Shown here one piece after another: positions 1 to 64,000 of a stretch of DNA of 64,000 bases. Under the pieces are notes generated by a model. That model worked only from the letters and a program-made list of their open reading frames with translations. It made no database searches and had not been told where the DNA came from. The stretch covers positions 1-64,000 of the forward strand of contig NZ_QETK01000005.1 in assembly GCF_003105155.1 (NCBI RefSeq), read 5' to 3'. Position 1 is the stretch's first letter. The number at the start of each line of letters is the position of its first letter. Source of the stretch: Pseudomonas sp. SDI (GTDB taxonomy: Bacteria; Pseudomonadota; Gammaproteobacteria; Pseudomonadales; Pseudomonadaceae). The position numbers and the translations under genes are program-made.

Positions 1-57
1 GCATCGCCGATGGTAGTGTGGGGTTTCCCCATGTGAGAGTAGGTCATCGTCAAGATT
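1..57 (+). rRNA. rrf: 5S ribosomal RNA, 3' end (partial)
   Basis: The first 57 bases match the 3' part of a gammaproteobacterial 5S rRNA: the GATGGTAGTGTGGGG segment, then CCCCATGTGAGAGTAGG, then the 3' strand of the terminal helix. The 5' half lies outside the window. The exact mature 3' end is judged from helix I and could shift by one or two bases. The terminator just downstream shows this is the last gene of an rRNA operon. Confidence 0.9.
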
Positions 58-66
58 AAATTCCGA

Positions 67-103
67 AACCCCTATCTGCTAAGCAGGTAGGGGTTTTGTT
101 TTT
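67..103 (+). terminator. rRNA operon terminator
   Basis: An inverted repeat (ACCCCTA ... TAGGGGT, extended inwards through CTGCT/AGCAG) is followed by TTTTGTTTTT. It sits ten bases after the end of 5S rRNA, as expected for intrinsic termination of an rRNA operon. Confidence 0.85.
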
Positions 104-201
104 ATGCCAGAAAATCTTCAGTGGCCCTGTCTTTGGTTGTGCTCCCACAATTCGAGCAGGAGCACTAGAATAGAGCCCGACGTTTAACTCAGAACCCCTC
201 T

Positions 202-861
202 ATGCCCGACCCTGTCGAATCTTCCCCGCTGGTGGATCTGCCGTTAGACCAGTTGGTAGCGTGCCACGAGTGCGACCTGCTGATGCGCAAGCCTGAGCTC
301 AAGCGTGATGAAAAGGCTCAGTGCCCGCGCTGTGGCTACGAGCTCTATGCCCATCGACACAATGTGATCGACCGCAGCCTGGCACTGGTGCTGGCGGCGT
401 TGTTGCTCTACGTGCCGGCGAACTTCTTACCGATCATGCAGCTCCACCTGTTGGGCCAGAATGCCAACGATACCGTCTGGAGTGGCGTGCTTGGGCTGTA
501 TAACAGTGGCATGGCTGGTATCGCCGTTGTGGTGTTCCTCTGCAGCATGGCCATTCCGCTGCTCAAGTTGCTGTGTCAGTTGGCGGTATTGCTGAGTATT
601 CGCCTGGATATCGGTCGCAGCTATGGCTTGCTGCTGTATCGCATTTACCATCACTTGCGTGACTGGGGCATGCTTGAGGTCTACCTGATGGGGGTACTGG
701 TCGCCATTGTCAAATTGGTCGACCTGGCCGACCTTAGCCTGGGTCTTGGTTTGCTCTGCTTCATCAGTTTATTGCTGGTCCAGGTCTGGCTTGAGGTGGT
801 GATGTCGCCGCATCAGATTTGGCTGGCGTTGTCGGGAGAAGACGTCCATGCGGGCGATTGA
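202..861 (+). CDS. pqiA: PqiA/LetA-type membrane protein, first half-protein
   Basis: 219-residue inner-membrane protein of the paraquat-inducible protein A (PqiA) family. The N-terminus carries a zinc-ribbon-like pair of CxxC motifs (C21/C24 and C41/C44), followed by about four hydrophobic helices starting near residue 55, with the family signature VPANFLPI. In E. coli, PqiA and LetA (YebS) are single proteins of roughly 420 residues with two such modules; here each module is its own gene. LetA-type proteins work with MCE-domain tunnel proteins to move lipids across the periplasm, and the MCE partner lies two genes downstream. The next gene starts 14 bases before this one ends, so the three form an operon. 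Family assignment is firm; the transported substrate is inferred. Confidence 0.9.
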   Translation: MPDPVESSPLVDLPLDQLVACHECDLLMRKPELKRDEKAQCPRCGYELYAHRHNVIDRSLALVLAALLLYVPANFLPIMQLHLLGQNANDTVWSGVLGLYNSGMAGIAVVVFLCSMAIPLLKLLCQLAVLLSIRLDIGRSYGLLLYRIYHHLRDWGMLEVYLMGVLVAIVKLVDLADLSLGLGLLCFISLLLVQVWLEVVMSPHQIWLALSGEDVHAGD

Positions 862-1471
862 TGCGGGGATAATGATCTGCGGCGAGTGCCATGAGCTCAA
901 TCGCCAGGAGCCGGACGCCAGCGAGCAGACCTGCACGCGCTGTGGCGCCGCCGTGCATCCGCGGCGGCCGAACAGCCTGATGCGCACCTGGGCCTTGTTG
1001 CTCACGTCGGCCATCCTGTATATCCCCGCCAATGTGCTGCCGATCATGACGGTCAGTACGCTGGGGCAGGGCAGCCCGGACACGATCATGTCCGGCGTCA
1101 TCACCCTGATGAAGCACGGGATGCTGCCGATCGCGGCAGTGGTGTTTATCGCCAGTATCCTGGTGCCGACGTTCAAGCTGGTCGGTATTGCCCTGCTGCT
1201 GTATTCGGTACAGCGTCATCAGCCGCTGTCCGCGCGTCAGCGAATCCTGATGTACCGTTTCATCGAATTCATTGGACGCTGGTCCATGCTCGATATCTTC
1301 GTTATTGCCATCCTGGTGGCCGTGGTGAATTTCGGGCGGATTGCCAGTGTCGAAGCCAATCTGGGCGCCGTCGCTTTCGCCAGTGTGGTGATTCTGACGA
1401 TGCTCGCTGCAGTAACTTTTGATCCCCGACTGATTTGGGATAACACGGAGTCGGATGACGACCATGAGTGA
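848..1471 (+). CDS. pqiA: PqiA/LetA-type membrane protein, second half-protein
   Basis: 207-residue paralogue of the preceding protein, with the same plan: CxxC pairs at C11/C14 and C29/C32, then about four membrane helices including the repeated signature IPANVLPIMT. It is probably the equivalent of the C-terminal half of E. coli PqiA/LetA and may pair with the upstream protein. The chosen ATG overlaps the upstream gene by 14 bases. A second in-frame ATG at 872, behind a GGGGA stretch, would remove eight residues and cannot be excluded. Its stop overlaps the start of pqiB. Confidence 0.88.
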   Translation: MRAIDAGIMICGECHELNRQEPDASEQTCTRCGAAVHPRRPNSLMRTWALLLTSAILYIPANVLPIMTVSTLGQGSPDTIMSGVITLMKHGMLPIAAVVFIASILVPTFKLVGIALLLYSVQRHQPLSARQRILMYRFIEFIGRWSMLDIFVIAILVAVVNFGRIASVEANLGAVAFASVVILTMLAAVTFDPRLIWDNTESDDDHE

Positions 1472-3764
1472 TTTGCCTACGGCTAAAACCCGCCCAGCCT
1501 CCAATTGGTCGGCGATCTGGATATTGCCCCTGATTGCCCTGATCATCGGTGGTTGGCTGGGATGGCAGGCTTACCGGGATTCTGGTGTAAACATCGAGGT
1601 GCGCTTCAGCAGCGGTGAAGGTATCGTCGCCAACAAGACCGAGGTCTTCTACAAAGGTATGTCGGTCGGCAAGGTCAAAAGCCTCGTGCTCGACGACAAG
1701 GGCAGCAATACCGGGGTCATTGCCACCATCGAGATGACCCAGGCTGCCGACTCGCACCTGCGCACCGGCACGCGCTTCTGGCTGGTCAAGCCGAGCGTGT
1801 CGCTGGCCGGTATCACCGGGCTTGAGACGCTGGTTTCCGGTAACTACATTGCCGTGAGCCCAGGGGAGGGTGAGCCGACCAAGCGCTTCAAGGCGCTCTC
1901 CGAGGCGCCGCCGTTGTCGGATAGCGAGCCTGGTCTGCACCTTACCCTCAAAGCCGACCGTCTAGGTTCGCTGGACCGTGACAGTCCGGTGTTCTACAAG
2001 CAGATCCAGGTAGGTCGGGTGAAAAGCTACCGCCTGGCCGAAGACCAGGGCACTGTCGAGATCAAGGTGTTCATCGCGCCGGCTTATGCCTCGCTGGTGC
2101 GCAAACACACGCGCTTTTGGAACGCCAGCGGTATCAGCATTGACGCCAACCTATCGGGCGTGAAGGTGCGCAGCGAGTCGCTGGCCAGTATCGTTGCCGG
2201 CGGTATCGCCTTCGCCACACCCGAGCACCGCAAGGACAGTCCGCCCACCGACCCGAGCCTGCCGTTCCGGCTGTTCGAGGACTTCGATGCGGCTCAGGCC
2301 GGGATCAAGGTCAAGGTCAAGCTCACTGACTTCGAAGGTCTGCAGGCGGGGCGCACGCCGGTGATGTACAAAGGCATTCAGGTCGGCTCGTTGAAGACCC
2401 TCAAGGTCGATTCGGACCTGACCAGTGCCATGGCTGAGCTGACCCTCGACCCGCTCGCTGAAGACTATCTGGTTGATGGTACGCAGTTCTGGGTGGTCAA
2501 GCCGTCGATTTCCCTGGCCGGTATCACGGGCCTGGAAGCGCTGGTCAAAGGTAACTACATCGCCATTCGCCCCGGCGACAAGGGCGCTTCGCCACAGCGT
2601 GAGTTCGAGGCGCGGGCCAAGGCGCCGCCACTGGACCTGAAAGCCCCGGGTCTGCACCTGGTGTTGTTCAGCGACAACCTTGGCTCGCTGGAGGTCGGCA
2701 GCCCGATTCTCTATCGCCAGGTGAAAGTCGGCACGGTGCAGAGCTACCAGTTCTCCAGAAAGCAGAACCGTCTGCTGATCGGTGTGCACATCGAGAAGGA
2801 GTACGAGAATCTGGTCAACGGTTCGACGCGCTTCTGGAACGCCAGCGGCATCACCCTTACCGGTGGCTTGTCGGGTATCCAGATCAAGAGCGAATCGCTG
2901 CAAAGCCTGATGGCCGGTGGCATCGCCTTCGATACGCCGCGGCCTAACGTACCGCTCAAGCGGCATATCCCGCGCTTCCGTCTGCATGAGAACCAGGAGG
3001 CGGCCAATCAGATCGGTACGCCGATCACTATCAAGGTGGAGCGTGCCGATGGTCTCAAGGCCGGTACGCCGATTCGCTTCAAGGGCCTGGATATCGGTAA
3101 GGTGGAAGCAGTCGATCTGAGCGCCGACCTGCAATCGGTACTGCTCAAGGCGCGGATCACCGAAGTGCCGGAGCGTATTGCGCGCGAAGGGACTCAGTTC
3201 TGGGTGGTGAAGCCGGAGCTGGGTATCGTCAAGACGGCCAACCTGGAGACCCTGGTTACCGGGCAATACCTGGAGGTGCTGCCGGCCAGCAAGAACATCG
3301 GCCCGCAACGCAGCTTCGTCGCGCTGCCGAAAGCGCCGGATTCTGCCGAGCGTGAAGAAGGCCTGGCATTGACCCTGAGTGCGGCGCGACGTGGCTCGAT
3401 CAAGCCGGGTGTGCCGGTGACCTACCGTGAAATAGCAGTGGGCAAGGTGACCGGATACGAGCTGGGGCAGACGGCAGATCGGGTACTTATCCACATCCTC
3501 ATCGAGCCACGCTATGCGGCGCTGGTGCGTGGTGGCAGCCGGTTCTGGAACAGCAGCGGCTTCGGTTTCGACTTCGGTCTGTTCAAGGGGGCTACGGTGC
3601 GTACCGAATCGCTTGAGACGCTGATCGAGGGCGGCATTGCCTTTGCCACGCCGGACGGCGAGAAGATGGGCAACCAGGCCCGGCCGCAGCAGACCTTCGC
3701 CCTGTTCGACAAGGCCGAGGATGAATGGCTGCAGTGGGCACCGAAGATCCAGATCGGCAAGTAA
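1455..3764 (+). CDS. pqiB: PqiB/LetB-like MCE protein with six MCE domains
   Basis: 769-residue protein with one N-terminal membrane helix (about residues 20-40) and a periplasmic part made of six tandem MCE/MlaD domains, roughly at 45-137, 160-255, 283-375, 400-493, 521-612 and 637-732. Each shows the core pattern G-x-P-V-x-Y-[KR]-x(4)-G-K/R-V. In known homologues these domains stack as hexameric rings forming a lipid tunnel between the inner and outer membranes. E. coli PqiB has three such domains and LetB (YebT) seven, so this protein is intermediate; the family name pqiB is kept for convenience. ATG 1455 has GGAG at suitable spacing; ATG 1464 is an alternative. There is no PqiC-like lipoprotein gene downstream. 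Confidence 0.9.
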   Translation: MTTMSDLPTAKTRPASNWSAIWILPLIALIIGGWLGWQAYRDSGVNIEVRFSSGEGIVANKTEVFYKGMSVGKVKSLVLDDKGSNTGVIATIEMTQAADSHLRTGTRFWLVKPSVSLAGITGLETLVSGNYIAVSPGEGEPTKRFKALSEAPPLSDSEPGLHLTLKADRLGSLDRDSPVFYKQIQVGRVKSYRLAEDQGTVEIKVFIAPAYASLVRKHTRFWNASGISIDANLSGVKVRSESLASIVAGGIAFATPEHRKDSPPTDPSLPFRLFEDFDAAQAGIKVKVKLTDFEGLQAGRTPVMYKGIQVGSLKTLKVDSDLTSAMAELTLDPLAEDYLVDGTQFWVVKPSISLAGITGLEALVKGNYIAIRPGDKGASPQREFEARAKAPPLDLKAPGLHLVLFSDNLGSLEVGSPILYRQVKVGTVQSYQFSRKQNRLLIGVHIEKEYENLVNGSTRFWNASGITLTGGLSGIQIKSESLQSLMAGGIAFDTPRPNVPLKRHIPRFRLHENQEAANQIGTPITIKVERADGLKAGTPIRFKGLDIGKVEAVDLSADLQSVLLKARITEVPERIAREGTQFWVVKPELGIVKTANLETLVTGQYLEVLPASKNIGPQRSFVALPKAPDSAEREEGLALTLSAARRGSIKPGVPVTYREIAVGKVTGYELGQTADRVLIHILIEPRYAALVRGGSRFWNSSGFGFDFGLFKGATVRTESLETLIEGGIAFATPDGEKMGNQARPQQTFALFDKAEDEWLQWAPKIQIGK

Positions 3765-3773
3765 CAGGTTAAA

Positions 3774-3810
3774 CCGTACAGGTCGCCTCTTGTGGAGGCG
3801 GCCTGTACGG
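3774..3810. other. Long hairpin after the pqiB stop codon
   Basis: A nearly perfect hairpin lies ten bases after the pqiB stop: CCGTACAGG at 3774-3782 pairs with CCTGTACGG at 3802-3810, and CGCCTC at 3784-3789 pairs with GAGGCG at 3795-3800 around a five-base TTGTG loop, with one T/G position between the two stems. There is no T-run after it, so it is not a textbook terminator. It may protect the 3' end of the mRNA or cooperate with the downstream bidirectional terminator. Confidence 0.6.
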
Positions 3811-3875
3811 CGATAGCAGCAGTGAGGGGGATCGCCGGCAGGGCGGGCACCTACAACCTCGATAAATCGCAGGCA

Positions 3876-3905
3876 ATAAAAAACCGACCCTAGGGTCGGT
3901 CTTTT
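3876..3905 (-). terminator. rpsT terminator (probably bidirectional)
   Basis: The perfect palindrome ACCGACCCTAGGGTCGGT (3883-3900) is flanked by an A-run on the left and TCTTTT on the right. Read on the reverse strand it ends in six T residues, immediately after rpsT. Read forward it could also stop pqiB transcripts. Confidence 0.85.
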
Positions 3906-3919
3906 AACAAGCGTGTCGC

Positions 3920-4192
3920 TTAGGCAGCTTCTTTCAGCGCCTTGATGTGGCCATTCAGACGGCCTTTATGGCGAGCAGCCTTGTTCTTGTGGATGATGCC
4001 TTTATCGGCCATACGGTCGATAACTGGCACAGCCAGGATGTAAGCAGCTTGCGCTTTTTCGGCGTCTTTTGCGTCGATGGCTTTAACTACATTCTTGATG
4101 TAGGTGCGAACCATGGAACGCAGGCTGGCGTTGTGGCTGCGACGCTTCTCAGCCTGTTTTGCACGTTTTTTGGCGGAAGGTGAGTTGGCCAC
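3920..4192 (-). CDS. rpsT: 30S ribosomal protein S20
   Basis: 90-residue basic protein starting [18 protein letters not shown], a clear S20 sequence. S20 binds 16S rRNA early in 30S assembly. It is a single-gene unit read against its neighbours, with its own terminator directly downstream. It diverges from murJ across about 250 bases that must hold both promoters. Length and sequence are normal for Pseudomonas. Confidence 0.97.
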
Positions 4193-4442
4193 CGTCGAGC
4201 TCCTCGAAAGACTTGGTAAATAGCAAACAAAATAGGCCGCGAATCATGCCGATGAGTTCATCGGTTGTCAAGAGTGCTTGAGCGGTTCCGCTGAGTGGTC
4301 ATTGCTTCGGTCAGGGTGATTCCCTTCTGACGCACGACCTGTAAACTCGGGAGTTTTTGCTCTGCCTGTTTTGCGCGGCGGAGTATCGCATACTTGGACG
4401 GGTTTCGGCTCTCCTTCATCCATATGGCATAAAAAACTTTCG

Positions 4443-5981
4443 ATGAACCTCCTAAAATCCCTGGCCGCAGTCAGTTCCATCACCATGGTGTCGCGGGTGC
4501 TGGGCTTCGTCCGCGACACCATCCTCGCGCGTATTTTCGGCGCCGGGGTCGCCACCGACGCCTTCTTCATCGCCTTCAAATTGCCCAACCTGCTGCGGCG
4601 GATCTTCGCCGAAGGCGCGTTTTCCCAGGCATTTGTGCCAATCCTGGCCGAATACAAAAGCCAGCAGGGCGAGGAAGCCACACGCACGTTCGTTGCCTAC
4701 GTAGCCGGTCTGCTGACCCTGGTGCTGGCGGTCGTGACGCTGCTCGGGATCCTCGCTGCGCCTTGGGTGGTGTGGGTCACGGCGCCAGGTTTCGTCGACA
4801 GCGCGGAAAAATTCCAGCTGACCACCGACCTGCTGCGCGTCACCTTTCCTTATATATTGCTGATCTCGCTGTCGTCGCTGGCTGGGGCCATCCTCAATAC
4901 CTGGAACCGCTTCTCGGTGCCGGCCTTCGTGCCGACACTGCTCAACGTGGCGATGATCTTCTTCGCCCTGTTCCTTACGCCGTATTTCGATCCACCGGTC
5001 ATGGCCCTGGGCTGGGCCGTACTGGTCGGTGGCCTGTTGCAGTTGCTGTACCAGCTGCCGCACCTGAAGAAGATCGGCATGCTCGTGCTGCCACGCCTGA
5101 ACCTGCGCGACAGCGGCGTGTGGCGAGTGCTCAAACAGATGCTGCCGGCGATCCTCGGGGTCTCGGTCAGCCAGATTTCGTTGATCATCAACACCATCTT
5201 CGCCTCCTTCCTGGTGGCCGGCTCGGTGTCATGGATGTACTACGCCGACCGCCTGATGGAGCTGCCGTCCGGGGTGCTCGGCGTGGCCTTGGGCACTATC
5301 CTGCTGCCAACCCTGGCCAAGACCTACGCCAACAAGGACCGCCACGAGTATTCGCGGATCCTCGACTGGGGGCTGCGGCTGTGCTTCTTGCTGGTATTGC
5401 CGTGCATGCTGGCCTTGGCGATCCTGGCTGAGCCATTGACCGTCGCGCTGTTCCAGTACGGCAAGTTCAGCGCCTTCGACGCGGCGATGACCCAGCGCGC
5501 GTTGATCGCCTATTCGGTCGGGCTGCTGGGCATCATCATGGTCAAGGTGCTGGCTCCGGGCTTCTATGCCCAGCAGAACATCCGAACCCCGGTAAAGATC
5601 GCAATCTTCACCCTGGTGACCACGCAGTTGCTCAACCTGGCCTTCATCGGCCACCTGCAGCACGCCGGGCTGGCCTTGGCGATCAGCGTCGGTGCCTGCC
5701 TGAACGCTGGCCTGCTGTACTGGAAGCTGCGTCAACAGCAACTGTTCGAGCCGCAACCAGGCTGGGGCAAGTTCCTTGGCAAGTTGATCGTGGCCGTACT
5801 GTTGATGTCGGCTGTGCTGCTGGCAGGCATGCATTACATGCCTGCGTGGGAGCAAGGTCACATGTTGGAACGTTTCCTGCGTCTGGGGCTGTTGATCGGT
5901 GCCGGCGTTGTGACCTATTTTGGGGCGCTGTTCCTCTTCGGTTTCCGCCCTCGGGACTTCGCCCGCAAGGCGCTGCACTGA
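4443..5981 (+). CDS. murJ: Lipid II flippase MurJ
   Basis: 512-residue polytopic protein of the MOP/MVF superfamily, beginning [19 protein letters not shown]. MurJ flips the peptidoglycan precursor lipid II across the inner membrane. The family signatures [11 protein letters not shown] and [20 protein letters not shown], with their conserved charged residues, are intact near the N-terminus, and about 14 hydrophobic segments follow. ATG 4443 is chosen because this N-terminus matches the family; the open frame runs upstream to 4371 but that part does not look coding. It precedes ribF-ileS-lspA, as is usual in gammaproteobacteria. Confidence 0.96.
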
Positions 5982-6099
5982 CAGCAGTGGCCCGCCAGGC
6001 GTCGGTTTTGTGTTTTCGACGGCCTGGCAGCGTGCTGCTGCCTGTCGTCGGCGCCCGGGTGTGGTTATAATCGACCACTTTATGAGCAAGAAGCGCGTT

Positions 6100-7050
6100 A
6101 TGCAGCTGGTTCGAGGCCTTCACAACCTTCGCCCCCAGCACCGGGGCTGTGTTGCTACTATCGGCAACTTCGACGGTGTTCACCGTGGACACCAGGCTAT
6201 CCTGGCGCGTTTGCGTGAGCGAGCGGTCGAGCTGGGCGTGCCCAGCTGCGTGGTGATTTTCGAGCCACAACCGCGCGAATACTTTGCCCCGGAAACGGCT
6301 CCGGCACGTCTGGCCCGGCTGCGCGACAAAGTCGCCCTGCTGGCGGCCGAGGGCGTCGATCGGGTCCTGTGCCTGGCTTTCAACCAGCGCCTGAGCAAGC
6401 TCAGTGCCGCCGAGTTCGTCGACACCATCCTGGTCGACGGCCTGGGCGTGAAGCACCTGGAAGTCGGTGACGACTTTCGCTTCGGTTGCGACCGGGTTGG
6501 CGATTTTGAATTCCTTCAGCAGGCCGGGTTGAGCCAGGGCTTTAGCGTCGAGGCGGCGCAAACCGTCCAGCTCGATGGCCTGCGGGTCAGCAGCACCCAG
6601 GTTCGCGATGCCCTGGCCAAGGCCGATTTCGCCCTGGCCGAACGCCTGCTGGGGCGTCCGTTCCGCATCCGCGGTCGTGTGCTGCACGGGCAGAAGCTGG
6701 CCCGCCAACTGGGTACGCCGACGGCCAACATACAACTCAAGCGCCATCGCGTGCCGCTCACCGGGGTTTACCTGGTCAGTGTAGAAGTCGATGGCAAAAC
6801 CTGGCCAGGCGTCGCCAACATTGGCGTGCGGCCGACCGTTTCCGGTGATGGCAGTGCCCACCTGGAAGTGCATCTCCTGGATTTTGCCGGCGATTTATAT
6901 GGCCGGCGTCTGACGGTGGAGTTCCACCACAAGCTGCGCGATGAGCAGCGATTCGCCTCCCTTGAGGCGCTGAAGTCGGCGATCGATGCGGATATCGCCG
7001 CCGCACGTGCCCATTGGCACGCTCAACCGCTAACGAAGAGCCTGAAATGA
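6100..7050 (+). CDS. ribF: Bifunctional riboflavin kinase/FAD synthetase
   Basis: 316-residue RibF, which phosphorylates riboflavin to FMN and adenylates FMN to FAD. The N-terminal nucleotidyltransferase part has the [11 protein letters not shown] motif (an HxGH-type site); the C-terminal flavokinase part begins around residue 185 with [19 protein letters not shown]. The start at 6100 gives the family N-terminus [15 protein letters not shown] 6082 is in frame but gives an atypical extension. The stop overlaps the ileS start (ATGA), so the two are translationally coupled. Confidence 0.96.
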
Positions 7051-9878
7051 CCGACTATAAAGCCACGCTAAACCTTCCGGACACCGCCTTCCCCATGAAG
7101 GCCGGCCTGCCACAGCGCGAACCGCAGATTTTGCAGCGCTGGGACAGCATTGGCCTGTACCAGAAGCTGCGCGAAATTGGCAAGGATCGTCCGAAGTTCG
7201 TGCTGCACGACGGCCCGCCCTATGCCAACGGCAAGATCCACATCGGTCACGCGCTCAACAAGATTCTCAAGGACATGATCATTCGCTCCAAGACCCTGTC
7301 CGGTTTTGACGCGCCTTACGTCCCGGGCTGGGATTGCCACGGCCTGCCGATCGAGCACAAGGTCGAAGTCACCCACGGCAAGGGCCTGAGCGCGGACAAA
7401 ACCCGCGAGCTGTGCCGTGCCTATGCCGCCGAGCAGATCGAAGGGCAGAAGACCGAGTTCATCCGTCTGGGCGTACTGGGCGACTGGGACAACCCGTACA
7501 AGACCATGAACTTCGCCAACGAGGCCGGCGAAATCCGCGCCCTGGCCGAGATGGTCAAGCACGGTTTCGTGTTCAAGGGCCTGAAGCCGGTCAACTGGTG
7601 CTTCAACTGCGGTTCGGCCCTGGCCGAAGCAGAAGTCGAGTATGCCGACAAGGACTCCCAGGCCATCGACGTGGCCTTCCCGATCGTCGACGACAGCAAG
7701 CTGGCCAGCGCCTTCGGCCTGGACGCGCTGAGCAAGCCGGCCGCCATCGTGATCTGGACCACCACGCCGTGGACCATTCCGGCTAACCAGGCGCTGAACG
7801 TCCACCCTGAGTTCACCTACGCCCTGGTCGACGTCGGCAGCCGTCTGCTGGTCATCGCCGAAGAACTGGTCGAGTCGAGCCTGAAGCGCTTCTCGCTGGA
7901 AGGTTCGGTGATCGCCACGGCACCCGGCTCGGCGCTTGAGCTGATCAACTTCCGTCACCCGCTCTACGACCGCCTGTCGCCGGTCTACCTGGCCGAGTAT
8001 GTCGAGTTGGGCGCCGGTACCGGTGTGGTTCACTCCGCCCCGGCCTATGGTGAAGACGACTTCGTCACCTGCAAGCGCTACGGCATGGTCAACGACGACA
8101 TCCTCACGCCGGTGCAGAGCAATGGTGTCTACGTCGATTCGCTGGAGTTCTTCGGCGGCCAGTTCATCTGGAAGGCCAACCCGCTGATCGTCGAGAAACT
8201 CGCCGAAGTCGGCGCGCTGATGTTCAGCGAAACCATCAACCACAGCTACATGCACTGCTGGCGCCACAAGACCCCGCTGATCTACCGCGCCACTGCGCAG
8301 TGGTTCGTCGGCATGGACAAGCAGCCGGACACCGGCGACACCCTGCGTGAGCGTGCCATCAAGGCAGTCGAAGACACCAAGTTCGTGCCGGCCTGGGGCC
8401 AGGCGCGCCTGCATTCGATGATCGCCAACCGCCCAGACTGGTGCATCTCGCGTCAACGCAACTGGGGTGTGCCGATTCCGTTCTTCCTCGACAAGCAAAC
8501 CGGCGAGCTGCACCCGCGCACCGTCGAGCTGATGGAAGCAGTGGCCAAGCGCGTCGAACAGGAAGGCATCGAAGCCTGGTTCAAGATGGACGCTGCCGAA
8601 CTGCTCGGCGACGAAGCCGGCCAGTACGACAAGATCACCGACACCCTCGACGTCTGGTTCGACTCCGGTACCACCCACTGGCACGTGTTGCGCGGTTCGC
8701 ACAACATCGGCCACGAGCAGGGCCCGCGTGCCGACCTGTACCTGGAAGGTTCCGACCAGCACCGCGGCTGGTTCCATTCCTCGCTGCTCACCGGCTGCGC
8801 CATCGATGGCCACGCGCCGTACCGCGAACTGCTGACCCACGGCTTCACTGTCGACGAGAACGGTCGCAAGATGTCCAAGTCGCTGGGTAACACCATCGAG
8901 CCGCAGAAGGTCAACGACACCCTGGGCGCCGACATCATGCGCCTGTGGGTCTCGGCCACTGACTACTCCGGTGAAATGGCGGTTTCCGACCAGATTCTGC
9001 AACGCAGCGCCGACGCCTACCGGCGTATCCGCAACACCGCGCGCTTCCTCCTGTCGAACCTCTCCGGCTTCGAACCGGCGCGCGACCTGCTGCCGGCCGA
9101 AGACATGCTGGCACTCGACCGCTGGGCCGTCGATCGTACCCTGCTGCTGCAGCGCGAGCTGGAAGAGCACTACGGCGAATACCGTTTCTGGAACGTCTAC
9201 TCGAAGATCCACAACTTCTGCGTGCAGGAGCTGGGTGGCTTCTACCTGGACATCATCAAGGACCGTCAGTACACCACCGGCACCAACAGTGTTGCCCGGC
9301 GTTCCTGCCAGACCGCGCTGTACCACATCAGCGAGGCGCTGGTGCGCTGGATCGCGCCGATCCTGGCGTTCACCGCCGATGAGCTGTGGCAGTACCTGCC
9401 GGGCGAGCGCAACGAGTCGGTGATGCTCAATACCTGGTACGAAGGTCTGGCCGAACTGCCGGAAGGCTTCGAGCTGGGGCGTGAGTACTGGGAACGCGTC
9501 ATGGCGGCCAAAGCTGCGGTCAACAAGGAACTGGAAATTCAGCGTGCGGCCAAGGCCATCGGTGGCAACCTGAGTGCCGAAGTCACCCTGTTCGCCGACG
9601 ACGCCCTGAGCGCTGACCTGAACAAGCTGGGCGACGAGCTGCGCTTCGTGCTGATCACTTCTGCGGCTGCGGTGGCGCCGTTCGCGGCGGCCCCGGCCGA
9701 TGCGGTCGAAACCGAAGTGCCTGGCCTGAAGTTGAAAGTGGTCAAGTCCGGCCACGCCAAGTGCGGCCGTTGCTGGCATTTCCGCGCCGACGTCGGCTCG
9801 AACCCGGAGCACCCGGAAATCTGTGCCCGATGTGCCGACAACATCAGTGGCAAGGGCGAGGTGCGTCACTATGCCTAA
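7047..9878 (+). CDS. ileS: Isoleucyl-tRNA synthetase
   Basis: 943-residue class I aminoacyl-tRNA synthetase that charges tRNA-Ile and edits valine. HIGH lies at residues 65-68 ([11 protein letters not shown]) and KMSKS near residue 607 ([10 protein letters not shown]). The editing domain lies between them, and a C-terminal zinc finger of two CxxC pairs (CGRC ... CARC) is present. This is the short bacterial form with the zinc finger. It overlaps ribF by 4 bases and lspA by 8. The long reverse-strand reading frame over it is a codon-bias shadow. Confidence 0.98.
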
Positions 9879-10386
9879 CCCTGCAGTGGGGCGCTTCGGG
9901 CGCCTTGGCTGGCTGTGGTTGAGCCTGCTGGTCCTGGTCCTCGACCAGGCCAGCAAGTTCTACTTCGAAGGCTCGCTGAGCCTGTACCAGCAGATCGTGG
10001 TGATCCCCGATTACTTCAGCTGGACCCTCGCCTACAACTCCGGCGCAGCGTTCAGCTTCCTGGCCGACAGCGGGGGCTGGCAGCGCTGGTTGTTCGCCCT
10101 GATCGCCCTGGTGGTCAGTGCCGTGCTGGTGGTCTGGCTCAAGCGCCTGGGGCGCGACGACACCTGGCTGGCGGTTGCGCTGGCGCTGGTGCTGGGCGGC
10201 GCGCTGGGCAACCTGTACGACCGTATCGTGCTCGGCCATGTGATCGACTTCATCCTCGTGCACTGGCAGAACCGCTGGTATTTCCCGGCCTTCAACCTGG
10301 CCGACAGCGCCATTAGCGTGGGTGCGGTAATGCTTGCGCTGGACATGTTCAAGAGTAAAAAGTCCGGAGAGCCCGTCCATGACTGA
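9871..10386 (+). CDS. lspA: Lipoprotein signal peptidase II
   Basis: 171-residue inner-membrane aspartic protease that removes signal peptides from diacylated prolipoproteins. Four hydrophobic helices are visible, and the two catalytic aspartates are in GNLYDRI and FNLADSAIS. The ATG at 9871 lies within the last codons of ileS, and the gene overlaps fkpB by 8 bases, so the chain ileS-lspA-fkpB is tightly coupled. BamD and the OmpA-like protein in this window are candidate substrates. Confidence 0.97.
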
Positions 10387-10816
10387 ATCGCGTATTGGTC
10401 AGAACACCGAAGTCACCCTGCACTTCGCGCTGCACCTGGAAAACGGTGACACTGTCGACAGTACCTTCGACAAGGCGCCAGCGGTGTTCAAGGTAGGCGA
10501 CGGCAACCTGCTGCCGGGCTTCGAAGCGGCCCTGTTCGGCTTCAAGGCCGGTGACAAGCGCACCGTCAGCGTGGCCCCGGAGAACGCCTTCGGTCAGCCG
10601 AACCCGCAGAACGTGCAGGTCATGCCACGTTCGCAGTTCCAGGACATGGAGTTGTCCGAGGGCCTGCTGGTGATCTTCAACGATGCCGCCAACGCCGAAT
10701 TGCCAGGTGTGGTGAAAGCGTTCGACGATGCCCAGGTGACCATCGACTTCAACCATCCGCTGGCCGGCAAGACCTTGAGCTTCGAGGTGGAAATCCTCGC
10801 GGTCAAGGCCCTGTGA
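10379..10816 (+). CDS. fkpB: FKBP-type peptidyl-prolyl isomerase FkpB (SlpA)
   Basis: 145-residue cytoplasmic FKBP-type cis/trans prolyl isomerase of the SlyD/SlpA class, with the pattern [12 protein letters not shown] ... [16 protein letters not shown] and an insert-in-flap domain (residues about 70-130) ending NHPLAGKTL. It lacks the His-rich tail of SlyD, so SlpA/FkpB is the right subfamily; the slyD gene is separate, at 43866. The start ATG overlaps the lspA stop. The lspA-fkpB-ispH order is standard in gammaproteobacteria. Confidence 0.95.
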
Positions 10817-10830
10817 GCCTGGAGTCTCCC

Positions 10831-11778
10831 ATGCAGATCAAACTCGCCAACCCCCGTGGCTTCTGTGCCGGTGTGGACCGGGCGATCGAAATCGTCAACC
10901 GCGCGCTGGAAGTCTTCGGCCCGCCGATCTATGTGCGCCACGAAGTGGTGCACAACAAGTTTGTCGTCGAAGACCTGCGCGCGCGCGGGGCAATCTTCGT
11001 CGAGGAGCTGGATCAGGTGCCGGACGATGTCATCGTCATCTTCAGTGCTCACGGTGTTTCCCAGGCCGTGCGTCAGGAAGCGGCGGGGCGCGGCCTGAAG
11101 GTGTTCGACGCGACTTGCCCGCTGGTGACCAAAGTGCATATCGAAGTGGCGCGCTACAGCCGCGACGGTAAGGAGTGCATCCTCATCGGGCACGCCGGTC
11201 ACCCGGAAGTGGAAGGCACCATGGGCCAGTACGATGCCGGCAATGGCGGCGCGATCTACCTGGTCGAAGATGAGGAAGACGTTGCCAACCTCGAGGTGCG
11301 TAACCCCGAGCGGTTGGCCTTCGTGACCCAGACCACGCTGTCGATGGATGATACCAGCCGGGTGATCGATGCCCTGCGTTCGCGTTTCCCGAGCATTGGC
11401 GGGCCGCGCAAGGACGACATTTGCTACGCCACGCAAAACCGTCAGGATGCGGTCAAGCAACTGGCCGACGAATGCGACGTGGTGCTGGTGGTGGGCAGCC
11501 CGAACAGCTCCAACTCCAACCGCCTGCGCGAGCTGGCGGAGCGCATGGCCACCCCGGCCTACCTGATCGACGGCGCCGAAGACCTGCAGCAAAGCTGGTT
11601 CGACGGTGTCCAGCGCATCGGTATCACGGCCGGTGCTTCGGCACCGGAAGTGCTGGTGCGTGGCGTTATCCAGCAGCTCCAGGCCTGGGGTGCAACTGGC
11701 GCCGAAGAACTGGACGGGCGCGAAGAGAACATCACCTTCTCGATGCCCAAAGAGCTGCGGGTTCGTTCACTGATCTGA
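10831..11778 (+). CDS. ispH: 4-hydroxy-3-methylbut-2-enyl diphosphate reductase
   Basis: 315-residue IspH (LytB), the last enzyme of the MEP isoprenoid pathway, producing IPP and DMAPP. The three cysteines that bind the iron-sulphur cluster are recognisable (GFCAGVDRA near residue 12, DATCPLV near 96, and one near 200), as is the E/H/T active-site region. ATG 10831 gives the family N-terminus [14 protein letters not shown] and follows GGAG; an upstream GTG at 10813 overlapping fkpB is less likely. The next gene converges and overlaps its last bases. Confidence 0.97.
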
Positions 11779-12267
11779 GCCGCACAGTGCTTGCGCGCTT
11801 GATGCCTGGCGCAGGCTGACGCGTCCGGTGCGCGCCAGCACGACCTGATACACGCTCCGACCGGGGCCCTGGCACACATGCAGGGTCCCGGCCTGGAACG
11901 CCCCACCGGCCTGCACGGCAACACCCAAACCGCTGAAGCGCACCTGCCGCGCTACGGGCTGATTGCCGACAATCGGCACCTGCCCGTGCAGGGCAACCTC
12001 GTGTAACAGTTCACCGCCGTGCGCTTCCAGCAGCACGCGCCAGCCGCTGCTCCAGTTACCCGCCCGAGCCTCCACGCTGACCACCTGATTGCGCAGCAAC
12101 GCCTCACTGCGCGCGCTGCGCAGGGTCTGGGCCAGTTGTTCGGCCAGGGCCTGACGCAGTAGGTCCTGGCTCATGGCGTTGTAGGCCGGTAGGCCGAGCT
12201 GTGTCAGCAGCATCAGCAGCGCCAAGGCCGCGACCAGTTGAATCAGTGTTACGCCCTGTTGCTTCAT
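11767..12267 (-). CDS. FimT/GspH-like minor prepilin, Gln at position 5
   Basis: 166-residue pseudopilin with a short leader (MKQQG) and the cleavage/helix motif [16 protein letters not shown], then a GspH/FimT-type domain with [15 protein letters not shown] and two C-terminal cysteines. FimT-like minor pilins are parts of type IV pili and can bind DNA during natural transformation. The start at 12267 follows a GGAGGG ribosome site. The conserved Glu5 of mature pilins, which helps N-methylation and assembly, is Gln here. It is divergent from pilVWXE and its 3' end overlaps ispH by 12 bases. Family is certain; FimT versus FimU is not resolved. Confidence 0.88.
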
Positions 12268-12374
12268 CGTGCATCCCTCCCTGGAAGTGCTTCGCTTCAG
12301 GTTCAGGGCCCCGCGCATGGCTGTCCAGTCGGCGGGGTTGGAGAGATCCAGAGGAAATTTCGCAGGAGGCGAAC

Positions 12375-12563
12375 ATGGCCAGGACGGCAGAGCAGGGCAT
12401 GACATTGATCGAAGTACTGGTAGCGCTGGTGGTGCTGGCGCTGGGCCTGTTCGGCTCGGCCACGCTGCAATGGCGGGCCTTGCAGGCTACCGAGCAGGCG
12501 TTGTACGACAGCCAGGCGATCTACAGGCAGCAAACGGCGCTGGAAAAGGCCCGCGCGTCATGA
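12375..12563 (+). CDS. pilV: Very short PilV-like minor prepilin
   Basis: 62-residue protein with a typical class III signal and helix, GMTLIEVLVALVVLALGLFG, followed by the PilV-type continuation SATLQWRALQATEQALYDSQ, and then a stop. Usual PilV proteins are two to three times longer, with a globular C-terminal domain that is absent here. It has a good ribosome site (GCAGGAGGC) and its stop overlaps the pilW start (ATGA), so it is arranged as a translated gene rather than an obvious frameshift remnant. It could still be a decayed gene kept for coupling to pilW. Confidence 0.75.
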   Translation: MARTAEQGMTLIEVLVALVVLALGLFGSATLQWRALQATEQALYDSQAIYRQQTALEKARAS

Positions 12564-13207
12564 CCGGTCAGCGCGGTTTTGGCCTGGTCGAGGCTTTGCT
12601 CGCCCTGGGCCTGGGGCTGATTGTACTGCTGGCAGGTAGTCGGCTGTTCGTGACGGCGGTGAAAACCTGGCAGGCGCAGACGGTGGCTGCGCGCTTGCAG
12701 GACGATGCGCGGCTGGCGCTGCTGCGGATCTCGCGGGATATCCGTGCCAGTGGCATGTTCGGTTGCCTGCGCACAGAGGCCACCCAGTTCAGCGACGCGA
12801 CCAGCACCGCGGCTTTCCGCGAGCCGCTGCGGCTTGAAAGCCGCAGCGATGGCAGCCTGCGCAGCTTGTCCCTGCTGGTCAGCGAGCCGGCAGCGAGCGG
12901 GGCGCCGACATGGACCGTCGTCACCGACTGCCTTGGCTTCGCCCGGGTGTATGCCGGTGAACAGGTGCCCGGGCCGGGCGAGTATGCCTTCGCGATACGT
13001 CGGCAGACCTACCGGGTCGCGGACCGCCAACTGCTGCTCAGCAGTGGCGGCAGCAGCGCGGTACTGATCGAGGATGTCGATACGCTGGCCGTGCGGGTCG
13101 AACCGGCGAGCATTCACCTTGAGTTGACGCTGAGCGATCCGCAACAGCGGGTGCGCCCGCAGACTTATCGCCTGAGCAGTACCTTGCGTAATCGGGTGCC
13201 AGGGTGA
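12560..13207 (+). CDS. pilW: PilW-like minor prepilin
   Basis: 215-residue type IV minor pilin. The leader MTGQRG is followed by FGLVEALLALGLGLIVLLAG, with Glu5 present. The rest is a PilW-type domain with RLQDDARLALLRISRDIRASGMFGC; the cysteines are typical of the family. It is short for a PilW. The ATG overlaps the pilV stop, and the stop overlaps the GTG start of the next gene. PilVWXE proteins normally form a tip complex that primes pilus assembly together with PilY1, but no pilY1 gene is present here. Confidence 0.85.
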   Translation: MTGQRGFGLVEALLALGLGLIVLLAGSRLFVTAVKTWQAQTVAARLQDDARLALLRISRDIRASGMFGCLRTEATQFSDATSTAAFREPLRLESRSDGSLRSLSLLVSEPAASGAPTWTVVTDCLGFARVYAGEQVPGPGEYAFAIRRQTYRVADRQLLLSSGGSSAVLIEDVDTLAVRVEPASIHLELTLSDPQQRVRPQTYRLSSTLRNRVPG

Positions 13208-13596
13208 GTGGCCGGCAACGCGGTATCGTGCTGCTGGCCAGCCTGGTGCTGGTACTGATCCTTGGCGTGCTCGGGCTCTCGGCGATGCACAGCGCGGCCG
13301 TCCAGGCGCGAATCGTCGGCAACCAGGCGGCGGCCCTGCAGGCCTTCGAGAACGCCGAGGCGGCCTTGTTGGCGGGCGAGGCGAGCACTGCCGGCGCGCT
13401 GCTGGCAGGGCCCGGCTTCCGCGTGGACTACCTGGGCGTGAGCGATCTGGCGCTCGGTTTGCCCGATGGGGTATCCGCTGCACTGTACCGGGTCACCGCT
13501 GGCCATGCGCAGGTGGTGCTGGAAAGTTTCTTTGCCCGGCCGCTGGACGCGCCGGGGCTGGCGGCCCGGCGTATCGCCTGGCGGCAAATTCGCTAG
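13204..13596 (+). CDS. pilX: PilX-like minor prepilin
   Basis: 130-residue protein with GTG start overlapping the pilW stop. Leader MSGRQRG then IVLLASLVLVLILGVLGLSAM, followed by QARIVGNQAAALQAFENAEAALLAGE, which is the PilX/GspK-like pattern. As in GspK-type pseudopilins, no Glu is present at position 5. It is placed by synteny (pilV-W-X-E) and the N-terminal motif. Confidence 0.82.
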   Translation: MSGRQRGIVLLASLVLVLILGVLGLSAMHSAAVQARIVGNQAAALQAFENAEAALLAGEASTAGALLAGPGFRVDYLGVSDLALGLPDGVSAALYRVTAGHAQVVLESFFARPLDAPGLAARRIAWRQIR

Positions 13597-13607
13597 GAGG
13601 GCAGGCG

Positions 13608-14018
13608 ATGCAGGTTAGACCAAAAGGTATGTCGCTGATTGAACTGTTGATTGTCGTGGCGGTGGTCGGCATGCTGGCGAGCATTGCCTACCCCAGCTAC
13701 AGCGAACAGGTCCGAAAGGCCGCGCGCACGGAAATTGCCGGGTTGCTGTTCGAAAGCGCGCACCATCTGCAACGCCACTACGCCCGTACCGGCAGCTATG
13801 CCGACAGCGCGGCGGTTGCGACGCCATTACCGCCAGGCACCGATCATTACAGCCTCACGGCTGCGCGCCACGCCGAGGGCTTCACCCTCACGGCCGTGCG
13901 CCGCGCCAGCAGCCTGATGGCGGATGACCCGTGCGGCGATTTCGAGCTCGACCAGCGTGGCCTGCGCAGCAATCCACAGGCGCTGGCCAGCGACGGGCTG
14001 AAGTGCTGGGGCAGTTGA
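13608..14018 (+). CDS. pilE: PilE-like minor prepilin
   Basis: 136-residue type IV pilin-like protein with leader MQVRPKG and helix MSLIELLIVVAVVGMLASIA, then YPSYSEQVRKAARTEIAGLL and a C-terminal disulphide region (DDPCGDFEL ... GLKCWGS). Glu5 is present; the first mature residue would be Met instead of the usual Phe. It lies 11 bases after pilX behind AGGAGGG. It is the last gene of the cluster; thiO starts 29 bases later and may be co-transcribed. Confidence 0.87.
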   Translation: MQVRPKGMSLIELLIVVAVVGMLASIAYPSYSEQVRKAARTEIAGLLFESAHHLQRHYARTGSYADSAAVATPLPPGTDHYSLTAARHAEGFTLTAVRRASSLMADDPCGDFELDQRGLRSNPQALASDGLKCWGS

Positions 14019-14047
14019 AGATTTTCATTCGGGTACTGGATCTACAG

Positions 14048-15145
14048 ATGACCAAGCAAGTAGTGATTGTCGGCGGTGGGGTGATCGGCCTGCTGACTGC
14101 GTTCAACCTGGCGGCCGATGTCGAGCAGGTCGTGCTTTGCGATAAGGGCGAGGTTGGCCAGGAGTCGTCCTGGGCTGGCGGCGGCATTGTCTCGCCGCTG
14201 TACCCTTGGCGTTACAGCCCGGCGGTAACGGCGCTGGCGCACTGGTCGCAGGATTTTTATCCACAGCTCGGCGCGCGGCTATTGGCCAGCACCGGGGTCG
14301 ATCCTGAAGTGCACACCACCGGCCTGTACTGGCTGGACCTGGACGACGAAGCCGAGGCGCTGGCCTGGGCCGTGCGCGAAGGGCGGCCGCTGAGCGCGGT
14401 GCCGATCGAGCAGGCGTATGCTGCCGTGCCAGTACTGGGGGCGGGCTTCAGCCGCGCGATCTACATGGCCGGGGTGGCCAACGTGCGCAACCCGCGGCTG
14501 GTCAAGTCGCTGAAGGCGGCGTTGCTGGCACTGCCGAATGTCACCTTGCGGGAGCACTGCGCGATCAGCGGTTTCAGCCGCGAAGGCGAGCGAATTACCG
14601 GAGTGGAGACCGCCGACGGACGGATCGCTGCCGACCAGGTGGTACTCACGGCGGGGGCCTGGAGCGGCGACCTGCTGCGTCCGCTGGGCCTGACCCTGCC
14701 GGTGGTGCCGGTGAAGGGGCAGATGATCCTGTTCAAGTGTGCCGAGGACTTCCTGCCGAGTATGGTCCTGGCCAAAGGCCGTTATGCGATACCGCGGCGC
14801 GATGGGCACATTCTGATTGGCAGTACGCTGGAGCATACCGGCTACGACAAGACGCCGACCGCCGATGCGCTGGAGAGCCTCAAGGCTTCGGCAGTGGAGT
14901 TGTTGCCGGCGCTGGCTGAAGCCACTCCGGTCGGGCACTGGGCCGGGCTGCGGCCGGGGTCGCCGGAGGGGCTGCCGTACATCGGCGAGGTGCCGGGCTG
15001 GCAGGGGCTGTGGCTAAACTGCGGGCATTACCGCAATGGCCTGGTGCTGGCGCCGGCTTCGTGCCAGTTGTTTGCCGATTTGTTGCTGGGGCGTGAGCCG
15101 ATTATCGATCCGGCGCCTTATGCGCCAGGCGGGCGTTTGCGGTAA
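14048..15145 (+). CDS. thiO: Glycine oxidase ThiO (FAD-dependent)
   Basis: 365-residue D-amino-acid-oxidase family flavoprotein. The N-terminal Rossmann motif VVIVGGGVIGLLTAFNL is intact, and the C-terminal part has the family signature GHWAGLRPGSPEGLPYIGEV and CGHYRNGLVLAP. ThiO oxidises glycine to iminoglycine for the thiazole moiety of thiamine. No other thi genes are adjacent. The start at 14048 gives the expected N-terminus; the frame is open upstream but only in pilE-overlapping sequence. Confidence 0.93.
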   Translation: MTKQVVIVGGGVIGLLTAFNLAADVEQVVLCDKGEVGQESSWAGGGIVSPLYPWRYSPAVTALAHWSQDFYPQLGARLLASTGVDPEVHTTGLYWLDLDDEAEALAWAVREGRPLSAVPIEQAYAAVPVLGAGFSRAIYMAGVANVRNPRLVKSLKAALLALPNVTLREHCAISGFSREGERITGVETADGRIAADQVVLTAGAWSGDLLRPLGLTLPVVPVKGQMILFKCAEDFLPSMVLAKGRYAIPRRDGHILIGSTLEHTGYDKTPTADALESLKASAVELLPALAEATPVGHWAGLRPGSPEGLPYIGEVPGWQGLWLNCGHYRNGLVLAPASCQLFADLLLGREPIIDPAPYAPGGRLR

Positions 15146-15176
15146 TGGCTGATCGCCGGCACACCGTCCCTCAAAT

Positions 15177-15407
15177 CTAGCGCTTGTCGCTCGGCCCCTG
15201 TTGCAGGTGCGCCGAGCTGCAGTACCACTGATTGCCGCGGTGCAACGCCCGGTCATTTGGCAAGTGCACCCCGCAATGCGCGCAGCGCACCATCTTCAAC
15301 GGGTCGTCCAGCGTTGCAGACGAGTCAGCGCTATTGCTGGCCTTGAACTTGCGCCACAGCCAGAAAGCAGCGGCAATCAGAGCGATCCAGAACAGTAGAC
15401 GAACCAT
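15177..15407 (-). CDS. PP0621-family small membrane-anchored zinc-ribbon-like protein
   Basis: 76-residue protein with an N-terminal membrane helix (MVRLLFWIALIAAAFWLW) and a cytoplasmic part with CAHCG and a downstream YCSSAH cysteine, with the conserved VHLPNDRALHRGNQWYC block. It matches the small Pseudomonas family called PP0621. The function is unknown; the paired cysteines suggest metal binding. It lies alone between thiO (convergent) and bamD. Confidence 0.85.
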   Translation of the reverse strand: MVRLLFWIALIAAAFWLWRKFKASNSADSSATLDDPLKMVRCAHCGVHLPNDRALHRGNQWYCSSAHLQQGPSDKR

Positions 15408-15465
15408 GGCATCCAGCTTAGTCAGGGAAATGCCGCCAGTTTAGGCCCTGGACGAAACGCGGCCA

Positions 15466-15496
15466 ATAAAAAAGGGAGGCCTGGGCCTCCCTTTTT
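15466..15496 (-). terminator. bamD terminator
   Basis: A 12-base stem, AAAAAGGGAGGC (15469-15480) pairing with GCCTCCCTTTTT (15485-15496), ends in T-runs in both orientations. It sits about 20 bases after the bamD stop and also separates it from the PP0621-family gene. Confidence 0.85.
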
Positions 15497-15515
15497 ATTC
15501 AGCGGATGATCGCGA

Positions 15516-16538
15516 TCAGTCGAACACGCCGAAGGTCATGTAGCTGAACCAGGAGCGGTCGTCGTTGTTACCGGCCGCTGGGTGTTGTTCTTCTTCGATC
15601 ACGTCGCCATTGGCGTCTTTAGGCAGCAGCTCTTCCGGGATCGCGTCTTTGGCGTCCTGGTACTGCTTGATCACGTCCTGGTTGGCGCGGGTTTCGCCCG
15701 GCGGCAGGGGCGTGTCGGTTTCGATCAGGCCCAGGGTGGCCTTGGATAGCCACGAACGGTTGTCGGTTTCAGCCTGCTGCGGCACGAACTGACCGTCCAC
15801 CAGGCTTGGGTGGTTCGGGTAGTTCAGCTTCAGGGTTTCCAGGCTGGTGGCTGCCAGTTCGTCCAGGTGCAGACGCTGGTAGGACTCGGTCATTACCGCC
15901 AGGCCGTCGCCGACCGATGGGGTTTCCTGGAAGTTTTCCACCACGTAGCGACCACGGTTGGCGGCAGCGACGTAGGCCTGACGGGTCAGGTAGTAGTCGG
16001 CCACGTGGATTTCGTAGGCGGCCAGCAGATTGCGCAGGTAGATCATGCGCTGCTTGGCGTCCGGCGAGTAGCGGCTGTTCGGGAAGCGGCTGGTGAGCTG
16101 AGCGAACTCGTTGTACGAATCACGCGCGGCGCCCGGGTCACGCTTGGTCATGTCCAGTGGCAGGAAGCGCGCCAGCAGGCCGCGGTCCTGGTCGAACGAG
16201 GTCAGACCCTTCAGATAGTAGGCGTAGTCGACGTTCGGATGCTGCGGGTGCAGACGAATGAAACGCTCGGCAGCCGACTTGGCCGCTTCCGGTTCGGCGT
16301 TCTTGTAGTTCGCGTAGATCAGCTCCAGCTGCGCCTGGTCGGCGTAGCGGCCGAACGGATAGCGCGACTCCAGCGCCTTGAGCTTGGCGGTGGCACTGGT
16401 GTAGCTGTGGTTGTCCAGGTCGGCCTGCGCCTGCTGGTACAGCTCTGCCTCGCTCAGGTTTTCGTCAACGACTTCCTTCGAAGAACAAGCAGCGGTGAGT
16501 CCGAGGATGGCGATCAGCAGCAGGTGTTTCACTTGCAT
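15516..16538 (-). CDS. bamD: Outer-membrane assembly lipoprotein BamD (ComL)
   Basis: 340-residue BamD, an essential partner of BamA in the beta-barrel assembly machine on the inner face of the outer membrane. The lipoprotein signal [20 protein letters not shown] has its lipobox at LTAAC (Cys19). TPR repeats follow ([17 protein letters not shown] ... [20 protein letters not shown]). The C-terminus is extended and acidic, as in other pseudomonads. ATG 16538 is chosen for the signal peptide. It diverges from rluD, the usual arrangement. Confidence 0.96.
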
Positions 16539-16687
16539 GGCGGCTTGCGTCCCTATGACGGCCGCTGTCTTGGGCGAGGCCGTCCTGTTATGATGAACGC
16601 CCCGTGGAACCCTCGGGGCAAAAGACGCCGTATTTAACCACAAGCGTGCAGCCGAAACCAAAGGCTGTGCCTCCGCCTGATTCGAGC

Positions 16688-17650
16688 ATGTCCGAGAATA
16701 TTCAACTTAGCGCAGAGGTTCCGTCCGAATTGGGCGGGCAACGCCTCGATCAAGTCGCCGCCCAACTGTTTGCCGAGCATTCGCGCTCGCGCCTGTCCGC
16801 CTGGATCAAAGAGGGCCGTCTGACCGTTGATGGCGCTGTGTTGCGTCCTCGCGATATCGTGCATGGTGGCTCGCTGCTGGCGCTCGACGCCGAGCAGGAA
16901 GCCCAAGGCGAGTGGGTGGCCCAGGACATCGAACTGGATATCGTCTACGAAGACGACCAGATCCTTGTCATCAACAAGCCTGCGGGCCTGGTGGTGCACC
17001 CGGCTGCCGGGCACGCCGACGGCACCCTGCTCAATGCCCTGCTGCATCACGTGCCGGACATCATCAACGTGCCGCGCGCTGGTATCGTGCACCGTCTGGA
17101 CAAGGACACCACCGGTCTGATGGTGGTGGCCAAGACCATTCAGGCGCAGACCCAGCTGGTTGCCCAGCTGCAAAGCCGCAGCGTCAGCCGTATCTATGAG
17201 TGCATCGTGATCGGTGTAGTCACCGCCGGCGGCAAGATCAACGCGCCGATCGGTCGTCACGGCGGCCAGCGTCAGCGCATGGCGGTTACCGAAGGCGGCA
17301 AGCCCGCGGTCAGCCACTATCGGGTGCTTGAGCGATTCCGCTCGCACACCCACGTGCGGGTCAAGCTGGAAACCGGTCGTACCCACCAGATCCGCGTGCA
17401 CATGGCTCATGTCAACTTCCCGTTGGTCGGCGATCCGGTCTACGGCGGGCGTTTCCGCATCCCGCCGGCAGCCAACCCAACCATGGTCGACGCCCTCAAG
17501 ACCTTCCCGCGCCAAGCCCTGCACGCGCGCTTCCTGGAGTTGGATCACCCGACCACCGGCGAGCGCATGGGCTGGGAATCGGCGCTGCCGGACGACTTCG
17601 TCTGGCTGCTGTCGCTGCTCAAGCAAGACCGCGAGGCGTTCGTCGGATGA
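16688..17650 (+). CDS. rluD: 23S rRNA pseudouridine(1911/1915/1917) synthase RluD
   Basis: 320-residue RluA-family enzyme that makes pseudouridines in helix 69 of 23S rRNA. An N-terminal S4 RNA-binding domain (residues about 15-75) is followed by the catalytic block [16 protein letters not shown] with the active aspartate, and by the [11 protein letters not shown] signature. ATG 16688 gives the family start [14 protein letters not shown]. The stop overlaps the ATG of pgeF by four bases. Confidence 0.96.
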
Positions 17651-18387
17651 GCACTCTGACGCCCGACCTGCTGATCCCCGACTGGCCTGCGCCAGCCGCG
17701 GTGCGGGCGTGCGTCACCACGCGTAATGGCGGCGTCAGCCTGGCGCCGTTCGAATCGTTGAACCTCGGCGATCACGTCGGCGACGACCCGGCCGCCGTGG
17801 CCGAGAACCGTCGCCGATTGACCGCCGAGTTTGCCATCCAGCCTGCCTGGCTCAAGCAGGTGCATGGGCGGGAGGTCGCCGACGCCGACCCGGCGCTGAT
17901 TGCCGAGGCCGACGCCAGCTGGACGTCCCGCCCAGGCATCGCCTGCACGGTGATGACCGCCGATTGCCTGCCTGCGCTGTTCTGCGACCGCGCCGGTACG
18001 CGGGTCGCCGCAGCCCATGCCGGTTGGCGCGGGTTGGCCGGCGGGGTGCTGGAAGCCACCCTCGACCGCCTCGATGTCGCCGCGCAGGACGTTCTGGTCT
18101 GGCTTGGCCCGGCCATCGGCCCGCAGGCTTTCGAAGTGGGCGCGGAAGTCCGTGAAGCGTTCATGACCGTTCATCCGGAAACTGCCACGGCCTTTGTCGC
18201 TGCTGCCCAACCCGGCAAGTACCTGGCCGACATCTATCGCCTGGCGCGCATCCGTCTGGCCGCACGCGGCGTGACCGCGGTGTATGGTGGCGGCCAGTGC
18301 ACGGTCAGCGACCCGCGCTTCTATTCCTACCGACGTAACCCGAACACCGGGCGTTTCGCCTCGTTGGTCTGGCTTGAGTCTCGCTGA
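17647..18387 (+). CDS. pgeF: Peptidoglycan editing factor PgeF (YfiH, laccase-domain)
   Basis: 246-residue multi-copper polyphenol oxidase/YfiH family protein. The conserved metal site is visible as KQVHGREV, MTADCLPALFCD and AAAHAGWRGLAGG (H, C, H). In E. coli the protein hydrolyses mis-made UDP-MurNAc-L-Ser; earlier annotations as polyphenol oxidase or purine nucleosidase reflect in vitro activities. It is coupled to rluD by ATGA overlap, the usual rluD-pgeF-clpB order. Confidence 0.93.
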   Translation: MSTLTPDLLIPDWPAPAAVRACVTTRNGGVSLAPFESLNLGDHVGDDPAAVAENRRRLTAEFAIQPAWLKQVHGREVADADPALIAEADASWTSRPGIACTVMTADCLPALFCDRAGTRVAAAHAGWRGLAGGVLEATLDRLDVAAQDVLVWLGPAIGPQAFEVGAEVREAFMTVHPETATAFVAAAQPGKYLADIYRLARIRLAARGVTAVYGGGQCTVSDPRFYSYRRNPNTGRFASLVWLESR

Positions 18388-18407
18388 CCTGGATCAAGCC
18401 CGCTACG

Positions 18408-18435
18408 CTTGAAACCTCCAGAATCACCCTCATCT
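18408..18435 (+). promoter_or_regulatory. Heat-shock (sigma-32) promoter of clpB
   Basis: CTTGAAA (18408-18414), a 13-base spacer and CCTCATCT (18428-18435) match the sigma-32 consensus (CTTGAAA, 13-15 bases, CCCCATnT), with one mismatch in the -10 element. It lies about 75 bases before the clpB start, as expected for a heat-shock gene. Confidence 0.75.
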
Positions 18436-18511
18436 ATGTGGGTATCTCTGGCAGGCTTCTCTTCATCAGGTGTGTCCATCGCTCCGGCCTGCCCATAAAG
18501 GAAGGTAACTT

Positions 18512-21076
18512 ATGCGAATAGACCGTTTGACCAGCAAGTTACAGCTGGCGTTATCCGACTCCCAATCCCTGGCCGTTGGCATGGATCATCCCGCCATCGA
18601 GCCCGCGCACCTGTTGCAGGCCCTGATCGATCAGCAGGGTGGTTCGATCCGTCCGCTGCTGATGCAGGTCGGTTTCGACGTCAATAGCCTGCGCAAGGCG
18701 CTGAGCAAAGAGCTCGACCAACTGCCAAAAATCCAGAACCCGACCGGCGACGTGAACATGTCGCAGGACCTGGCACGTCTGCTCAACCAGGCTGACCGTC
18801 TGGCCCAGCAGAAGGGCGACCAGTTCATCTCCAGCGAACTGGTGCTGCTCGCTGCCATGGACGAGAACAGCAAGCTTGGCAAGGTGTTGCTCGCTCAGGG
18901 CGTTACCAAGAAGGCCCTGGAAAACGCCATCAGCAACCTGCGTGGCGGCGAAGCGGTGAACGACCCGAACGCCGAGGAGTCGCGCCAGGCCCTGGACAAA
19001 TACACCGTCGACCTGACCAAGCGTGCCGAAGAAGGCAAGCTCGACCCGGTGATCGGGCGTGACGACGAGATCCGCCGCACCATACAGGTGCTGCAACGCC
19101 GTACCAAGAACAACCCGGTACTGATCGGTGAGCCTGGTGTCGGTAAAACCGCCATCGCCGAGGGCCTGGCCCAGCGCATCATCAACGGCGAAGTGCCGGA
19201 TGGCCTCAAAGGCAAGCGTCTGCTCTCGTTGGACATGGGCGCGCTGATTGCCGGTGCCAAGTTCCGGGGTGAGTTCGAAGAGCGGCTCAAAGGCCTGCTC
19301 AATGAGCTGTCCAAGCAGGAAGGGCAGATCATCCTGTTCATCGACGAGCTGCACACCATGGTCGGCGCCGGTAAGGGCGAAGGCTCGATGGATGCCGGCA
19401 ACATGCTCAAGCCGGCGCTGGCGCGCGGCGAACTGCACTGTGTCGGCGCCACCACGCTGAACGAGTATCGCCAGTACATCGAGAAGGACGCCGCGCTGGA
19501 GCGGCGTTTCCAGAAGGTGCTGGTGGAAGAGCCGAGCGAGGAAGATACCATCGCGATCCTGCGTGGCCTGAAAGAGCGCTATGAAGTGCACCACAAGGTG
19601 GCGATCACCGACGGTGCAATCATTGCCGCCGCCAAGCTCAGCCATCGCTACATCACCGATCGGCAGTTGCCGGACAAGGCCATCGACCTGATCGACGAAG
19701 CGGCCAGCCGCATTCGTATGGAAATCGACTCCAAGCCCGAAGTGCTCGACCGTCTGGAGCGCCGCCTGATTCAACTCAAGGTTGAGTCCCAGGCGCTGAA
19801 GAAAGAGGAAGACGAGGCTGCACTCAAGCGCCTTGAGAAACTCACCGAGGAAATTGCCCGGCTGGAGCGTGAGTACGCCGATCTGGAAGAGGTCTGGACT
19901 TCGGAAAAAGCCGAAGTGCAGGGCTCGGCGCAGATCCAGCAGAAAATCGAGCAGTCGCGTCAGGAACTGGAAAGCGCTCGCCGGCGTGGCGACCTGAGCC
20001 GCATGGCCGAACTGCAGTACGGGGTGATCCCGGACCTGGAGCGCAGCCTGCAGATGGTCGACCAGCATGGCAAGGCCGAGAACCAGTTGCTGCGCAACAA
20101 GGTGACGGAAGAAGAAATCGCCGAAGTGGTATCGAAATGGACCGGCATCCCGGTGGCAAAAATGCTCGAAGGCGAGCGTGACAAGCTGCTGAAGATGGAA
20201 AGCCTGCTGCATGAGCGGGTAATCGGCCAGGAAGAAGCCGTAACAGCCGTGGCCAACGCCGTGCGTCGTTCCCGCGCGGGCTTGTCCGACCCCAACCGGC
20301 CGAGCGGCTCGTTCCTCTTCCTCGGCCCGACCGGGGTGGGTAAGACCGAGCTGTGCAAGGCGCTGGCCGAGTTCCTCTTCGACACCGAAGAGGCGATGGT
20401 GCGGATCGACATGTCCGAGTTCATGGAGAAACATTCCGTGGCGCGTCTGATCGGTGCGCCACCGGGCTACGTTGGTTATGAAGAGGGCGGTTACCTGACC
20501 GAAGCGGTGCGGCGCAAACCGTACGCGGTGGTGCTGCTCGACGAGGTGGAGAAAGCCCATCCGGATGTGTTCAACGTATTGTTGCAGGTGCTCGAAGACG
20601 GCCGGCTGACCGACAGCCATGGGCGTACCGTGGACTTCCGTAATACGGTGATCGTGATGACCTCTAACCTGGGCTCGGCGCAGATCCAGGAACTGGTCGG
20701 CGATCGCGAAGCACAACGGGCGGCGGTGATGGATGCGGTGGGTGCGCACTTCCGGCCGGAGTTCGTCAACCGGATCGACGAAGTGGTGGTGTTCGAACCG
20801 CTGGGCCGCGAGCAGATTGCCGGTATCACCGAGATCCAGTTGGGCCGGCTGCGTAGCCGCCTGGCCGAACGCGACCTGAGCCTGGAACTGGGCCCGGAGG
20901 CGTTGGACAAGCTGGTCGCCGTCGGTTACGACCCGGTGTATGGCGCACGGCCGCTGAAACGGGCGATTCAACGCTGGATCGAGAACCCGCTGGCGCAACT
21001 GATTCTGTCCGGTCAGTTCCTGCCAGGCAGCCAGATCACCGCGAAGGTGGACGGCGAAGAAATCGTCTTCTCCTGA
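18512..21076 (+). CDS. clpB: ATP-dependent disaggregase ClpB
   Basis: 854-residue Hsp100 chaperone that extracts polypeptides from aggregates together with DnaK. It has an N-terminal Clp domain (1-145), a first AAA+ module with Walker [14 protein letters not shown] near residue 207, a coiled-coil middle domain (about 405-525), and a second AAA+ module with [13 protein letters not shown] near residue 605. The first ATG is preceded by AAGGAAGG. Middle-domain length is normal for ClpB, which excludes ClpA or ClpC. It is the last gene before a strong terminator. Confidence 0.98.
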
Positions 21077-21095
21077 TTTTTCAGGGTGTAACGTT

Positions 21096-21122
21096 AAGGC
21101 CTCGAATTTCGAGGCCTTTTTT
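21096..21122 (+). terminator. clpB terminator
   Basis: AAGGCCTCGA (21096-21105) and TCGAGGCCTT (21109-21118) form a perfect ten-base-pair stem with a three-base loop, followed by a T-run. It lies 20 bases after the clpB stop. Confidence 0.92.
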
Positions 21123-21245
21123 CTTTGCATTTTTCTTCGAGTGCTTGTAAAGTGCGCCCCGCTGTATGTCACCTCGCAGATCACCGGCAGTTTTGGGAAT
21201 CTGAAAAAAAGTTGCAAATCAATCAGTTGAATGCAAATTTGGGGG

Positions 21246-21273
21246 TTGACAAGGGTTTTGAAGGTTGTAGAAT
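21246..21273 (+). promoter_or_regulatory. Sigma-70 promoter of the tRNA cluster
   Basis: TTGACA (21246-21251), a 16-base spacer and TAGAAT (21268-21273) lie 100 bases upstream of tRNA-Asn, followed by a G+C-rich discriminator (AGCGCGCC) typical of stringently controlled stable-RNA promoters. Confidence 0.75.
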
Positions 21274-21372
21274 AGCGCGCCTCAGAGACATGAACGCAGC
21301 GATGCACAAGGTCGAAGAGTTCAAGGCGGTAGCGATACAGTTTTTGAAATTGCAGCATCTGAAATTGATAGT

Positions 21373-21448
21373 TCCGTGATAGCTCAGTCGGTAGAGCAAA
21401 TGACTGTTAATCATTGGGTCCCAGGTTCGAGTCCTGGTCACGGAGCCA
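21373..21448 (+). tRNA. tRNA-Asn (anticodon GTT)
   Basis: 76 bases including an encoded CCA. The acceptor stem TCCGTGA/TCACGGA pairs fully, the anticodon loop is ACTGTTAATC, and the T-arm contains GGTTCGAGTCC. First gene of a three-tRNA transcript. Confidence 0.97.
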
Positions 21449-21458
21449 AATTTCAAAC

Positions 21459-21535
21459 CGGGGTATAGCGCAGTCCGGTAGCGCGCCTGCTTTGGGAGCA
21501 GGATGTCAGGAGTTCGAATCCCCTTACCCCGACCA
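21459..21535 (+). tRNA. tRNA-Pro (anticodon TGG), copy 1
   Basis: 77 bases including CCA. The acceptor stem CGGGGTA/TACCCCG, anticodon loop CTTTGGGAG with TGG, and T-arm GAGTTCGAATC are intact. It lies ten bases after tRNA-Asn. A second identical copy is at 21714. Confidence 0.97.
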
Positions 21536-21540
21536 TTTTT

Positions 21541-21616
21541 GGGTCGTTAGCTCAGTTGGTAGAGCAGTTGGCTTTTAACCAATTGGTCGTAGGTTCGAAT
21601 CCTACACGACCCACCA
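21541..21616 (+). tRNA. tRNA-Lys (anticodon TTT)
   Basis: 76 bases including CCA. The acceptor stem GGGTCGT/ACGACCC, anticodon loop GCTTTTAAC and T-arm GGTTCGAATCC are intact. In P. aeruginosa the tRNA-Lys gene near clpB is an integration site for PAPI-1/pKLC102-type elements; here its 3' end is intact and no integrase gene follows. Confidence 0.97.
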
Positions 21617-21681
21617 TTTTCGAGTCTGGTTCGCTGGGCTTGGATCTTAAACGATCAGTTTGCCATTAGCAGCTGGTCACT

Positions 21682-21709
21682 AAAAAAGGCGCCTAACGGT
21701 GCCTTTTTT
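21682..21709 (+). terminator. Terminator of the Asn-Pro-Lys tRNA transcript
   Basis: AAAAAAGGC and GCCTTTTTT form a nine-base-pair stem around GCCTAACGGT, ending in six T residues, 65 bases after tRNA-Lys. The second tRNA-Pro starts four bases beyond it. Confidence 0.88.
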
Positions 21710-21713
21710 ACAC

Positions 21714-21790
21714 CGGGGTATAGCGCAGTCCGGTAGCGCGCCTGCTTTGGGAGCAGGATGTCAGGAGTTCGAATCCCCTTACCCCGACCA
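21714..21790 (+). tRNA. tRNA-Pro (anticodon TGG), copy 2
   Basis: 77 bases, identical to the copy at 21459-21535 over the whole gene. It starts four bases after the terminator of the tRNA transcript, so it depends on read-through or on a promoter I could not see. It is followed by its own terminator. It may be an old duplication. Confidence 0.95.
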
Positions 21791-21801
21791 TATTCAGAAT
21801 C

Positions 21802-21828
21802 AGGGCGCCTCTCGGGGCGCCCTTTTTC
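21802..21828 (+). terminator. Terminator after the second tRNA-Pro
   Basis: AGGGCGCC (21802-21809) pairs with GGCGCCCT (21816-21823) around TCTCGG, followed by TTTTTCG. It lies 12 bases after the tRNA. Confidence 0.88.
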
Positions 21829-21960
21829 GTTTCCGCTGTTCGCTTTTCCCTCCTTTATATTGCTTTTCGGCCATAACGCACTAGCGTTAGCGCGGCAGGG
21901 ATAGCACTTGGCTACTTTTTCGCAGCCCGCCATGCGCGGGCGGCCTCCCTGCGTCCATTT

Positions 21961-21994
21961 CGAACGAGACGGTCATGGGGGGCGGTCTCGTTCG
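21961..21994 (+). promoter_or_regulatory. Inverted repeat in the multicopper oxidase leader
   Basis: CGAACGAGAC (21961-21970) and GTCTCGTTCG (21985-21994) are a perfect ten-base inverted repeat with a 14-base spacer containing GGTCATGGGGGGCG. It lies 38 bases before the chosen start of the oxidase. It could be an operator or an mRNA hairpin. There is no T-run, so it is not a simple terminator. Confidence 0.45.
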
Positions 21995-22032
21995 TGCAAT
22001 TCGACTTCAAGGATATGAAGCAGGAGCAGTGC

Positions 22033-24096
22033 ATGAACGTTATCCACAACGGTAAGCGGCCGCATCATTGGTCGACCGGGCTCAGCGCCCTGGCCTTGCT
22101 CTGCGCCGCCGCTGGCGCGCAGGCCGACGGCGCAGCGCGGGCCTTCGTCAACCCGCCGGCCCTGGGCCAGGCCGAACCGACCCGCGAGACGGCCAAGGGC
22201 GGCACCCTGCTGATGCAGGCCGCACCCGATAGCACGCCACAACCCAATGTGCACGCCGGTCACGAGCGTTTGCTCGACCTGGTGATCAAATACACCGACA
22301 GCACCATTTACGACCCGGCCACCGGCAAGGATGTACCCGTGCGCCTGCGTAGCTACACCGGCACCGGTGTCGACGAAAAGCGCCCCTACGTGGCCCCGAC
22401 CATCGACGTAACCCCCGGCGACACCGTGCGGATCAACCTCGACAACCAGCTTGATGCCGACCCGAGCTGCAGCGGCGACAACCACAGCCCGGACAAGCCA
22501 CACTGCTTCAACGGCACCAACCTGCACTCCCACGGCCTGTGGGTCAGCCCTGCGGGTAACAGCGACAACGTGCTGCTGTCGATCAACCCGAAAGTTAAGT
22601 TCCAGTACGAATACAACATTCCTGCCGATCACCCGGCCGGGACCTTCTGGTACCACCCGCACCGGCACGGCTCCACGGCCTTGCAGGTCGGCAGCGGGAT
22701 GGCCGGTGCGCTGATCATCCGGGGCCAGCGCCCACCCACCACGCACAGTACCGGCGACATCGACACCCTGCTCAAGCCGACGCCGGAGCAGCCGTTCGCC
22801 GAGCGCCTGCTGGTGCTGCAACAGATTCCCTATGCGTGTGGCGACAAGAACGGCAAGTTGCCCAAGGGCGACATCAAGTGGAATTGCAGCGGCGACGAGA
22901 TCGGCGTGGTCGAGTCCTACGATCAGTTCGGTCCGGGCGACTGGGCCGATTCCGGACGCTTCACCAGCGTCAACGGCGAGGTCCAGCCGGTGTTCGCCGC
23001 CACGGTCGGTCAATACGAACGCTGGCGCCTGGTGCATGCCGGGGTGCGGGAAACCGTCACTCTGCAGTTCCTCAAGATGGACGAAAGCGCCAGTACCAGC
23101 GCTGCGCTCGCCAACGGCGTGGCTGCGGGCAAAGCCGATGCGTTCATTGCCAGCAACTGCAAGGGCACGCGGGTCAACGTCAACGTCATCGCCGCCGACG
23201 GCCTGACCCTGGGCGCTGCGCAGAACCTGCCGCAGGTCACCCTGCAGCCGGGCTATCGCTTCGACCTGCTGGTGGCCTTCCCGGAGAAGGGGCAGTACTG
23301 CGTGGTCGATGGCGGCGAAACGGCGGCGGGTAACGTCAGTCAGGTAAAAAGCGACCGTCAGTTGCTCGGCTTCGTCGAGGTCAAGGACAACCCTGGCAAG
23401 ACCTCTAGCGATAGCCTGCAGAACGTCCTGGTGGCGGCCGCCAACCGTGCCGGGTACGCCGAGGCGGTGAAGAGCAGTGTGGTCAACGACCTGAACAGTG
23501 GCCTCAAGCTGAGCAACTTCATTCCGCACAAGGACATTGGCAACGACGAGCTGATCGCCGAGGAGCAGCAACTGGTGTTCCTTATCGACACCCGCACCAA
23601 GGACACCAAGTTCGCCGTCGGCACCACGCCGCAGAACGCCGTGCCCTACGTGCCGGGCGACATTCCGCGGCAGTTGACCCTGGGCGACTCACAGCGCTGG
23701 GTACTCAGCTCGGCGTATGCCAGCCATCCGTTCCACATCCACGTCAACCCGTTCCAGATCGAGAAGATCCTCAACGACAAGAACCAGGACCTGAGCCTGC
23801 CCAACGCCGTGGATGATGACGGTGACACGCAGTTCGCCGGCCTCAGCGGCGTCTGGAAAGACACCCTGTTCGTCAAGGGGCCGGCCGGTAAAGGCATCGA
23901 CCCGATGACCAACAAGAAAGGCGTGTACACCGTGTATGTGAAAACCCGCTACCAGCGCTACATCGGCGAGTACGTGCTGCATTGCCACATTCTCGATCAC
24001 GAGGACCAGGGCATGATGCAGAACGTGAAGATCTCGCTGCCTGAGGGCCCTGGCGGCAGTGCTTCAGCGGCTCACGGCAGCCCGATGAAGCACTGA
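22033..24096 (+). CDS. Exported multicopper oxidase
   Basis: 687-residue multicopper oxidase with a Sec-type signal peptide (ALALLCAAAGAQA, cleavage near residue 31). The copper sites are complete: LHSHG near residue 162, WYHPHRHG near 206, HPFHIHVNPF near 564, and HCHILDHEDQGMM near 649, the last giving the Cys-His type 1/type 3 bridge with an axial Met. Such enzymes oxidise metals or phenols with O2 in the periplasm. It lacks the Met-rich repeats of CopA and the twin-arginine leader of CueO, so neither name fits well. ATG 22033 follows AGGAGCAG. It stands alone after the tRNA cluster and converges on ndh. Substrate unknown. Confidence 0.88.
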   Translation: MNVIHNGKRPHHWSTGLSALALLCAAAGAQADGAARAFVNPPALGQAEPTRETAKGGTLLMQAAPDSTPQPNVHAGHERLLDLVIKYTDSTIYDPATGKDVPVRLRSYTGTGVDEKRPYVAPTIDVTPGDTVRINLDNQLDADPSCSGDNHSPDKPHCFNGTNLHSHGLWVSPAGNSDNVLLSINPKVKFQYEYNIPADHPAGTFWYHPHRHGSTALQVGSGMAGALIIRGQRPPTTHSTGDIDTLLKPTPEQPFAERLLVLQQIPYACGDKNGKLPKGDIKWNCSGDEIGVVESYDQFGPGDWADSGRFTSVNGEVQPVFAATVGQYERWRLVHAGVRETVTLQFLKMDESASTSAALANGVAAGKADAFIASNCKGTRVNVNVIAADGLTLGAAQNLPQVTLQPGYRFDLLVAFPEKGQYCVVDGGETAAGNVSQVKSDRQLLGFVEVKDNPGKTSSDSLQNVLVAAANRAGYAEAVKSSVVNDLNSGLKLSNFIPHKDIGNDELIAEEQQLVFLIDTRTKDTKFAVGTTPQNAVPYVPGDIPRQLTLGDSQRWVLSSAYASHPFHIHVNPFQIEKILNDKNQDLSLPNAVDDDGDTQFAGLSGVWKDTLFVKGPAGKGIDPMTNKKGVYTVYVKTRYQRYIGEYVLHCHILDHEDQGMMQNVKISLPEGPGGSASAAHGSPMKH

Positions 24097-24115
24097 CTGC
24101 CCGCCGTGTGGGAGT

Positions 24116-24151
24116 AGCCCCCGCCCCGGCATTGCGCACGGGGCGGGGGCT
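24116..24151. terminator. G+C-rich hairpin between convergent genes
   Basis: AGCCCCCGCCCC (24116-24127) and GGGGCGGGGGCT (24140-24151) form a perfect 12-base-pair stem between the convergent ends of the oxidase gene and ndh. No T-run follows on either side, so it is either a factor-assisted or weak bidirectional terminator or a repeat-type palindrome. Confidence 0.5.
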
Positions 24152-24156
24152 GCCTG

Positions 24157-25452
24157 TCAGTGCAGCTTCAGGCGCGGCTCGGTGCCACGGCCGATGCGGC
24201 TGCCGAGCATCAGCATAAGGGTGCGGAAAGTGCCATACAGCGCCATCTGGTGCATGCGGTACAGCGACACGTAGAACATCCGCGCCAGCCAGCCTTCGAG
24301 CATCACGCTGCCGGTCAGGTTGCCCATCAGGTTGCCGACCGCCGAGAAGCGCGACAGCGACACCAGAGAGCCGTAGTCGCGGTAGGCGTAGGTGGGCAGG
24401 GCCTTGCCTTCCAGGCGCGCCTTCAGGCTTTTGGCCAGCAGCGAGGCTTGCTGGTGCGCAGCTTGCGCGCGCGGCGGCACGTTGCGCTCGCTGCCCGGTT
24501 GCGGGCAGGCGGCGCAATCGCCGAAGGCGAAGATGTCGTCGTCGAGGGTGGTTTGCAGGGTCGGGCGCACCACCAACTGGTTGATGCGATTGGTTTCCAG
24601 ACCGTCGATGTCCTTGAGGAAGCCTGGCGCGCGAATACCCGCCGCCCAGACTTTCAGGCTGGCCTCGATCACATTGCCATTGCTGGTCTTCAGGCTGTCG
24701 GCGGTCACTTCGCTGACGGCGGCGTTGGTCATCACGGTGACGCCGAGTTTTTCCAGGGTCTTGTGCACCGGCACGCTGATCCGCTCCGGCAAGGCTGGAA
24801 GCACCCGTGGGCCGGCTTCGATCAGGGTGATGTGCATGTCTTCCGGGCGGATCCGGTCCAGGCCATAGGCGGCCAGTTCGTGCGCCGCGTGATGCAGCTC
24901 GGCCGCCAGTTCCACCCCGGTGGCGCCGGCACCGACGATGGCCACGCTGATTTTCGAGCTGGCGACGTCGCCGGCATGGGCGCGCAGGTAGTGGTTGAGC
25001 AGTTGCTGGTGGAAGCGCTCGGCCTGCTTGCGGGTGTCGAGGAACAGGCAGTGCTGCGCCGCGCCGAGGGTGCCGAAGTCGTTGGTGTTGCTGCCGACCG
25101 CGATCACCAGCGTGTCGTAGCCCAGGGTGCGCGCTGGCAGCAGCTCGCGGCCATCCTCGTCGAGGGTGGCGGCCAGCTGGATCTGCTTGGTGGCGCGCTC
25201 CAGGCCGCTCATGCGGCCGAGCTGAAACTCGAAATGGTTCCACTTGGCTTGCGCCACGTAGTTCAGTTCGTCTTCGGAGGAGTTCAGCGAGCCGGCGGCC
25301 ACTTCGTGCAGCAGCGGTTTCCAGATGTGGGTCAGGTTGGCATCGACCAGAGTGATGCTGGCGCTGCCGCGCTTGCCCAGGGTTTTACCCAGGCGGGTCG
25401 CCAGTTCCAGGCCGCCGGCGCCGCCGCCGACAATCACGATACGGTGAGTCAT
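24157..25452 (-). CDS. ndh: Type II NADH:quinone oxidoreductase (NDH-2)
   Basis: 431-residue FAD enzyme that transfers electrons from NADH to quinone without pumping protons. It has the FAD-binding Rossmann motif IVIVGGGAGGLELA at the N-terminus, the NADH-binding VAIVGAGATGVELA near residue 170, and the FGDCAACPQPGSE block near residue 310. The C-terminal amphipathic segment suggests membrane association. It is followed upstream (same strand) by the DUF3094 and DUF1780 genes, an arrangement seen in other pseudomonads. Confidence 0.94.
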   Translation of the reverse strand: MTHRIVIVGGGAGGLELATRLGKTLGKRGSASITLVDANLTHIWKPLLHEVAAGSLNSSEDELNYVAQAKWNHFEFQLGRMSGLERATKQIQLAATLDEDGRELLPARTLGYDTLVIAVGSNTNDFGTLGAAQHCLFLDTRKQAERFHQQLLNHYLRAHAGDVASSKISVAIVGAGATGVELAAELHHAAHELAAYGLDRIRPEDMHITLIEAGPRVLPALPERISVPVHKTLEKLGVTVMTNAAVSEVTADSLKTSNGNVIEASLKVWAAGIRAPGFLKDIDGLETNRINQLVVRPTLQTTLDDDIFAFGDCAACPQPGSERNVPPRAQAAHQQASLLAKSLKARLEGKALPTYAYRDYGSLVSLSRFSAVGNLMGNLTGSVMLEGWLARMFYVSLYRMHQMALYGTFRTLMLMLGSRIGRGTEPRLKLH

Positions 25453-25536
25453 GGGGATATCTCATAAGGTTTACGGAATTCGGGTCTTGAGTGGCCGGCC
25501 GCAGTAGGCGGGCGATGTGGGCGAGCGCAAGGCAGC

Positions 25537-25710
25537 TCATAGCACCAGGTAACTCAAGAGGCGGCTGAGCAGGCCCAGCGCGATAGTCACGGCAACCACC
25601 AGCACAAGGAGCAGCCACGGCCGGAAAGGCTTGCGCTCGACTTGGTGTTGGGGGGCTCGCAGGTAGTCATCGACACGTTGCTGGTCATCGGGGTTCAGAC
25701 GGCTGGTCAT
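25537..25710 (-). CDS. DUF3094 family small membrane protein
   Basis: 57-residue protein MTSRLNPDDQQRVDDYLRAP... with one C-terminal membrane helix (PWLLLVLVVAVTIALGLLSRLL). It matches the DUF3094 family of small Pseudomonas proteins. ATG 25710 is chosen because the family starts MTSRL; the open frame extends eight residues further. Function unknown. Its position upstream of ndh suggests a possible link to respiration, which is inference only. Confidence 0.8.
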   Translation of the reverse strand: MTSRLNPDDQQRVDDYLRAPQHQVERKPFRPWLLLVLVVAVTIALGLLSRLLSYLVL

Positions 25711-25866
25711 GGTGGCCTCGTCAGATAGACGCATGAGACTGCAGGAAAGCTACAGTGTTCACTGTAGCCGCTGGCTCGGTGTGTACCTGACGGTTCAAAG
25801 CGTATCGGTCGGGCTTTTTAACATTGGCGCCGCTTTTTTGCCATCCCGCGATGGTGGGGGGGCCGA

Positions 25867-26496
25867 TCAGAGGCTGATGCCGACGTCGAAGACGATGCTG
25901 CGGCCCAGGTTGCTGCGCAGGAAGTCTGGCGCGTCGGGGTGGGCGAAGATCACCCGGGCGAACGTCGGGCCCACCAGCGACAGCGAGCGCCAGCCCTGGC
26001 GCAGGTATTCGGTGGGGGGCGGGAAGTGGCTGTTGAGGTCAAGCACTTCGCGCTTGAGGCTGGCAAAGGCGATGATGTCCAGTTCGCCCAGGTCCAGGCC
26101 GCGTTCCTGGTAATTGTGGGCTTTCTTGCGCAGGGTCGGCGCCAGGCGTTGCAGCAGCTCCTGGGCGTTGATGCGGCGCGGGCGGGCCTCGCGGCGCACC
26201 AGTTGGCTGAGGGAGAAAGCACTGCGGCGGCGTTGCAGTTCTTCGCGCCATTCGTCGTTGAGGCGGCGGCCTTCGTCGAGCACGAAGAACACCTCGAAGG
26301 CGGCGTCGCGAAACAGCACATCGGGCGGTTCCTGGCCGGCGGCGGCAAAGTCTTCGCTACGGTAGGGAATGTTCAGGCCTTGCAGCAGGCGCTGGCAGAC
26401 CCAACGCTCACGCTCCCATTTGCGGGCATTGGAGAGGAACGCATTGGCTTGTTCGGCCTGAATGGTGAGCAGGCGCAGGTAGTCTGAGTCGTCCAT
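25867..26496 (-). CDS. DUF1780 protein, endonuclease-like fold suspected
   Basis: 209-residue cytoplasmic protein of the DUF1780 family. Its central block PPDVLFRDAAFEVFFVLDEG has the spacing of a PD-(D/E)xK nuclease core (PD, then Glu ten residues later), but the catalytic lysine position is Phe. Basic helices follow (RRRSAFSLSQLVRREARPRR). ATG 26496 gives MDDSDYLRLLTIQAEQA; an ATG seven codons upstream is in frame. No phenotype is known to me. It diverges from the MalT-like regulator across about 230 bases. Confidence 0.8.
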   Translation of the reverse strand: MDDSDYLRLLTIQAEQANAFLSNARKWERERWVCQRLLQGLNIPYRSEDFAAAGQEPPDVLFRDAAFEVFFVLDEGRRLNDEWREELQRRRSAFSLSQLVRREARPRRINAQELLQRLAPTLRKKAHNYQERGLDLGELDIIAFASLKREVLDLNSHFPPPTEYLRQGWRSLSLVGPTFARVIFAHPDAPDFLRSNLGRSIVFDVGISL

Positions 26497-26722
26497 GGGA
26501 ACAAGCTTAGCGTTCAAAGTGTGAATGCTGATAGGGCGGTGGGATAAAAGTCTCTCGCCAGGCCAGCACCTACAGGTGTCACCTGACTTGCGTCAGCCCT
26601 GTCGCTTTTTGTTGTAGTCTTTTCTTCACTTCCTGCGGCAATCATCTTCAAATGTGCTGTTTAAACCGATAGTCTGCGGTGCATCTGCTCCGCCGAAGAC
26701 TTCCAACTAAAACGAGCCGGCC

Positions 26723-29440
26723 ATGACTGATTTGTCCCGTACGCAAGGGTTCGCGAGCCAGGCGATTAGCGCCCTGGAAGGACGTTTCTTTCGCCCGCCA
26801 CTGCCCGAGGGGCATGTGCCGCGCACGCGTCTGTGCCAGCGCCTGCATGCCGGGCTCGGCGGTCGTCTGTTATTGGTCAATGCCCCGGCCGGTTTCGGCA
26901 AGAGCTCGTTGGCGGTGGAATTCTGCGAGAGCCTGCCCAGTCACTGGCGCAGCCTCTGGTTTGGCCTGAGTCGACGCGACAGCGACCCTGGGCGCTTCCT
27001 CGAACGCCTGCTCGAAGGCCTTCAGCATTACTGCCCCAACCTCGGTAGCCAGGCCATGGGCCTGCTGAAAATGCGCCAGCGTCACCAGCCGTTCGCCTTC
27101 GAGGAGTGGATCGACAGCCTGCTCGACGACCTCGCCCTGCACCTGCATGCGCAACAGCCGCTGCTGCTGATCCTCGACGACTACCACCTGGCCCAGGGGC
27201 CGGTGCTCGACCGCTGCCTGCAGTTCTTCCTCAATCACTTGCCGCCGGGCCTGTTGTTGCTGGTCACCAGCCGTCAGCGCCCGGATTGGCACCTGGCGCG
27301 CCTGCGCCTGTCGCGGCAACTGCTCGAACTCAACGAACAGGACCTGCGCCTGACCCCCGACGAATCGCTCGCCGTGCTCGGCCAGCACCCCAGTGTGTTG
27401 CGGGGCCAGGCCCTGGACAACCTGATCCAGCGCAGCGACGGCTGGGTGGCCGGGCTACGTTTCTGGCAGTTGGCCGCCACCGAAGCTGGCGCCGACAGCG
27501 CCTTGCCACAGGCGCTGCATGGCGGCGAAGGGCTGATCCGCGATTACCTGCTGGAGGAAGTCATCGACTGCCTGCCCGGCGATGTGCAGGCCTTCCTCTA
27601 CGACACGGCCTGTCAGGAGCGCTTCTGCAGCGACCTGTGCGACGCCCTGCGCGAAAGCCACGACAGCGCCGAGATCCTCCGTTACCTGCAAGCGCATCAG
27701 GTGTTCCTGGTGCCGCTCGACGAGCACGGCCACTGGTTCCGCTATCACCATCTGTTCTCCGACCTGCTGCGCAGCCGCCAGGCCAGTTTGCCGCTGGCCA
27801 GCCTGCACCTGCGCGCCTGCCGCTGGTTCCATGGCCAGGGCCTGCTCGACGAGGCGGTGGAGCAGGCCCTGCGTGCCGGCCATCTCGATGTGGCGGCGAA
27901 CCTGGTGCAGAACCTGTCCGAAGAACAACTGCTGGCCGAACAGAACGTTGGCATGTTGCTGCGCTGGAAGATGGACCTGCCCGACAGTCTGCTGATCAGC
28001 ACACCGCGGCTGATCGTGCTGTACAGCTGGGCGCTGGGCCTGGCCTGCCAGCTGGATGCGGCCGAGGAACTGGCCGCGCACCTGAGCCGCTTCCTGCCGG
28101 CGCCGTCGGCCACGGCGCAAAAATCCATGCTCGCGCAATGGCTGGCGCTCAGCGGCATCATCGCCCGTGGCCGGGGGGATCGTGCGCGCACCCGTTCCTA
28201 TTGCGAGCAGGCCCTGCAGAGCCTGCCGCAGAAGCGTTATGGCCAGCGGCTGCTGTGCCTGTCGACGTTGTCCAACCTGGCCATTGCCGATGCCGACTTC
28301 TGGCATGCCCGGGGCTGGAACCGCGAAGCGCTGGAGCTGGCGCAGCGGGTGGGCAACCCGTTGTTCGAAGCGCTGGCCCACTACGACCGGGCGCGGGTGC
28401 TGCATGCCCGTGGCGAGGTGCTGCGCTCGATGGATGAAGTGCGCCAGGGCTTGCAGCGCCTGCATGGCTTGTCCGGGCAGCGGCTGTATGCGGTGCGCGC
28501 GCGCTTGATGCTGTACGACGGCTACCTGCTGGTGACCCGCCTGCAATGCGACAGTGGCCGCAGCCGGCTGCGCGCGGGGTTGGTGGAGGCGCGCGCCTGC
28601 CGTGATATCAGCGTACTGATCGGGCATTGCGCGCTGGCGCGGCTGGACGGTCGCGAGGGGCGTTTTACCGAAGCCTTCGCCGAACTGGCCGAGGCGGAAC
28701 GGCTGATGCACATCTGGGATGTGCCGCCGATTTTCTACCTGGCGATGATTACCCTGGTGAAATGCGAGATCTGGCTGGCCCAGGGGCGTACCGATCTGGC
28801 CGAGTCGTGGTTGCTGCGTCTGGGCCAGACCTATGGCGGCGAGCAGGCCGCGGCTGCGCCGGAATTCCACCCGTTGCTGCCGCGGCACATCGAATTGCAG
28901 CAGGCGCGTCTGGAGCAGGTGCAGGGGCGCCTGGAACAGGCCGGGCAGCGTTTGCAGGGTTTGACTGCGCGCGGGTTGACCAGCGGTGGGCTGTTATTGA
29001 GTGTGACAGCGTTGTGTCAGCACATTGGTTTGTTGCTCGATCAGCATCAGCGCGAGGCCGCTTGCGAGCTGCTTGGGCAGGCGCTGGATGCGGCGCGGGG
29101 CGGGGCGTTGCAGCCGTTCCAGAATCTGCTCGACGAGCATCCGCAGTGGTTGCGCGAGCAGTTGCAGCAGCAACCGGCGGGGCCGGCGCAGCTGAGTTTG
29201 CTGGCGCTGTTGCCGGTGGAGGAAGCGCCGTCCGCGCCGCCGGTGTCCAGCGACCTGAGTGCCCGCGAATTGGCGGTGCTGAAGTTGATTGCGCAGGGCT
29301 GCTCGAACCAGGAGATCAGCGAGCAGCTGTTCATCTCGCTGCACACGGTGAAGACCCATGCCAGCCACATCAACGGCAAGCTCGGGGTGGAGCGGCGGAC
29401 CCAGGCGGTGGCGCGGGCGAAGGGCATGGGGTTGCTCTGA
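26723..29440 (+). CDS. MalT-like LuxR-family ATP-dependent transcriptional regulator
   Basis: 905-residue STAND-type regulator. The N-terminal NTPase has Walker A LLLVNAPAGFGKSSLAVEF at about residues 50-67 and a Walker B-like PLLLILDDYHLA near 150. TPR-like helices occupy about 400-800. The C-terminus carries a LuxR helix-turn-helix (SARELAVLKLIAQGCSNQEI and SLHTVKTHASHINGKLGV). MalT and AlkS activators of this type bind an inducer and ATP before activating transcription. No obvious target operon is next to it, so the inducer cannot be named. Confidence 0.88.
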   Translation: MTDLSRTQGFASQAISALEGRFFRPPLPEGHVPRTRLCQRLHAGLGGRLLLVNAPAGFGKSSLAVEFCESLPSHWRSLWFGLSRRDSDPGRFLERLLEGLQHYCPNLGSQAMGLLKMRQRHQPFAFEEWIDSLLDDLALHLHAQQPLLLILDDYHLAQGPVLDRCLQFFLNHLPPGLLLLVTSRQRPDWHLARLRLSRQLLELNEQDLRLTPDESLAVLGQHPSVLRGQALDNLIQRSDGWVAGLRFWQLAATEAGADSALPQALHGGEGLIRDYLLEEVIDCLPGDVQAFLYDTACQERFCSDLCDALRESHDSAEILRYLQAHQVFLVPLDEHGHWFRYHHLFSDLLRSRQASLPLASLHLRACRWFHGQGLLDEAVEQALRAGHLDVAANLVQNLSEEQLLAEQNVGMLLRWKMDLPDSLLISTPRLIVLYSWALGLACQLDAAEELAAHLSRFLPAPSATAQKSMLAQWLALSGIIARGRGDRARTRSYCEQALQSLPQKRYGQRLLCLSTLSNLAIADADFWHARGWNREALELAQRVGNPLFEALAHYDRARVLHARGEVLRSMDEVRQGLQRLHGLSGQRLYAVRARLMLYDGYLLVTRLQCDSGRSRLRAGLVEARACRDISVLIGHCALARLDGREGRFTEAFAELAEAERLMHIWDVPPIFYLAMITLVKCEIWLAQGRTDLAESWLLRLGQTYGGEQAAAAPEFHPLLPRHIELQQARLEQVQGRLEQAGQRLQGLTARGLTSGGLLLSVTALCQHIGLLLDQHQREAACELLGQALDAARGGALQPFQNLLDEHPQWLREQLQQQPAGPAQLSLLALLPVEEAPSAPPVSSDLSARELAVLKLIAQGCSNQEISEQLFISLHTVKTHASHINGKLGVERRTQAVARAKGMGLL

Positions 29441-29461
29441 GTTCTTCGCCGCCCGGCAATT

Positions 29462-29596
29462 CCTGTAGGCGCTGGCTTGCCTGCAATCTGCTGCGAAGCA
29501 GCAGCAAAACCATCCCGTTGGGAGTGCCAGTAGGAATGCGGATTCAGATACTACGAGCACTTCGCACCCGATCGCAGGCAAGCCAGCTGCTACAGG
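29462..29596. repeat. REP-type inverted pair (class 1)
   Basis: Two inverted copies of a P. putida-style palindromic repeat: CCTGTAG ... CTGGCTTGCCTGC at 29462-29487 and its near-complement GCAGGCAAGCCAG ... CTACAGG at 29571-29596, with about 83 bases between. They differ at a few positions. They fill the space between the regulator and the chemoreceptor gene. Confidence 0.75.
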
Positions 29597-29626
29597 GTGT
29601 GCGGTGATTCGCCCCTGCGATCCCTA

Positions 29627-29683
29627 TGCCGGCTTTGCCGGCGATGAGGCCGGTACGGGCCCCATCGCTGGCAAGGCCAGCCA
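29627..29683. repeat. REP-type inverted pair (class 2)
   Basis: TGCCGGCTTTGCCGGCGAT (29627-29645) and ATCGCTGGCAAGGCCAGCCA (29664-29683) are imperfect inverted copies of the common Pseudomonas REP core. They lie directly before the 3' end of the chemoreceptor gene. Confidence 0.65.
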
Positions 29684-29694
29684 CAGGGTTGTGA

Positions 29695-31320
29695 CTAGAC
29701 CTGAAACCGGTTCACCAAACCATTCAGCGCCACCGCCAGGCGCGACAGGTCCTGGCTCGCCGCATTGCTCTGGTTGGCCCCCGCCGAGGTCTGCAACGAC
29801 AGGTCGCGAATGTTCACCAGATTGCGATCCACTTCCCGCGCTACCGAGGCCTGCTCTTCGCTGGCGCTGGCAATCACCAGGTTGCGCTCGTTGATCGCGG
29901 CAATCGCCTGGGTAATTTCGGCCAACGCCTGACCCGAGGCCAGCGCCACTTCCAAGGTGCTGTGCGCCCGCGCATTGCTGTTGCGCATCGCCGCCACCGC
30001 ACCTTCGGTGCCCTGCTCGATGCTGCCGATCATCGCTTCGATTTCCTGGGTCGACTGCTGCGTACGATGCGCCAGCGCCCGCACCTCATCCGCCACCACG
30101 GCAAAGCCGCGCCCGGCATCCCCGGCACGTGCCGCCTCGATGGCCGCGTTCAGCGCGAGCAAGTTGGTCTGCTCGGCAATCGAACGGATCACCTCCAGCA
30201 CCTGACCGATGTTGCGCACATCGCCAGCCAGGTTCTCCACCTGGCCACAGGTGCGCGTCACGTCCTCGGCCAGCAAGCCAATCGACTCCACGGTCTCCTG
30301 CACCTGCGCCCGGCCATGCCGCGCGGTTTCATCGGTGGCACTCGACGCCTCGGAGGTGCTCACGGCATTGCGCGCCACTTCCTCCACTGCCGCCGTCATC
30401 TCGTTGACCGCCGTCGCCGCCTGTTCCACTTCGTTGCTTTGCTGATGCAGGCTCTTGGTCGAATCCTCGGTTACCGCTTGCAGCTCCTCGGACGCCGAAG
30501 CTAGCTGGCTCGAGGCATCGCTGATCTGCTGCAAGGTCGAACGCAAACTGCCCTGCATGTCGGCCAGCGCCTGCAGCAACTGCGCGGGCTCATCGCGGCC
30601 TTCAACGCTAATGCTCGCGCACAGGTTGCCCTGGGCAACCACCTGCGCCACCTCCACCGCCTGACGCAGCGGGCGGACGATACTGCGGGTCAACACCACC
30701 GCCAGCACTACAGTCAGCAACACCGTCACCAGCATCATGCCAAGCACCAGCGTGGTGGCGTTGGCGAACACCTCGCTGCTGGTCCCGGAAGCGGCGCGGG
30801 CTGCCTCTTTGTTCAAGTCGACCAGGGTAATCAGCTCCTTGACCATGGCATCGGCGTGCGCATACAGCTGATCGTTGGCGATCACCACCGCTTCGTTCTG
30901 TCGACCTTGCGCGGCCAGCGAACTCAGGCGCTCCTGCTCGTCCATGTAGAGCGCCTTGGCCGCCTTGAAACGCTCGTAGGCCTGCTGCTCGGCGGGCAGG
31001 GTAATCAGTTTTTCGTAATGCGCTTGCTCTTGCTGCAGGGCCTGTTTCAACTCGCTCAGGCGCTGCAGGTTGCTTTGCATGTCGTGCTCGTTACTCAAGG
31101 TAAGCAAGCGCAGGGTGATGGTCCGCACCCGCGATACGGTCAGGGCCACATCGTTGAGCGAGAGGATCGAAGGCAACCAGTTGTCGTCCACCACACGCGA
31201 TTGATGGTTCATGCGCTGCATTTCCAGCAGCGAGAAGCATCCTAGCAACACGGCCATCAGCGTTATCAGCGCGAAGCCGAGGCTGGCGCGCAGGGAGATC
31301 TTCATGTTTCGCAATAGCAT
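29695..31320 (-). CDS. Methyl-accepting chemotaxis protein
   Basis: 541-residue transmembrane chemoreceptor. TM1 ([20 protein letters not shown]) is followed by a periplasmic all-helical ligand-binding domain of about 150 residues (four-helix-bundle type), TM2 ([20 protein letters not shown]), HAMP, and a cytoplasmic signalling domain with the conserved hairpin tip [23 protein letters not shown] 31320 follows AAGGA at nine bases; the in-frame ATG at 31305 (MKISLRAS) is an alternative. No ligand can be named. No C-terminal CheR-tethering pentapeptide is present (it ends LVNRFQV). Confidence 0.92.
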
Positions 31321-31386
31321 GTGTGCATTCCTTGTAATGGCAGTAAACAGGGGAGCACGCAAGTGAGCCCGCAGGCTCGGCAAGAC

Positions 31387-31437
31387 AAAAAGGCACCCTC
31401 GACCCGGTCGAAAAGGTGCCTCTGTTATTTTTTGGTT
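31387..31437 (-). terminator. Terminator after the MocR regulator
   Basis: AGGCACC (31391-31397) pairs with GGTGCCT (31415-31421) with an inner TCGA/TCGA stem. On the reverse strand it is followed by TTTTTGTC, so it should stop transcripts of the upstream MocR-type gene; the T-rich right side could serve forward transcripts too. Confidence 0.7.
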
Positions 31438-31548
31438 TTTAGCGACTTATGGCGCAATGATGGCACTTTGCAGGTGGACGGTAAAGCAAAGGTGCCTGTC
31501 TGAGCCTATTGCAGCGGTACCTGTGGGCCAGCCTTGCCGGCGGTGGCG

Positions 31549-32946
31549 TCAGTAGAAACGCCGCGGATCCGGCGTGCTGATCAAGCTCGCCAACCGCGTC
31601 AGTGCAAACGCCAGTTCATCGCGGCTGGTTGGCGACATCAGCACCACTCGTACCCCGCGCGACAGCGCACCGCCACGCTCCGCCTGGAACTGCGAACCAC
31701 TGAGAATCTGCACCCCCTGCGCCCGCGCCAGCAGGGTGAACTCGTCGGCGCTCCACGGCTCCGGCAATTCCAGCCAGAGGTGATAACTGTGCGGCTGGGT
31801 GCGCACCACCAGCCCGCGGAAGATCTGCGCGGCCAGCGCCTGGCGCGCCGCCGCCTCATCGCGCTGCATGCGGATCAACTGCTCGTCCAGGCCCGCAGTG
31901 ATCACGTTGCTTGCCAGCTGCGCGGTCAGCGGCGACGGCATCCAGACGCTGCTGCGTACCATTGAGGTCAATCGCGACAGTAGGCGCGGCGGGCTGTACA
32001 GGTAACCGGTGCGCAACGCCGGCATCACCGACTTGGACAGGCTGGTGAGGTACACCGAACGCTCCGGTGCATAGGCGGCCAGCGGCGCAATGCTCGGGTC
32101 GGCGGCCAGGAAGCCGTAGATGTCGTCGTCCACCAGCAGGAAGTCGAACTCTTCGGCAATTGCCGCAATCTCCGCCCGGCGCCGGTGCGACATGCTCGCC
32201 GTGGTCGGGTTCTGGCAGGTGGCCACGCAGATCAGCAGGGCCGGGCGCTCCTGCTGGCAAATGTCGCGCAGGGCCGCTGGAATGATCCCTTCCTCATCCA
32301 TCGGCACCCCGCGCAGGCGCCGCTGCAGGCCATGCGCCAGGGAGATGATGCCCGGGTAGCACAGCGCCTCGCACAGCACCAGGTCGCCACAGCCGCTCAA
32401 TGCACTCATGGCCACCATCAGCCCATGTTGGGCGCCGGCGGTCACCACTACCTGCTGCCATTGCGCGTGCGGCAACGAGCGGCGCAGCCACTGCGCGCCC
32501 GCTTCGCGGTGTGCCGGGTGGCCGCCGTCGGGGGCGTAGTCCAGCGCGTCGGCGAAATCGGTGCTGCGCGCCAGGTTCACCAGCGCATCGCGCAGCCAGT
32601 ATTCCAGCGATTCGCCGGACGGCTTGATGATCGACAGGTCCAGCACCTCGGCCCGGCCCAGCGCCAGCGGGCCCGGAGCCGCGGGCGGCGGCAGGCGGTC
32701 CTTGGCCTGCGGGTCGAGCACGTAGCTGCCACGGCCGACCTCGCCCTGCATCAGACCGCGTCGTTGCGCCTCGCTGTAAGCACGGCTAATGGTGCCGGGG
32801 GTGACGTCCAGCGCCTGCGCCAGCTCGCGCAGGGTCGGCAGGCGGTCGCCGTGCCGCAGCACGCCGTTGGCGATATCGCGGGCCAGGGCGTCGGCAATCG
32901 ACAGGTACATCGGCTGGTTCAGGTCGTTGAGTTGTGGCACCCACAT
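31549..32946 (-). CDS. MocR/PdxR-type regulator (GntR HTH fused to aminotransferase fold)
   Basis: 465-residue protein. The N-terminal GntR-type winged helix is IADALARDIANGVLRHGDRL, followed by PTLRELAQALDVTPGTISRAY. From about residue 100 it has a class I aminotransferase-like domain with the PLP lysine in SLSKSVMPALRTGYL and the aspartate of LLVDDDIYGF. MocR regulators use PLP or a PLP adduct as effector and usually act on the neighbouring divergent gene, here a BenE-type transporter 160 bases away. The start at 32946 fits the family N-terminus. Effector unknown. Confidence 0.9.
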   Translation of the reverse strand: MWVPQLNDLNQPMYLSIADALARDIANGVLRHGDRLPTLRELAQALDVTPGTISRAYSEAQRRGLMQGEVGRGSYVLDPQAKDRLPPPAAPGPLALGRAEVLDLSIIKPSGESLEYWLRDALVNLARSTDFADALDYAPDGGHPAHREAGAQWLRRSLPHAQWQQVVVTAGAQHGLMVAMSALSGCGDLVLCEALCYPGIISLAHGLQRRLRGVPMDEEGIIPAALRDICQQERPALLICVATCQNPTTASMSHRRRAEIAAIAEEFDFLLVDDDIYGFLAADPSIAPLAAYAPERSVYLTSLSKSVMPALRTGYLYSPPRLLSRLTSMVRSSVWMPSPLTAQLASNVITAGLDEQLIRMQRDEAAARQALAAQIFRGLVVRTQPHSYHLWLELPEPWSADEFTLLARAQGVQILSGSQFQAERGGALSRGVRVVLMSPTSRDELAFALTRLASLISTPDPRRFY

Positions 32947-33030
32947 GGCCAGGGCTTCCAGGCAGAAACAATGTTGCGAGCCTACCATCTCATCGAAGCA
33001 ATTGCTTCCGCACGTAAGGCAAATCAGTTA

Positions 33031-33079
33031 TTGCATCGATTCAATTATTTCGATTAGATTCAACTTGCATCGACTCAAT
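33031..33079. promoter_or_regulatory. Direct-repeat operator between the MocR gene and the BenE gene
   Basis: TTGCATCGATTCAAT (33031-33045) and TTGCATCGACTCAAT (33065-33079) are direct repeats identical at 14 of 15 positions, 34 bases apart start to start. A partial related sequence, CGATTAGATTCAAC, lies between them. MocR proteins commonly bind two such direct repeats upstream of their target. The right-hand copy ends 27 bases before the transporter start codon. Confidence 0.65.
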
Positions 33080-33106
33080 CATTCATACCCCCTGCGCGGA
33101 GCCTCC

Positions 33107-34303
33107 ATGGATACCTTGCGAAAAGACCTCTCGCTGTCGGCGTTGATCGCCGGCTTTATCGCCGTGCTGATTTCCTATGCTGGCCCGCTGATCATCGTGT
33201 TCCAGGCGGCGCAGGCCGCGCAGATGTCCAGCGCCGAGGTGTCGTCGTGGATCTGGGCGATTTCCATCGGCAGCGGGGTAACCGGGGTGCTGCTCAGCTG
33301 GCGCCTGAAGGCGCCGATCATCACTGCCTGGTCGACCCCCGGTGCGGCCCTGCTGGTGAGCCTGCTGCCGCAGGTGTCGCTGGCCGAGGCGGTGGGCGCT
33401 TACATCGTGTCGGCGCTGATCATTGCCGTGGTCGGCCTCAGCGGTGCGTTCGACAAGCTGGTCAGCCGCCTGCCCAAGGCCATCGCCGCAGCCATGCTGG
33501 CCGGTATCCTGTTCCGCTTCGGCGCCGAGCTGTTCACTTCGATCAAGTTGCAGCCGTGGCTGGTGCTGTCGATGTTCGCCAGCTACCTGGTGTTCAAGCG
33601 CCTGTCGCCGCGTTACGCGATCCTCTCGGTACTGATCGTCGGCTGCGCGGTGGCCGCTTCGCTGGGCCAGCTCCATCAGGGGCAGATCACCCTGGCCCTG
33701 GCCGAACCGCAACTGATCGCGCCGCAGTGGAGCTGGCACGCGCTGATCAACATCGGCCTGCCGCTGGCGCTGGTGACGCTCACCGGGCAGTACGTGCCGG
33801 GCATGGCCGTGCTGCGCAGTTCCGGGTACCAGACCCCGGCGCGGCCGATCCTCTCGGTGACCGCCATCGGCTCGGTGCTGCTCGCGCCATTCGGCTCGCA
33901 CGGCTTCAACCTGGCGGCCATCACGGCGGCCATCTGCACCGGCCGTGAAGCCCACGAAAACCCGGACAAGCGCTACATCGCCGGGATCGCCTGCGGGGCG
34001 TTCTACATCCTCATGGGTACCTTTGGCGCCACCCTGGCCTCGGTGTTCGCCGCCTTGCCCAAGGAACTGATCGCCGCGCTCGCCGGGTTGGCGCTGTTTG
34101 GTGCGATCATGACCGGCCTGGCCGGCGCCATGGCGGACGAAAAGCAGCGCGAACCGGCCCTGATTACCTTCCTGGTCACCGCCTCGGGCATGAGCTTCCT
34201 GGGCCTGGGCGCGGCCTTCTGGGGGCTGATCTTCGGCCTGCTCGCACATGGCGTGCTGACCTGGAGCCGTGAGCGTAGAGCACTGGGCGTCACCACCGGT
34301 TAA
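33107..34303 (+). CDS. BenE family transporter
   Basis: 398-residue inner-membrane protein with about 12 hydrophobic helices, matching the benzoate/H+ symporter (BenE) family: SLSALIAGFIAVLISYAGPL at the N-terminus and the family patterns APIITAWSTPGAALL and APFGSHGFNLAAITAAICTG. No benzoate catabolic genes are near, and BenE homologues are widely spread, so the substrate is open. ATG 33107 follows GGAG. It diverges from a MocR-type regulator that probably controls it. Confidence 0.9.
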   Translation: MDTLRKDLSLSALIAGFIAVLISYAGPLIIVFQAAQAAQMSSAEVSSWIWAISIGSGVTGVLLSWRLKAPIITAWSTPGAALLVSLLPQVSLAEAVGAYIVSALIIAVVGLSGAFDKLVSRLPKAIAAAMLAGILFRFGAELFTSIKLQPWLVLSMFASYLVFKRLSPRYAILSVLIVGCAVAASLGQLHQGQITLALAEPQLIAPQWSWHALINIGLPLALVTLTGQYVPGMAVLRSSGYQTPARPILSVTAIGSVLLAPFGSHGFNLAAITAAICTGREAHENPDKRYIAGIACGAFYILMGTFGATLASVFAALPKELIAALAGLALFGAIMTGLAGAMADEKQREPALITFLVTASGMSFLGLGAAFWGLIFGLLAHGVLTWSRERRALGVTTG

Positions 34304-34378
34304 ACGGGTGGCGATGGACGCGGGCAGTGGCAATTCGATATTGTGGCACGGCCTTCCCCGCAGATTGACCACTCACCC

Positions 34379-35413
34379 ATGATCCCCGATTGGCTTGCCG
34401 CTAGCGCCGTAGTTGTGCTGTTGACCCTGCTCGTGGGCGCCTGGCGCCGAGAGCGGCGCTTGCGTGCGCGGCTGCGCGACACCGAGGCGACGCTGGCCCG
34501 CGAGCGCCGCGCCGACGATGTCGAGCGTTACCAGCGTAGCCAGTACTTTGCCCGGATCGGCACCTGGGATTGGGACATCGACACCGAGCAGCTGTACTGG
34601 TCGGAAGCGATCTATGGCATGTTCGGTTACCAGGTCGGTGAGATTACCCCCAGCTACGAACTTTTCTGCAACAGCGTGCACCCCGACGACCGCGCCCAGG
34701 TGCGCGCTGGCGAGCTGCGCTGCATCCAGACCGGCGAGAACCACGACGAAGAGTACCGTGTGGTCTGGCCCGACGGCAGCGTGCGCTGGCTGCGCGAGAC
34801 TGGCAACATCGTCCGTAATGCCAACGGCGTGGCGGTGCGGATGATGGGCGTGGTGCGCGACATCACCGAGGAAAAGGCCTCGGCCAGCCAACTGCAACAG
34901 CTGGCGCATCACGACGCGCTGACCGGCCTGCCGAACCGTCTGGGCCTGGAGCGGCACCTCTCGCACAGCCTTGAACAGGCCCGCGCCAGCGGTGCCCGGG
35001 TGGCGCTGGTGTTCCTCGACCTGAACGGTTTCAAGGCGATCAACGACCTGCACGGGCATGCCATCGGCGACCAGGTGTTGATGTCGACCGCCGGACGGCT
35101 TAAGCAATTGCTACGTGCGGCCGATACCGTAGCGAGGATCGGTGGCGACGAGTTCGTGCTGATCCTCGAAGGACTGCCGCCTGGTCATGGCCTGGCGGTG
35201 GAACTGCAGGTGATCTGCAAACGGATTCTTACGGTGCTGGCCACGCCCATGCCGTCTTCGGTGGGTACCTTGCAGGTGGGTAGCAGCCTTGGCGTGGCGG
35301 TGTTTCCGGACCACGCCGCAAGCATGGACACGTTGATCCATCACGCCGACCTGGCGATGTATGAAGCCAAACGCAGTGGCGACAATCAGTACCGGGTTTC
35401 TGCGTCCTCTTAA
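34379..35413 (+). CDS. PAS-GGDEF diguanylate cyclase
   Basis: 344-residue membrane-anchored signalling protein. One N-terminal helix (LAASAVVVLLTLLVGAW), a coiled linker, a PAS/PAC domain (about residues 55-170, GTWDWDIDTEQLYWSEAI ... RMMGVVRDITEEK), and a GGDEF domain with an intact RIGGDEF active site. The inhibitory RxxD motif (RAAD) stands at the canonical five residues before GGDEF. It should make cyclic di-GMP with product inhibition. A two-component pair starts 23 bases downstream and may be co-transcribed. Confidence 0.92.
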   Translation: MIPDWLAASAVVVLLTLLVGAWRRERRLRARLRDTEATLARERRADDVERYQRSQYFARIGTWDWDIDTEQLYWSEAIYGMFGYQVGEITPSYELFCNSVHPDDRAQVRAGELRCIQTGENHDEEYRVVWPDGSVRWLRETGNIVRNANGVAVRMMGVVRDITEEKASASQLQQLAHHDALTGLPNRLGLERHLSHSLEQARASGARVALVFLDLNGFKAINDLHGHAIGDQVLMSTAGRLKQLLRAADTVARIGGDEFVLILEGLPPGHGLAVELQVICKRILTVLATPMPSSVGTLQVGSSLGVAVFPDHAASMDTLIHHADLAMYEAKRSGDNQYRVSASS

Positions 35414-35436
35414 ATTTTCCAATGCAGGTTGTGTGG

Positions 35437-37044
35437 ATGCTGGTGTACAGCCAAAAAAGCTTTCTGATCGTCGATGACTTCACCGACTTCCGCACCTCCG
35501 TCCGCTCGATGCTGCGGGAGATGGGCATCAAGGACGTCGACGTCGCCGAAAGTGGCGAAACCGCGCTGCGCATGTGCGCGCAGAAGCGTTATGACTTCAT
35601 CCTGCACGACTTCCACATGGGCGACGGCAAGAAGAACGGTCAGCAGGTGCTCGAAGACCTGATGCTCGACAAGCTGATCAGCCATGAAGCGATTTTTCTC
35701 ATGGTCACGGCCGAGAGCAGCCAGGCAGTGGTGCTCAGCGCCCTGGAACATGAGCCTGACGCGTACCTGACCAAGCCGTTCAACCGTCTCGGGCTGACCC
35801 AGCGGCTGGACAAACTGGTACAGCGCAAGACCCTGCTCAAGCCGATTCTGCAGGCCCTCGACCGTGGCCGCCCGGCCGACGTGCTGCTGGCCTGCGACAA
35901 CCTCTGCAAGCAGGACCCGCGTTTCGCCCCGTTGTGCCTGCGCTACCGTGCCGATGCGCTGGCGGCGTTGAACCGGCATGAAGACCTTGAGCGCTTCCTC
36001 AAGGCGATCCTGGCCAACCGGCCGACGCCGTGGGCCTATGCGGCGCTGGGCAAGCTGCTGTTCAAGCGTGGCCAGGCCGGCCAGGCCAAGGAAATTTACG
36101 AGCAGGCCATCAAGACCTTCGCGATGATGCCCGGCCTCTATGACGGCCTGGCCGAAGTGCTGGCCTCGGCCGGCGAAACCAAGCGCGCGCAGAGCATCCT
36201 CGAAGAGGCCGTGCGCCTGTCGCCGCTGGCGGTGCGCCGGCAGATGCAACTGGGCAAGCTGGCGCTGAACAACGCTGACTTCGACAGTGCTTCCAAGGCG
36301 TACCGGCAGGCGGTGAGCCAGGGCCAGAACTCGCGCTTCAAGGACCCGGAAAGCAACCTCGGCCTGGCCCAGGCGCTGATCAGCAAGAACCATGGCAATG
36401 GCCTGGATGCGCGTACGCGGGTGGAGATCAACCAGGTGCTTGGCGACGTTGCCAAGGAGTACACCGACGACCAGGGCTTGCAGGTGCGGGCGCGGCTGAT
36501 CAAGGCCACCGGCCTGGCCCAGGCCGGCGATGCCGAGACCGCGGCCAAGCTCACCGAAGCGGCGATTGCCCGGCTCGACAACATGGATCAGTTCTTCTCC
36601 GCCGAAACCGCGCTGGCGGTGGCCTCACAGTTGCAGCAACTGGGCCAGGCGTCGGCCGGCAGCGCCCTGTTGAAGAACTGCGTCGAGGTGTATGGCGATG
36701 ACCCGGCGGTGATGAAGAACATCGCCAAGCTGACCGACGATCCGAGCATTCTCGGCGCCGGCAACGAGGCCGTCGACCTCAACCGTCAGGGCGTACGTGC
36801 CTATCAGGCGGGGCAACTGGCCGACGCGCTGGGCCTGTTCCGCCGCGCGCTGGGCTTGCAGCCGAAGAACATCAGCATTGCGCTGAACACCGCCCAGGCG
36901 CTGTTGCGCCTGGGCGGCGAGAAGCCGCCGCTGGCGCTGCTGGAAGAGTGCCGCACGTGCCTGGGCAAGGTGGCCGGGATCCCCGACAGCGACCCGCGCT
37001 ACGAGCGCTATCGCAAGCTGCAGATCCGGGCGGTGAGCGTATGA
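35437..37044 (+). CDS. Response regulator with TPR output domain
   Basis: 535-residue protein. The receiver domain (1-125) has the acidic pair D13/D14, phosphoacceptor D58 (LHDFHMGDGKKNG), T91 and K113, so it should be phosphorylatable. The rest is a chain of TPR-like helices (for example LGKLLFKRGQAGQAKEIYEQA and LGKLALNNADFDSASKAYRQA), with no DNA-binding or enzymatic domain. It probably acts by protein contact. The start codon is uncertain: ATG 35422 is five codons upstream and neither has a strong ribosome site. Its stop overlaps the kinase start by ATGA. Confidence 0.87.
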   Translation: MLVYSQKSFLIVDDFTDFRTSVRSMLREMGIKDVDVAESGETALRMCAQKRYDFILHDFHMGDGKKNGQQVLEDLMLDKLISHEAIFLMVTAESSQAVVLSALEHEPDAYLTKPFNRLGLTQRLDKLVQRKTLLKPILQALDRGRPADVLLACDNLCKQDPRFAPLCLRYRADALAALNRHEDLERFLKAILANRPTPWAYAALGKLLFKRGQAGQAKEIYEQAIKTFAMMPGLYDGLAEVLASAGETKRAQSILEEAVRLSPLAVRRQMQLGKLALNNADFDSASKAYRQAVSQGQNSRFKDPESNLGLAQALISKNHGNGLDARTRVEINQVLGDVAKEYTDDQGLQVRARLIKATGLAQAGDAETAAKLTEAAIARLDNMDQFFSAETALAVASQLQQLGQASAGSALLKNCVEVYGDDPAVMKNIAKLTDDPSILGAGNEAVDLNRQGVRAYQAGQLADALGLFRRALGLQPKNISIALNTAQALLRLGGEKPPLALLEECRTCLGKVAGIPDSDPRYERYRKLQIRAVSV

Positions 37045-37733
37045 ACGCCAAGGGCGAAGGGCTGGAATTTTCCACGGTGATCGCGTCCACCGTGCATGAC
37101 ATGAAGAACTCCCTGGCCATGCTGATGCAGGCGCACGGTCAGTGGCTGGCGCGGTTGCCGGCAGCGCAGGGGCAGGGCGCCGAGCAGGCGGTGATCGAGC
37201 ATGAGTTCGCCCACCTCAATGGCATGCTGGTGCAACTGTTGGGCCTGTACAAATTGAACGTCAACCAATTGCCGATGTGTCCGGGCTATCACGAGCTGGA
37301 CGATTTCGTCGAAGCGCAACTGGCCGCGCATCAACAGGCCCTGGACAGCCGCGGGATTACCACGCGCTACCAGATCGATGCCTTCAACCCGCTGGGCTTC
37401 TTCGACCGTGAGCTGGTCAGTTCGGTGGTGTCGAATGTGCTCACCAATGCCATTCGCTATGCCGGTCACGCGTTGCTGATCACAGTGAGCGACGACGGTG
37501 AGCAACTGGCGCTGAGCATCAACGACGACGGGCCGGGTTATCCACAGGCGATGATCGACCGGCAGGCGGACTATGTGCAGGGCATCAATCCGCACACGGG
37601 CAGCACCGGGTTGGGGCTGTACTTCGCGTCGCGGATCGCCGCGCTGCACGAACGCAATGGCGTGCGCGGGCGGATCGAGATCGGCAATGGTGGGGCGTTG
37701 GGCGGTGGGATGTTTACCTTGTATCTGCCATAG
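37041..37733 (+). CDS. Minimal soluble histidine kinase
   Basis: 230-residue sensor kinase without a sensor or membrane domain. The H-box is STVHDMKNSLAML with H19, the N-box SNVLTNAIRYA, the G1 box NDDGPGYP and the G2 box GSTGLGLYFA; the C-terminus ends directly after the ATPase fold. The ATG overlaps the stop of the TPR response regulator, which is its likely partner. Any input must come from a partner protein. Confidence 0.88.
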   Translation: MNAKGEGLEFSTVIASTVHDMKNSLAMLMQAHGQWLARLPAAQGQGAEQAVIEHEFAHLNGMLVQLLGLYKLNVNQLPMCPGYHELDDFVEAQLAAHQQALDSRGITTRYQIDAFNPLGFFDRELVSSVVSNVLTNAIRYAGHALLITVSDDGEQLALSINDDGPGYPQAMIDRQADYVQGINPHTGSTGLGLYFASRIAALHERNGVRGRIEIGNGGALGGGMFTLYLP

Positions 37734-37815
37734 CCGTTGTTCTGATCGACCCGCTGCTCTGGCGTTCGGCGCAGAGCACGGGCCGCCGCCGGCATCGTCC
37801 GGCGGCTCAAGGGAC

Positions 37816-39591
37816 TTAGCGCGACAACTGAATACCGCTGTAGTACAGGACGCCCGACACCGTGTTGTCGAAGGTGAACTGGATACTTTTCAAGGTACGG
37901 ATGTTCAACGCCTTGCCCGTCTGGCCATCAACCAGATTGGCCAAGGGCACCCGAATCGTTTGCATTTGTACGCTGTAGTAGGTGCCACTCCGGACGCTGT
38001 TCAGAATGTCCGGGTACAGCAGGTGTTGGTCGCTGCCTTGTTTGAACGTTGCGAGGTTCCCTTCGGCATCCGTCACGTCGATAGTGATGTCTTGGTCCTT
38101 GGCTGCATCGCCTTCCTCAGCCAGTGCTTGACCGAAATCCATCGCAAGGACGGTGTATGACTCCGTGGCGACGTTTTCGGGAACAGGGTCAAGCAACAGG
38201 GTATAGGTGACGGCCGCAGAGGTGGCTTGCCACTTGAACTTCAGGCGCCGGATCGAAGCCTTGTGTGCGTCAGCATAAAAGTGCAGGTGCTGCTGTTGTA
38301 CGGTGAGGTTCTTACTGTCAGTGCTGCCGCTCAGGGGCTGAGAAATCACCGGCAGGGGAGTGTCTTCGCTTTCCTGGAGATGTTGTAGAAACAGCCGTTG
38401 ACTGTCCTGATATTGCGATACCAGGATTCTGCCTGCTGGCAACCAGGGGGCGAAGTTTCGCTGGTCCTTGAGGAGTTCGCGGTGCGCATCACTGTCCAGT
38501 AGCAGCGCCTGGACGATGCTGGAAACGTAGAGCTTCGCGAACGTTCGTTGTTGCTGTGCTGCTACTGGATCGTCGCTGGAGTTGGTCCACACTTCGTTGA
38601 AGTAGTTATGATTGCCGGCATAGATCCGCCAGGCTCCCTTGATCTTGCCATTCGAATCCTGCGGGTCTTCCAGGTTGCGCGTGGCGGTGTCGTAGAAGAT
38701 ATGGCCTCTGGTGTGGTCGTCGCTACCCTCAATGTGGAAGTAGTTGTCCATGACGTCCGGGTTGCCGTAGGGCTTGTGATCGCCTCTTAATGGGTCCGTA
38801 ATGACGGAGGGCGCCATGGTGAGCACCGCGCGCAGGCCAAATCCATAAGGCCCCAGGCCATTTTTACCGCCTAGCAGAGGCAACATCGGGTAGATCGGTT
38901 TGGCCGGGTCGGTGGGCTCCAGCGGGCGACCTTCGACATTCTCAAGCGTATTGATGTAAGCCGCATCCGCGGCCGCTTCGCCACCGCGAGAATGACCGCA
39001 GAGGAAGACTCGACTGAGGTCGATTTTCTGGTGCAGTGGATGACTCGGGTCTTCGTTCCACGCTCTGAATTGCTTGATGTATTCGAGGATCAGCACAGGG
39101 CGTTTACCACTGTCTGGAAGCAAATTGCCATCGTCCCCCTCGGTGAGATTCGCGATGTGTATGGTGGTGACGGAGGCGGTGATAACCCCGTGGGTTGCCA
39201 GGTGCTTACCTAGATAGGCATAGCCTGCCGCCGAATCAGTCTGCACGCCCCAATCGCCATGGCAGAAAATGGCGAGGGGATAGACTTCTTTCTCTTTTGC
39301 CTTTGCTTCAGGTTTGAGTGTTGGCACATAGAGATGCCCGAATAGCGGGATGTCATGTAGGTTAAAGGGCCATTCGGTGGTGGCGGTGGCGCCTGGGAGG
39401 TACTTCATGAAAGGGGACATATCGACACGGTGAGCGTTGCTGTAATGCTCGTCTGGGCTGTTGTAGGTCAGGTAGTTCCTGAACAGGAGGTTGCTTTCAT
39501 CGAACTTCAGTGCTGCGCTACTGAATACCTTTTCTTCGCAGTCATAGCGATCACCTGGCAACGAAGGGTTTTTCAAGATTTCCATGTGCAT
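37816..39591 (-). CDS. Alpha/beta hydrolase-fold protein of unknown function
   Basis: 591-residue protein with a serine-hydrolase core: oxyanion-type HGDWG at 111-115, nucleophile motif LCGHSRGGEAA with Ser201, and a candidate catalytic histidine in AGNHNYFNEVW near residue 325. The last 150 residues look beta-rich (SIQFTFDNTVSGVLYYSG), like a carbohydrate-binding or jelly-roll module. No signal peptide is visible. ATG 39591 has AGGA five bases away; ATG 39630 is in frame. The gene is clearly A+T-richer than its neighbours (about 50% G+C in two 60-base stretches counted) and stands alone between core genes, so horizontal gain is likely. Substrate unknown. Confidence 0.8.
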   Translation of the reverse strand: MHMEILKNPSLPGDRYDCEEKVFSSAALKFDESNLLFRNYLTYNSPDEHYSNAHRVDMSPFMKYLPGATATTEWPFNLHDIPLFGHLYVPTLKPEAKAKEKEVYPLAIFCHGDWGVQTDSAAGYAYLGKHLATHGVITASVTTIHIANLTEGDDGNLLPDSGKRPVLILEYIKQFRAWNEDPSHPLHQKIDLSRVFLCGHSRGGEAAADAAYINTLENVEGRPLEPTDPAKPIYPMLPLLGGKNGLGPYGFGLRAVLTMAPSVITDPLRGDHKPYGNPDVMDNYFHIEGSDDHTRGHIFYDTATRNLEDPQDSNGKIKGAWRIYAGNHNYFNEVWTNSSDDPVAAQQQRTFAKLYVSSIVQALLLDSDAHRELLKDQRNFAPWLPAGRILVSQYQDSQRLFLQHLQESEDTPLPVISQPLSGSTDSKNLTVQQQHLHFYADAHKASIRRLKFKWQATSAAVTYTLLLDPVPENVATESYTVLAMDFGQALAEEGDAAKDQDITIDVTDAEGNLATFKQGSDQHLLYPDILNSVRSGTYYSVQMQTIRVPLANLVDGQTGKALNIRTLKSIQFTFDNTVSGVLYYSGIQLSR

Positions 39592-39903
39592 AGGCTTCCT
39601 GCTTGGAGAGCGTTCCGGGATGGTGCTCATCCAGCAGTAGATACGCCAGTGGCGGTGGCGGACAACTAGCAGAAGTCATAGGTGGGGCGCATGCATTTGC
39701 CGGCGAGAGGCTGCTCTGTTCGGGCAAGCGGTAGCGTTCGGAAGTGGCTGCAGCGATTTGTGGGCTGGCAATCAGGCGACTATCGTTCGTGGCAGGCCCG
39801 ATGAAAACAATGTCATGGAATTTTTCCCGGGCATTGCGTTCCAAGCTTGGCATCGATCCGCAATCGATCCGCTGCACTTTCGACTTACAGTAGGAGCTTG
39901 TCC
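39592..39903. other. A+T-richer spacer with one weak small reading frame
   Basis: Between the orphan hydrolase (reverse) and the OmpA-like lipoprotein (forward). It must carry both promoters. One reverse-strand frame (39551-39877, 108 codons) overlaps the 5' end of the hydrolase gene in another frame; it has no recognisable domain or good ribosome site, so it is not called as a gene. I see no tRNA, repeat or clear terminator here. Confidence 0.4.
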
Positions 39904-40596
39904 ATGTTCACCATGCGCCGTTTGATTATCGTCGCTACCGTCGCCGCCCTGATGAGCGGCTGTGCCGGTCAGAATCCTTACGACAGCCAGGGTCAGGCGC
40001 AAGGCTCCACCGGGATGAGCAAAACCGTCAAGTACGGCGGCCTGGGCGCATTGGCCGGGGCCATCGCCGGCGCCGCCATCGACCACAACAACCGTGGCAA
40101 GGGCGCGCTGATCGGCGCCGCCGCCGTGGGTGCCGCTGCCGCCGGCTACGGCTACTACGCCGATAAGCAGGAAGCCGCGCTGCGCGAAAGCATGGCCAAT
40201 ACCGGGGTCGAAGTGCAGCGTCAGGGCGATCAGATCAAACTGATCATGCCGGGCAATATTACCTTCGCCACCGACTCGGCCAACATCGCCCCAAGCTTCT
40301 ACTCGCCGTTGAACAACCTGGCGAACTCGTTCAAGCAGTTCAACCAGAACACCATCGAAGTGGTCGGCTACACCGACAGCACCGGCAGCCGCCAGCACAA
40401 CATGGACCTGTCGCAGCGTCGCGCGCAGTCGGTGAGCACCTACCTCACCTCGCAGGGCGTGGATGCCTCGCGGGTCACCGTGCGGGGCATGGGCCCGGAT
40501 CAGCCGATCGCCAGCAACGCCGACGCCAACGGCCGGGCGCAGAACCGTCGGGTCGAGGTGAACCTCAAGCCGATTCCTGGTCAGCAGTACCAGTAA
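39904..40596 (+). CDS. OmpA-family lipoprotein (YiaD-like)
   Basis: 230-residue outer-membrane lipoprotein. The signal MFTMRRLIIVATVAALMSGCAG ends in a lipobox with Cys20 when counted from this ATG. A glycine-zipper region (GGLGALAGAIAGAA and GALIGAAAVGAAAAGYGYY) is followed by an OmpA C-terminal peptidoglycan-binding domain (about 115-225) with VVGYTDSTGSRQHNMDLSQR and NGRAQNRRVEV. ATG 39904 follows TAGGAGC. It probably links the outer membrane to peptidoglycan. Confidence 0.9.
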   Translation: MFTMRRLIIVATVAALMSGCAGQNPYDSQGQAQGSTGMSKTVKYGGLGALAGAIAGAAIDHNNRGKGALIGAAAVGAAAAGYGYYADKQEAALRESMANTGVEVQRQGDQIKLIMPGNITFATDSANIAPSFYSPLNNLANSFKQFNQNTIEVVGYTDSTGSRQHNMDLSQRRAQSVSTYLTSQGVDASRVTVRGMGPDQPIASNADANGRAQNRRVEVNLKPIPGQQYQ

Positions 40597-40602
40597 AAAG
40601 CA

Positions 40603-40672
40603 TCGCGGGACGAGCCCGCTCCCACGCTGGTTCGGTGTACGCCGTATCTGTGGGAGCGGGCTCGTCCCGCGA
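40603..40672. repeat. REP-type perfect inverted pair (class 3)
   Basis: Two 23-base arms, 40603-40625 and 40650-40672, are exact reverse complements (core CGGGACGAGCCCGCTCCCAC), separated by 24 bases. This is the common Pseudomonas repeat with CGCTCCCAC ends. It lies between convergent genes and may also stop transcription. Confidence 0.8.
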
Positions 40673-40677
40673 AAGCC

Positions 40678-41571
40678 TCAACGCCGCTGCAACTGCTCCA
40701 GCCGCGCATCCTTCTCTTCCCACAACTGGTTGATCCACTGCTGGAACGCCAGGCGGTAGGTTTCATCCTGGTCGTAGCTGCGCCCGAGAAATTCCTCGGG
40801 GATCTGCAGTTCCTCGAACGCCACGACAATCTCCGTCACCCGCCCGCAGAGCAAGTCCCAGAACCCCGGATTGCCTTGGGGATAATGGATGGTGACGTTG
40901 ATGATCGACTCCAACTGCTCGCCCATCGCATCCAGCACAAAGGCAATGCCACCGGCCTTCGGCTTGAGCAGGTGGCGGAACGGTGACTGCTGCTGGCGCT
41001 GCTTGCCCGGGGTAAACCGGGTGCCTTCGGCAAAGTTGAAAATCGCTGTCGGCTTGCCACGGAACTTGGCGCAGGTGCGCCGGGTGGTTTCCAGGTCCTT
41101 ACCCTGTTTTTCCGGGTGCTTGGCCAGGTACGCCTTGGAATAGCGCTTCATGAACGGGAAGCCCAGCGCCCACCATGCCAGGCCGATCACCGGTACCCAG
41201 ATCAGCGCCTGCTTGAGGAAAAACTTCAGCGGCCGGATGCGCCGATTGAGCACGTACTGCAAGACCAGAATGTCGACCCAGCTCTGGTGGTTGCTGGTCA
41301 CCAGATAGCTGTGCTGGTAATCCAGCCCGTCGAGCCCGCTGATCTGCCAGCGGGTGGTGCCGAGCAGGTTCATCCAGCCTTTGTTGTTGCTGATCCAGGC
41401 TTCGTGGATATGCCGCATCAGCTCGTCGGTGACACGCTGCGCCGCCGCGAACGGCAAGCACAGCTTGAACAGGCTGACGATAAACAGCGGGGTGCAGCAG
41501 ACAATCGTGTTCAAGCCCAGCAGCAGCGAGGCAATAACCCCGCGCACTGGCGCGGGCAGATAGGCGAGCAT
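40678..41571 (-). CDS. Lysophospholipid acyltransferase family protein
   Basis: 297-residue membrane-associated acyltransferase of the PlsC/YihG type. The catalytic HX4D is in TSNHQSWVDILV, and FNFAEGTRFTPGK is the second conserved block. One or two N-terminal hydrophobic helices anchor it. Such enzymes acylate lysophosphatidic acid or related lipids. Its ATG is five bases after the pta stop, so the two are probably one operon. Confidence 0.88.
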   Translation of the reverse strand: MLAYLPAPVRGVIASLLLGLNTIVCCTPLFIVSLFKLCLPFAAAQRVTDELMRHIHEAWISNNKGWMNLLGTTRWQISGLDGLDYQHSYLVTSNHQSWVDILVLQYVLNRRIRPLKFFLKQALIWVPVIGLAWWALGFPFMKRYSKAYLAKHPEKQGKDLETTRRTCAKFRGKPTAIFNFAEGTRFTPGKQRQQQSPFRHLLKPKAGGIAFVLDAMGEQLESIINVTIHYPQGNPGFWDLLCGRVTEIVVAFEELQIPEEFLGRSYDQDETYRLAFQQWINQLWEEKDARLEQLQRR

Positions 41572-41575
41572 GGGA

Positions 41576-43672
41576 TCAGTTTTCCATCGAGCGGTTGGCC
41601 TGAATCGCAGTCAGGGCAATGGTGTAGACGATATCGTCGACCTGCGCGCCGCGCGGCAGGTCGTTGACCGGTTTGCGCAGGCCTTGCAGCATCGGGCCCA
41701 GGCTGACGCAGTCGGCACTGCGCTGCACGGCCTTGTGCGTGGTGTTGCCGGTGTTCAAATCGGGGAACACGAACACTGTGGCGCGCCCGGCCACCTTGCT
41801 GTTCGGTGCCAACTGGCGGGCGATGTCCTGGTTGGCGGCGGCGTCGTACTGCAACGGGCCGTCGATCTGCAGGCTGCGCTGGGTTTCCTGGGCGAGCAGG
41901 GTGGCTTCGCGGACTTTCTCCACCTCTTCGCCGCTGGCCGAGTCGCCGCTCGAATAGCTGATCATCGCGACCCGCGGGGCAATGCCGAAGGCCTGCGCCG
42001 AGTCGGCGCTCTGCAGGGCGATTTCCGCCAGTTCCGCCGCGCTCGGGTGCGGGTTCATCACACAGTCGCCGTACACCAGCACCTGTTCGGGGAACAGCAT
42101 GAAGAACACCGACGACACCAGGCTGCAGCCCGGCGCAGTCTTGATCAACTGAAGTGCCGGGCGGATGGTGTTGGCGGTGGAGTGCACCAGGCCGGAGACC
42201 AGCCCGTCGACCTCGTCCAGCGCCAGCATCATGGTGCCGATCACCACCGGGTCTTCCAGCTGTTGCTCGGCCATCGGCGCGTTCAGGCTCTTGCTCTTGC
42301 GCAGGCTGACCATCGGCTCGACATAGCGCTCGCGGATCAAGTCCGGGTCAAGAATCTCCAGGCCTTCGGGCAGGCTGATGCCTTGCGCGCGGGCCACCGC
42401 CTGCACGTCGTCGGGCTTGGCCAGCAGCACGCAGCGGGCAATCCCGCGGGCCTGGCAGATGGCCGCTGCCTGCACGGTCATCGGCTCGGCACCTTCCGGC
42501 AAGACGATACGCTTGTTGGCCTGCTGCGCCCGCTGGATCAACTGATAGCGGAACACTGCTGGCGACAGGCGCATTTCCCGCGGGGTGCCGCAGCGCTGGT
42601 GCAGCCAGTCGGCATCGAGATGGCTGGCGACGAAGTCGGTGATGATCTCGGCGCGCTCGCGGTCGTCCACCGGGATTTCCTTGTTCAGCCCGTTGAGCTG
42701 GTTGGCGGTGTCGTACGAGCCGGTACTCACCGACAGGATCGGCAGGCCGGCCAGCAGTGCGCCCTGGCACAGTTCGAGGATGCGCGGGTCGGGCTTGCTG
42801 TCGCTGGTCAGCAGCAGGCCGGCCAGCGGCACGCCGTTGATCGCCGCCAGGCTGACGGCGAGGATGATGTCGTCGCGGTCGCCCGGCGTCACCACCAGGG
42901 TGCCCGGCTTGAGCAGTGGCACGGTGTTGGCCACGGTGCGCGCACAGAGGATGATCTTGTTCATCCGCCGGCTTTCGTAGTCGCCGGCATTGAGCACCTG
43001 GGCCCCGAGTAGCTCGGCCACATCGCGCGTACGCGGGTCGTTCAGCCCGGCCTGGAACGGGATACAGCCGAGCAGGCGGAAATCGCCGCCGCGCAGCAGT
43101 GGCGAATGCTCGGCCAGGCGCGCGGCAAAGGCCGGCATGTCTTCGTCGCTGCGCACCTTGTTGAGGATCACCCCGAGCACTTTCGGGTCGCGCGGGCCGC
43201 CGAACAGTTGGGCCTGCAGTTCGACCCGCCCGGACAGCTCGGCGAGCACGTCGTTTTCCGGCGCCGACACCAAAATCACCTCGGCATCCAGGCTTTTCGC
43301 CAGGTGCAGGTTGACCCGCGCGGCGTAGCTGGCATGACGGGTCGGGACCATGCCCTCGACCACCAGCACGTCCTTGCCGACGCAAGCCTGCTGGTACAGG
43401 GTGATGATTTCTTCGAGCAGCTCGTCCAGCTGGCCATCGCCAAGCATGCGCTCGACGTGCGCCAGGCTGAGCGGTTGCGGCGGCTTCAGGCCGTGGGTGC
43501 GGGCGATCAGTTCGGTGGAACGTTCCGGGCCGGTGTCGCCAGGGTGCGGCTGGGCAATCGGCTTGAAGAAGCCGACCTTCAGCCCGGCGCGCTCAAGGGT
43601 GCGCACCAGGCCCAGGCTGATCGAGGTCAGGCCGACACCAAAATCGGTCGGCGCGATGAAAAATGTCTGCAT
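41576..43672 (-). CDS. pta: Phosphate acetyltransferase
   Basis: 698-residue long-form Pta that interconverts acetyl-CoA and acetyl phosphate. It has the three-part plan of the proteobacterial enzyme: an N-terminal BioD-like P-loop-derived domain (MQTFFIAPTDFGVGLTSISL), a central DRTGG domain and the C-terminal PTA_PTB catalytic domain (about 370-698, with VSSVFFMLFPEQVLVYGDC and SYSSGDSASG). ATG 43672 gives the family N-terminus. No ackA is adjacent. The region up to slyD (193 bases) is a divergent promoter space. Confidence 0.95.
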   Translation of the reverse strand: MQTFFIAPTDFGVGLTSISLGLVRTLERAGLKVGFFKPIAQPHPGDTGPERSTELIARTHGLKPPQPLSLAHVERMLGDGQLDELLEEIITLYQQACVGKDVLVVEGMVPTRHASYAARVNLHLAKSLDAEVILVSAPENDVLAELSGRVELQAQLFGGPRDPKVLGVILNKVRSDEDMPAFAARLAEHSPLLRGGDFRLLGCIPFQAGLNDPRTRDVAELLGAQVLNAGDYESRRMNKIILCARTVANTVPLLKPGTLVVTPGDRDDIILAVSLAAINGVPLAGLLLTSDSKPDPRILELCQGALLAGLPILSVSTGSYDTANQLNGLNKEIPVDDRERAEIITDFVASHLDADWLHQRCGTPREMRLSPAVFRYQLIQRAQQANKRIVLPEGAEPMTVQAAAICQARGIARCVLLAKPDDVQAVARAQGISLPEGLEILDPDLIRERYVEPMVSLRKSKSLNAPMAEQQLEDPVVIGTMMLALDEVDGLVSGLVHSTANTIRPALQLIKTAPGCSLVSSVFFMLFPEQVLVYGDCVMNPHPSAAELAEIALQSADSAQAFGIAPRVAMISYSSGDSASGEEVEKVREATLLAQETQRSLQIDGPLQYDAAANQDIARQLAPNSKVAGRATVFVFPDLNTGNTTHKAVQRSADCVSLGPMLQGLRKPVNDLPRGAQVDDIVYTIALTAIQANRSMEN

Positions 43673-43865
43673 GCGAGCATCTCGACAGTGAGCTGTTGCA
43701 AAAAGAAGCAATTGCCAAGGGTATCGCTATCGGCCCCTGCTGCGCACCCGTCAGAGGAAAATGCCGCAGTGGGCAGGATCCCGTTTGTCCGGGTTGCGTT
43801 CGCTTTCGGGCGATGCGTTGGTTACACTTGTTCGCTCTACATTCTTATGCAAAAGGTCTCGCCCC

Positions 43866-44351
43866 ATGCTGATCGCCGCCAACAAGGCTGTCTCCATCGA
43901 CTACACCCTGACCAACGACGCTGGTGAGGTCATCGACAGCTCCGCCGGCGGCGCTCCGCTGGTCTACCTGCATGGCGCAGGCAACATCATCCCGGGCCTG
44001 GAAAAAGCCCTGGAAGGCAAAACTGCCGGTGACGAACTGGAAGTGGCCGTTGAGCCGGAAGACGCCTATGGCGAATACCTGGCCGAGCTGGTCAGCACCC
44101 TGAACCGCAGCATGTTCGAAGGCGTCGACGAACTGGAAGTCGGCATGCAGTTCCACGCTTCGGCACCGGACGGCCAGATGCAGATCGTCACCATCCGTGA
44201 CCTGGACGGCGACGACGTCACCGTCGATGGCAACCACCCGCTGGCGGGTCAGAAGCTGAACTTCAAAGTGAAGATCGTCAACATCCGTGACGCCAGCGAA
44301 GAAGAAATCGCGCATGGCCACGTCCATGGCGAAGGTGGTCATCACCACTAA
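43866..44351 (+). CDS. slyD: FKBP-type peptidyl-prolyl isomerase SlyD
   Basis: 161-residue prolyl isomerase and metallochaperone. The FKBP part contains VYLHGAGNIIPGLEKALEGK and the insert-in-flap domain, followed by NHPLAGQKLNFKVKI. The tail is short and His-rich (HGHVHGEGGHHH), suitable for nickel binding in hydrogenase or urease maturation, though shorter than in E. coli SlyD. ATG 43866 gives the family start MLIAANKAVSIDYTL. It is transcribed alone with a structured RNA end. Confidence 0.93.
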   Translation: MLIAANKAVSIDYTLTNDAGEVIDSSAGGAPLVYLHGAGNIIPGLEKALEGKTAGDELEVAVEPEDAYGEYLAELVSTLNRSMFEGVDELEVGMQFHASAPDGQMQIVTIRDLDGDDVTVDGNHPLAGQKLNFKVKIVNIRDASEEEIAHGHVHGEGGHHH

Positions 44352-44380
44352 GTTTTCTGCGCTAAGCTCAAAACGTCGCG

Positions 44381-44445
44381 AAGGCGCTCGGGCAAGTTTG
44401 TCTGACCCTCCACAGGGGGTAGACGGCTTGGACGGGCGCCTTTTT
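44381..44445 (+). terminator. Long three-helix terminator or small structured RNA after slyD
   Basis: AAGGCGCTCG (44381-44390) pairs with CGGGCGCCTT (44433-44442). Inside it, CAAG (44393-44396) pairs with CTTG (44427-44430), and GTCT/ACCC (44400-44408) with GGGT/AGAC (44417-44424). A T-run of five starts at 44441. At more than 60 bases it is larger than an ordinary intrinsic terminator and may be the 3' part of a small RNA. Confidence 0.65.
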
Positions 44446-44507
44446 AGTGGGCTGGATTTGCTTGTCGCCGGCCGTCGTGGCAAGCAGACGGGAGAGGGGA
44501 GTTCGTC

Positions 44508-44990
44508 ATGAGTGCATTTCATGAGCTGAAGTTGCTGGCGCTCGATGGCCAGGAATTGCCATTGGCTCCGTTCAAGGGCCATGTGGTGCTGGTGGTCAAT
44601 GTCGCCTCCAAGTGTGGCCTGACGCCGCAGTATGCGGCGCTCGAGAATCTCTACCAGCGCTACAAGGCGCAGGGGTTCAGCGTGCTGGGGTTGCCGTGCA
44701 ACCAGTTTGCCGGGCAGGAGCCGGGCAGCGAGGCGGAGATTGCCGCGTTCTGCAGCCTGAACTACGGCGTGAGTTTCCCGCTGGGGAGCAAGCTGGAGGT
44801 CAACGGGCCGCAGCGCCATTCGCTGTATCGCCTGCTGGCGGGCGAGGGGGCGGAGTTTCCTGGGGATATCACCTGGAACTTCGAGAAGTTTCTGGTGGGC
44901 AAGGACGGGCGCGTACTGGCGCGCTTCTCGCCGCGTACCGCGCCGGATGATCCGGCGCTGGTGCAGGCGGTCGAAAAAGCGTTGGCCTGA
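44508..44990 (+). CDS. Glutathione peroxidase family protein
   Basis: 160-residue thiol peroxidase of the GPx/BtuE type. The peroxidatic cysteine is C36 in NVASKCGLTPQY, with the conserved LGLPCNQFAGQEPG and ITWNFEKFLVG blocks providing Gln and Trp of the catalytic set. Bacterial members with Cys, as here, often use thioredoxin. ATG 44508 follows AGAGGGGAG. It reduces hydroperoxides in the cytosol. Confidence 0.93.
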   Translation: MSAFHELKLLALDGQELPLAPFKGHVVLVVNVASKCGLTPQYAALENLYQRYKAQGFSVLGLPCNQFAGQEPGSEAEIAAFCSLNYGVSFPLGSKLEVNGPQRHSLYRLLAGEGAEFPGDITWNFEKFLVGKDGRVLARFSPRTAPDDPALVQAVEKALA

Positions 44991-45000
44991 TGCAGCAGCA

Positions 45001-45065
45001 TCGCGGGACAAACCCGCTCCCACAGGGCAGCACAATGCCTTTGTGGGAGCGGGCTCGTCCCGCGA
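45001..45065. repeat. REP-type inverted pair (class 3, diverged)
   Basis: Arms at 45001-45024 and 45042-45065 form an imperfect inverted pair of the same repeat type as 40603-40672, sharing CCCGCTCCCACA and CGGGCTCGTCCCGCGA. The left arm has two changes (ACAAACCC instead of ACGAGCCC). It fills the space between the peroxidase and the Old Yellow Enzyme gene. Confidence 0.78.
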
Positions 45066-45165
45066 TGGGCTGCAAGGCAGCCCCCTAATCACGCAAATCA
45101 ATAGTACTGGGCGCCGCCTTGGCCCAGCCCTATCCTCGGTCGCTCATCTCACTGAGGAGCGCCTC

Positions 45166-46269
45166 ATGTCGGTCAACCCACTGTTCCAACCTTTCCACCT
45201 GGGCGCCCTTGAGCTGCCGAGCCGCGTCGTGATGGCGCCGATGACCCGTACCTTCTGCCCTGGCGGCGTCCCTCATGGCAAAGTGGTCGATTATTACCGT
45301 CGTCGCGCGGCGGCCGGCGTCGGCCTGATCATTACCGAGGGCACCACCGTCGGCCACCAGGCTGCCAACGGCTACCCGAACGTGCCGCGCTTCTACGGCG
45401 AAGACGCCCTGGCCGGCTGGAAGAAAGTGGTCGAGGCGGTGCACGCCGAAGGCGGCAAGATTGTCCCGCAACTCTGGCACGTCGGTAGCGTGCGCCGTAT
45501 CGGCACCGAGCCGGACGCCAGCGTGCCCGGTTATGGCCCGAGCGAGAAGCGCAAGGACGGCAATGTCGTGGTGCACGGCATGAGCCAGCAAGACATCCAG
45601 GACGTCATCGCTGCCTTCGCCCAGGCTGCTCGCGATGCCCAGGCCATCGGCATGGATGGCGTGGAGATTCACGGCGCGCACGGCTACTTGATCGACCAGT
45701 TCTTCTGGGATGTCAGCAATCAGCGCAGCGACGAGTACGGCGGCGACCTGGCTGGCCGCTCGCGCTTCGCCATCGAACTGATCCAGGCGGTCCGCGCCGC
45801 CGTCGGCCCGGACTTCCCGATCATCTTCCGTTTCTCGCAGTGGAAGCAGCAGGACTACAGTGCTCGCCTGGTGCATAGCGCTGAAGCGTTGCGGGCCTTC
45901 CTCCAGCCGTTGAGCGATGCCGGTGTGGATATCTTCCACTGCTCCACTCGGCGCTTCTGGGAGCCGGAGTTCGACGGTAGCCCGCTCAACCTCGCCGGCT
46001 GGACCCGCCAGCTCACCGGCAAGCCGACCATCACTGTCGGTAGCGTCGGCCTGGATGGCGAGTTCCTGCAGTTCATGGTCGATACCGACAAGGTGGCGCA
46101 ACCGGCCAGCCTGGAGAACCTGTTGCAGCGCTTGAACAACCAGGAGTTCGATCTGGTTGCCGTCGGCCGCGCGCTGTTGGTCGATCCGCAATGGGCGGCC
46201 AAGGTACGCGACGGTCGCGAGGCGGAAATCCTGCCGTTCAGCCGCGAGGCGCTGACGAGCCTGGTTTGA
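45166..46269 (+). CDS. Old Yellow Enzyme family FMN oxidoreductase
   Basis: 367-residue ene-reductase-like flavoprotein. It starts PLFQPFHLGALELPSRVVM and has MAPMTRTFCPGG, the active-site pair in GVEIHGAHGYLIDQF (two histidines), and NQRSDEYGGDLAGRSRF, the standard OYE blocks. Such enzymes reduce activated C=C bonds or nitro compounds with NAD(P)H. ATG 45166 follows GAGGAG. The last 32 bases overlap the end of the convergent glycosyltransferase gene. Natural substrate unknown. Confidence 0.92.
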   Translation: MSVNPLFQPFHLGALELPSRVVMAPMTRTFCPGGVPHGKVVDYYRRRAAAGVGLIITEGTTVGHQAANGYPNVPRFYGEDALAGWKKVVEAVHAEGGKIVPQLWHVGSVRRIGTEPDASVPGYGPSEKRKDGNVVVHGMSQQDIQDVIAAFAQAARDAQAIGMDGVEIHGAHGYLIDQFFWDVSNQRSDEYGGDLAGRSRFAIELIQAVRAAVGPDFPIIFRFSQWKQQDYSARLVHSAEALRAFLQPLSDAGVDIFHCSTRRFWEPEFDGSPLNLAGWTRQLTGKPTITVGSVGLDGEFLQFMVDTDKVAQPASLENLLQRLNNQEFDLVAVGRALLVDPQWAAKVRDGREAEILPFSREALTSLV

Positions 46270-47455
46270 CCAGCAGGCCCTGGTCAGCCCGCGCTTCGGC
46301 GGGCTCGGGGCTGTGCTGACAGGCGGCGCGCAAGTGCATCTCGAATTGTTCGACGATCGCCGGCCAGCCCTGGCGGCTGGCGTGCTGACGGGCATTCAGG
46401 CGTACCCGGCGCAGGGTCTCGCGGTCTTCCAGTAACCAACTGGTGGCGTCGATGAATGCTGCGGTATCGCCTGGCATCGCCAAGGCGCCGCTATGGCCGT
46501 GGCGAATATGCTGGGCCGCCGCCGCTTCGTCGAAGGCCACCACGCCCAGCCCCGAAGCCAGTGCTTCGAGCACGACGTTGCCGAAGGTTTCCGTGAGGCT
46601 CGGGAACAGGAAAATGTCCCCACTCGCATAGTGCTCGGCCAGCGCTTCGCCACGCTGCGTGCCGCAGAACAGTGCATCCGGCAGTTGCTGTTGCAGCGTT
46701 GCGCGCTGCGGTCCGTCGCCGACCACGATCAGGCGCATGCGTTGTTGTGGATAAGTCTGGCGCAGCGCCGTCAGGCATTGGCCGAGCAGGCCGAGGTTTT
46801 TTTCCGGGGCCAGCCGGCCGACGTGCAGCAGGGCAATGTCGTTTTCGTCCAGGCCCCACTGTTCGCGTAGCGCCTGGCTGCGGCGGGCGGGGTTGAACAG
46901 TTGGCTGTCGACGCCGCGCGCCATCAGGGTCAGGCGTTCGAAACCACGTCGCTCCAGTTCCACGCGCTGGCTGGCGCTGGGCACCAGGGTGGTGTGGGTG
47001 CGGCGATGGAACCAGCGCAGGTAGTGCGTGAGCAGCCGCGTCAGCAGGCCCAGGCCGTACAAGTGCGAGTACTGCTGGAAGTTGGTGTGAAAGCCACTGA
47101 CCACGGCTATCCCCAGGCGCCGTGCCGCGCGCAGGGCGCTTAGCCCCAACGGGCCTTCGGTGGCGATGTAGAGCACGTCCGGGCGCTCGCGGCGCCAGCG
47201 GCGCAGCAGCTTGTGCATCGACACCTCGCCCCATTGCAAGCCGGGGTAGCCGGGCAAAGGCCAGCCACGGCACAGCAGCAGTCCCGCGCCGCCAACGCCG
47301 GGCGCATCGCCTGCCTGGCGCGGGCGCACCAGCTCGACCTGATGGCCGCGCAGGCAGAGCCCTTCGCTGAGCCGGCCGAGGGTATTGGCCACGCCGTTGA
47401 TTTCCGGTGGGAAGGTTTCGCTGATGAGGGTGACGCGCAGAGAAGATGTGCTCAT
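46238..47455 (-). CDS. Glycosyltransferase family 4 protein
   Basis: 405-residue GT-B fold glycosyltransferase. The N-terminus RVTLISETFPPEINGVANTL and the C-terminal SLTETFGNVVLEALASG (E-x7-E) are as in the MgtA/PimB-type mannosyltransferases. It probably transfers a sugar from a nucleotide sugar to a lipid or glycan at the membrane. ATG 47455 is chosen for the family N-terminus; the frame is open 38 codons further. The gene is alone, without other polysaccharide genes. Confidence 0.9.
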   Translation of the reverse strand: MSTSSLRVTLISETFPPEINGVANTLGRLSEGLCLRGHQVELVRPRQAGDAPGVGGAGLLLCRGWPLPGYPGLQWGEVSMHKLLRRWRRERPDVLYIATEGPLGLSALRAARRLGIAVVSGFHTNFQQYSHLYGLGLLTRLLTHYLRWFHRRTHTTLVPSASQRVELERRGFERLTLMARGVDSQLFNPARRSQALREQWGLDENDIALLHVGRLAPEKNLGLLGQCLTALRQTYPQQRMRLIVVGDGPQRATLQQQLPDALFCGTQRGEALAEHYASGDIFLFPSLTETFGNVVLEALASGLGVVAFDEAAAAQHIRHGHSGALAMPGDTAAFIDATSWLLEDRETLRRVRLNARQHASRQGWPAIVEQFEMHLRAACQHSPEPAEARADQGLLVKPGSSAPRG

Positions 47456-47565
47456 GCAGGGCAGTGTCAAACTGCCGGATTGCGCGCACATGACGCCAAT
47501 GTGACAGAACCATGACGCCCGATCATTGGCATCTGTGGCGGCAAAAATATAAGGCGGAAAGCCGC

Positions 47566-47593
47566 TCAAGTATGTCCGTCACGCAGCCGATGC
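47566..47593 (+). promoter_or_regulatory. Candidate flagellar sigma-28 (FliA) promoter
   Basis: TCAAGTAT (47566-47573), 12 bases, then GCCGATGC (47586-47593) resemble the FliA consensus TAAAGTTT-N11-GCCGATAA, with one base extra spacing. It lies 40 bases before a soluble chemoreceptor gene, a typical FliA target. Confidence 0.4.
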
Positions 47594-47633
47594 AGATGCA
47601 TTCGACTGATGTGTGCGCTCCGGGAGAGCGGTT

Positions 47634-48950
47634 ATGTTCAACAGCAAACTGAAAAAAGAAATCCTCCAGCTGCGCGAAGACCTGATGTCCATCGAACAGG
47701 TCAAAAGCAGTCTCGACAGCGAAATGCTGGTGCTGCAACTCGACCCACAGGGGCGCATCGAGTCGGTCAACAGCAACTTTGAAAAGGAAATGGGCTACGA
47801 CAGCCTTCAACTGGTTGGCCGGGCCATCGATGACATCGTGCCGGCGTACGTCAAACCGCTGGATTTCTACAAGCGCATGAAGCAGGCCATCAGCCGTGGC
47901 GAGCACCTCAACGGCGCTTTCCGCCTGCTGCGCAACAATGGCGAGGAGGCCTGGCTGCGCTCGATCCTGCAGCCGGTGAAAGACAGCGAAGGGCGCATCA
48001 AGTACTTTACGCTGCACTCCAGTGACCTGACCCGCACCATCGAAACATCGCGTGAGCATGAAAGCCTGATCAAGGCGCTGATGCGCTCCACGGCAGTGAT
48101 CGAGTTCAACCTGCAGGGCGAAGTGCTGACCGCTAACGATCGTTTCCTGCAGTCGGTGGGTTACACGCTGGAACAGGTGCGCGGTAAGCATCACCGCATG
48201 TTCTGCGAACCAGAGGAGTACAACTCGGCGGCCTACCATGCGTTCTGGGAAAAACTGCGCCGTGGCGAGTTCGTCGCCGATCGCTTCAAGCGCATCGACG
48301 CCCACGGTCGGGTGATCTGGCTGGAAGCGTCGTACAACCCGATCATCGACGCCCATGATGTGCTGTACAAAGTGGTCAAGTTCGCCACCGTGATCACCGA
48401 TCAGGTGAATCAGGAAGCGGCCGTGGCGCAGGCTGCGGACATTGCCTATACCACCTCGCTGGAAACCGACACCAGCGCGCGCAAGGCCACCGACGTGGTG
48501 ACGCAGACCGTGGAAGTGATGCGCGGTCTGGAAACCTACATGCAGCAGGCGGCCGAAGGCATCGAGGCGCTGGACAAGCAGTCGCAGGTGATCGGTTCGA
48601 TCATCAAGACCATCAGCGACATCGCCGGCCAGACCAACCTGCTGGCGCTAAACGCGGCCATCGAAGCGGCGCGCGCCGGCGAGCAGGGCCGTGGCTTTGC
48701 GGTGGTCGCCGACGAGGTGCGCCAGCTGGCGTCGCGCACCAGCAGCGCCACCGAGGAAATTGCCCGTGTGGTGCAGCAAAACGAACAGTTGGCCAAGGCT
48801 GCGGTGGACATCATCGACAGCAGCAAACGTCAGGCCGAACAGGGCCTGAGCCTGGCCGGTGAAACCGGCACGGTGATCGTCGAGATTCAGGAAGGCGCGC
48901 AGAAGGTGGTGAGTGCGGTAGGGCAGTTCTCCAATCAGTTGGGCCACTGA
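47634..48950 (+). CDS. Soluble PAS-PAS chemoreceptor (BdlA-like)
   Basis: 438-residue cytoplasmic receptor without membrane segments. Two PAS domains (about residues 25-125 and 145-245, with the repeated pattern [16 protein letters not shown] and [16 protein letters not shown]) are followed by a short methyl-accepting signalling domain with [20 protein letters not shown]. The plan matches P. aeruginosa BdlA, a biofilm-dispersion regulator, and heme- or flavin-binding Aer-like receptors. ATG 47634 follows GGGAGAG. Whether it senses redox or mediates dispersion is not shown by the sequence. Confidence 0.9.
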
Positions 48951-48992
48951 TGGTACTGGCCGCTGCCTTTGGCGGCGGCCAGCCGTGTTACT

Positions 48993-49721
48993 TCAGTTGC
49001 GCTCGCGCACCCAGAACAGCGTCGCCCCGGCGACCGCTGCCGGCATCATCAGGATGTTGACGAACGGGATCAGCAGCACCAGGTACACCGACCCGCCAAA
49101 GCCCAGGCTCTGCCAACGCTTGGCCCGCAGCCAGGCGAGCATGTCTTGCCAACTGAGCTTGTGGTTGTCGGCCGGGTAGTCGATGTACTGGATTGCCATC
49201 ATCCAGATGCCGAACAGCAGCCACAGCGGTGCGGCAACGATGTTCACCACCGGAATCAGCGACAGCACGAACAGCGCCAGTGCGCGTGGGGCGAAATAGC
49301 CCAGTTTGCGCATTTCGCGGCCCAGCGTGCGCGGCACCATTGCCAGCAGTTCGCCCCAGCTGAAAGCCGGGAAGTCGTCGTTGCCACGCACCACCACTTC
49401 GACCTTCTCCGCAAGGAAACCGTTGAACGGCGCGGCGATGATGTTGGCGAGCATGGTGAAGCTGAAGAACACCATCAACGCCACCAGGGCGACGAACAGT
49501 GGCCAGAGGATATAGCTGAGGAAGCTCAGCCAGTTGGGCAGGGTCGGCATCAGCGAATCGACCCACAGGCTGAACTGATGGCCGGCCAGGTAGATCAGGC
49601 CGACGAACAGCAGCAAATTGACTGCCAGCGGCAGCAGCACGAACGCGCGCAGGCCTGGGCTCAGAATCAGTTTCAGGCCCTCGCGCAGGTATTGCGGGCC
49701 GGAAAGTACAGGGGCTTGCAT
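48993..49721 (-). CDS. cysZ: Sulfate transporter CysZ
   Basis: 242-residue inner-membrane protein of the CysZ/EI24 family: long hydrophobic helices, and the signature [13 protein letters not shown]. CysZ imports sulfate for cysteine synthesis. ATG 49721 has TTGGAG five bases before it; a TTG four codons upstream is not needed. It diverges from trxB across 324 bases, the usual Pseudomonas neighbourhood. Confidence 0.93.
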
Positions 49722-49891
49722 AAAGGGCTCCAAGCGGTGGTAATCGCGCCGACCTTACCGAGTTTGCCGGCCCGGCGAAAGCGCGGCCGGCTGCGGGCAA
49801 CGGGCTGTAACAAATGTCCGGGTGTAGGAATCATAGGCAAACAGCTGAAGCTCAATAGGCTGAATAGAGAGCTTCTATAAGGTGGATTGTC

Positions 49892-49907
49892 TAAGGATAT
49901 TTCCTTA
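49892..49907. promoter_or_regulatory. Inverted-repeat operator candidate
   Basis: TAAGGA (49892-49897), TATT, TCCTTA (49902-49907): a perfect 6-4-6 inverted repeat in the A+T-rich centre of the cysZ-trxB intergenic region. The binding protein is unknown; it does not look like a CysB site. Confidence 0.4.
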
Positions 49908-49952
49908 ATCTCTGCACCCTCGCTACAGTGCGCACAATTTTTCAACGCTTTT

Positions 49953-49998
49953 GAACCGGCGGCTCAAGGCCTTCCCCAAGGCTTCGTCGGTTCCTTTT
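49953..49998 (+). terminator. Terminator-like hairpin in the trxB leader (attenuator candidate)
   Basis: GAACCG (49953-49958) pairs with CGGTTC (49988-49993), with an inner GCCTT/AAGGC stem (49969-49973 and 49978-49982), and is followed by CTTTTAA. It points towards trxB and lies 48 bases before its start, so if the promoter is upstream it would act in the leader. Confidence 0.4.
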
Positions 49999-50000
49999 AA

Positions 50001-51008
<1,008 letters not shown>

Positions 51009-51071
51009 TATTGCCTAGCGGCTGATCGCGGGACGCATCGGCTCGCCGCATCGCCGCTCCCGGCAGAGACA

Positions 51072-51105
51072 AAAAAGCCCCGCATCGTGAGATGCGGGGC
51101 TTTTT
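51072..51105. terminator. Bidirectional terminator between trxB and zapG
   Basis: AAAAAGCCCCGCATC (51072-51086) and GATGCGGGGCTTTTT (51091-51105) form a perfect 15-base-pair stem with a GTGA tetraloop, with T-runs on both strands, between the convergent trxB and zapG genes. Confidence 0.93.
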
Positions 51106-51120
51106 GTTGGCAGGCTGTGC

Positions 51121-51555
51121 TTAGCGCTTCAGCCCGTAGTGCTCGTCCAGCATGCCCGGCGAGTTCGGCGCCTTTGGTGCATAGTCGCGTGGCACTTCGG
51201 TGTCTTTCGGTGGCGTCAGGCGGTCGCGTGGGCCTTGTGCCGCTTCCGAATGCAGGGCAGCCAGCAGGCGCTGGCGGGTGACTTCGTCCAGTGCCAGGCG
51301 GTTTGCGCCATCGGCCAGGTGGTCCTGGACTTCCTGGTAGCTTTGCGTGAGTTTCTTGACCAGCGCAGCGGTGCTGTTGAAGTGGGTCACCACTTCACTC
51401 TGATAACTGTCGAAGCGTTCCTGGATATCGTCCAGCTGCCGCTGAGTGCTGCTCGGCGCAGCATTGGGCAAGAGGCGGGCGACCAGGAAACCAACGACGA
51501 CGCCCACTGCCAGGGCCAGGGTCGGCAACAACCAAACTAAGAGCGAGTGTTCCAC
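51121..51555 (-). CDS. zapG: YhcB/ZapG family (DUF1043) membrane protein
   Basis: 144-residue inner-membrane protein of the DUF1043 family: one N-terminal helix (LLVWLLPTLALAVGVVVGFLVAR), then a cytoplasmic coiled coil (RQLDDIQERFDSYQSEV ... FNSTAALVKKLTQSYQEVQDHL). In E. coli YhcB/ZapG links cell envelope growth and division. It starts with GTG behind GGAAGGA. Gene name given by family. Confidence 0.87.
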   Translation of the reverse strand: MEHSLLVWLLPTLALAVGVVVGFLVARLLPNAAPSSTQRQLDDIQERFDSYQSEVVTHFNSTAALVKKLTQSYQEVQDHLADGANRLALDEVTRQRLLAALHSEAAQGPRDRLTPPKDTEVPRDYAPKAPNSPGMLDEHYGLKR

Positions 51556-51695
51556 GAGTCCTTCCTCTATAAACGGCTTTGCTTTACGTTAACGGCTCGG
51601 ACCTGCGCTGTATACCGCGAACCATCGCAAATATCTCAGAACAGAATCATTCAGCTAGACGAGTCGACCCTTTCCGAGGTCACGGAGTTTATTCC

Positions 51696-52331
51696 TTGCT
51701 TATCCGCGAAACCCCAGTAGTGATCGATGGCCCGGCTGGCCAACTGGAAGCCCTGTACCTGGACGTTGCCGACGCCCGCGGCATGGTTCTGCTGTGCCAC
51801 CCCAACCCGGTTCAGGGCGGCACCATGACCAACAAGGTGGTGTCGATGCTGCAGCGCACCGCGCGCGATGCCGGTTATGTGACCTTGCGTTTCAACTACC
51901 GTGGCGTGGGTGCCAGTGCCGGCAGCCACGACATGGGCAGCGGTGAAGTCGACGATGCCGAGGCCGCCGCGCGCTGGTTGCTGGCGCACCACCGGCAACT
52001 GCCGCTGACGCTGATGGGCTTCTCCTTCGGCGGTTTTGTTGCCACGGCCCTGGGCGGCCGGCTGGAGGCGGATGGCGTAGCGATCCAGCAGTTGTTCATG
52101 GTGGCCCCGGCGGTGATGCGCCTCGGCGAGCACGACAACGTGCCGCAAGGCTGCGCGCTCAGCGTGATTCAACCGGACAGCGACGAAGTCATCGACCCGC
52201 AGCTGGTTTACGCCTGGTCCGACGCACTTGCGCGCCCCCATGAGCTGCTGAAAGTGGCAGAATGCGGACACTTTTTCCACGGCAAGCTCACCGATCTTAA
52301 GGATCTGGTGCTGCCGCGCCTTTCGAACTGA
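51696..52331 (+). CDS. Alpha/beta hydrolase (COG2945-type)
   Basis: 211-residue hydrolase with LLCHPNPVQGGTMTNKVV (oxyanion region), nucleophile GFSFGGFVA, an Asp in IQPDSDEVID and His in AECGHFFHGKL, the full triad order. The start is taken as TTG 51696, seven bases after CACGGAG, giving MLIRETPVVIDGPAG; the frame is open upstream to 51579 but that stretch does not resemble the family. It is followed by trpS after 24 bases. Substrate unknown. Confidence 0.85.
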   Translation: MLIRETPVVIDGPAGQLEALYLDVADARGMVLLCHPNPVQGGTMTNKVVSMLQRTARDAGYVTLRFNYRGVGASAGSHDMGSGEVDDAEAAARWLLAHHRQLPLTLMGFSFGGFVATALGGRLEADGVAIQQLFMVAPAVMRLGEHDNVPQGCALSVIQPDSDEVIDPQLVYAWSDALARPHELLKVAECGHFFHGKLTDLKDLVLPRLSN

Positions 52332-52355
52332 TTCAAGCCTGATAAGCGATAACCC

Positions 52356-53705
52356 ATGACCACTCGTATCCTTACCGGTATCACCACCACGGGCACGCCC
52401 CACCTGGGCAACTACGCTGGCGCGATCCGCCCGGCGATCCTCGCCAGCCGCGAGCCAGGTGTCGACTCGTTCTATTTCCTGGCCGACTACCACGCGCTGA
52501 TCAAGTGCGACGACCCGCAGCGTATCCAGCGTTCGCGCCTGGAAATCGCCGCGACCTGGCTGGCCGGTGGCCTGGACCCGGAGCGAGTGACCTTCTATCG
52601 CCAGTCCGACATCCCGGAAATTCCCGAGCTGACCTGGCTGTTGACCTGCGTGGCGGCCAAGGGCCTGCTCAACCGCGCGCACGCCTACAAGGCCTCGGTG
52701 GACAAGAACGTCGAAAGCGGTGAAGACCCGGACGCCGGTGTCAGCATGGGCCTGTTCAGCTACCCGGTGCTGATGGCTGCGGACATCCTGATGTTCAACG
52801 CCAACAAGGTGCCGGTCGGTCGTGACCAGATCCAGCACGTGGAAATGGCCCGCGACATCGGCCAGCGCTTCAATCACCTGTTCGGCCAGGGCAAGGAGTT
52901 CTTTGCCATGCCCGAGGCGCTGATCGAGGAAAGCGTGGCCACGCTGCCGGGCCTGGACGGGCGCAAGATGTCCAAGAGCTACGACAACACTATCCCGCTG
53001 TTCACCAGTGCGAAAGAGATGAAAGACGCGATCTCGCGCATCGTCACCGACTCGCGTGCGCCGGGCGAAGCGAAAGACCCGGACAACGCCCACCTGTTCA
53101 CCCTGTTCCAGGCCTTCGCCACGCCGGCGCAGGCCGACGCGTTCCGCAGCGAGCTGCTGCAGGGCCTGGGTTGGGGCGAAGCCAAGCAGCGCCTGTTCCA
53201 ACTGCTCGATGGCCAACTGGCAGGGCCGCGCGAGCAATATCACCAGTTGATCGCGCGCCCGGCCGATCTGGAGGACATCCTCCTGGCTGGCGCGCAGAAG
53301 GCGCGCAAGATCGCCACGCCGTTCCTTGAACAACTGCGCGAAGCGGTCGGCTTGCGCTCGTTCCGTACCAGCGTGCAGGCCGGCACCGAGGTCAAGAAGA
53401 AGGCCGCCAAGGCGGCGCGCTTTGTCAGCTTCCGTGAAGACGATGGCAGCTTCCGCTTCCGCCTGCTGGCCGCCGATGGCGAGCAACTGCTGCTGTCGCG
53501 GCACTTCGCCGACGGCAAGGCTGCTGGCGCAGTGAGCAAGCAACTGCAAACCGGCGAAGCGCTGGACGTGCGCAGCGAAGGCCTGGGTTTCACCTTGTGG
53601 TTGAACGACGCGTGTGTCGCCGACAGCCCGCAGTTCGCCGACGCAGCTGCCCGCGACGCGGCGATCGATAACCTGCGTGCGGCCTTGCAGCCACAGCAGG
53701 ACTAA
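52356..53705 (+). CDS. trpS: Tryptophanyl-tRNA synthetase with C-terminal extension
   Basis: 449-residue class Ic synthetase. The HIGH equivalent is [12 protein letters not shown] and the KMSKS motif [11 protein letters not shown]. The catalytic part ends near residue 340, where shorter bacterial TrpS enzymes stop. The extra 110 residues contain [20 protein letters not shown] and [20 protein letters not shown], which resembles a YegP/DUF1508-type module. This long form is usual in Pseudomonas. It is 81 bases upstream of zapE. Confidence 0.96.
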
Positions 53706-53786
53706 CGGCTTATCGGAAGTCTGATTGCCATTACCCAGGGCCGTCGCTACAGTGACGGCCCGCTTTTGTTGCCTTGCTAACGAATT

Positions 53787-54881
53787 ATGACGCCCCTAGA
53801 ACGATATCAAGCAGATCTTAAACGTCCCGATTTCTTCCATGACGCGGCGCAGGAAACAGCGGTGCGTCACTTGCAGCGCCTGTACGACGACCTGGTCGCC
53901 GCGCAAAACAACAAGCCGGGGGTGTTCGGCAAGTTGTTCGGCAAGAAGGACCAGGCACCGGTCAAGGGCCTGTATTTCTGGGGTGGGGTAGGGCGCGGCA
54001 AGACCTATCTGGTCGATACGTTCTTCGAAGCGCTGCCGTTCAAGCAGAAGTCGCGTACGCACTTCCACCGCTTCATGAAGCGTGTCCACGAGGAAATGAA
54101 AACCCTCAAGGGCGAGAAGAACCCGCTGACCGTGATTGCCAAGCGTTTCTCCGACGAGGCACGGGTAATCTGCTTCGACGAATTCTTCGTCTCCGACATT
54201 ACCGATGCGATGATTCTCGGCACCCTGATGGAGGAGCTGTTCAAGAACGGCGTGACCCTGGTCGCCACCTCCAACATCGTCCCGGACGGCCTCTATAAGG
54301 ACGGTCTACAGCGTGCGCGGTTCCTGCCGGCGATTGCCCTGATCAAGCAGAACACCGAGATCGTCAACGTCGACAGCGGCGTCGACTATCGCCTGCGTCA
54401 CCTGGAGCAGGCCGAGCTGTTCCACTTCCCGCTCGACGAGGCGGCGCATGAAAGCCTGCGCCAGAGCTTCCGCGCGCTGACCCCGGAATGCACGCAAGCG
54501 GTCGAGAACGATGTGCTGATGATCGAGAACCGCGAGATTCGTGCGTTGCGCACCTGCGACGACGTGGCCTGGTTCGATTTCCGCGAACTGTGCGACGGCC
54601 CGCGGAGCCAGAACGACTACATCGAACTGGGCAAGATCTTCCATGCGGTACTGCTCAGCGGTGTCGAGCAGATGGGCGTGGCCACCGACGATATCGCGCG
54701 GCGCTTCATCAACATGGTCGACGAGTTCTACGACCGCAACGTGAAGCTGATCATCTCGGCGGAAGTCGAGCTGAAGGACCTGTACACCGGCGGTCGCCTG
54801 ACCTTCGAGTTCCAGCGGACCCTCAGCCGGTTGCTGGAAATGCAGTCCCACGAATTCCTGGCGCGGGCGCATAAGCCTTAA
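53787..54881 (+). CDS. zapE: Cell division ATPase ZapE (AFG1 family)
   Basis: 364-residue AFG1-type P-loop ATPase. Walker A is YFWGGVGRGKTYLVD (about residues 64-78) and Walker B ARVICFDEFFVSDI. ZapE associates with the Z-ring during late division and under oxygen limitation in E. coli. It stands in the conserved order zapE-rplM-rpsI seen in related genomes, but here two extra genes (GlxA-type regulator and Tas) intervene. Confidence 0.94.
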   Translation: MTPLERYQADLKRPDFFHDAAQETAVRHLQRLYDDLVAAQNNKPGVFGKLFGKKDQAPVKGLYFWGGVGRGKTYLVDTFFEALPFKQKSRTHFHRFMKRVHEEMKTLKGEKNPLTVIAKRFSDEARVICFDEFFVSDITDAMILGTLMEELFKNGVTLVATSNIVPDGLYKDGLQRARFLPAIALIKQNTEIVNVDSGVDYRLRHLEQAELFHFPLDEAAHESLRQSFRALTPECTQAVENDVLMIENREIRALRTCDDVAWFDFRELCDGPRSQNDYIELGKIFHAVLLSGVEQMGVATDDIARRFINMVDEFYDRNVKLIISAEVELKDLYTGGRLTFEFQRTLSRLLEMQSHEFLARAHKP

Positions 54882-54885
54882 AGTC

Positions 54886-54977
54886 AGCTGCAAGCTTTAA
54901 GCTTCAAGCTGCAAGAGAGAACAAAGCCGGTCGCGATTGGCTTCTGCCTTTTCTTGTAGCTTGTAGCTTGCTTCTCT
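54886..54977. repeat. AAGCTTGCAGCT-type intergenic repeat
   Basis: AGCTGCAAGCTTTAAGCTTC with AAGCTGCAAG follows at 54886-54915, and its inverse-type counterpart CTTGTAGCTTGTAGCTTGC lies at 54953-54971. This is a widespread Pseudomonas intergenic repeat, unlike the REP classes elsewhere in the window. It fills the whole gap between convergent zapE and the GlxA-type regulator. Confidence 0.7.
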
Positions 54978-55974
54978 AGGCCTCCTGCATGAACTGCTGC
55001 CGATACTGGTTCGGCGACAACTCCGTGTGCTGGCGGAACAACCGGGCAAAGAAACTCGCATCGTCGTAGCCGACCTCATAGCTGATGGTCTTGATGCTCT
55101 TGCGCGTTCCCGACAACAACCCCTTGGCCGTCTCGATACGCAACCGCTGCAGGTAGTGCAGGGGCTTATCGCCCGTGGCGCTCTGGAAGCGGCGCATGAA
55201 GTTGCGAATGCTCATGCCATGGTTGCGCGCGACATCCTCGAAACGGAACTTGTCGGCGAAGTGCTCCTCCAGCCACTGCTGGATCTGCAGGATGATCAGG
55301 TCCTGGTGCAATTTCTGCCCACCAAAGCCCATGCGCCCCGGTGTGTAGTTGCGCTGTACCTCGTAAAGGATGTCGCGGGCCACGGCCTGCGCCACGTTGG
55401 CCCCGCAGAAGCGTTCGATCAGGTAGATATAGAGGTCGCAGGCCGAGGTGGTGCCGCCAGCGCAGTAGAGGTTGTCGGCGTCGGTCAGGTGTTTGTCCTG
55501 GTTCAGCGTAACCTTGGGGAAACGCTCGGCGAACTGGTTGAAGAAGCGCCAGTAGGTGGTCGCCTCCTTGCCGTCGAGCAAGCCTGCCTCGGCCAACCAG
55601 AACACCCCGCTGGCCTCGCCGCACAACACTGCGCCGCGCGCATGTTGCTCGCGCAGCCAGGGCAGCACTTGCGGGTAGCGCTGGCAGAGCGCATCGAAGT
55701 CATCCCAGAACGCCGGCAGGATGATGATATCGGCCTGTTCCAGGCCACTGTCCACGGGCACCGACACATCGCTGAAGCTGTGTACAGGCAAACCATCGGG
55801 ACTCACTAGACGAGTCTCGAACATCGGTTGCAGGCCCAGGCCCAGCTGTTTGCCGTAGCGCAGGCTGGCCAGGTGGAAGAAATCCTTGGCTTGCATCAGC
55901 GTCGATGCGAACACCTTGTCGATGGCCAGGATACTGACGCGCCGCAGGGACGCGGTGGGTTGGGTAAACATCAT
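54976..55974 (-). CDS. GlxA-type AraC-family regulator
   Basis: 332-residue regulator with an N-terminal DJ-1/PfpI-like amidotransferase fold (about 12-190, with AVLCGEASGVFWLAEAGLL carrying the nucleophile-elbow cysteine position) and a C-terminal AraC DNA-binding domain (225-330, IRNFMRRFQSATGDKPLHYL and ISYEVGYDDASFFARLFRQ). Regulators of this type (GbdR, CdhR, ArgR) often respond to amino acids or quaternary amines. ATG 55974 or the next ATG, one codon in, starts it. Target unknown. Confidence 0.9.
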   Translation of the reverse strand: MMFTQPTASLRRVSILAIDKVFASTLMQAKDFFHLASLRYGKQLGLGLQPMFETRLVSPDGLPVHSFSDVSVPVDSGLEQADIIILPAFWDDFDALCQRYPQVLPWLREQHARGAVLCGEASGVFWLAEAGLLDGKEATTYWRFFNQFAERFPKVTLNQDKHLTDADNLYCAGGTTSACDLYIYLIERFCGANVAQAVARDILYEVQRNYTPGRMGFGGQKLHQDLIILQIQQWLEEHFADKFRFEDVARNHGMSIRNFMRRFQSATGDKPLHYLQRLRIETAKGLLSGTRKSIKTISYEVGYDDASFFARLFRQHTELSPNQYRQQFMQEA

Positions 55975-56086
55975 TGTCGTTATTCTTATAGGGTAGAGTG
56001 GTCAATCACCGGCTGGATCGTCTTATTTTTTGGCGATTGTGTCTACCCTCGGTTCCTGTGTTGTACACAGGAACCGTTTAAGCCGC

Positions 56087-57127
56087 TTAGGGTGCGGGGT
56101 TGGGCTGCTCCTGATGAAGCGCTTCGATGCTGGCCAGCAGCTCTTCGCCAAGCTTCAGGTCGATGCTGGCCAGGTTGCTGTCGAGCTGTTCGAGCGAGGT
56201 GGCGCCGATGATGTTGCTGGTGACGAATGGCTGGCGGGTGACGAACGCCAGGGCCATTTGCGCCGGGTCCAGGCCGTGCTCGCGGGCCAACTGCACGTAG
56301 CGGCTGCAGGCCGCCACGGTTTGCGGGTTGGAGTAGCGCGCGAAGCGGCTGAACAGGGTCAGGCGGCCGTTGGCCGGGCGCGCACCGTTCTCGTATTTGC
56401 CCGAGAGCATGCCGAACGCCAGCGGCGAATAGGCCAGCAGGCCACATTGCTCGCGGATGGCGATTTCTGCCAGGCCCACTTCGAAGCTGCGGTTGAGCAG
56501 GTTGTACGGGTTCTGGATCGACACCGCCCGCGGCCAGCCGCGGCTTTCCGCCAGCTGGAGGAACTTCATGGTGCCCCAGGGCGTTTCGTTGGACAGGCCG
56601 ATGTGACGGATCTTGCCGGCCTTGACCTGCTCGTCGAGCACTTCGAGGGTTTCTTCCAGTGGGGTGAAGTGATCCTGCGGCAGGTGCTGGTAGCCCAGCT
56701 TGCCGAAGAAGTTGGTGCTGCGCTCGGGCCAGTGCAACTGGTACAGGTCGATCCAGTCGGTGCGCAGGCGCTTGAGGCTTTCGTCCAGGGCCGCGACGAT
56801 GTGCTGGCGGTTGTGCTTGAGCTGGCCGTCGCGAATGTGGCTGATGCCGTTGCCGGGGCCGGCGACCTTGCTGGCGAGGATCCAGTCGGCGCGATCGCCG
56901 CGCGCATGGAACCAGTTGCCGATGACGCGCTCGGTGGCCGCGTAGGTCTCGGGGCGGGGCGGCACCGGGTACATTTCGGCAGTGTCGATGAAGTTGACGC
57001 CGGCGGCCTTGGCCCGCGCGATCTGGGCGAAAGCCTCGGCCTGGTCGTTCTGCTCGCCCCAGGTCATGGTGCCCAGGCACAGCGCGCTCACATTGAGGTC
57101 GGTACGGCCCAGCTGGCGATAGTCCAT
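56087..57127 (-). CDS. tas: Tas-type NADP(H)-dependent aldo-keto reductase
   Basis: 346-residue aldo-keto reductase, the same length as E. coli Tas, with the highly similar block NFIDTAEMYPVPPRPE holding the catalytic tyrosine, followed by the Lys in ASKVAGPG and the His in YQLHWPER. ATG 57127 follows GTGGAG; an upstream GTG is not needed. It is a cytosolic oxidoreductase of unknown physiological substrate. Confidence 0.9.
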   Translation of the reverse strand: MDYRQLGRTDLNVSALCLGTMTWGEQNDQAEAFAQIARAKAAGVNFIDTAEMYPVPPRPETYAATERVIGNWFHARGDRADWILASKVAGPGNGISHIRDGQLKHNRQHIVAALDESLKRLRTDWIDLYQLHWPERSTNFFGKLGYQHLPQDHFTPLEETLEVLDEQVKAGKIRHIGLSNETPWGTMKFLQLAESRGWPRAVSIQNPYNLLNRSFEVGLAEIAIREQCGLLAYSPLAFGMLSGKYENGARPANGRLTLFSRFARYSNPQTVAACSRYVQLAREHGLDPAQMALAFVTRQPFVTSNIIGATSLEQLDSNLASIDLKLGEELLASIEALHQEQPNPAP

Positions 57128-57303
57128 GTGCTTCTCCACGGCAAAAGAAGCATAAAAGCAGGTTGATATTTTTTGCGCAATCTGGATAATTCCCGGGCTC
57201 TCTCAGCAGTGGAAGTGATGCCCCGCTCGCCGAAGAATCTTGCCGTATTCTGGACGCGCTGACCCGAGCCCCCGATAGCGTCCGCATCCGGCTGCCTTTG
57301 ACC

Positions 57304-57332
57304 TTGTCAAAGTACGCACTATTCAGTAAGAT
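57304..57332 (+). promoter_or_regulatory. Candidate rplM-rpsI promoter
   Basis: TTGTCA (57304-57309), 17 bases, TAAGAT (57327-57332), 42 bases before the rplM start. A sigma-70-like pair with optimal spacing; the sole convincing candidate in this intergenic region. Confidence 0.5.
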
Positions 57333-57373
57333 CCGCCGTCTATTTTGCTGGGCGGCCCCTGAGGCTATAAAGA

Positions 57374-57802
57374 ATGAAAACTTTTACTGCTAAACCGGAA
57401 ACAGTAAAGCGCGACTGGTTCGTCGTCGACGCTGCTGGTCAGACCCTGGGTCGTCTGGCCACCGAAATCGCGAGCCGTCTGCGTGGCAAGCACAAGCCAG
57501 AGTACACGCCTCACGTTGACACTGGCGACTACATCGTCGTCATCAACGCCGAGCAAGTACGTGTCACTGGTGCCAAGACCACCGACAAAATGTACTACTC
57601 CCACTCCGGTTTCCCGGGCGGCATCAAGGAAATCAACTTCGAGAAGTTGATCGCCAAGGCCCCTGAGCGCGTGATCGAGACCGCGGTAAAAGGCATGCTG
57701 CCTAAGAACCCGCTGGGTCGCGACATGTACCGTAAGCTGAAAGTCTATGCGGGCGCTGCTCACCCTCATACTGCTCAGCAGCCCCAAGAACTGAAGATTT
57801 AA
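57374..57802 (+). CDS. rplM: 50S ribosomal protein L13
   Basis: 142-residue L13, starting [20 protein letters not shown], with the family signature [20 protein letters not shown]. An early assembly protein of the 50S subunit that also acts as translational regulator of its own operon in E. coli. It precedes rpsI by 14 bases. Normal length. Confidence 0.98.
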
Positions 57803-57816
57803 CGGAATAGTTCATT

Positions 57817-58209
57817 ATGTCGGCGACTCAAAATTACGGCACTGGCCGTCGCAAGACTGCAACCGCACGCGTTTTCCTGCGTCCGGGTACTGGCAGCATC
57901 TCCATCAACAACCGTTCTCTGGACGTGTTCTTCGGTCGTGAAACCGCGCGCATGGTAGTTCGCCAGCCGCTGGAACTGACTGAAACCACCGAGAAATTCG
58001 ACATCTACGTCACCGTTGCCGGTGGTGGTGTCAGCGGTCAAGCCGGTGCAATCCGTCACGGTATCACCCGTGCGCTGATGGCATACGACGAGACTCTGCG
58101 TAGCGCCCTGCGTAAAGCTGGCTTCGTGACTCGTGACGCTCGTGAAGTTGAGCGTAAGAAAGTCGGCCTGCGTAAAGCACGTAAGCGTCCTCAGTACTCC
58201 AAGCGTTAA
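57817..58209 (+). CDS. rpsI: 30S ribosomal protein S9
   Basis: 130-residue S9, ending in the conserved [17 protein letters not shown] tail, which reaches the P-site tRNA. The [15 protein letters not shown] block is intact. Second gene of the rplM-rpsI operon, followed by a strong terminator. Confidence 0.98.
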
Positions 58210-58224
58210 TTCGCTTCGGCGTTC

Positions 58225-58261
58225 AAAAAAAGCCCGGTTCCAGTGGAACCGGGCTTTTTTT
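58225..58261 (+). terminator. rpsI terminator
   Basis: A 17-base-pair perfect stem, with AGCCCGGTTCC (58231-58241) and GGAACCGGGCT (58245-58255) plus flanking A- and T-runs, around a three-base loop, ending in seven T residues. Confidence 0.95.
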
Positions 58262-58362
58262 ATGTCTTGAATAAATGAGGCTATTGTTCTCTGTGACAAC
58301 TTGCCGCATAGACGCAAGTCAACAGGTGCAAGGGATGCAGGCCTTTAGCCAGGCTAATCACC

Positions 58363-58391
58363 TTGTCAGAGCAGGGTCTTTTCATTACCAT
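58363..58391 (+). promoter_or_regulatory. Candidate petABC promoter
   Basis: TTGTCA (58363-58368), 17 bases, TACCAT (58386-58391), 80 bases before petA. The -35 is close to consensus; the -10 is weak. Confidence 0.4.
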
Positions 58392-58471
58392 GCGGCAAAT
58401 TTTAAGCAGTTCAGAAATTACTTAGTAGATGCCTGTTGCAACAGGCCATAAAGCTGATGGGAGAGGACTGA

Positions 58472-59065
58472 ATGAGCAATGACGGCGTCAATGCAGGCCG
58501 GCGTCGCTTCCTTGTAGCAGCCACGTCCGTGGTGGGTGCTGCAGGAGCGGTGGGGGCTGCGGTCCCGTTCGTAGGGTCATGGTTCCCCAGTGCCAAGGCG
58601 AAAGCTGCTGGTGCACCGGTGAAGGTCAATATCGCCAAGGTCGAGCCGGGTCAGCAGCTGATTGCTGAATGGCGCGGTCAGCCAGTGTTCATCGTGCGGC
58701 GAACTGAAGAGATCCTCGGCAATCTGAAAAAAATTCAGGGCGACCTCTCCGATCCTGAATCCAAAGCTTCGGAACAGCCGGCCTACGTCGACCCGGAAAA
58801 CCGCGCCATCAAGCCCGAAATTCTGGTGCTGGTCGGCCTGTGCACGCACCTCGGTTGCTCGCCGACCTTCCGTCCTGAAGTTGCTCCGGTCGACCTCGGG
58901 CCGAAATGGGTGGGCGGCTATTTCTGTCCTTGCCACGGTTCGCACTACGACCTCGCCGGTCGCGTCTACAAGTCCCAGCCGGCCCCTCTCAATCTGCCCG
59001 TGCCGCCGCACTCGTACGAGTCCGATGACATCATCGTCGTTGGCGTCGACCAGGAGAAAGCATGA
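58472..59065 (+). CDS. petA: Ubiquinol-cytochrome c reductase, Rieske iron-sulphur subunit
   Basis: 197-residue Rieske protein of the cytochrome bc1 complex. A twin-arginine-type anchor (GRRRFLVAATSVVGAAGAVG) stays as a membrane helix. The 2Fe-2S ligands are in CTHLGC and CPCHGSH, the two conserved boxes. It passes electrons from ubiquinol to cytochrome c1. The stop overlaps the start region of petB. Confidence 0.97.
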   Translation: MSNDGVNAGRRRFLVAATSVVGAAGAVGAAVPFVGSWFPSAKAKAAGAPVKVNIAKVEPGQQLIAEWRGQPVFIVRRTEEILGNLKKIQGDLSDPESKASEQPAYVDPENRAIKPEILVLVGLCTHLGCSPTFRPEVAPVDLGPKWVGGYFCPCHGSHYDLAGRVYKSQPAPLNLPVPPHSYESDDIIVVGVDQEKA

Positions 59066-60276
59066 TGAGCAAGTTCATGGACTGGGTAGACGCCCGCTTC
59101 CCCGCGACCAAGATGTGGGAAGACCACCTCAGCAAATATTACGCGCCGAAGAACTTCAACTTCTTCTACTTCTTCGGCTCCCTGGCCCTGCTGGTTCTGG
59201 TCAACCAGATCGTTACCGGCGTGTGGCTGACCATGAGCTTCACGCCGTCGGCCGAAGAGGCGTTTGCCTCGGTCGAATACATCATGCGTGATGTCGAATA
59301 CGGCTGGATCCTGCGCTACCTGCACTCCACCGGTGCCTCGGCGTTCTTCATCGTGGTTTACCTGCACATGTTCCGTGGCCTGCTCTACGGTTCGTACCAG
59401 AAGCCGCGTGAGCTGGTCTGGCTGTTCGGCATGCTGATCTACCTGGCGCTGATGGCCGAAGCGTTCATGGGTTACCTGCTGCCATGGGGGCAGATGTCGT
59501 ACTGGGGGGCCCAGGTGATCATCTCGCTGTTCGGTGCCATCCCGGTGATCGGCGGTGACCTGACCCAGTGGATTCGTGGTGACTACCTGATCTCCGGCAT
59601 CACCCTGAACCGCTTCTTTGCCTTGCACGTGGTGGCCCTGCCGATCGTGATTCTCGGCCTGGTGGTGCTGCACATCCTGGCGCTGCACGAAGTCGGTTCG
59701 AACAACCCGGACGGCGTCGACATCAAGAAGCACAAGGACGAGAACGGCATTCCGCTGGACGGGATCGCCTTCCACCCGTACTACACCGTGAAAGATATCG
59801 TCGGTGTGGTGGTGTTCCTCTTCGTGTTCTGCTCGATCGTGTTCTTCTTCCCGGAAATGGGCGGTTACTTCCTGGAGAAACCGAACTTCGAACAGGCCAA
59901 CGCCTTCAAGACCCCTGAGCACATTGCTCCGGTCTGGTACTTCACGCCGTTCTACGCGATCTTGCGGGCGGTGCCGGACAAGCTCCTGGGGGTAATCGCC
60001 ATGGGCGCGGCAATTGCGGTGCTGTTCGTGCTGCCGTGGCTCGACCGTAGCCCGGTCAGGTCGATGCGCTACAAGGGCTGGATGAGCAAGGCCTGGCTGC
60101 TGGTGTTCTGCGTTTCCTTCGTGATCCTGGGTGTGCTCGGTGTACTGGCGCCAACCCCGGGTCGCACGCTGCTCTCGCAGGTATGTACTTTCCTGTATTT
60201 CGCCTACTTCATTCTGATGCCGTTCTACACCAGGCTTGAGAAGACCAAACCGGTTCCGGAAAGGGTGACTGGCTGA
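59065..60276 (+). CDS. petB: Cytochrome b subunit of the bc1 complex
   Basis: 403-residue cytochrome b with eight to nine membrane helices. The first heme-ligand helix is LRYLHSTGASAFFIVVYLHM, the second is FALHVVALPIVILGLVVLHI, and the Qo-site PEWY equivalent reads APVWYFTPFY. Gene order petA-petB-petC is intact. ATG 59065 gives MSKFMDWVDAR; the ATG three bases earlier is equally possible and overlaps the petA stop. Confidence 0.97.
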   Translation: MSKFMDWVDARFPATKMWEDHLSKYYAPKNFNFFYFFGSLALLVLVNQIVTGVWLTMSFTPSAEEAFASVEYIMRDVEYGWILRYLHSTGASAFFIVVYLHMFRGLLYGSYQKPRELVWLFGMLIYLALMAEAFMGYLLPWGQMSYWGAQVIISLFGAIPVIGGDLTQWIRGDYLISGITLNRFFALHVVALPIVILGLVVLHILALHEVGSNNPDGVDIKKHKDENGIPLDGIAFHPYYTVKDIVGVVVFLFVFCSIVFFFPEMGGYFLEKPNFEQANAFKTPEHIAPVWYFTPFYAILRAVPDKLLGVIAMGAAIAVLFVLPWLDRSPVRSMRYKGWMSKAWLLVFCVSFVILGVLGVLAPTPGRTLLSQVCTFLYFAYFILMPFYTRLEKTKPVPERVTG

Positions 60277-61055
60277 TGAAAAAGCTATTTGCAGTATTGA
60301 TTCTGGCTGTGATGCCAAGCCTGACCTTCGCCGCCGAGCCAGGTCTGGCGCTTGACAAGGTCGACATCGACCTCACCGACAAGGCCGCCATGCAGGACGG
60401 TGCGCGTACCTTTGCCAACTATTGCATGGGTTGCCACGGGGCCAAGTTCCAGCGTTACGAGCGGGTCGCCGATGACCTGGGTATCCCGCACGAGCTGATG
60501 CTTGAGAAGCTGGTGTTCACTGGCGCCAAGATCGGCGATCACATGAACGCCAGCATGCAGCCGGCGGACGCCAAGACCTGGTTCGGCGCGGCGCCGCCCG
60601 ACCTGACCCTGGTGGCGCGCGTGCGCGGCACCGACTGGCTGTACAGCTACCTGCGCGCCTTCTATGAAGACCCGGCGCGCCCTTGGGGGGTGAACAACAA
60701 GGTATTCCCGAACGTCGGCATGCCGAACGTGCTGGTCGGCTTGCAAGGTCGTCAGGTGGTCGGGTGCAAACAGGTGCAGATGGTGGTCGATGGCAAGAAG
60801 CAATTCGACCCGCTGACGGGTACCCCGTTGACGCATGAAGCATGCGATCAGCTGACCATCGTGCCGAAATCCGGTACCCTGACGCCAGAGCAGTTCGACG
60901 AGAAGGTCAAGAATCTGGTGACCTTCCTGGCCTACTCGGCCAACCCGGTCAAACTGGAAAGCCAACGCATCGGTACCTACGTGCTGCTGTACCTGGCCTT
61001 CTTCTTCGTATTCGCCTACCTGCTCAAGCGCGAATACTGGAAGGACGTGCACTGA
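60276..61055 (+). CDS. petC: Cytochrome c1 subunit of the bc1 complex
   Basis: 259-residue cytochrome c1 with a Sec signal (MKKLFAVLILAVMPSLTFA), covalent heme site CMGCH near residue 45 and a C-terminal membrane anchor (TYVLLYLAFFFVFAYLLKREYW). It accepts electrons from the Rieske centre and passes them to cytochrome c. One-base overlap with petB. Confidence 0.97.
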   Translation: MKKLFAVLILAVMPSLTFAAEPGLALDKVDIDLTDKAAMQDGARTFANYCMGCHGAKFQRYERVADDLGIPHELMLEKLVFTGAKIGDHMNASMQPADAKTWFGAAPPDLTLVARVRGTDWLYSYLRAFYEDPARPWGVNNKVFPNVGMPNVLVGLQGRQVVGCKQVQMVVDGKKQFDPLTGTPLTHEACDQLTIVPKSGTLTPEQFDEKVKNLVTFLAYSANPVKLESQRIGTYVLLYLAFFFVFAYLLKREYWKDVH

Positions 61056-61174
61056 TCACGCAGTAATTTCTGGTAGTTGAGCGCGCGCCCTGGGGTGCCT
61101 CTGGATAACAGGGGTGCCCTCAGGGCGCGTTTGCATTTGTGTATTCCCAATTTCAACAAGCGAGGAGGACCACC

Positions 61175-61792
61175 ATGGGCGTGACCAATCGGTTAGCCTG
61201 CTACTCCGACCCCGCTGACCACTATTCTCATCGGGTGCGCATCGTCCTCGCCGAGAAGGGCGTCAGCGTAGAGATCATCGACGTGGAGGCCGGGCGTCAG
61301 CCGGCCAAATTGCTTGAGGCAAACCCGTATGGCAGTTTGCCGACGCTGGTTGATCGTGACCTGGCGTTGTATGAATCGACGGTGGTAATGGAATACCTCG
61401 ATGAGCGTTACCCGCATCCGCCCTTGTTGCCGGTGTATCCGGTGGCGCGGGCCAACAGTCGGCTGCTGATCCATCGGATCCAGCGTGACTGGTGTGCGCT
61501 GGTCGACCTGATTCTCGATCCGCGCAGCAAGGAGGCTGCCCGTGTGCAGGCGCGCAAGGAATTGCGCGAAAGCCTGACCGGGGTGTCGCCGCTGTTTGCC
61601 GACAAGCCGTTTTTCCTCAGTGAGGATCTAAGCCTGGTCGATTGTTGTCTATTGCCCATACTGTGGCGGTTGCCAGTGTTGGGTATTGAACTGCCGCGGC
61701 CTGCCAAGCCGCTGCTCGATTACATGGAGCGTCAGTTTGCCCGCCAAGCTTTCCAGGCAAGCCTGTCCTCCGCTGAACGTGAAATGCGTTAG
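61175..61792 (+). CDS. sspA: Stringent starvation protein A
   Basis: 205-residue GST-fold protein that binds RNA polymerase under starvation and stress. N-terminal thioredoxin-like part [22 protein letters not shown] and C-terminal helical part are intact; it lacks GST catalytic residues, as is normal for SspA. ATG 61175 follows GAGGAGGAC. Followed by sspB after 17 bases, the standard pair. Confidence 0.95.
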
Positions 61793-61809
61793 GTTTTAAG
61801 GAGCTGTTG

Positions 61810-62241
61810 ATGAACTCCAGTCGCCCCTATCTGGTGCGTGCATTGTACGAGTGGATCGTGGATAACGATTGCACGCCGCATATCCTGGTGAATGCCGAGT
61901 TTCCGGCGGTGCAGGTGCCACAAGGTTTCGCCAGCGATGGTCAGATTGTCCTGAACGTGTCGCCGAGCGCCGTGCGTCATCTGCACATGGATAACGAAGC
62001 GGTCAGCTTCGAAGGTCGCTTCGGTGGGGTGTCGCACACCCTGTTCGTGCCGTGTGGCGCGATTCTCGGTATCTATGCCCGTGAAAATGGTCAGGGCATG
62101 GTGTTCGAGCTCGAGCCGTCGATCATCGACGAAGACGACGATCTTGAAGAGGATGGCGTTGAGCCGGATGACGATGGTCCGCCGAGCGGTGGTCAGCCGC
62201 CGCGCCCGAGCGGTCGGCCGAGCCTGAAGGTTGTGAAGTAA
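61810..62241 (+). CDS. sspB: ClpXP adaptor SspB
   Basis: 143-residue SspB, which delivers ssrA-tagged proteins to ClpXP. Globular tag-binding part (SSRPYLVRALYEWIVDNDCT ... ILGIYARENGQGMVFE), then an acidic linker and a basic tail RPSLKVVK that docks on ClpX. ATG 61810 is preferred to the adjacent TTG; AAGGAG precedes it. Confidence 0.95.
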   Translation: MNSSRPYLVRALYEWIVDNDCTPHILVNAEFPAVQVPQGFASDGQIVLNVSPSAVRHLHMDNEAVSFEGRFGGVSHTLFVPCGAILGIYARENGQGMVFELEPSIIDEDDDLEEDGVEPDDDGPPSGGQPPRPSGRPSLKVVK

Positions 62242-62251
62242 TTCAGGCGCA

Positions 62252-62290
62252 AAAAAAATCCGACAACCCATGAGGGTGTCGGATTTTTTT
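62252..62290 (+). terminator. sspAB terminator (bidirectional)
   Basis: AAAAAAATCCGACA and TGTCGGATTTTTTT pair around ACCCATGAGGG, with T-runs on both strands. It is between convergent sspB and suhB, and probably serves both. Confidence 0.92.
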
Positions 62291-62333
62291 ATGCCCGCAG
62301 ATCAGGCGCCGGGCCTGATCTGGTCGCCGGGTC

Positions 62334-63152
62334 TCAGCGTTTGGCCGAGGCTGGCAGGTGCGGCTGGATGGCGGTCAGTACGGCCTTGAAGCACTTGATG
62401 TTGCCGGCTACGACGTGGCCTTTTTCGAGGAAGTCGTGACCGCCGGTGAAGTCGCTCACCAGGCCGCCCGCTTCCTGGATCAGCAGGGCGCCTGCAGCCA
62501 TGTCCCATTCGGACAGGCCTGACTCCCAGAAGGCGTCGTAGCGACCGGCGGCAACGTAGGCCAGGTCCAGGCTGGCGGCGCCGGCGCGGCGGATGCCGGC
62601 GGTCTGGCCGACCAGGGCGCGGAACATGCCCAGGTAGTTGTCGAGGTCTTCCATCTGGTTGTCGCGGAACGGGAAGCCGGTACCCAGCAGGGCGCCTTCC
62701 AGGCTGCTGCGGGCGCTGACGCGCAGACGGCGACCGTTCAGTTGGGCGCCACGGCCACGGCTGGCGGTGAATTCTTCCTGGCGGACAGGGTCGAGAACAA
62801 CGGCGTGTTCCAGGCGGCCACGGTATTTGCAGGCAATGCTGACCGCGAAGTGCGGAACGCCACGCAGGAAGTTGGTGGTGCCATCCAGTGGGTCGATGAT
62901 CCACAGGTAGTCCTTGCCTTCCTCGCCGGTGCCGGCGTGCAGGCCGGTTTCTTCGCCGTAGATGGAATGGTTCGGGTAGGCTTTGCGCAGGGCATTGATG
63001 ATGGTCTGCTCGGCAGCACGGTCTACTTCGGACACATAGTCCTTGGCGTCTTTTTCATCAACCTTGATGCTATCCAGGCGCTCGATGGAGCGGAAAATCA
63101 GTTCACTGGCGCTGCGGGCGGCGCGCAGCGCGATATTCAGCATGGGCTGCAT
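62334..63152 (-). CDS. suhB: Inositol-1-monophosphatase family protein SuhB
   Basis: 272-residue SuhB. The metal-binding motifs are YGEETG, WIIDPLDGTTNF and WDMAAGALLIQEAGG. Besides phosphatase activity, SuhB is part of the rRNA antitermination complex with NusA in E. coli, and in P. aeruginosa it affects virulence regulation. Start ATG 63152 gives MQPMLNIALRAARSA. It diverges from trmJ across 145 bases, as in most gammaproteobacteria. Confidence 0.95.
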   Translation of the reverse strand: MQPMLNIALRAARSASELIFRSIERLDSIKVDEKDAKDYVSEVDRAAEQTIINALRKAYPNHSIYGEETGLHAGTGEEGKDYLWIIDPLDGTTNFLRGVPHFAVSIACKYRGRLEHAVVLDPVRQEEFTASRGRGAQLNGRRLRVSARSSLEGALLGTGFPFRDNQMEDLDNYLGMFRALVGQTAGIRRAGAASLDLAYVAAGRYDAFWESGLSEWDMAAGALLIQEAGGLVSDFTGGHDFLEKGHVVAGNIKCFKAVLTAIQPHLPASAKR

Positions 63153-63297
63153 GGACGTTTCACCTAGGTCGTTAAAGAAAGCCGGACATTCTAGCAGAAA
63201 ACTTTTCGCGAAGAAGGGCCTCATTCGCTTTCGTAGCGTAACGTCCGTCGGTTCTGTAAGATTTGCTCCCCTTTTTCCATGTCTGTGAGCGCCTGCC

Positions 63298-64000
63298 GTG
63301 CTGCAAAATATTCGTGTTGTCCTGGTCAACACCAGCCATCCCGGCAATATCGGTGGGGCTGCGCGCGCCATGAAGAACATGGGGCTGTCGCGCCTGGCGC
63401 TGGTCGATCCACTGCACTTCCCGAGCCCGGAGGCTGCCGCACGCGCCTCCGGTGCCGATGACGTGCTGGCCGGCGCCCAGGTAGTCGCCAGTCTTGAAGA
63501 GGCGCTGGTTGGCTGCACCCTGGTGGTCGGCACCAGTGCCCGCGACCGTCGCCTGCCGTGGCCGATGCTCGACCCGCGCGAGTGTGGCGCGAAGACCGTC
63601 GAGCAGGCCGCAGGGGGTTGCGAGGTCGCCCTGGTGTTCGGTCGCGAGCACTCCGGGCTGACCAACGAGGAGTTGCAGCGCTGTCATTATCATGTGCACA
63701 TTCCGTCGAATCCGGACTTCAGCTCGCTGAACCTCGGTGCGGCGGTGCAGGTGCTGGCCTACGAAGTGCGCATGGCCTGGCTGGGGCAGCAGGAGCAGTC
63801 AGCCGGGTTGGAGAAAACCGAGGTCGTGCCGGCGCGCACTGAAGAGCTGGCCACCATGGATGAAATGGAAGGGTTCTACGGGCACCTGGAGCAGGCGCTG
63901 GTCGAGATCGGTTTCCTTGATCCGGCCAACCCGCGCCACCTGATGTCGCGCCTGCGCCGCCTGTATGGGCGCAGCTCGGTCAATCGTTCGGAAATGAGCA
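63298..64000 (+). CDS. trmJ: tRNA (cytidine/uridine-32-2'-O-)-methyltransferase TrmJ (partial)
   Basis: First 234 codons of TrmJ, cut by the window end. A SPOUT-fold methyltransferase that methylates the ribose of residue 32 in tRNA. GTG 63298 gives MLQNIRVVLVNTSHPGNIGG, as in the family; the C-terminal SPOUT motifs VFGREHSGLTNEEL and IPSNPDFSSLNL are present. Confidence 0.93.
   Translation, partial: MLQNIRVVLVNTSHPGNIGGAARAMKNMGLSRLALVDPLHFPSPEAAARASGADDVLAGAQVVASLEEALVGCTLVVGTSARDRRLPWPMLDPRECGAKTVEQAAGGCEVALVFGREHSGLTNEELQRCHYHVHIPSNPDFSSLNLGAAVQVLAYEVRMAWLGQQEQSAGLEKTEVVPARTEELATMDEMEGFYGHLEQALVEIGFLDPANPRHLMSRLRRLYGRSSVNRSEMS

Follow-up and report, generated by a model that had tools for sequence, protein, structure and literature searches.

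Does a diguanylate cyclase gene that lies directly ahead of a response regulator and a histidine kinase belong to their signalling unit? The question is raised by a locus in the window, the whole 64,000-nucleotide stretch of Pseudomonas sp. SDI DNA that was analysed, where three genes follow one another on the same strand. The original prediction had placed all three in one signalling module working by protein contacts, and had proposed their co-occurrence across genomes as a check. Open reading frames and Pfam searches confirmed the genes at the predicted coordinates, and the features of the locus are as follows.

34328..34340, + strand: degenerate TGGC-N5-GC(C/T)A dyad with one mismatch (window copy read by eye)
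34379..35413, + strand: PAS-GGDEF diguanylate cyclase with an RxxD inhibitory site, host of the candidate promoter (Pfam, translation)
35100..35126, + strand: candidate sigma-28 (FliA) promoter TTAAG-N15-GCCGATA within the cyclase coding sequence (pattern match, conservation)
35437..37044, + strand: REC-TPR response regulator of VieB-like architecture (Pfam, conserved start, residues)
37041..37733, + strand: sensorless histidine kinase, consisting of a DHp hairpin (H19 in HDMKNSL) and an ATPase domain (Pfam, AlphaFold2, Foldseek)

The cyclase frame runs from the ATG at 34379 to a stop at 35413 and matches PAS_3 (E 4e-24) and GGDEF (E 1e-45). The GGDEF motif is intact and an RxxD inhibitory site is present (RAADTVARIGGDEF), the two criteria by which a diguanylate cyclase is predicted to be active; the RxxD site and a single N-terminal membrane helix were read by eye. 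The regulator starts at ATG 35437, which is conserved across relatives and lies 23 bases past the cyclase stop, the distance originally given; a second, earlier in-frame ATG is found at 35422. Its receiver (E 3e-17) is followed by TPR-type families, in agreement with the claim that its output is TPR repeats alone. The kinase, which had been described as overlapping the regulator and lacking an input domain, does begin (ATG 37041) with a 4-base overlap (ATGA) with the regulator stop, and at E<=1 its Pfam matches are exclusively HATPase families, with no input domain and no HisKA match. The AlphaFold2 model consists of a helical hairpin and an ATPase domain, nothing more, and the H, N, G1 and G2 boxes and the DHp-CA fold are present, as in HisKA-type histidine kinases. 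In structure searches the regulator retrieved generic TPR superhelices and the kinase retrieved kinase cores; among the 50 matches listed, the cores of CpxA, HK853 and ZraS share its DHp hairpin and ATPase fold (Foldseek E 2e-13 to 2e-10), but unlike these proteins the window kinase has no sensor or transmembrane part and no Pfam HisKA match.

Of 119 genus genomes, 83 encode the regulator; these 83 also encode the kinase, and in all 83 loci the two genes adjoin on the same strand. At the order level, 37 of 40 loci have a same-strand kinase (210-307 aa as the longest ORF) directly downstream of the regulator; the 40 were mostly the highest-ranked loci listed, not a random sample, and L249, one of the three loci without a kinase, ends just past the regulator. 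The catalytic residues D18, D19, D63, T96 and K118 of the regulator and, in the kinase, H19, D20, N136, D162, G164, G190 and G192 are each conserved in at least 80 of the 83 genus sequences, and the same residues are conserved among the order-level columns listed, G190 falling outside those columns. Because the arrangement recurs across genus and order, it is not due to chance, and the regulator-kinase pair is an old conserved two-gene unit. Since neither protein carries a recognised sensor or DNA-binding output, the pair should act through protein contacts.

The cyclase behaves differently. It adjoins the pair in only 2 of the 83 genus loci (less than 1.3 kb of upstream sequence was available in six of the 83). 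At E<=1e-60, a relative could be found somewhere in 34 of 119 genus genomes, and none of eight cyclase-less genomes that were searched encodes one elsewhere at this threshold. Among the 40 order-level loci, a same-strand GGDEF gene stands beside the regulator in one, and about 2.6 kb upstream in two more. On these linkage counts the cyclase was rejected as a module member. The predicted co-occurrence and the protein-contact module thus hold for the regulator and kinase, but do not extend to the cyclase, whose lack of linkage in relatives had been named beforehand as a ground for refutation.

Among 19 related genomes, seven carry an intact cyclase beside the pair; in the remaining 12, the closest among them, it is gone or a fossil. 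For the seven intact linked cyclases dN was lower than dS in 21 of 21 pairs. On a tree built from the pair, genomes with an intact and with a lost cyclase intermingle, with five changes, four of them forced by well-supported branches (P. shirazensis was entered as 'fossil' though its site is of the P. putida type). Judged from these sequences, the group to which the window belongs has lost the cyclase on several occasions.

The candidate promoter lies inside this gene, its -10 element covering codons A248 and D249, the latter being the D of the RxxD site at which c-di-GMP inhibits. The -35 element reads TTAAG against a consensus TAAAG, and the two elements match with the right spacing for FliA promoters, for which the Pseudomonas consensus is given as TAAAGTTT-N11-GCCGATAA or TAAAAG-N15-GCCGATA in the accessible parts of two reports (PMC7286023, PMC3247240). 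TNAAG-N15-GCCGATA occurs three times in the window genome (4.84 Mb; zero for the backward-pattern control) and in 1 of its 32 GGDEF domains. The site is found in 7/7 linked intact cyclases versus 0/25 unlinked cyclase relatives (Fisher 3e-7; 32 unlinked relatives matched, and the loci of 25 were examined). All 25 encode T or S in place of the A248 (codon GCC) of the linked cyclases, so that the absence of the site partly reflects a protein difference, not DNA alone. The pair is probably transcribed from a FliA promoter within the cyclase gene.

Sites of this type are common ahead of the pair. With a relaxed pattern, a FliA-like site was detected within 500 nt upstream of the pair in 64 of 83 genus genomes versus 2 of 732 random windows, and 19 of the 83 had no such site within that distance. 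A stricter pattern, which misses TAAG-N15 sites, gave 56/83 versus 1/732. At least 10 of 12 consensus letters were matched in 49 of 83 upstream regions, versus 4/377 random windows and 3/249 shuffles; this search covered 300 nt, the window and G089 sites lie farther away, and the start in G076, which has a split regulator, was misplaced. At the order level there was no enrichment (at least 10 of 12 letters in 4/40 loci versus 18/320 random windows), and an extension of FliA control to the order-level family as a whole was rejected on this count.

In the window's group, with the P. putida-type branch left out, the site is present in 19 of 19 distinct genomes, including the 12 without an intact cyclase. 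When these 12 were aligned, 12 of 12 core letters were invariant, compared with 3 of the 15 spacer letters, 1 of the 40 upstream and 0 of the 60 downstream. The site has thus been kept letter for letter while its flanks were scrambled. The core test is partly circular because the rows were anchored on the site; when rows were found by GCCGATA alone, a TCAAG box exactly 20 nt upstream was still present in 12/12. The 19 genomes were picked by hand and are not independent. Over 3500 nt, G511, G617, G419 and G604 match P. palmensis, Irchel 3E13, P. huaxiensis and P. japonica, respectively, without a difference, and each such pair was counted once; G009 was merged with GM4FR and G076 with P. brassicae, and eight matches to Streptococcus and Cyclobacteriaceae were left out. 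Left out as P. putida-type were P. shirazensis and the genomes whose regulator begins MLQYG.... The group is paraphyletic, since on the tree P. shirazensis and three more P. putida-type genomes are nested inside it. This branch has no cyclase and carries TCATC-N14-GCCGATA, or a variant in L048, and the original core is not kept. Descent of this site from the cyclase was considered in view of the nesting, and the letters give it no support.

Whether the kept sites descend from the cyclase can be judged from their flanks. Local alignment to the whole cyclase open frame mostly matched flanking sequence ahead of the cyclase start and gave way to a site-anchored comparison. By tblastn, homology to the cyclase was detected in G015 (E 2e-14), in the Paucimonas MAG, P. 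bharatica and GM4FR (E 7e-6 to 1e-5), and in P. fontis (E 2.5e-5), Irchel 3E13 (E 2e-4) and P. huaxiensis (E 8e-4). By this homology, the flanks in these seven cyclase-less genomes derive from coding sequence. P. palmensis, P. aegrilactucae, P. brassicae, G007 and G096 gave no tblastn E below 6 to the cyclase, and their site-anchored flank match was equalled by 33, 211, 211, 596 and 211 of 3000 random stretches, respectively; with weak or no cyclase homology outside the site, the sites of these five could have another origin. The simplest reading would be that a promoter inside a gene outlived that gene more than once.

If the cyclase were instead a working member of a three-gene module, phosphorylated or TPR-bound states of its partners would govern c-di-GMP synthesis. 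The same-strand arrangement with a 23-nt gap, the seven linked copies with dN below dS in every pair, and the connection with motility, to which c-di-GMP is generally linked, all fit such a role. It is nevertheless very unlikely, given the 2/83 adjacency, the lineages that dropped the cyclase and kept the pair, the 0/8 search elsewhere in cyclase-less genomes and the 1/40 order-level count. Little probability also attaches to the view that the promoter-like site is a by-product of GGDEF coding constraint (RLKxxxRxAD), retained by chance in cyclase-less genomes after recent losses. The site does coincide with a conserved segment of the GGDEF domain, the intact cyclases are protein-constrained, and the unlinked relatives differ by one amino acid at the -10; but 31 of the 32 GGDEF domains of the genome lack it, the 12 cyclase-less genomes have kept the core amid scrambled flanks where no coding constraint applies, and other members of the genus also have FliA-type sites ahead of the pair.

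A real site could also be older than the cyclase, which would then have been built over, or recombined at, an ancestral regulator promoter. FliA-type sites ahead of the pair across the genus, cyclase-less lineages included, are compatible with this order of events. We consider it improbable, since a full-length GGDEF gene contains the site two thirds of the way along, in frame and at the normal place of RxxD, since seven cyclase-less genomes have coding-derived flanks, and since letter changes in an ordinary cyclase would be simpler.

We therefore favour, as likely, the reading that the pair is a conserved unit driven by FliA from within a dispensable and repeatedly lost cyclase gene, of which the promoter fragment was kept. 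With somewhat less confidence, though still on balance, we think that the sigma-28 promoter of the adjacent motility signalling operon arose from coding DNA for the cyclase inhibitory site and went on to survive its host gene in several lineages independently. In the P. putida group, a cyclase gene would have settled ahead of the pair, with the FliA promoter of the pair lying in the coding sequence of that gene. The cyclase being dispensable, several lineages would have dropped it and retained a short promoter-bearing piece, and at least one nested branch has a differently spaced site instead. FliA would tie transcription of the pair to flagellum assembly, as the conserved sites suggest. We infer that the sensorless kinase autophosphorylates at H19 and passes the phosphate to D63 of the regulator, that the TPR superhelix binds the kinase, a target or both, and that receiver phosphorylation sets the effect of the TPR protein, as in VieB.

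VieB, of the Vibrio cholerae VieSAB system, is a REC-TPR protein that inhibits its kinase (PMC4352251); the original prediction had suggested the opposite effect for the window regulator, its TPR part perhaps being a scaffold that turns phosphorylation on. In the accessible text of that report it resembles the window regulator in having an N-terminal receiver and TPR repeats, no DNA-binding output and a kinase encoded alongside; in VieB itself, the receiver aspartate matters for the effect on the kinase. The likeness described here is one of architecture. VieS, as reported there, is a kinase of the hybrid type and has sensor domains in the periplasm, whereas the window kinase is no more than a core of 230 aa, and the third partner, VieA, has no counterpart beside the window pair. 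In P. syringae, PSPTO1911 has been listed as 'VieB-like' (PMC2222644). PSPTO_1911 (regulator/TPR) and PSPTO_1912 (kinase), the likely counterparts of the pair, had PC1 values of -0.56 and -0.54 in a published screen, where the che group comprises them together with cheY, cheA and cheB (PMC11813219 Table 3); the portions of the report at hand follow up other genes. A motility role fits this scoring with chemotaxis genes, and regulator and kinase together may promote swimming.

The window site shares the consensus of the class IV (FliA-dependent) Pseudomonas flagellar regulon as given in the excerpts available, which do not list the pair among its members. A sigma-28 promoter within a coding gene has a parallel in Escherichia coli, where one inside flhC drives motA, the next gene, as is predicted here; the sections of the report available describe intragenic FliA sites as common there, with few of them, 5 of 30, changing RNA levels (PMC4183435). 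What sets the present locus apart from flhC is that several lineages no longer have the host gene and retain the fragment with the promoter. A 2018 paper reportedly deals with how intragenic FliA promoters evolve. Such promoters are thus already known, and what appears new is the loss of the host gene with retention of the promoter piece; the literature searched, which left most subscription papers outside, did not in its accessible portions name the pair as FliA-dependent or describe a promoter outliving its gene.

If this reading is correct, the sequences would show directly how a promoter arose inside a gene, was preserved as a fossil of that gene and drives a VieB-like regulator and a sensorless kinase. 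Selection on an intragenic FliA site would be visible, because the surrounding gene decayed and the promoter did not, and named species would form a natural series of intact gene, partial deletion and bare site. It would also place an order-wide kinase/REC-TPR pair in the Pseudomonas flagellar regulon, beside a published motility score, and so give the pair a testable role. Upstream of the cyclase, or of its fossil, a TGGC-N5-GC(C/T)A dyad is found in many relatives; the search pattern itself misses the window copy, and we take the dyad to be AmrZ-like.

In the original prediction, a diguanylate cyclase, a TPR response regulator and a kinase without an input domain formed one signalling module working by protein contacts. 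The three genes were confirmed in the window, which lies on contig C5 of a 4.84-Mb Pseudomonas assembly:

34379-35413, forward strand, PAS-GGDEF cyclase
35437-37044, forward strand, REC-TPR regulator
37041-37733, forward strand, histidine kinase

The predicted structures are of good quality: that of the regulator (mean pLDDT 91) consists of a receiver followed by helices up to the C terminus, and that of the kinase (mean pLDDT 84) of a two-helix DHp plus an ATPase domain, with no other part. The regulator phosphorylation residues (D18, D19, D63, T96 and K118), as well as H19 of the kinase (in HDMKNSL) and its N and G boxes, are kept in at least 80 of the 83 genus sequences, and are largely retained across the order. 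Judged by the regulator, the nearest named relative is P. fontis (94%).

The regulator was found in 83 of 119 genus genomes and the kinase in those same 83, with one match to each per genome at the thresholds used. In the P. brassicae draft genome (G076; loci L074 and L215) the regulator is interrupted by a stop, either real or an assembly error. The order-level search revealed a regulator match in 111 of 293 genomes, and 40 loci, chosen mostly from the best-scoring matches, were examined. The kinases found there have a longest ORF of 210-307 aa, and 36 of 37 carry the HD/HE-x-x-N box. The two genes are same-strand neighbours in all 83 genus loci, and in 37 of the 40 order-level loci the kinase lies 3′ of the regulator in the same orientation; the combination of a bare kinase and a REC-TPR protein is therefore old. 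At one of the three loci lacking a downstream kinase the contig stops at that point, and no kinase relative was found within the stretches examined at the order-level loci L251 and L257. The outlier L259 (genome G328) has a second kinase relative near the regulator, on the opposite strand. By eye, an MFS-like transporter was identified in 43 of the 83 genus loci, and a PilZ/YcgR-like protein on the opposite strand likewise in 43, both ∼3.7-5 kb 3′ of the regulator midpoint (e.g., at L049, L095 and L108).

A cyclase relative (E≤1e-60) was present in 34 of the 119 genus genomes, but adjoined the pair in only 2 of the 83 loci, 6 of which had less than 1.3 kb of upstream sequence. At the same threshold, no cyclase was found elsewhere in the genome in any of eight cyclase-less genomes searched. 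The original prediction is half correct: the contact-based kinase-TPR unit is plausible and conserved, but the cyclase does not belong to it. At locus L253 (genome G207), a distant regulator is preceded, 83 nt upstream and in the same orientation, by a partial GGDEF match that may be an independent cyclase neighbour.

The VieB protein of V. cholerae binds its kinase, whose autophosphorylation and phosphate transfer it inhibits, and the receiver aspartate of VieB is important for this effect (PMC4352251). By analogy, the REC-TPR protein is expected to be both a regulator, either activator or inhibitor, and a substrate of the kinase, and would replace the missing sensor. A transposon swimming screen of P. 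syringae DC3000 places PSPTO_1911 (response regulator/TPR, -0.56) and PSPTO_1912 (sensor kinase, -0.54) in its che group with near-equal scores (PMC11813219, Table 3); the study went on to pursue other genes. One VieB-like regulator is listed per P. syringae genome, PSPTO1911 in DC3000 (PMC2222644). This uniqueness and the gene order suggest that PSPTO_1911 and PSPTO_1912 correspond to the pair in the window.

The FliA consensus is given as TAAAGTTT-N11-GCCGATAA (PMC7286023) or TAAAAG-N15-GCCGATA (PMC3247240). At least 10 of 12 consensus letters were matched in 49 of 83 genus upstream regions, compared with 4 of 377 random windows and 3 of 249 shuffled sequences. When 500 nt were scanned with a pattern, a site was detected in 64 of the 83 genomes (2 of 732 random windows) and none in the other 19. 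At order level there was no enrichment (4 of 40 loci versus 18 of 320 random), and predicted FliA control of the pair therefore looks limited to the genus Pseudomonas.

In the window this putative promoter (35100-35126) lies within the cyclase gene. Only one GCCGATA lies in the interval 34301-35440, at position 35120, and TTAAG precedes it at the correct distance. Read in frame, the site encodes R-L-K-Q-L-L-R-A-A-D-T, and the -10 element spans A248 and D249, the latter supplying the D of the RxxD inhibitory site. The site was present in 7 of 7 intact cyclases adjoining the pair, in 0 of 25 unlinked relatives, and in 1 of the 32 GGDEF domains of the window genome. The equivalent stretch is encoded in the unlinked relatives, with T or S replacing A248; the contrast is therefore partly a difference in protein sequence. 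The window genome has three copies of the exact pattern (backward-pattern control, 0). By eye, the second copy (C12:117990, L202) lies ∼100 nt before a chemoreceptor-like ORF, and the third (C2:92105, L200) precedes an ABC transporter substrate-binding-like ORF, with no obvious flagellar link. FliA promoters likewise lie inside coding genes in E. coli, e.g., in flhC for motA (PMC4183435), so this kind of promoter is already known.

Among 19 distinct P. putida group genomes (P. putida-type branch excluded), T(C/T)AAG-N15-GCCGATA was found upstream of the pair in all 19. An intact cyclase was present in seven (the window, P. japonica, P. defluvii, P. laurentiana, and genomes G642, G570 and G089) and absent in 12, seven of which retain a recognisable remnant:

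Cyclase remnants upstream of the pair
Genome G015: 63 aa, E 2e-14
Paucimonas MAG, GM4FR and P. bharatica: E about 1e-5
P. fontis: E 2.5e-5
Irchel 3E13: E 2e-4
P. huaxiensis: E 8e-4

In P. fontis, remnants of the first ∼26 codons abut the promoter piece and the middle of the gene is missing. P. palmensis, P. aegrilactucae, P. brassicae, G007 and G096 have the site, with weak or no cyclase homology around it. With the 12 cyclase-less sequences aligned on the site itself, the invariant letters were 12/12 in the core, 3/15 in the spacer, 1/40 upstream and 0/60 downstream. A search for GCCGATA alone located a single match no more than 250 nt from the regulator in each of the 12, with TCAAG exactly 20 nt upstream. 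In a phylogeny of the pair, genomes that have and that have lost the intact gene are intermixed, which requires at least five changes, four of them forced by well-supported branches; if regain at the same spot never happens, there were at least six losses, the P. putida-type branch counted. Thus, as judged by sequence, the cyclase gene decays while the candidate promoter within it persists, and this promoter is a more interesting aspect of the locus than the three-gene module. A literature search, which misses most subscription papers, found no host gene repeatedly lost around an intragenic FliA promoter.

The tree places the P. putida-type genomes, with full support, inside the 19-genome group and next to the G007/G570 branch. 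The cyclase is absent from them, and their FliA-like site has another spacing, TCATC-N14-GCCGATA, at about -70 to -90; locus L048 departs further from the original pattern. This is either a remodelled remnant or a newly arisen site.

A dyad, TGGC-N5-GC(C/T)A (TAGC allowed), which resembles an AmrZ-type operator, was found within 250 nt upstream of the cyclase or pair in 44 of 83 genus genomes, versus 14 of 772 random windows. In the text of the F113 paper the AmrZ motif is described as two GC-rich regions (PMC3986905). The window copy (34328-34340) has one mismatch, and the dyad also lies upstream of the regulator in loci L041, L079, L089, L099 and others. In the six other genomes with an intact cyclase, it is at about the cyclase start or slightly before, at -1211 to -1267 relative to the start of the regulator. 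Nine of the 12 cyclase-less genomes have it at -205 to -247 and G015 has it at -391, and the pattern had no match in P. fontis and G096. The cyclase is thus flanked by the dyad on one side and the pair on the other.
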